IMG/VR virus record: IMGVR_UViG_3300033388_000706
Location: 1-23,102 of that record
DNA length: 23,102 nt
Strand: one strand, 5' to 3'
Source: a virus
The translations under genes and the position numbers were made by a program. The notes under the pieces are model-generated. The model was not told where the DNA came from and did not search any database. It worked only from the letters and a program-made list of their open reading frames with translations. Shown here piece after piece: positions 1-23,102 of this stretch. Position 1 is the first letter of the stretch. Every line of letters starts with the position of its first letter.

Positions 1-3000
1 TCCCAAGCATCTCTTATTGTATTTCTTGAAGCTTGCTCTAACCCTTTTACCTTCATCCTAATGTCAGCATACTCTTCATATCCTAACAGTTCCTTTCCAC
101 TTAAGTTTTCTAATACATCTTGTTGGTAAAACGATTCTTCTAACAAAGATTCGTATTGTTCTTTTGTTAGTCTTTCACCTTTAATGTCAACTTTTGGTGC
201 TTGTTTTAAAACTAATCCCCATCTATCTTTAATTGTTTTTAAAGCCGCACCTTTAATACCAGCTGTTCCAAAAACTTCATCTACTAAAGAGTTCACATTC
301 ACTTTATCAATAGCTAAATCTCTAGACGCTTTGTCTATAAATTCAACTATACTATTACCGTATATTTGTAACGCATCATACTTTTTAATTAACTTTAATT
401 TTTCAGTTATAGCTCCTAAATTTTCCTTACCAGGCTTGCTAACTATTCGTTCAACAACAGGTATATAACCAGGATTTTCTTGAATCTGTCTAATTATATC
501 GTTTGAGAAACTAACAGTTGGATCAACACCGATTTTATCTGCTATTTTATTAATAGCATTTTCACCCTCAATTAATATTTTTTCTGCTTCAGTTAGTCTT
601 TTGCTTTCAACAAGAGCTGTAGATAAAGCATCTTTAGCTATCTTCTCTGCTAACAATGTACCTAAAGCTAGTCTACCTTCATTTGGTCTACTTACTTCAT
701 TAATAAGATAGTCTGCTATTTCTTTTGGCGTAGGATTTTTCTGTTTATATTTAGCTCGTTGAGAAGCTAAATCAGTTATACCCTCTTGTGCTGGAGCTTT
801 TTTAGCTTCAGCAAAAGTATACTTACCAACCTCTTCATAAAATATATCCCATTTTCTAGCTCTTAACAACGCAGGATTTTCTTTATTTATTTTAAGAAGT
901 TCTTTAGCTGCTTTGTTTTCTAAGAAATCTCTGTATTCACTTTTCTTACCAGCTTTAGGTATATTTTTTAATATATCTTTTTTAAGTTTTTCTTGTACTA
1001 CTTGAACAAATCGTTTACCACCTCTTTCTCCTTTTCTCTTTCTTTGAAAAAAAGTATAATCACCTTTTTTAATATTTGGTAGTTGCTCTTTTACGATGTC
1101 AGCTACAACGTCCATTATTTCGGCTTGCTTTTCACCACTTAAGTTTACAACTTTTTTAGCTGTAGATGTAAGACGATCTTTTTTAGCGGCAGCATCTATT
1201 TTACCTTCAATACCACTTTCAGCTCCTCTTTCTTTTACAGCTCCAGCTTCTCCAGCAGCAACGTCTAGAGATTTGGTAAATTCTGTTTTCTTAAATTCTT
1301 TTATGATATCACCTCTTCTGAACCTGATTAAAGGATTCAAATAACCTATTAAACTATTGTTCTTCTCTGGATTAAACTTAATAAGTTCATTAGTTATTCT
1401 GTCTCTCATTTCACTATTAAACTCTTCCCAAGACTTACCAAATACATTATCACCAGCTAAATCTCCCTTGAACAGAGCATCTAATTTACCTTTATTTAAA
1501 GCTTCATAAGCTTTCTTAATACCAGTTTTATCCCACTGCTCTTTAGTCATTTTGTAGTTACCATCTACATCTCTACCACCTTCAACTAGTTCATTTACAA
1601 TTTCATTTTGATCTGCTAACCTATTACCTTTATCTTTACCAAATTTCTTTACTAATTTACTTCTTTCTTTTGTGTTGAAATCTTCTGTTGCTTTGTTTTC
1701 AGCTTGAATTACTTCTTGTTTTTCAGCATTGATTTCTTTTAACTCATTAAGTAATTGCGCTTTCTTTTCGCCCTCAGCAGCTTTCCATTCTTTAGTTTTA
1801 GCAATAGCTTTATCTTGGATCTTTCTTACTTGATCAGACATTATGTCTTTAGAAGCAGCCATCTCAACTTTCTCTGCTGCTTTCGCTTCCTTAGGCACAA
1901 ATTCCAATTTACCTTCAGTGTAACTACCGATAAAATTATATACATCTTTACCGTTTTTGAATTTAGCTTTTTTAAATGGAGTATGTCTATTTATTAAATT
2001 ACTAATGCTGTTTCCAATGTTTAAATAAGAAGCATTCTTCTTCGGTGACCAATTAATAGAACCATCTCCAATAGCATCATTCAAAGCATTGAAAAATTCT
2101 TTCTCTACGTTTTGAGCTTGTTGATCCATTTTCATTTGAACCGCTACAAGTTCATCATAGGTTAATTGTTTTTTAAAGTCTTTTACCAATCTACTTAATA
2201 TAGCTGGATCTCTAAAATAAGGATCTAATAAAGCATGTAATACCTCATGTGTTCCAATTGTGATCTTATTAACTTCTCTAGCTCTTTGAAGATCTATAAA
2301 TATTCTACCATCTCCATCAAGAAAAAATCCAGTAGCTCCTTCAGCTTTCACACCAGCTTCTTTTGCAGCTGCCTGAAATTGCTCTGTAGTTTCGAAAGTT
2401 TGATATTTGTCTTGAACGATCTTCTTAGCTTTATCTAAAGAAATACCATCTCTCTTGCTAATGTACTCAGCATAAATATCTTTAGAGGCTTCGATGTCTT
2501 CTAATCTTCTTGTCTCGTTGTATGCTAAGTTTTCTACTTCTAACTCTGGTAGTCTTTCTTTTATTTCAGTTAAACGTCTTTCAGCTTGACTAAGTGTAAG
2601 CGCTTTAGTAAACTGCTCGCCGTTCTTTTTTATATCAGAAATAGTTTCTTCAAGATTAGTAGCTTCTTGTTGTAATTCAAAAAGTTCTTTACGATGTTCT
2701 GTTCCTCTTTTGAATCCAGCGTTGTCTGCGTCAATAGACATTGCTTGGTATTTCTGTTTAATAGCCTTAGAAAAGGAATTTGCTTCTGCAGCTGTTAAAT
2801 TAGTATTCTCGATAAGAGCTTGCTCTATCATAGTCTCAGGAACTTTGTCAATAAAGTTTATTTGCTCTTCAGAAAACTCTATTTTAGCTTGAGGATTATT
2901 GTTTAGTTGATCAGCGTATTGAAGTACTAATTCTTTAGATTTTTCTTGATATTGATTAAAAGTATTTTTACCATCCTGCTGAAGTTCTATTAACTTTTGA

Positions 3001-5849
3001 GTGGCTCTAACCTGTAGATCAGAATTTAATTTCTTAAAATCATTTCTAATAGCATCCATTTCTATAGCAGCTTGAGTCTCTATAAGCTCACCACCTGTGA
3101 CAGGATCAAAATCATCAGGATATTTTTCTTGTACCTCCTTATAAGCTTTTTCCTCTGCAACTCTCAAGTCATTCTCAGTTGCATTTTTATTTTTAATTTT
3201 ATATTTTTTAGCTATATTTACAACTTCAGTACTTCCGCTATAACCACGTATTTCATTCATTAAGTTTCTACCGAACTCTCTATACATCGGAGGAACGTTA
3301 ATAGCATGATTAAAATAACCGGTTAACATCATTTGAGTAAACAATACACTAGCTTTTTCTAAGTCTGTTATCTCTCCAAAAGTTTCAGCATCTAAATTCC
3401 CTTGAACAACAGCTGCGTCAAATAGTTCTACAGCTAAAGCTACAGCTGTTCCACCACCAGCTTGAACACCCTGTCTTACTCCTCCTTTTAAAATTAAACT
3501 AGGAAGTTGTTTCATGCTTATTAAACCTTTAGCATCACCCTTCATTATAGGTGCTAAAAGCTTAGAGTTCATTAAATACTTCATTTGTGGATTCATGAAA
3601 CCAAAACCAGCCATAATACTCAAAGGCATTCCATGACCGCCTATAGATTTGTCAATACTATTGTATATTGATCCAGCGCCTATCTCAGTCCCAACAGCGG
3701 CTAACGTTTCTATTCCCCAAGATAAAGCTTTTGATTCGGCTATAATAATATCTTTAGCAGCTAGTTGAGCCATTGGAGAGCCTTCTAAAGCAAGACCTTC
3801 TTTTACAAAAGCTCTACCAAGCATTGTTCTTTGACCGCCAAACAGCCATTTCATAGCGCCAGCAGTTGGTCGTTTAGTTAATGCCATAACAGCTATCATT
3901 AAAGCAAAATCAGTCATACCACCAGAAACCATATCTACCCATCTATCTTCAGCTCTTTCTTTTAATTCATCTGGTATATTATAACCTAAATCAGTCATCA
4001 CGCCTTCCCAGTTTTTTACTTCTTTGTTTGCTGTAACGACATTTCTTTCACCATAAATCTTGCTTAAGAAAGCTGCCCCAGCAGTGTCAAACCAACCGGT
4101 TTCTTCCATTGTAGCTGGATCGTAGTTATATTCAATAGCTTTTGTTAATGTTAAAAACTTCGCTAACTTGTTGTTATACAGTTCAGTAAATTCGTCTTTA
4201 TCTGGTAGAAAAGAAAGTCTATAAGGTAATCTTTCACCTGGTTTACCATACTCAGACATTCTAATTAAATCTTCTTCAAAAGTAAAATCTTCATCTACCC
4301 CATCTTTTCCAAACCATGTTCTATATTCTCTTTCTCCAGTTTCAAATAATAAATCACCTAAATCAAATCCACTTATTCTTCTATATACACCACCTTGAGT
4401 ATAAGCTCTATTAAGGGCGTGAATTTCATATAGTATTTTATTTCTTTGTTCTTTTAGCTGCTCTATATCTGTCTTGCCTTCTTTAGCGTCTTCTAGTATC
4501 TGTTGGTTTTCAGGATTGTTTTTATAATTTTGATTTAAAAAAGCTTCAGTCTCCTCATTGTATAATTTATCACCAACACCAGCATCACCACCTTTTCCAA
4601 TAATAGCCTCCCATTTTAGATCATACATTAGCTTAGCGCTTTTTGTTTCAAAGTCATCAGGCCCTTTTGTTTTTAATAAATCTAAATATTTGTTTTTAGC
4701 AATAGTCAACTGGTCAAACTCTTGAGATACATACATGGATGTAACTTTTTCAGCATTTAAATTACCTGTTATCTCTGTTGCTAGTTTTATTTTTTCATTA
4801 TCAGTAGCTGTGTTTAAGTCTATATCGTAAAACGTTTTAAAATACGCAGCATTTTTCGGATTTCTCATGTCCGTTAACACAGATTCTATATCTTCTTTCC
4901 TCCAAACATCAGCTTCATGATTTATCCATTCCTGTCTAGTTTCATTTATTGTGTCTTCGTCCTTTACATAACCGTTTTTAATAACCTGTCCACCGATTCC
5001 AGTTTCAGTATTGTAACCAGAATATACTTTATAAGGGTCGTTTTTATCTTCGTCACCACTCTCCCAATACCAACTCCAAACATTAAAGTTATAATGCTTA
5101 TCAGATCCATCATTAAATTGCTCTAATTCTTCCTTATCAATAAAACCTTTTGAATAAGCGCTAGCGGTTTCCTCTTGAACATTAAAAGTCTCTTGTAATC
5201 TTTCTAATTCCCCTTCCTTTTTTTCATTAACAAACTCAGTCCAACTAGGATCTTGAGGTGAACTATCATAAACAGAACTCGCCCAATCGTTAATATTTTG
5301 CGGATCAGATTTTGGATTAATTTTATCACCAACCTGTAATTGACCATTCTCATCAACCCAAGCATTTTGAATTTGACTATCTTCTAAGCGATTGACTTGC
5401 TCAATAATAAAAAAATTATTTTTCTGCTTACCTTGTGATATTAGATTTTCTCTTTCCTGTTGAAGATTAGAAGCTATTTTGTTGTTGTAATATTCATTCC
5501 ATTCGCTGTCTATCTGCATTTGTTTTGAGTTGCCTGTCATTGGGTCAACGGACAAACCTTGTTGCATTCTTTCAACATTCGATTTTGCTCTAGCTTTTTC
5601 AGCAATATTAAGACTTTCAGCGTCAGCTTGCGCTTGTTGCTTTAATCTAGTTTCAACTGGAACACTAGCAATCTTTTCTTCATCAACTCCAACTCTTCCT
5701 TGAAAATCATAAATAGCAGCTCTTTTTCCTTCTTTCTCCATTTCATCAAATGAAGATTCTATGGCTCCTGAGTTTCTCGCTAAAAACGATTCAACTTGAT
5801 CCTGACGTACGTCGTAATATTTACCATCTGAAGTTTTATAAATTGGCAT
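1..5849 (-). CDS. Giant virion protein (probable ejected internal protein) with zinc-metallopeptidase motif, C-terminus off the left edge
   Basis: Reading the minus strand from the ATG at 5847-5849, I find no in-frame stop down to base 1, so at least 1,949 residues are coded and the stop lies outside the window. Residues about 1-600 are hydrophilic, rich in E, K and N. Residues about 640-850 form a glycine/alanine-rich hydrophobic block with several membrane-like stretches (near 643-660, 705-735 and 790-815). Residues about 900-1150 look like long coiled coil. Residues 1201-1205 read HEVLH, preceded by a DGDGRIFIDL strand and followed by ALLDP, the arrangement expected of a gluzincin-type metallopeptidase helix. 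The rest is lysine-rich and helical, with a distinctive LIGYLNPLIRF segment at 1500-1510. Its place as the last gene of a T7 gp13-16-like run suggests a protein packed in the capsid and ejected with DNA. The start follows the upstream stop by 16 bases and has no Shine-Dalgarno sequence. It could instead be a polyvalent phage protein of another kind; substrate unknown. Confidence 0.9.
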   Translation of the reverse strand, partial: MPIYKTSDGKYYDVRQDQVESFLARNSGAIESSFDEMEKEGKRAAIYDFQGRVGVDEEKIASVPVETRLKQQAQADAESLNIAEKARAKSNVERMQQGLSVDPMTGNSKQMQIDSEWNEYYNNKIASNLQQERENLISQGKQKNNFFIIEQVNRLEDSQIQNAWVDENGQLQVGDKINPKSDPQNINDWASSVYDSSPQDPSWTEFVNEKKEGELERLQETFNVQEETASAYSKGFIDKEELEQFNDGSDKHYNFNVWSWYWESGDEDKNDPYKVYSGYNTETGIGGQVIKNGYVKDEDTINETRQEWINHEADVWRKEDIESVLTDMRNPKNAAYFKTFYDIDLNTATDNEKIKLATEITGNLNAEKVTSMYVSQEFDQLTIAKNKYLDLLKTKGPDDFETKSAKLMYDLKWEAIIGKGGDAGVGDKLYNEETEAFLNQNYKNNPENQQILEDAKEGKTDIEQLKEQRNKILYEIHALNRAYTQGGVYRRISGFDLGDLLFETGEREYRTWFGKDGVDEDFTFEEDLIRMSEYGKPGERLPYRLSFLPDKDEFTELYNNKLAKFLTLTKAIEYNYDPATMEETGWFDTAGAAFLSKIYGERNVVTANKEVKNWEGVMTDLGYNIPDELKERAEDRWVDMVSGGMTDFALMIAVMALTKRPTAGAMKWLFGGQRTMLGRAFVKEGLALEGSPMAQLAAKDIIIAESKALSWGIETLAAVGTEIGAGSIYNSIDKSIGGHGMPLSIMAGFGFMNPQMKYLMNSKLLAPIMKGDAKGLISMKQLPSLILKGGVRQGVQAGGGTAVALAVELFDAAVVQGNLDAETFGEITDLEKASVLFTQMMLTGYFNHAINVPPMYREFGRNLMNEIRGYSGSTEVVNIAKKYKIKNKNATENDLRVAEEKAYKEVQEKYPDDFDPVTGGELIETQAAIEMDAIRNDFKKLNSDLQVRATQKLIELQQDGKNTFNQYQEKSKELVLQYADQLNNNPQAKIEFSEEQINFIDKVPETMIEQALIENTNLTAAEANSFSKAIKQKYQAMSIDADNAGFKRGTEHRKELFELQQEATNLEETISDIKKNGEQFTKALTLSQAERRLTEIKERLPELEVENLAYNETRRLEDIEASKDIYAEYISKRDGISLDKAKKIVQDKYQTFETTEQFQAAAKEAGVKAEGATGFFLDGDGRIFIDLQRAREVNKITIGTHEVLHALLDPYFRDPAILSRLVKDFKKQLTYDELVAVQMKMDQQAQNVEKEFFNALNDAIGDGSINWSPKKNASYLNIGNSISNLINRHTPFKKAKFKNGKDVYNFIGSYTEGKLEFVPKEAKAAEKVEMAASKDIMSDQVRKIQDKAIAKTKEWKAAEGEKKAQLLNELKEINAEKQEVIQAENKATEDFNTKERSKLVKKFGKDKGNRLADQNEIVNELVEGGRDVDGNYKMTKEQWDKTGIKKAYEALNKGKLDALFKGDLAGDNVFGKSWEEFNSEMRDRITNELIKFNPEKNNSLIGYLNPLIRFRRGDIIKEFKKTEFTKSLDVAAGEAGAVKERGAESGIEGKIDAAAKKDRLTSTAKKVVNLSGEKQAEIMDVVADIVKEQLPNIKKGDYTFFQRKRKGERGGKRFVQVVQEKLKKDILKNIPKAGKKSEYRDFLENKAAKELLKINKENPALLRARKWDIFYEEVGKYTFAEAKKAPAQEGITDLASQRAKYKQKNPTPKEIADYLINEVSRPNEGRLALGTLLAEKIAKDALSTALVESKRLTEAEKILIEGENAINKIADKIGVDPTVSFSNDIIRQIQENPGYIPVVERIVSKPGKENLGAITEKLKLIKKYDALQIYGNSIVEFIDKASRDLAIDKVNVNSLVDEVFGTAGIKGAALKTIKDRWGLVLKQAPKVDIKGERLTKEQYESLLEESFYQQDVLENLSGKELLGYEEYADIRMKVKGLEQASRNTIRDAW

Positions 5850-5865
5850 ATTTAATTATGTTTTA

Positions 5866-7530
5866 TTAATTGTCAAGAAAATCTCTTATTAACTGATTCT
5901 TGTTTAGCTTTATTATTTCACCAAGATTATCTTCGTGATCTTTTATCTTAACAATGCTAGAAACTTTATTTATGTCATTTAACTCATCAACTCTTGCTTG
6001 TATAGTATCTACCTCGCCTTGAATTTCTGGATTTCCTCCACTATCCTCAAGCTCTTTTTGTTTTTCAGCAAGCCTTGATTTTTCTTTTGCAAGCGCTTCT
6101 TCAGCTGTGTTAATTGTGTAACCTTTTCCTCTTGCGTCTAGTTCATCATTTATTTGTTGTATTTTATCGGGATCATAATTTATTGTACCATCATCAGCAA
6201 TAATATAATTTACAGCAGCTTGCATTTCTTTATTAGACGCTTTAATATTCTTTACTAAAGGTGAATCAGCTTTTGCAATATGAGTGCTTTTAACTTGATC
6301 TATTTCGAATGGACTTAGCATACCGTTTTTAAAATCAGTAATATATGTTTTTAGCAATTTCTCAAAAAACTCCCCTTGCTTTATAGCTGCTTTATTTTTT
6401 CCTGGCTTACCACCTGGGATCTTAGCTGCGTCTGTGTTATAAATATAGTCTTCAGTTAGATCTACAGAGTTTCCACTACCATCATCAAATGTATATTCAC
6501 TGGGATCGAATTGGTGAGCATATTTATCAACAAGAACACCAAATATATTTTTAGCATCTTTATCTATCATTATAGAACTGTGGAATAAATCAGTGCTTTC
6601 GTCCATAGCTTTAATAAAATCAGCGTTTCTCCCCTCAAAGTGTAGATACGTTGTAGTTCTTTTTCCGTTAGCTTTAGTTAGTGTTTCATTGTCATAACTT
6701 ACGAGATCTTTTAACACGTCCACAGTAGGTTTTAGTTTAGCTGTAACATCTGGAATTGTTTGAACTAACTGGTTCGCGTTTTCACCAGCTACACTTTCAA
6801 GGAAAAATTCTCTAGCGTTTAACTTAATGTAGTTATACTGAACTCCTTCCTGTTCTTCATCTATATCAACAAATTCACCTTTTTTATTCGTCATAGGAAA
6901 TTCGAATACTAACGTTCCCGCCTCTTCATCATAATACTGTTCAATTTCTTTACCACCATTTTTAGCGTTAAAATACAATGATAGCAATCTTTGATCTTGC
7001 TGATTTAAATCTACATAACCTTTTTCTAAATAAGGTTGACTGAAAGCGTCATCCATTGTTTGAAGAAAAGAGTTGAATGAACCAGTTATTTCTTGATATT
7101 GTTTAGGTACTCTCATCAATTCATTTAACTTATTTCTAGCCGCAACAGCATCGTGCACTTCTTCATATTTAATCTCACCTTTTTTCTTCCCGTGCTTATA
7201 TCTTTTTACCGCTCCTTTTCTATTTGTTTTCTCCTGTTTAACATAATACTCACCTCTATTTAATTTATTAGCTGTTTCGTAGTATTCTCTACCAATACGA
7301 ATTAGCTCTGCTTGCTTATCATCTTCAAATTTCTGAAAATCAAATTCACCGATATCAAACAATTTGTCAGCAAATTGATCGTATAACCTAGTGTTTGCGT
7401 CTAAAATAGCTTGATTATCCGCTCTTCTTTGAATCGCTCTTTCCATTATTAGGTTCAAATTCTGACTAATAGTTTGATTAATAGTACTTTGTGGACGTTG
7501 TATTATTCCAGGATTTTCGTAAGTTCCCAT
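5866..7530 (-). CDS. Internal virion / ejection protein candidate, hydrophilic coiled coil (T7 gp15 position)
   Basis: A 554-residue protein with no recognisable enzymatic motif. It is soluble in character, rich in K, E, D and N, with no signal peptide or membrane segment. The N-terminal 100 residues are predicted helical (repeated charged heptad-like stretches around RAIQRRADNQAILDANTRL), and residues about 470-530 form a clear coiled coil (KSRLAEKQKELED and following). The middle (about 190-350) is more mixed and may hold a folded domain. It lies between the gp14-like small protein and the giant protein, with gaps of only 17 and 16 bases, so it is almost certainly in the same transcript and assembly. 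T7 gp15, a tube-forming ejected protein, sits in the same relative place but is longer (747 aa). The role is inferred from position only; the coding call is secure. Confidence 0.85.
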   Translation of the reverse strand: MGTYENPGIIQRPQSTINQTISQNLNLIMERAIQRRADNQAILDANTRLYDQFADKLFDIGEFDFQKFEDDKQAELIRIGREYYETANKLNRGEYYVKQEKTNRKGAVKRYKHGKKKGEIKYEEVHDAVAARNKLNELMRVPKQYQEITGSFNSFLQTMDDAFSQPYLEKGYVDLNQQDQRLLSLYFNAKNGGKEIEQYYDEEAGTLVFEFPMTNKKGEFVDIDEEQEGVQYNYIKLNAREFFLESVAGENANQLVQTIPDVTAKLKPTVDVLKDLVSYDNETLTKANGKRTTTYLHFEGRNADFIKAMDESTDLFHSSIMIDKDAKNIFGVLVDKYAHQFDPSEYTFDDGSGNSVDLTEDYIYNTDAAKIPGGKPGKNKAAIKQGEFFEKLLKTYITDFKNGMLSPFEIDQVKSTHIAKADSPLVKNIKASNKEMQAAVNYIIADDGTINYDPDKIQQINDELDARGKGYTINTAEEALAKEKSRLAEKQKELEDSGGNPEIQGEVDTIQARVDELNDINKVSSIVKIKDHEDNLGEIIKLNKNQLIRDFLDN

Positions 7531-7547
7531 ATTTACTTATATATTAA

Positions 7548-8156
7548 TTAACCAATACCAGATGTCGCAACAGAAGTTACTGTATTAACCATTGTGTTTA
7601 TAGAATCTTGGGTATTTTGACGTCTTTGCATTTCTTCAGCTAGATCGGCATTCATTAAACCTTGCTCTCTATTTAATTTTTGCAATTCCCTATCTTCTTG
7701 TTTCTCCCATTTCCATTCTTCTCCAGCCGCTTTAAGTTTACCAACTTCCATCGCTCCTTGTGCTCTTAATCTTTCGTTAGCAGCTTCTTGTTGTTCTATA
7801 CTAGCAGATATACCAGCTTTACTTTTTAAAGCAGCTTGAGCTAAAGCTGTAGCACCACCTGCACCTGCGCCTGTTGCCATTAAGGTATCTAATGTATTAG
7901 CTAAAGCTACATCAGCCTCTTCCGCTTGAAATTCAGCAGCTTGAGTAGCAACCCCAATATTAGCATACTCATTTTTAATATTTTCATAAGGATTTATAAA
8001 TTCCTGTCTTAAGCCTTCTAATCGTGTAATTTCTCTTTCGTGAGACTTCGCTTCATCTTTTGCGTCATTTGCTTTTTTATTCTGTATCGCGGCGTTTGTT
8101 GCAGATACAGCGGCTCCCACCGCGCCTGCTATTATTATCCCTGTTGCTACTCCCAT
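7548..8156 (-). CDS. Small internal virion protein with N-terminal hydrophobic helix (T7 gp14-like)
   Basis: A 202-residue protein. Residues about 4-22 (GVATGIIIAGAVGAAVSAT) form a hydrophobic, small-residue-rich helix able to insert in a membrane. The rest is alanine-, glutamine- and glutamate-rich: a helix at 28-60, a glycine/alanine patch near residues 90-112, and a long charged coiled coil at about 118-185. This matches the character and length of T7 gp14 (196 aa), the ejected protein thought to form the outer-membrane pore. The start codon is one base after the TGA of the upstream GNAT-like gene, giving tight coupling. Nothing in the sequence shows ejection directly; that part is inferred from composition, size and gene order. 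An alternative is a minor structural protein of the tail hub. Confidence 0.82.
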   Translation of the reverse strand: MGVATGIIIAGAVGAAVSATNAAIQNKKANDAKDEAKSHEREITRLEGLRQEFINPYENIKNEYANIGVATQAAEFQAEEADVALANTLDTLMATGAGAGGATALAQAALKSKAGISASIEQQEAANERLRAQGAMEVGKLKAAGEEWKWEKQEDRELQKLNREQGLMNADLAEEMQRRQNTQDSINTMVNTVTSVATSGIG

Positions 8157-8157
8157 A

Positions 8158-8565
8158 TCATATAAGTTTTATCATTTCATGTGACGACTTTTCGTCAACA
8201 TGCCAATCTAAGTTTTTGTGTGTGTTTATAAGACCTTTATTTCTTCCAATACTAAAGACATATTTATAATTCATACTCTTACACACGTTTTCTACTCCAG
8301 TTATTAACAACTCTACTGCGTTATTTCTATCACTCTCTCTGTAGTCAGGGTCAGATACAATCCACTCTAATAAAGCTCCTTTAGAGTTTGTTAAATATAA
8401 AAATCCAGCAACAATAGGTTTGTCGTTTTTTTCTACAATAAAACCACCTTTACCATTGTCTGGAAAAAAATCTTTAGGCATAACTGTCCATTCTGGCCAT
8501 TTTTCCCACCAAGAAACTAAAGTTTCCCAGTCACTATCTTTAAGTCTTCTTATATTAAATTCCAT
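8158..8565 (-). CDS. GNAT-fold acetyltransferase-like protein, probably non-catalytic (T7 gp13-like position)
   Basis: A 135-residue protein with the layout of a GNAT domain: an N-terminal strand-helix (residues 1-25), a central sheet around VEKNDKPIVAGFLYLTNS (44-61), a strand LLEWIVSDPDYR (65-76), then the helix that normally follows the acetyl-CoA pyrophosphate loop. In active GNATs that loop reads roughly R/Q-x-x-G-x-G/A; here it is R-E-S-D-R-N, without either glycine, so cofactor binding is doubtful. The C-terminal part (NKGLINTHKNLDWHVDEKS) fits the last GNAT strands. T7 gp13 (138 aa) is a similarly sized GNAT-like virion-assembly protein located just before gp14, which matches this arrangement. 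I favour an assembly or structural role; a functional acetyltransferase with a divergent loop is the alternative. The stop is TGA, one base from the next ATG. Confidence 0.75.
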   Translation of the reverse strand: MEFNIRRLKDSDWETLVSWWEKWPEWTVMPKDFFPDNGKGGFIVEKNDKPIVAGFLYLTNSKGALLEWIVSDPDYRESDRNNAVELLITGVENVCKSMNYKYVFSIGRNKGLINTHKNLDWHVDEKSSHEMIKLI

Positions 8566-8574
8566 TTTATTATA

Positions 8575-10359
8575 TTAATATGATGATATTACATAATTCG
8601 ACGCGACAGCAAATAACTCTTTAGCTCCACCTGAATCTGTTGTTTCATCTGTTCTAAGTGTAATAGTCAAATAATAACCTTTTACGCCACTCATCATTTC
8701 ACCAAAAACCACTTCACCAATTCTACGTTGACTATTGTTTATCATGTTCGCTACATATCTGTTTTCTTTTCTATCAAACCCAGATCTATAAATCACACCA
8801 TTATCAGTATATTTACCTTCATCATAACTCCTAATACGCTGAGCTGTATCATTATAAGATATGTATGTGCTACTTAAATCATCAAATTCTTGTGGGCTAG
8901 ATATACCACTGTAACTTAAAGCTTCATCCAGAGCTTCCCAACCATTACTACCTTCATAACTAACAGTGTTAAAGTTTTTAGTTATTGATGGGTTTGGGTT
9001 AAATACTAGAGTTATACTAGAATAATCTTGATCAGCATTATACGTATTATAAAAGTTGTTTCTATCAACTGTTTGATCATTGTGTTTCCAAAGCTTACCA
9101 TTATAAAAACTATAAAAATCTCCCCTTAAACTCTCCATGAACTGAGGTTTGTAAGTGTAGAAGCTAACCCAACCTCTAGATCCTTCGTCATAAACCAAGG
9201 TGTCATAAGTATTTCTATCTTGACTTATATTTGGAGGGTTGTTTTGTATTGATAGAGTGTATTGATCATTATAGTTATCGTAAGCACCTAGTATTCTATC
9301 TTTTTGATATATTACTATGTATATATCATCACTGTCTCTGTTGGATAAAGCGTTGTAAGATCCAACTGATATAGAGTTATTTAATTCAATAGCTGGGAAT
9401 CCACCAAAATTAGCGACAAACATGGCGACTTCTGCCGGACTCTCAACTCCACTACTGTCAACTGTATTTAATATTTGAAACTCACCATTCACATAAAAAC
9501 CTAAAGTAGCACCTGGTATAAGATCACATTCTTCAAGCTCAACAAAAGGAATTGGGTTTGAAAGTGGTCTAGGAAGACTCCAACCTGGTGCTATTTCATA
9601 AGGTATTAATATTCTTCTATAACCATCTAATATCTCTTGGAATTGATCTCTAAAATAATCCCTCATTCCATATTCAGATATTTCAGTTATACCATCCCTA
9701 GATAATCTAAGGACTTTGTTTCTATATCTATCAGTATAATACTTTCTAAATCCAAACACAGCGAAACTTTCTGGATTTTTACTTATACCATACTCTCCTA
9801 AATACGGAACAGTCTGCCCTATTACTTGACTTCCAGAAGTACTCATTGGTTTACCATCAGCAGCATAAACAGCGTCTTTGTCAATTAAAGATTTACTTGT
9901 TTTGTTCTCTTGAAATATAGTTAAATCTGTATTTTCAGCGTATAACTTTTGTATAGAACCTTGTAGTGGATCTAAACTTCTAGTTATTTCTTCACCTGAT
10001 GGGAATTGATTAGTATTGTTAACACCTGTTCTAGAGTTATATATACCAGAATAAATTAATGAAGCATCTCTATTATCAGCTGATGTATCTTCCTCTTTCA
10101 AATATGCTCTTACTCCAAAGTCTACGCTAGTATTGTTAAATCCACCTCTTATTCTAGCTTCTTCTAAATAAAAGAAATAAGGTCTACCAGTTTCTGTTTG
10201 AGAATCTAACCAATCACCACCATTAAAAGGATAACTTGGATAGAAAGTTGGATTCCATGGTAAACCAGGCCAATCAGCTTCTTCAGCCAATTGAGTGGCT
10301 GAAGTAACCTTCTTTAACCAAAAAGAATTATAGTATTTTATTTTTAAAGAAAATGCCAT
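8575..10359 (-). CDS. Tail stabilisation / tail-hub-type structural protein
   Basis: A 594-residue protein rich in aromatic residues, N, S and G, mostly beta-strand in character, with no signal peptide. Residues about 133-169 (a segment ending LTIFQENKTSKSLIDKDAVYAADG) and about 190-240 (GISKNPESFA, then RKYYTDRYRNKVLRLSRDGI, then EISEYGM) look like the conserved core I associate with stabilisation proteins of crAss-like and marine podoviruses, where a beta-propeller caps the short tail. That recognition is from memory of the family, not a search. It starts nine bases after the stop of the 989-aa propeller-type gene and is presumably its structural partner; together they would form the nozzle of the tail. 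Receptor binding cannot be excluded. Coding status is very clear. Confidence 0.8.
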   Translation of the reverse strand: MAFSLKIKYYNSFWLKKVTSATQLAEEADWPGLPWNPTFYPSYPFNGGDWLDSQTETGRPYFFYLEEARIRGGFNNTSVDFGVRAYLKEEDTSADNRDASLIYSGIYNSRTGVNNTNQFPSGEEITRSLDPLQGSIQKLYAENTDLTIFQENKTSKSLIDKDAVYAADGKPMSTSGSQVIGQTVPYLGEYGISKNPESFAVFGFRKYYTDRYRNKVLRLSRDGITEISEYGMRDYFRDQFQEILDGYRRILIPYEIAPGWSLPRPLSNPIPFVELEECDLIPGATLGFYVNGEFQILNTVDSSGVESPAEVAMFVANFGGFPAIELNNSISVGSYNALSNRDSDDIYIVIYQKDRILGAYDNYNDQYTLSIQNNPPNISQDRNTYDTLVYDEGSRGWVSFYTYKPQFMESLRGDFYSFYNGKLWKHNDQTVDRNNFYNTYNADQDYSSITLVFNPNPSITKNFNTVSYEGSNGWEALDEALSYSGISSPQEFDDLSSTYISYNDTAQRIRSYDEGKYTDNGVIYRSGFDRKENRYVANMINNSQRRIGEVVFGEMMSGVKGYYLTITLRTDETTDSGGAKELFAVASNYVISSY

Positions 10360-10368
10360 CGTATTGTT

Positions 10369-13338
10369 TTATGAAGTAGGTAATTGACTTGTGATTATAT
10401 AAGGACCAACAGTTATAGAACTTCTAACAAGTGTTGCTGTTTCTATTGCTTCAATAAGAAAATAATACTCGTTTTTAGCGGGATCAGAATTAAGCGTTAT
10501 ATTATCAATTTGTTCTAATCTCCATTTTTCTAGAGTACACAAGCTCAAATCGTTAGTTAAACTAAACTTATTATTTATAATAGCTCCAGTTCCATCAGTC
10601 ACTTGCAATAGTGTTAGTGATCCTGGAGATGCAGTTTGAACAGATGTGAAACCTATTGGCGTTGCGGTATAAGGTGGTCCAACAAAATTAAATGGGGCGA
10701 TACCAGTTTCACCAATGTCGTTAGGTACTATTATATCATAAGGTAAAGAGGTTGGCGTGCCAATTCCTTCTGCAAACTCAATGATAGGCCATTCACTTAT
10801 ATTACAATTAAGCCCAGCATTATCTGGTTCTCTTGCTAGCACAACCATAGCTTCGGTGAGATTAGTTCTAATATCTTGATTTAACTCTGTAATTACACCC
10901 GCTTGAGTAGATTCCCAGTATATATCTATTTGAGATTCGAACGGTTCTGTTTCGTATACCGATAAATTCGGTAGCATATTACCAGCACCACCTGTTCCTG
11001 TTGCGCCTATATTTATATCTTCAAATATTATCTTAGCAACTAGTGGATTCGTGTCGCCGTCTAATGCCCAACTACCATCTAAATTAAGGTCATTCTGCTT
11101 AGCTATAGTTACAACTTCATCAAAAATTGTTTGATTGTTTTTAGTGGAAAGTGAATTTGTGTTATATGGATAGAATTGCTTAACTTTTCTATATCCCTCA
11201 CCTGCAAAGTTAGTGACTACGGCGCTAGCTGCACCTACGGTATAATTAACGCTTGTGGTTCTACCGTAAAGCTTAACACTAGAATTTTCTAAAGTATTTC
11301 TTTGAGCATTTTCAATAGCTAATTCTATTTCTTCATTTCTTCTATCAATTCTCGCTTGAGCTCTAGCTAGCGCTCTTTCAGCAGGAGTTCTTGTTGAGAT
11401 TTCATCAGCAAAAAGACTTGCTGCAAACTCTTCTTGAGATGGTCTAATTTTTTTCTTAGCAGATCTAAACAGCGTTTGTTCAGGACCAACTTCTAATAAA
11501 TCTCTTGGTATTTTATTTATATTATCTCCATGTATAACTAAATGACCTGTTGGATTAGAAGTAGTAGCTTCAGCAGCTACTCCACCAACGACATATCCGT
11601 TTAATATACCAGCTGCGTATACATTGTAGTACTCTTGCTCCTTTTGCTGAACAACTATTTTGTAACTAAACCATCCTAATGGATTGAATTCACTGTATAT
11701 ACCTGGGTAATTAGGGTCACTAGTTACTTCTGGAATTTCTTCAAAAAAGCTCATTTCTAAAATATCACCAACCCAATTTACTATATCTCCAGGATTAAAG
11801 AAACCAGGTGAACTTTCATATCCACCGCTAAAACTAGGAAAACTATCATTGTTAGATCCCTCTTTGTATGGATGAAATATTGTAGAAAAACCATCTTGAG
11901 CAGATGTTATAACACCAGACTGTCTACCATATATATCAGATAATACTATACCTACATCATAAGTTCTATTTTGTTTTAATGTATGATTAGGATATTCTAT
12001 AGCGTCGTCATTATTTTTATCTGTTACACCAACTTGATAATTTAAAGATGAAGGATATGAGTGTTTATCAATAAAGTTTCCATAGATAACTCTATTCCCA
12101 CTAACAGCTTGAGCTACAGCTTTAACTGGAGCTACGTCTGAAACTCTAACGATTTGACTGTTTGGTAGAGTTTTTATTGGAGTAGTGCTATTATATTGGT
12201 AACTTAAATTACCATTACCATCAATTAAAGTTGTTGAAGGTTTTACTATATCTACAACATCTAAAACCTCTACTACTTTAACAGCTGGTGAATTAGATTC
12301 TTTATAAAGTATCTCAACTTGTTTAACTTTGAAATCTGTGTCTACATTTGCCCATCCGCTCAGATTAGTTGTATTTGTTATTGGCGGTATTTTTAAAGTT
12401 ATTTGAGTTACCTTGTTTTGCATGAACCTAACTTCAGTAGATCTAAAAGTATCTGATAGTGTATCTTTTTCTATTTCTATACTAGGACCATAGTTACCAT
12501 CACTTCTTCTTATAAAGTAACCATCATCTTGAGGTATAAAAGCTATTTGACTAAATGGAGCTATTAAAGAATATTCATTACTTTCATATTTTAATCTATA
12601 ACTAAATCTAACAAACTTGTCTTCTAAAAAGTCTTCGTCACCACTCCAATTAATATTTTTGTACGGATTACCAGTTGTATCATCTGGTAAGTATTCTCTT
12701 ACAGTATCTAACATAGTACCCTCGCCATTATATATAAAAGATATTGGTAAAAATGGCGCATATCTAGCAACTGAAATATGTTCTTCTGCAAAATAATAAC
12801 TATTGTCATTTATAGCTGTAGTAACATTTATTTTTCTAGGTTGATTCCTGTTATCTGTCCAAAACAATTGATCCTCTATTAGATCTATACCGTATATTTG
12901 ATGTGTTTTTGAGAAGTTTAAGAAAGCACCTTCTACTATTATAGATCCCGTATTGGTGTTAAAATCATAAACACATATACAACATTTAACAGGAACTAAA
13001 ACACCGCCAAGACTAGGAGAGTTATCATTTTCGTAACGTAAAGCACTTCTACTGAGTTGATCAGCAGAAGTATCAGTATAGTTAGTTATCATGACAAATA
13101 TTCTATTATTGTCGATGTCTGCTATTTTACCTATGACTTCTAAGTTACAATCGTCAGATAAACCAAAGTCAGTGACTTCGATGTTGCCTAAAACATTTTC
13201 TAATGATCCAACATCCTCACCTTCAGACTTACTTACATTAATATTCTGAGCATCTCTGTATTCTCCAGACGGTAGTATTCTAGCGTCTAAGTCTTTATTC
13301 ATTTTAGACTTAAGAAAGTTGTTCCTAACCTCTGCCAT
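10369..13338 (-). CDS. Large tail-tube/nozzle structural protein with propeller-like N-terminal region
   Basis: A 989-residue protein. The N-terminus (residues 7-52, with NNFLKSKMNKDLDARILPSG, then YRDAQNINVS, then EGEDVGSLENVLGN) is a hallmark I recognise from marine phage structural proteins related to tail tubular protein B/stabilisation proteins. Residues 159-171 (FWTDNRNQPRKIN) resemble a YWTD-type propeller blade strand. A charged coiled coil of about 60 residues interrupts the beta-rich protein at about 622-690 (RALARAQARIDRRNEE region). The C-terminal 250 residues are again beta-rich and contain glycine/proline/threonine loops that may be exposed. The ATG overlaps the stop of the upstream gene (TAATG), so translation is coupled. 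The likely site is the distal tail tube or nozzle. Exact position in the virion is inferred. Confidence 0.85.
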   Translation of the reverse strand: MAEVRNNFLKSKMNKDLDARILPSGEYRDAQNINVSKSEGEDVGSLENVLGNIEVTDFGLSDDCNLEVIGKIADIDNNRIFVMITNYTDTSADQLSRSALRYENDNSPSLGGVLVPVKCCICVYDFNTNTGSIIVEGAFLNFSKTHQIYGIDLIEDQLFWTDNRNQPRKINVTTAINDNSYYFAEEHISVARYAPFLPISFIYNGEGTMLDTVREYLPDDTTGNPYKNINWSGDEDFLEDKFVRFSYRLKYESNEYSLIAPFSQIAFIPQDDGYFIRRSDGNYGPSIEIEKDTLSDTFRSTEVRFMQNKVTQITLKIPPITNTTNLSGWANVDTDFKVKQVEILYKESNSPAVKVVEVLDVVDIVKPSTTLIDGNGNLSYQYNSTTPIKTLPNSQIVRVSDVAPVKAVAQAVSGNRVIYGNFIDKHSYPSSLNYQVGVTDKNNDDAIEYPNHTLKQNRTYDVGIVLSDIYGRQSGVITSAQDGFSTIFHPYKEGSNNDSFPSFSGGYESSPGFFNPGDIVNWVGDILEMSFFEEIPEVTSDPNYPGIYSEFNPLGWFSYKIVVQQKEQEYYNVYAAGILNGYVVGGVAAEATTSNPTGHLVIHGDNINKIPRDLLEVGPEQTLFRSAKKKIRPSQEEFAASLFADEISTRTPAERALARAQARIDRRNEEIELAIENAQRNTLENSSVKLYGRTTSVNYTVGAASAVVTNFAGEGYRKVKQFYPYNTNSLSTKNNQTIFDEVVTIAKQNDLNLDGSWALDGDTNPLVAKIIFEDINIGATGTGGAGNMLPNLSVYETEPFESQIDIYWESTQAGVITELNQDIRTNLTEAMVVLAREPDNAGLNCNISEWPIIEFAEGIGTPTSLPYDIIVPNDIGETGIAPFNFVGPPYTATPIGFTSVQTASPGSLTLLQVTDGTGAIINNKFSLTNDLSLCTLEKWRLEQIDNITLNSDPAKNEYYFLIEAIETATLVRSSITVGPYIITSQLPTS

Positions 13339-14459
13339 TAGTGTTTAATTATTTTAGATTTATTCCTGAACACTTGTGCTATCTCCTCTATTTTGATATT
13401 AGACAATCTAATCTTAGCATTCCTAAGAGCTGCTCTTCTGTCTTTTTTAAATCTATTAACTACATATTCAGGTGTGTTCATTCTAGTTGAAAGTATAGCG
13501 TGTGCTATATGCATGTATATAGCTTGTTCTGCAAATTTAGGTACTTTCATATCTTCATCAATAGCTAAACCATCTGATATATACTCAAGTATGATTAACT
13601 TATTAGCAAGATCGCTGCTAAAAGATATCTTCCCTAATCTTTCGTTTATTGTAAATTTACCGTTTATTTGTGCTTCTTCTGGTTGTAACCCGTATCTCTG
13701 GCCAAAATTGTATTGTTGGAAAGGATATCTATAATCATCAAAGTCGTCATACAGAGTATTATCTTCTGTTTTCCATCTTTCTTCAGTAATAGATTGCTGC
13801 GCTTCTAAATTGTCTTCTAAGTTGTCTTGGATTGGTACGCCTTCGTTATCTTGTATAGGTAACTCAGTAGGGTTAGAAGTTACTCTGGTTGGATATATAA
13901 TGTGTTTAGCACCAGCACTATCTATCCAGGAACACTTAACATAATTAACGTAATCTTGTGGTAATATAACTGAAAGACTAGGAGGAACTGTCAATTCTTG
14001 AGACTTAATACTTTTTAAAGTATCATAGCTAAACTCTTGTAATCCACGCTGAGCGTGAAACATTACATCTGTTCTTTTAGCATCAGGTATTAATTTGTCT
14101 TTACCTATGTAAGCAACAATAAAGTTATTAATAACGTCATGTAAAGATATGTATTCATAACTACCATAGTTGTTGTTTATTGCTGGTTGATTTAATGTCA
14201 CTATTACTTGATCACCGGCTGTTATATCAACAGCAAAGTCAATTCTATTAGCAATAGTAGTAGATAAAGTATAATCAGTAACCTCGGTTAATAAGGTTCC
14301 ATTTTTAGTTACACTAAAGTTAGTGTTTGAAACGTTGACTATTGTACCTACTAGATTAGTATTAAAATCACACGTTAAAAAATCAACATCTGCCCCAGTG
14401 TGATTAAATACTTGTTGCCCTGAATAATATTGAGCATTAGTTTCGTTTAATAGTGCCAT
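13338..14459 (-). CDS. Neck/tail-tube (head-tail connector, gp11-like) protein with extra N-terminal beta domain
   Basis: A 373-residue protein in two parts. Residues about 1-95 form a beta-rich module with a pattern (NFSVTKNGTLLTEVTDYTLS, then IDFAVDITAGDQVIVTL) like the small immunoglobulin-type domains found in phage fibres and decorations. Residues about 100-373 look like a tail tubular/ring protein: HDVINNFIVAYIGKDKLIPD, a PQDYVNYVKCSWID strand, and a helical C-terminus with KFAEQAIYMHIAHAILSTRM and a basic tail ending IRLSNIKIEEIAQVF. This region matches my memory of connector proteins in crAss-like and flavobacterial podoviruses. A short duplicated PIQDN motif lies near residues 195-210. 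It follows the 232-aa gene by three bases and overlaps the 989-aa gene by one base. The expected role is to link the portal/neck ring to the tail nozzle. Confidence 0.8.
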   Translation of the reverse strand: MALLNETNAQYYSGQQVFNHTGADVDFLTCDFNTNLVGTIVNVSNTNFSVTKNGTLLTEVTDYTLSTTIANRIDFAVDITAGDQVIVTLNQPAINNNYGSYEYISLHDVINNFIVAYIGKDKLIPDAKRTDVMFHAQRGLQEFSYDTLKSIKSQELTVPPSLSVILPQDYVNYVKCSWIDSAGAKHIIYPTRVTSNPTELPIQDNEGVPIQDNLEDNLEAQQSITEERWKTEDNTLYDDFDDYRYPFQQYNFGQRYGLQPEEAQINGKFTINERLGKISFSSDLANKLIILEYISDGLAIDEDMKVPKFAEQAIYMHIAHAILSTRMNTPEYVVNRFKKDRRAALRNAKIRLSNIKIEEIAQVFRNKSKIIKH

Positions 14460-14462
14460 ATA

Positions 14463-15161
14463 TTAGGAGTTTTCTTGCATTGTTTCTTGTTGATCCATTC
14501 CAGCAGCACTTTGTACTATTTGTGGATCTCTTATTATAACACCGCTGTACATTAATATTTTTAAAATAACATCTGTTTGTTCAGTGTCGTGTAATTCAAA
14601 ATCTTGTGAAGAACCAGGATCATAAACATATCCACCAGTACCGCCAGGATCTGGAACATAACCCCAAACTACATCTTTAGGTTTTCTAAGATAAGTAAAA
14701 GTAATATCTAACTCAGGGTAAGTAGTAATAGTGTTATTAGTTAAGATATATAATGGATATTTAGACGTAGGAGATGTTAACGGAGAGTTGTTAACATATA
14801 GTAGATCGTTAGGTTGTGTCTTTTGCACCTCAATGTTATTGTATATAACCGTACCTAACTTATAAAATTTGTTACCCGTGGGATTTATAGTTGTTATAAT
14901 ATTGACGGGACTAGCGGCTGTTGGTGATATTTCTTTAAATATAGCAATTTTTTCATCTATGTTTTTAAACCTATCACTGTATTCAGATTCGTTGTCTGGT
15001 ATACGATATTGTTTATTTTCATACTCAAAATAACTTTCAAGTATATCTAATTGAACTTGTGTAGCTACCTTATTAAATTCAGTTGGTGTTATATAACCTC
15101 TCTGCTCTTTATTTAGTATTAGTAGTACAGTCTTGTATACATCATCTACATTAATTGCCAT
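14463..15161 (-). CDS. Head-completion / neck ring protein
   Basis: A 232-residue protein. Residues 1-45 are amphipathic helices (VDDVYKTVLLILNKEQRGYI, then TPTEFNKVATQVQLDILESY), a pattern that recurs in the first neck protein of related podoviruses. The centre (80-190) is beta-rich with a proline/glycine loop (PDPGGTGGYVYDPGSS), and the C-terminal helix (TDVILKILMYSGVIIRD) precedes a polar Gln/Glu tail. The T7 comparison would be an adaptor docking on the portal. It lies three bases before the 373-aa gene, probably co-translated with it, and its start is only 11 bases after the T-tract of an intrinsic terminator, so transcription must either read through or begin inside the preceding gene. 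Function is inferred from position and general resemblance. Confidence 0.75.
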   Translation of the reverse strand: MAINVDDVYKTVLLILNKEQRGYITPTEFNKVATQVQLDILESYFEYENKQYRIPDNESEYSDRFKNIDEKIAIFKEISPTAASPVNIITTINPTGNKFYKLGTVIYNNIEVQKTQPNDLLYVNNSPLTSPTSKYPLYILTNNTITTYPELDITFTYLRKPKDVVWGYVPDPGGTGGYVYDPGSSQDFELHDTEQTDVILKILMYSGVIIRDPQIVQSAAGMDQQETMQENS

Positions 15162-15172
15162 AATAATAGTTT

Positions 15173-15202
15173 AAAAAAAAAGGCGGCGTAATTGCCGCCT
15201 TT
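15173..15202 (-). terminator. Intrinsic terminator after the 258-aa gene
   Basis: On the minus strand a 9-bp perfect stem (AAAGGCGGC / GCCGCCTTT) with a six-base loop is followed by a continuous T run (15173-15181, overlapping the stem end). It begins about 17 bases after the TAA of the 258-aa gene. The GC-rich stem stands out in otherwise AT-rich DNA. It is symmetric enough to work weakly on the plus strand too, but no plus-strand gene needs it. Confidence 0.9.
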
Positions 15203-15219
15203 ATATATATAGTTACATA

Positions 15220-15996
15220 TTATTTGAGCTTTTTCTGTATAGATTTGAAAACTTCTACACCTTCATCTGTTTTGAAGAAAGCCGCCATAGCAGAGTATGG
15301 ATTTTCATCAAACGGTATAGTCATTAACTTCTTACCATTACTTGCCCAAGTAAATGTTCTTTGATCTTGTGAAAGCTTTATAACATTTGCTTCAGTAGCT
15401 TTAATAGCTAAGTTTCTTAACTCAACATTCTCATCGTTAGCTAACTCTATAAATAGAGCTGGATTTCTTTTAGCAAATACAACTAAGTCTCTTTTTAGTT
15501 CTTTAGAACTTAAATCAGAAACTTTAGTGCCAACTTCAACTCTAAGTATCGCTTCCGCTTGATCAATATCCATATCCATAGCTGCATTCATAGCGTCAGC
15601 TTCTAAATATAACCAATCAAGTTCGTCAGTAGCTTCAACCACTTCGTCTCTTTCCTTATACAGTTTATTTCTATTCGGATGATATAGTGATAATAGTTTT
15701 TGAAGTTGAATATTTGACTTTGGTACAAAAAGAGTACCATCTTCAAATACTATTCTACCAAGAGTAACACTACCATCTTGTTCGTCAACAAAACAACTTT
15801 TTTGGTTTGTTGCGTACCTAAGTTCTCTATTATAACCTTTTTCTTCATCAAAATAAAGTAAAGGTTTTCTTGTTGAATGTTTAGATGATATAGTGAATGT
15901 TAAAGGAGATTTACTCCCTGTTAAATAATACATTCTATCTTTATACTCCCAAGTATCTTTTTTTACTTTAGGAGATTTTGTTTTTGTTTCTTCCAT
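15220..15996 (-). CDS. Conserved-type phage protein of unknown function, 258 aa, between capsid and neck genes
   Basis: I choose the ATG at 15994-15996 (protein beginning MEETKTKSPK). A longer reading from GTG at 16030-16032 would place the start inside the stem of an intrinsic terminator and add an odd hydrophobic leader (GSYFLIILYYI), so I reject it. The N-terminal half (residues about 15-115) is beta-rich and basic, with motifs such as GYNRELRYATNQKSCFVDEQ and GTLFVPKSN; I have a general memory of this pattern in marine phage structural clusters, without a known role. The C-terminal half is helical (WLYLEADAMNAAMDMDIDQA) and ends with ADENVEL-type repeats and a lysine-rich tail. No catalytic motif is seen. 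It is isolated by terminators on both sides, suggesting an expression level of its own. It might be a head-vertex, internal-core or assembly factor. Confidence 0.72.
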   Translation of the reverse strand: MEETKTKSPKVKKDTWEYKDRMYYLTGSKSPLTFTISSKHSTRKPLLYFDEEKGYNRELRYATNQKSCFVDEQDGSVTLGRIVFEDGTLFVPKSNIQLQKLLSLYHPNRNKLYKERDEVVEATDELDWLYLEADAMNAAMDMDIDQAEAILRVEVGTKVSDLSSKELKRDLVVFAKRNPALFIELANDENVELRNLAIKATEANVIKLSQDQRTFTWASNGKKLMTIPFDENPYSAMAAFFKTDEGVEVFKSIQKKLK

Positions 15997-16015
15997 GATA
16001 TAATATAATATAATT

Positions 16016-16046
16016 AAAAAATAAGACCCCACCTGAGTGGGATCTT
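16016..16046 (-). terminator. Intrinsic terminator after the 109-aa gene
   Basis: On the minus strand a 10-bp stem (AAGATCCCAC / GTGGGGTCTT, one G-T wobble) with a TCAG loop (16033-16036) is followed by ATTTTTT. It starts eight bases after the TAA of the 109-aa gene and ends about 20 bases before the ATG of the 258-aa gene. Confidence 0.92.
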
Positions 16047-16053
16047 AATTATT

Positions 16054-16383
16054 TTATCCTATAGCGATAGCTGGATATATTATAGCGCCAGCGCTATTTT
16101 CAAGCTGTGGAGCATTAAGAACGCTACAGTCTGATCCCTGAGCGGCAATTAATACAGGCTCCCAAGCAGCGTAAATATCCGCATCTGAAGGAATTGTAGC
16201 AGGTCCGGTAGCGGTATAAGTTAATGTCATTACGTCTAAATTTGTGTCAGCAGCGTCAAGTTGTATTGAAATAACACCACTTGCTACAGTTGTTCTAACG
16301 TTATAAGTACCATTAACCAATTGCTTATCTCCTGCATTTTCAGGAGCTACGCCATCGTTTGCTGTTAATCTAATTAATCCCAT
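16054..16383 (-). CDS. Small beta-rich protein directly after the major capsid gene; possible capsid decoration or accessory protein
   Basis: A 109-residue acidic protein with no membrane segment or signal peptide. It is rich in A, T, V, N and D. Alternating hydrophobic/polar stretches (TYNVRTTVASGVISIQLDA, then MTLTYTATGPA) suggest a beta-sandwich, followed by a short helix with AAWEPVLIAAQG and a hydrophobic C-terminus. It starts 62 bases after the major capsid stop, with a terminator in between, and is itself followed by a second terminator. Placement next to the capsid gene and this composition are typical of decoration or auxiliary capsid proteins, but I do not recognise the family. The start ATG is preceded by an A/T-only leader. 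Confidence 0.72.
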   Translation of the reverse strand: MGLIRLTANDGVAPENAGDKQLVNGTYNVRTTVASGVISIQLDAADTNLDVMTLTYTATGPATIPSDADIYAAWEPVLIAAQGSDCSVLNAPQLENSAGAIIYPAIAIG

Positions 16384-16407
16384 AATTTCTTATTTTTAAA
16401 TATTTAT

Positions 16408-16435
16408 AAAAAGCAGGGCAGCGAACCACCCTGCT
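16408..16435 (-). terminator. Intrinsic terminator after the major capsid gene
   Basis: On the minus strand a 7-bp perfect stem (AGCAGGG / CCCTGCT, 16429-16435 with 16412-16418) with a ten-base loop is followed by TTTT and then an AT-rich stretch. It lies about ten bases after the capsid TAA. Shorter than the two terminators to its left, so partial read-through is plausible. Confidence 0.82.
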
Positions 16436-16445
16436 AAATTAGTTA

Positions 16446-17903
16446 TTATACAGTTGACTTGAACAATACGAAGTTGTTAGCCGCTTGTACACATAAACAT
16501 CTTTCAGATAAGAAATGTACTTCCATAGCATCAAGATCAGAAGTGTATGCACCACCAACAGAACCAGTGATCCAAGACTTCATTCTTCTATCATCTGCTT
16601 GAGAAGCTCTATATCTTACGTGTAAGAAAGGACGTCTGATATTTTGACCAAGAATTTGATCATAAACAGTTGAAGTTCCAGCAGGAACTAAAACACCATC
16701 GATATCCTCAGTTAAACCTCTAGTAGAAGCATCATTAAGATATTTCCAATCAGTTTTGTAGAAGTCATAAGAACCTCTTCTAAAACCAGAGAAACCGAAG
16801 TTTAACGCCATTTCAGCTTCGTTATCGAATAAACCGTAAGAAGCAGCTTGAGTAGAAGCGTAACCTCCACCTGCCATAGCTCCAATCATGTCGTCAAAAT
16901 CAAGAGCTGTTCTTCTTGATAAAAATAACATGTTTTCTTCTATAGCACCTTGCTTATCTAAATGTTTAAGGATGTCGTCAAAATCAGCCATCGCACCAGC
17001 TCCAGGAGCAGCAGCACCAGCAAAATCATTATAAACATTTCCTCTTTCTTCGATAGCAGCAAACATACCTTCAGAACCTTCTAAGGTTGCGAACCCAGCA
17101 CCAGCGGCATCAATTGTAGATGCAGCAGCTACTTTTTCCGCTTCAACCATAGACATTTCTAAATAATCTTCAAATCTCAATCTTGTTTCAGATTCAGCTT
17201 TTAAATACCAGAAATACCCAGAAGTACCGTCTTCAGTAGCAACTTCAACCCAACCAATTTGAGCCGTGTCAGAACCGTTAACTAAGTACTTGTCTTTAAG
17301 TATGATTGGTTTATTGCTAAACTGAGTAAATTCAGGTTGAATAGCACCTATCATGCCTTCTCTACCTTTTTCAAACTCAGAACCATAAACAAATACCTTA
17401 AGACCAGTAGTGCCAGTAGCCCAAGTAGAACTAAGATCAGCAGCAGTATAAGGTCTAACACCTAAAGTAGTAGTAGCCGAATCATATACGTTGTCAATAA
17501 CAAGACATTTAACCGTAGATAATCCATCAGAAACTACAATAGTTTGGTTTTGTCTAATAGCTACATTTGTATTCCCAGCAGGAAGAGTAATTACTAGATT
17601 TGAATTACCACCAGCAACAGCGTCAAATTCAACGTTGTCGTATGCTACGTGTAATCTATTTTGTTCAGACCAAACAACTTGATCAGATGTCATAGGCATT
17701 TCAGCGCCTACCATTCTTAAGAATGCAGATACAGTTCTATTACCATATCTTTCAACCTCAGCTTCGTAAAGCTCAGGTAAATATTGCTGCGCAAAGTTTC
17801 CACCAGCAGCATCAGTAAAACTTAAATAGTTAGTTACTAACGCTTGTTGGCTTTGAGCAGGAACGATTGATGCGGGAAAAGACCCGCCTGTTGCAAAACT
17901 CAT
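16446..17903 (-). CDS. Major capsid protein
   Basis: A 485-residue protein, alanine- and glycine-rich, directly after the scaffold-like gene (11-base gap) and the only gene here with the profile of a major head protein. The N-terminal region has a helix (FAQQYLPELYEAEVERYGNR, about 37-56), as in the spine-helix region of HK97-fold proteins. There is a beta-rich domain at 80-170 (VVWSEQNRLHVAYD, then LVITLPAGNTNVAIRQNQTI), then a helical A-domain-like part with AAASTIDAAGAG and FDDILKHLDKQGAIEENMLF. The C-terminal segment with FLHVRYRASQADDRRMKSWI and the ending NNFVLFKSTV look like ones I recall from capsid proteins of marine and flavobacterial podoviruses. No protease or cleavage site is evident. 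A terminator directly downstream fits high expression. The HK97 fold is inferred. Confidence 0.87.
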   Translation of the reverse strand: MSFATGGSFPASIVPAQSQQALVTNYLSFTDAAGGNFAQQYLPELYEAEVERYGNRTVSAFLRMVGAEMPMTSDQVVWSEQNRLHVAYDNVEFDAVAGGNSNLVITLPAGNTNVAIRQNQTIVVSDGLSTVKCLVIDNVYDSATTTLGVRPYTAADLSSTWATGTTGLKVFVYGSEFEKGREGMIGAIQPEFTQFSNKPIILKDKYLVNGSDTAQIGWVEVATEDGTSGYFWYLKAESETRLRFEDYLEMSMVEAEKVAAASTIDAAGAGFATLEGSEGMFAAIEERGNVYNDFAGAAAPGAGAMADFDDILKHLDKQGAIEENMLFLSRRTALDFDDMIGAMAGGGYASTQAASYGLFDNEAEMALNFGFSGFRRGSYDFYKTDWKYLNDASTRGLTEDIDGVLVPAGTSTVYDQILGQNIRRPFLHVRYRASQADDRRMKSWITGSVGGAYTSDLDAMEVHFLSERCLCVQAANNFVLFKSTV

Positions 17904-17914
17904 AATTTATATTT

Positions 17915-19111
17915 TTATTTGGTTTTTTTAATCCTCAATTTTAATGAGTCACTATCTACACCACTTATTGCTTTTACTTTTAAACCGTTAATATAAACAT
18001 CACCATTAGACGTAGTCCTTGGCTCGTTACTTATATTCTTAGATTTAGCTACAATGTCTTTAGTAGCATCGGCTTTGCCTTGCTCATAAAAATGTTTAGC
18101 TATTGTATCAGCGTTACGTGCTGCATAGAGAGCTTTGTGATAACCAGCGTAATCGGATATATTGCCTTCCTTGTTTAAGAACTTCTTAATGAAATTACTC
18201 ATATCACTTTGTACATCTGCTACTTCACTTGGGTTTTGGACACTATATCTAAATCTTTTTTCACCAACATTGAAATCAAAACCTTCGAATTCATCGGTGA
18301 AATATTTTTGAGTCGTGTTTCTAAACCATTCTCTATTCTTGTTAACCCTCTTTTGGTCCTCATTATATCTGTTGAAAAAGTCCATAGCTTTTTGTTGTTC
18401 TTGCGTAATACCAGGTCGAGATTTAATCTCTTGATAGTATTTATCTTTAAGATCAGTTAAAAAGTTTTTGGCTTTAGCAACTTCTTCTTTGTACGCAAGT
18501 TTTTTCTTACGTATTGTTTTTTCGTCATCATAATCTTCGTCAAATTGAAAATTATCTTCTATGATAAAATCAATTTCTTCAGCATCAAGATGAGCTTTAG
18601 TATTTTTATAATACTCTTTTAATAATGCATCATCACTAACATTTGAGTAATCTGCATTTAGTCGAACATAATCCTCAATTGTACCTCCAGTTTCGTTCAT
18701 GAAGTTTACTAAACTCTCAACGTTCTCTGGCAAGTTTAATTGTGGATTCTCTTCAATTTCTTTATTAATGTTTTCAAGAGTTGTTGTTTCACTAACATCT
18801 TCTTCTTTAATCTCTTGTATTACATCTATTTCTTCTTTTTTACCCTCTTCGGAAGGTTTTTCTTGTTTGGCGTGTGTTTCTCCCACTTCTTGCAATCCCA
18901 CCTTGCTCTCTTCCCTTGTCTCTTCGCTTTGCTCATCAGACTGTAACACAATCTTTTCTGCGACTGGCTCTTGAACGGCATCTTCTTCTTTTTTAGATAA
19001 ATCTATTTTTGTAACGTGCTCTGCTTTTTTGTTAGTTAATTTCTTTGGTTTCTTTTTAACCTTTAAGCTTTCTGATTTTTCGTCTACTATTTTTTCTTTT
19101 TCTTCTGACAT
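17915..19111 (-). CDS. Scaffold (capsid assembly) protein candidate
   Basis: A 398-residue, extremely charged protein between portal and major capsid, the classic place of the scaffold. Residues 1-120 are low-complexity K/E runs, probably disordered. Residues about 125-235 hold acidic helices (LVNFMNETGGTIEDYVRLNA, then IDFIIEDNFQFDEDYDDEKT), and residues about 210-330 form helices rich in K, E, F and Y. The last 50 residues are basic (ADATKDIVAKSKN, then SLKLRIKKTK), which could bind the capsid protein as the basic C-terminal tails of other scaffolds do. No serine-protease triad is visible, and no separate prohead protease gene occurs in the window. The start ATG follows an A/T-only leader 24 bases after the portal stop. 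Function is from position and composition. Confidence 0.75.
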   Translation of the reverse strand: MSEEKEKIVDEKSESLKVKKKPKKLTNKKAEHVTKIDLSKKEEDAVQEPVAEKIVLQSDEQSEETREESKVGLQEVGETHAKQEKPSEEGKKEEIDVIQEIKEEDVSETTTLENINKEIEENPQLNLPENVESLVNFMNETGGTIEDYVRLNADYSNVSDDALLKEYYKNTKAHLDAEEIDFIIEDNFQFDEDYDDEKTIRKKKLAYKEEVAKAKNFLTDLKDKYYQEIKSRPGITQEQQKAMDFFNRYNEDQKRVNKNREWFRNTTQKYFTDEFEGFDFNVGEKRFRYSVQNPSEVADVQSDMSNFIKKFLNKEGNISDYAGYHKALYAARNADTIAKHFYEQGKADATKDIVAKSKNISNEPRTTSNGDVYINGLKVKAISGVDSDSLKLRIKKTK

Positions 19112-19135
19112 GATATAATATTATAAAATTAATAA

Positions 19136-21544
19136 CTAAACACCAAAGCTGTCTAAATCCAACATAGGTTGATCGTCACTAAAATTCTTTGGTGGTAACT
19201 GTTTGTTTCTTTGTTCTATCAACTCGCTTTGTTGAGTTGCTTGTATTTTGGTTCTTTCGTCTTTTCTATTTTCTTTTTCTTTTTCAAAGTTGGCTTTAGC
19301 TTCATTCTCAACTCTAGCTAAATCCATTTTCAACTTATATTCCATTTGAAGGATACGCATTTTTATTTCAGCTTCTTGTTCCATTTTCTGGATATCAAAC
19401 TGAGATTTACCTTGCTCAATTTGTAAAGTAGTTTGAGCTATAGCCTCTTGTTTATGGACTTCATTCATAGCCGCTCTTTCTGCCTGCTCAGCATTAGCTT
19501 GAGCTTGAGCTTGAATATTAGCTTGTTGTGCTTGTTGATCTTGAGCAAGCTTTTGTGATCTCCTCTTTTTTAATACTTGATTTGCTAATTTTAAATTCTT
19601 TATTTCTCTTATATCTATAGCGTCTTCTAAGTATATTTGACCGCTCTGTAAAGCCACTTGTATATTTTGCTCTATTAATTGTCTTTCTTCTTCGTCTGGT
19701 TCTAATTCTAAAAATATTCCGAAATCATGAAGATTTAAACTCGAAAGCTCTTCTAATGTATGTACATTAAATCTAGATATACTTGATTGTATAGATTCTC
19801 TTAGTGTAGGAAAAGCTAAACAATCTGCTATTCTTAAAGCTATATTCTCGCAAGTTCTTAAATTTAAGTAAAGACTTCCTTGTAATACATGTTTAGTTGC
19901 AGTGTTAGAGTTAGCTGCTGCTAATTTTTGTAAACCAACAAGAGAGTCAGGATCTGGCATACTACCATCTCTAGCCTCATTTAAACCGGTAACATCTCTT
20001 ATTAATTGTAAATAGTATTGATACGTACTTATTAGCGACTGTATTTTACCACCACCATTTGAGGTTTGCATTTCTTGTATAGGAACTTTACCTGGATTCA
20101 TATCGCCATCCTGCGTCATAGATCTACCTATGATACTACCAGTTTGAAAATACATATTTAATGCCTCGGCTGGATTGTAGTTAGTACCGTTACCAAGATC
20201 AACTTCAGCTAAACCATCTGCATCAAGATAAACACCATCAGGTACCATTCTTGATAATACTTGTTGTAGTTTTAAATGAGTTATTTGGATCATATCCGCA
20301 AAACTCATCATTCTACTTACAAGAGATTCTATCCTGCCCTTATACATTCTTGGAGCACAGATATTATAATTCATTCTAACTTTAACAGTGTTAGCAAAGG
20401 GTCTAGTCATATTTTCAGCTAGCTTCCACTCTAGCATATCATCAAACCCTAATATCTTAGCTCCACTGTATAATACTTCTATTGCTCTATCTATTTTTTT
20501 AAACCCATCAGCTTCTGGTGGATTAAACGTATCTTGCTTTTCTAATGCTTTTTCTAAACCAAATGGAGTTTGTTTTATTTTCCACGTTTGGTTAGTATAT
20601 GTTTTGTATTCAAAAAATAATACCTGAACTGTATTTTGATCAGCTCTACCATTCCAGTTTCTAAGGTAATTATTATTACCTGGGTATTTCTGTATTCTCT
20701 CTATTTGCTCAGGCGTTAAATGAGGAAATCTTTTTACTAACTCTGGTATTGTTACCGACTTAACTTCCCCAACATAATACATATCTTCAAAGTTTGGATC
20801 TTCTGTATATGACCAAACTAAATTAGCTGGATCAACATACTCAACTTTTATCCCTTCAGACGTATTAAAACAAGTTTTAACAGCTGCAATACCCAATACA
20901 GTTAAATCGTAATTTAATCTTCTTTTTGTTAATTCAAATTTATTTCTATCAAGTATATCCGTAATAACTTCCTCTTCTGCTATCTCCACAGCTTGTTTAA
21001 AATTCAACTGCATGTGAACCGAAAGTTCATCTTCAGTTAGAGGTGTATCGTCTGATTCTGGAACTTCAGATATATCTATTCCAGCTTGAGCTTGGACTTC
21101 TTTTATATATTCTCTTTGTACTATATTCCTATGCAACATTTCCGCATAGTTAGTTCTTTTCTTAATAGAAACGGGATCTTGAGCATAAGCCTTTATGTCA
21201 TACATCCTATCTGACATTCCGTTAACAACTATATCTACAAATTTCGGTATTATTGGAACAGGTTTCCAATCTAAGTTTAAATAAGATAAGTCACCATTTA
21301 TTGATAGTTCGTCTTTATACTTTTGAACCGACTGCTCTCCTCTAGCATATAATCTTCTTTGATGGAAGTCGTTATAGTAAGTAGAAAACCTACTACCGTA
21401 CCTATTATATGATCCATTGTTATTATTGCCAAACCACTCATATTCTATAGCTTGTCCAACTAATTTACCATACTCTAATGTTTGTTTCTCTACATCTGGT
21501 ACTACCTGATCAGGAAATGAACTGTTTGAATTAGTATAAATCAT
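19136..21544 (-). CDS. Portal protein
   Basis: An 802-residue protein directly after the terminase gene: its ATG abuts the terminase TAA with no gap. The portal core is recognisable: a PVPIIPKFVDIVVNGMSDRM segment (about residues 96-115), a long helical insert at about 135-215, then TVLGIAAVKTCF and YVDPANLVWSYTEDP (about 215-250), a clip-region LTPEQIERIQKYP, and a stem-type region with VSRMMSFADMIQITHLKLQQ. The last 144 residues (659-802) are a long, glutamine/lysine/glutamate-rich coiled coil resembling the C-terminal barrel helices of P22-type portals. Length and layout fit portals of crAss-like and P22-like podoviruses. The stop is TAG, the only one among the genes in this window. Twelve copies would form the DNA channel and docking site for terminase and the neck proteins. 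Confidence 0.92.
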   Translation of the reverse strand: MIYTNSNSSFPDQVVPDVEKQTLEYGKLVGQAIEYEWFGNNNNGSYNRYGSRFSTYYNDFHQRRLYARGEQSVQKYKDELSINGDLSYLNLDWKPVPIIPKFVDIVVNGMSDRMYDIKAYAQDPVSIKKRTNYAEMLHRNIVQREYIKEVQAQAGIDISEVPESDDTPLTEDELSVHMQLNFKQAVEIAEEEVITDILDRNKFELTKRRLNYDLTVLGIAAVKTCFNTSEGIKVEYVDPANLVWSYTEDPNFEDMYYVGEVKSVTIPELVKRFPHLTPEQIERIQKYPGNNNYLRNWNGRADQNTVQVLFFEYKTYTNQTWKIKQTPFGLEKALEKQDTFNPPEADGFKKIDRAIEVLYSGAKILGFDDMLEWKLAENMTRPFANTVKVRMNYNICAPRMYKGRIESLVSRMMSFADMIQITHLKLQQVLSRMVPDGVYLDADGLAEVDLGNGTNYNPAEALNMYFQTGSIIGRSMTQDGDMNPGKVPIQEMQTSNGGGKIQSLISTYQYYLQLIRDVTGLNEARDGSMPDPDSLVGLQKLAAANSNTATKHVLQGSLYLNLRTCENIALRIADCLAFPTLRESIQSSISRFNVHTLEELSSLNLHDFGIFLELEPDEEERQLIEQNIQVALQSGQIYLEDAIDIREIKNLKLANQVLKKRRSQKLAQDQQAQQANIQAQAQANAEQAERAAMNEVHKQEAIAQTTLQIEQGKSQFDIQKMEQEAEIKMRILQMEYKLKMDLARVENEAKANFEKEKENRKDERTKIQATQQSELIEQRNKQLPPKNFSDDQPMLDLDSFGV

Positions 21545-23102
21545 TTATTCTATTATTTTTGATATATCGCCTTTATTGTCATACTTTTTAATACCTAAGT
21601 TTATGGTCTTAGTTGTTCTATCTGCCGTAGGTTTATACAGATTTCTATTACAAGCCATTATCGCCAAGCCAGAACTTATAGACGCATCATGCTTAGTTCT
21701 TTTAGTTATGTCAAACCTAGCCCAATCATCTAATGTCCTTTGAAAATACATTGATCCACAGATACCATCTATAAAGCCAACGTTATTTTCTATATAAGAT
21801 TCAATCGCAGCCGCGTGAGCTTGTTTAATATCTTCACTTGAATTAGGTATACCACCTATTTCTTTTTCGGTTACTGACAATTTATTCCAAACTTTATCTG
21901 GTCTATTCATTGCGTATTTTCTATAACCACGTCTTTTTAAATGATAAAGTAATCTTGGCTTGTTGTTTTCAACTAATATAGGCATTCCATAAAAAATACA
22001 AGCCATAAGTACATCTTCAAAAAATATTTCAGCAGTTTGCGGTCTTGCAATATACTCTAAAAAAAAGTGACTTGGAGGGGCGTCTTCCATGCTGAATTTA
22101 GTTAATCCATGTAAAGAACCGTTTGAACCTCTACCATCTACAGTGCCGCTTATGTCGTACGGGTCACAGCCAAAAGCTCCAACGTGTTCATTACCTGGAT
22201 ATTTGATTCCATTTTTAATGATCACTCGATTTTGTAAATTTTTAGGTGGAACCCATGATACTAAAAATCTTCCGTTATTGTTTGGTTGGAAAATAACTCT
22301 AGTGTCTTTTATACCATTCTCCCATTGAAAACTTCCTTTAGTTATATTAGCAGCATTATTTATGCCATCATTGTAGTCTATCTGTTCATATATTTTTACC
22401 AAATTAAACAGACTCTGCTTTGCTTCATCTCTAAAAGCGTGGTTTTCAGTTCTGGGAAATTGTCTATAAAATTCATTTAATCCTTCTTGATCATTCTTTA
22501 AACCTTCAGCTTCATTGTCCCAGTACTCTATCACCCCAATTTTTATAGGTATTTCATCTATACCCATTATAGGTTTTTCAGGTGTATCAAAAACTGGTAA
22601 ACCATGAACGTCTATATAACCTTCATAATTCCACTCCATTGGAATAAATAAAGAGTATAAACCAGACTTCGTTTGACCATTCCTGTTTCTGTTAGTAACG
22701 TCGGAATTATAGTATATATCTTTAAAGTTTTGACCACCTTTATCTAAAGCGTTAGATGTTGAACCCATCATACACTTACCTATAATTCTTCTACCTAATC
22801 TTAAACAAGTTTTAGTTACTTTCCAGTTATTCTTAATATTGTCAGGTCTCTCCCATTTACCACTTTCATCGTGAGCTAATAGTTTTAGTTTTTCACCATC
22901 GTAACTATTATCTCCAGTATTCTTCCAATCTATCGTAGTATCGAGTCCATCAAGTTCTTCAAGTTGCTCTCCAGTATCGAGTTTTCTTCTGGTGAGTTTC
23001 GAAGCTGGAACTCTGTATGCCAGTTCTGTTTTAGGGCGATCCATACCATCTTGTATGGGCTTGAAGAAAAACGGATAATTAACTGATATGGGTACGACCT
23101 TA
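21545..23102 (-). CDS. terL: Terminase large subunit, N-terminus off the right edge
   Basis: Packaging motor ATPase and nuclease. The frame stays open through base 23102: the 19 codons before the ATG at 23042-23044 contain no stop and read like terminase sequence (PFFFKPIQDG, then MDRPKTELAYRV), so that ATG is almost certainly an internal methionine and the Walker A motif is outside the window. Counting from this Met, a Walker B-type stretch KLLAHDE ends at D59-E60 and a coupling motif GSTSN spans 94-98. The C-terminal RNase H-like nuclease shows three acidic positions: D294 in AFGCDPYD, E359 in PILVENNK and D453 in TKHDASISSGLA. The sequence from D294 (DPYDISGTVDGRGSNGSLHG) is of a kind I associate with flavobacterial and marine phages. 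The stop directly joins the portal start. Confidence 0.95.
   Translation of the reverse strand, partial: KVVPISVNYPFFFKPIQDGMDRPKTELAYRVPASKLTRRKLDTGEQLEELDGLDTTIDWKNTGDNSYDGEKLKLLAHDESGKWERPDNIKNNWKVTKTCLRLGRRIIGKCMMGSTSNALDKGGQNFKDIYYNSDVTNRNRNGQTKSGLYSLFIPMEWNYEGYIDVHGLPVFDTPEKPIMGIDEIPIKIGVIEYWDNEAEGLKNDQEGLNEFYRQFPRTENHAFRDEAKQSLFNLVKIYEQIDYNDGINNAANITKGSFQWENGIKDTRVIFQPNNNGRFLVSWVPPKNLQNRVIIKNGIKYPGNEHVGAFGCDPYDISGTVDGRGSNGSLHGLTKFSMEDAPPSHFFLEYIARPQTAEIFFEDVLMACIFYGMPILVENNKPRLLYHLKRRGYRKYAMNRPDKVWNKLSVTEKEIGGIPNSSEDIKQAHAAAIESYIENNVGFIDGICGSMYFQRTLDDWARFDITKRTKHDASISSGLAIMACNRNLYKPTADRTTKTINLGIKKYDNKGDISKIIE

Follow-up and report, generated by a model that had tools for sequence, protein, structure and literature searches.

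A divergent zincin domain in the probable ejection giant of a crAss-like aquatic phage

The DNA analysed here (the window) is an entire virus record of 23,102 bases, IMGVR_UViG_3300033388_000706, and all of its genes lie on the minus strand. The giant open reading frame that runs off its end encodes a predicted zincin, which is a divergent member of a kind known from the polyvalent proteins of phages. With a probability of roughly 60%, we explain the gene product as a polyvalent ejection giant whose zincin most likely acts on the giant itself after delivery. The source is a crAss-like aquatic phage that most likely carries the giant in its particle and injects it into the host. The features of the window are listed in Table 1.

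Table 1. Positions of genes, domains and motifs in the window.
Feature	Positions	Strand	Evidence and remarks
Large terminase and portal	19136..23101 (portal 19136-21544; terminase 21545 to contig end)	-	phrog_6547 7e-143; phrog_6681 6e-112
Muzzle in two adjacent genes	8575..13338 (C part 8575-10359; N part 10369-13338)	-	Pfam crAss_MUZ 4e-12; crAss_MUZ_C 8e-10
135-aa protein, T7 gp13 slot	8158..8565	-	phrog_17252, no assigned function
202-aa protein, cysteine-free, T7 gp14 slot	7548..8156	-	50-64% identity to four homologues
554-aa protein, cysteine-free, T7 gp15 / N4 gp51 slot	5866..7530	-	Position, composition
N-terminal 1,949 codons of the giant protein	3..5849	-	ATG start at 5849-5847; 3' end past contig edge
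Two hydrophobic peaks, possible membrane-interacting stretch	3405..3932	-	Residues ~640-658 and ~797-815; Kyte-Doolittle peaks 1.57 and 1.53; weak
Putative zincin (MPTase-like) core, residues ~1138-1261	2067..2438	-	31-sequence alignment (A2), AlphaFold model, structure comparisons
HEVLH, residues 1201-1205; proposed two zinc ligands and general base	2235..2249	-	Invariant in 31/31 homologues
E1251, candidate third zinc ligand	2097..2099	-	Invariant in 31/31; near start of second C-terminal helix (model helix 124-136)
GKDVYNFI motif, residues 1300-1307; C-terminal edge of conserved unit	1929..1952	-	G, K, Y and F invariant in A2
Post-zincin region, residues 1345-1926	72..1817	-	Well conserved in L002 and L003; no family match

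The giant reading frame contains no internal stop over 1,949 codons and is still open at the contig end, as the earlier note on this DNA had reported. The other five frames of the same stretch contain 77-297 stops each, with a longest open run of 112 codons. Complete homologous giants were found at two viral loci, with lengths of 3,810 aa (L002) and 4,686 aa (L004), while a third (L003) is still open at 2,642 aa. Given these lengths, the true giant probably measures ~3,800-4,700 aa and the window carries roughly its N-terminal half; a search for a contig that overlaps the window edge and would extend the frame found none. As a whole protein, the giant matched nothing above cutoff in Pfam, PHROGs and NCBIfam. 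The region that follows the zincin includes residues 1480-1640, for which a sigma-like domain was considered and set aside as a guess without support.

Following the direction of transcription, the window encodes a muzzle, proteins of 135, 202 and 554 aa, and the giant. A comparable order is known from T7, with gp12, gp13 (138 aa), gp14 (196 aa), gp15 (747 aa) and gp16 (1,318 aa), and from N4, with gp53, gp52 (150 aa), gp51 (644 aa) and gp50 vRNAP (3,500 aa), of which gp50-52 are the ejection proteins (PMC12633501). In crAss001, muzzle gp44 is followed by cargo proteins gp45 and gp46 and then by gp47 (PMC10172136). The same size order recurs in six homologous loci (L002-L004, L014, L030 and L043). 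Since the 202-aa and 554-aa neighbours gave no match to T7 gp14 or gp15 among PDB sequences, the equivalence of the slots rests on order, size and composition; a model of the 554-aa protein was too poor for use (pLDDT 55.6). By this analogy, the giant is very probably ejected cargo in the gp16/vRNAP slot, in agreement with the gp16-type assignment of the earlier note, and we hold with still greater confidence that it is a polyvalent-type protein. At 50-64% identity among homologous loci, the 202-aa protein is far better conserved than its 554-aa neighbour (22-29%), and it may serve well as a marker gene for the group.

Upstream genes point to a phage whose tail carries a Crassvirales-type muzzle and whose relatives include Elemovirus and the Callevirus/Baltivirus flavophages. 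Both Pfam muzzle matches are above cutoff, and a match to phrog_14478 is split across the two muzzle genes. The nearest named relatives of the portal are MW202828, Elemovirus, Callevirus, Baltivirus and Gundelvirus, which are flavobacterial phages where the host is known, and relatives of the portal occur in at least 596 viral contigs. In the NCBI taxonomy, Elemovirus and Pervagoviridae have no order and are not placed in Crassvirales. Genes for virion RNA polymerase of the gp47/49/50 type were not found within the window, which is a fragment; where the smaller cargo genes end, the giant follows instead. We also observed that the muzzle is split into two genes in the window clade (also in L002, L003, L004 and L021), in contrast to the single gene in Elemovirus, MW202828 and crAss001.

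The ejection cassette is also set apart by its composition. The giant together with the 554-aa and 202-aa proteins contains no cysteine in 2,705 aa, compared to 25 in 4,886 aa for the other window genes (Fisher P 2e-5). Across 27 non-redundant homologous loci, cysteine frequencies per 1,000 aa were 0.15 in the giant, 0.21 in the first gene upstream, 0.30 in the second and 6.9 farther upstream. Among textbook phages, T7 gp14-16, N4 gp50-52, P22 gp7/20/16 and the internal virion proteins of SP6 and phiKMV contain a single cysteine in a total of ~12,770 aa. Other proteins checked, with roles in the virion, as terminase or in replication, mostly have several each. LIT1 gp71-73 (4,029 aa) and lambda gpH (853 aa) are likewise free of cysteine; epsilon15 gp14-17, with five in 2,574 aa, is a weaker case and a partial exception. 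The signature is not exclusive to ejected proteins, because some capsid and scaffold proteins, namely N4 gp56 and P22 gp8, are cysteine-free as well. For N4-like vRNAP, both the absence of cysteine and its rationale, that a protein passing the tail should form no disulfides, were already published (Kazmierczak et al., as cited in PMC3915230). A search of a literature collection found no paper that states this absence for a whole ejection cassette or as a general point; what is new here is the cysteine-free character of the whole three-gene cassette, which fits passage of its proteins through the tail.

The earlier note had pointed to HEVLH, with GDGRIFIDL before it and ALLDP after it, as a metallopeptidase motif. 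The motif and its context are present as described, and conservation argues strongly that the motif is meaningful. In an alignment of the four closest giants, H1201, E1202, H1205 and E1251 are unchanged, even in L003 with its strongly diverged N-terminal part. Viral contigs were scanned with patterns drawn from EFFNALND and GKDVYNFI, from which HExxH was excluded; all 35 loci recovered have HExxH at the expected place, in long reading frames, and so do the three further loci (L160-L162) of a second scan. The resulting 31-sequence alignment has a mean column identity of 25% and only eight invariant columns. Four of these are the G, K, Y and F of GKDVYNFI, whose invariance is partly selected since this motif was a search pattern; the other four are H, E, H and the later E, of which E1251 is partly selected in loci that match EFFNALND, whereas H, E and H are not. 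With nine histidines in the 1,949 residues, 0.004 occurrences of HExxH would be expected by chance. This value, together with the retention of the motif in every homologue of the domain, rules out that HEVLH arose by accident in a coiled structural protein rich in lysine, a reading that we regard as exceedingly improbable.

A structural model is consistent with this assignment. The AlphaFold model of residues 1126-1345, built from the 31-row alignment, is of moderate confidence (pLDDT 77.5, pTM 0.67) and by DSSP comprises an N-terminal helix, three strands, the HExxH helix and a later helix with E1251. In the MPTase core of polyvalent proteins, zinc is bound by two histidines and a glutamate from the second helix (Iyer et al. 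2017, PMC5512222), and the predicted fold corresponds to this core. Comparison with solved structures is suggestive: zincins (lethal factor, clostridial collagenases and YbeY) make up most of the best VIA-align rows, with Z scores of 3.3-3.8, i.e. below 4. A Foldseek search of PDB and BFVD gave no match reaching E 0.001; a MuF protein, a structural protein of Elemovirus and several polyvalent proteins appear on the BFVD list, all above that value. Nothing that the earlier note had named as speaking against a zincin, be it homologues without HExxH or a fold that buries the histidines or offers no third ligand, was encountered: every domain homologue examined keeps the motif, and the invariant E1251 is a candidate third ligand. 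From sequence and model together, we consider it likely that this is a real and active zinc-peptidase domain.

The window domain shares with polyvalent MPTases the HExxH in the first C-terminal helix, the glutamate in the second, the three strands, the N-terminal helix and a giant multi-domain phage protein as host. It differs in that no curated model recognises it, since the zincin models of Pfam, NCBIfam and PHROG gave no match to the window sequence, and in that a GKDVYNFI segment is linked to it. The named phage collection yielded no match in tblastn searches with the window giant and with two other members of the domain family. A weak scan of bacterial genomes with a single pattern yielded 83 matches, none of which was confirmed. 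By the sequence searches made, the clade lies outside the curated models tried and was found only in viral metagenome contigs.

Segments N-terminal to the zincin were recovered in the closest contigs only, whereas the zincin occurs in all of them, and we take it from these comparisons to be a module common to otherwise unrelated giants. Elemovirus, grown on Flavobacterium sp. BAL314, is the nearest cultured phage with a homologue. Its gp18, a protein of 3,694 aa from Flavobacterium phages, resembles the window giant in gene position, size and zero cysteine content, and it has HExxH at 1543 within a region that matched our zincin profile by hhalign over 129 columns (probability 88, local E 3e-6; reversed-sequence controls negative). 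However, only the zincin is detectably related, and gp18 also has a DUF3293 domain. Its record is labelled only 'structural protein', and we looked for a mass-spectrometry basis for this label and found none. Outside the zincin, no similarity between the giant and Elemovirus, MW202828 or phi19:3 could be detected, nor was homology of its N-terminal part to Elemovirus or phi19:3 detected. The HExxH domain is absent from phi19:3 and from the part of the Callevirus giant covered here, its C-terminal part. Profile comparisons with MW202828, N4 vRNAP, LIT1 vRNAP and crAss001 gp47 were not significant, though each of these has an HExxH. The MW202828 giant (L008) has two, at residues 1615 and 2500 in different contexts; its only annotation, 'reticulocyte binding/rhoptry protein', looks like a misannotation.

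Proteins in the equivalent slot of better-known phages resemble the giant to different degrees. N4 vRNAP is also the last and largest member of a three-gene cysteine-free ejection cassette and has an HExxH domain at 2228, but it carries an RNA polymerase. T7 gp16 occupies the same slot following gp12-gp15 and has zero cysteines, but it is much shorter and has a transglycosylase domain and no described zincin; it contains a string HERLH at residue 559, with nothing to indicate a zincin. The crAss001 proteins gp45-gp50 are encoded downstream of the muzzle gene and are cysteine-poor (7 in 7,478 aa), whereas gp47, gp49 and gp50 are RNA-polymerase-related and gp47 is without significant similarity to the window zincin. 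An HEAFH motif is present at residue 2157 of gp47, near its C terminus.

The earlier note expected a zincin in an ejection protein to be unusual, but no domain is commoner in the polyvalent proteins of phages than the zincin MPTase (PMC5512222), and N4 vRNAP carries one (PMC5512222; PMC12633501). For these domains, Iyer et al. discussed self-processing before packaging, self-processing after delivery and attack on host proteins (PMC5512222). Under our preferred explanation, the reading frame would be the N-terminal half of a polyvalent ejection protein of 3.8-4.7 kaa that is carried inside the head, passes through the tail in an at least partly unfolded state alongside two smaller ejection proteins and refolds inside the host. 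In the zincin (residues ~1138-1261), H1201, H1205 and E1251 would bind zinc and E1202 would act as general base. The enzyme would then most likely cut its own polypeptide, freeing downstream domains such as the kinase/phosphatase-like module of L002. We prefer post-delivery self-processing because the giant would otherwise keep several unrelated domains on one chain. The giant itself as the substrate after ejection is a tentative assignment at somewhat less than even odds; no cleavage site was identified in it. Automatic self-cleavage is made less probable by N4 vRNAP: this protein bears a domain of the same kind, yet it enters the particle without prior processing (PMC5512222), and its structure was solved on the recombinant full-length form (PMC12633501). 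It seems doubtful that the protein is an injected polyprotein in the full sense, a cysteine-free chain of ~3.8-4.7 kaa from which its own zincin cuts out effectors (e.g. a polynucleotide kinase/phosphatase), with cysteine exclusion as a general ejection signature.

Another enzymatic domain on the same chain was seen in the C-terminal half of the L002 giant, in the part beyond the window, with matches to AAA_33 (6e-14) and to the PHROG polynucleotide kinase (3e-9). Within residues 2266-2666 of that giant, this P-loop, polynucleotide-kinase-like domain lies between two stretches that adjoin in the L004 giant (residues 2812-3148). These flanking stretches carry a HAD-like FDFDDTLA motif, and the sequence comparison points to nested insertion of the kinase into, or its loss from, a phosphatase-like domain.

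The same protein and domain could also act during assembly, the zincin trimming the giant, or a neighbouring protein, inside the head or earlier, by analogy with P1 DdrB, whose C-terminal MPTase is inferred to act in this way and which is processed before packaging (PMC5512222). We judge this unlikely, as the MPTase of N4 vRNAP leaves that protein unprocessed at packaging (PMC5512222), and the domain of the window family lies mid-protein and not at a fixed end. We give equally little weight to an effector role, in which the zincin, once injected, would cut a host or envelope protein. Such a role is among the options raised for MPTases (PMC5512222), and a zincin common to giants with unrelated other parts is what would be expected of a mobile effector module; yet no target is indicated, and the retention of HExxH in every member across very different giants fits a giant-intrinsic function too. 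Much less probable again is a zincin fold kept for packaging or structure with no working protease. The region of N4 vRNAP that holds the MPTase is needed for encapsidation (PMC5512222), but, at ~25% mean identity, the complete conservation of both H, of the E between them and of a later Glu is hard to explain without metal chemistry.

These results correct the view of zincins in ejection proteins as an oddity and place a large, mostly uncultured group of aquatic phages within the polyvalent-protein framework. In the window family and in most of the textbook podoviruses checked, the cysteine boundary draws a sharp line between ejected proteins and most of the remaining virion proteins. Should a systematic survey bear this boundary out, it would help in predicting, from sequence alone, the phage proteins that enter the host.
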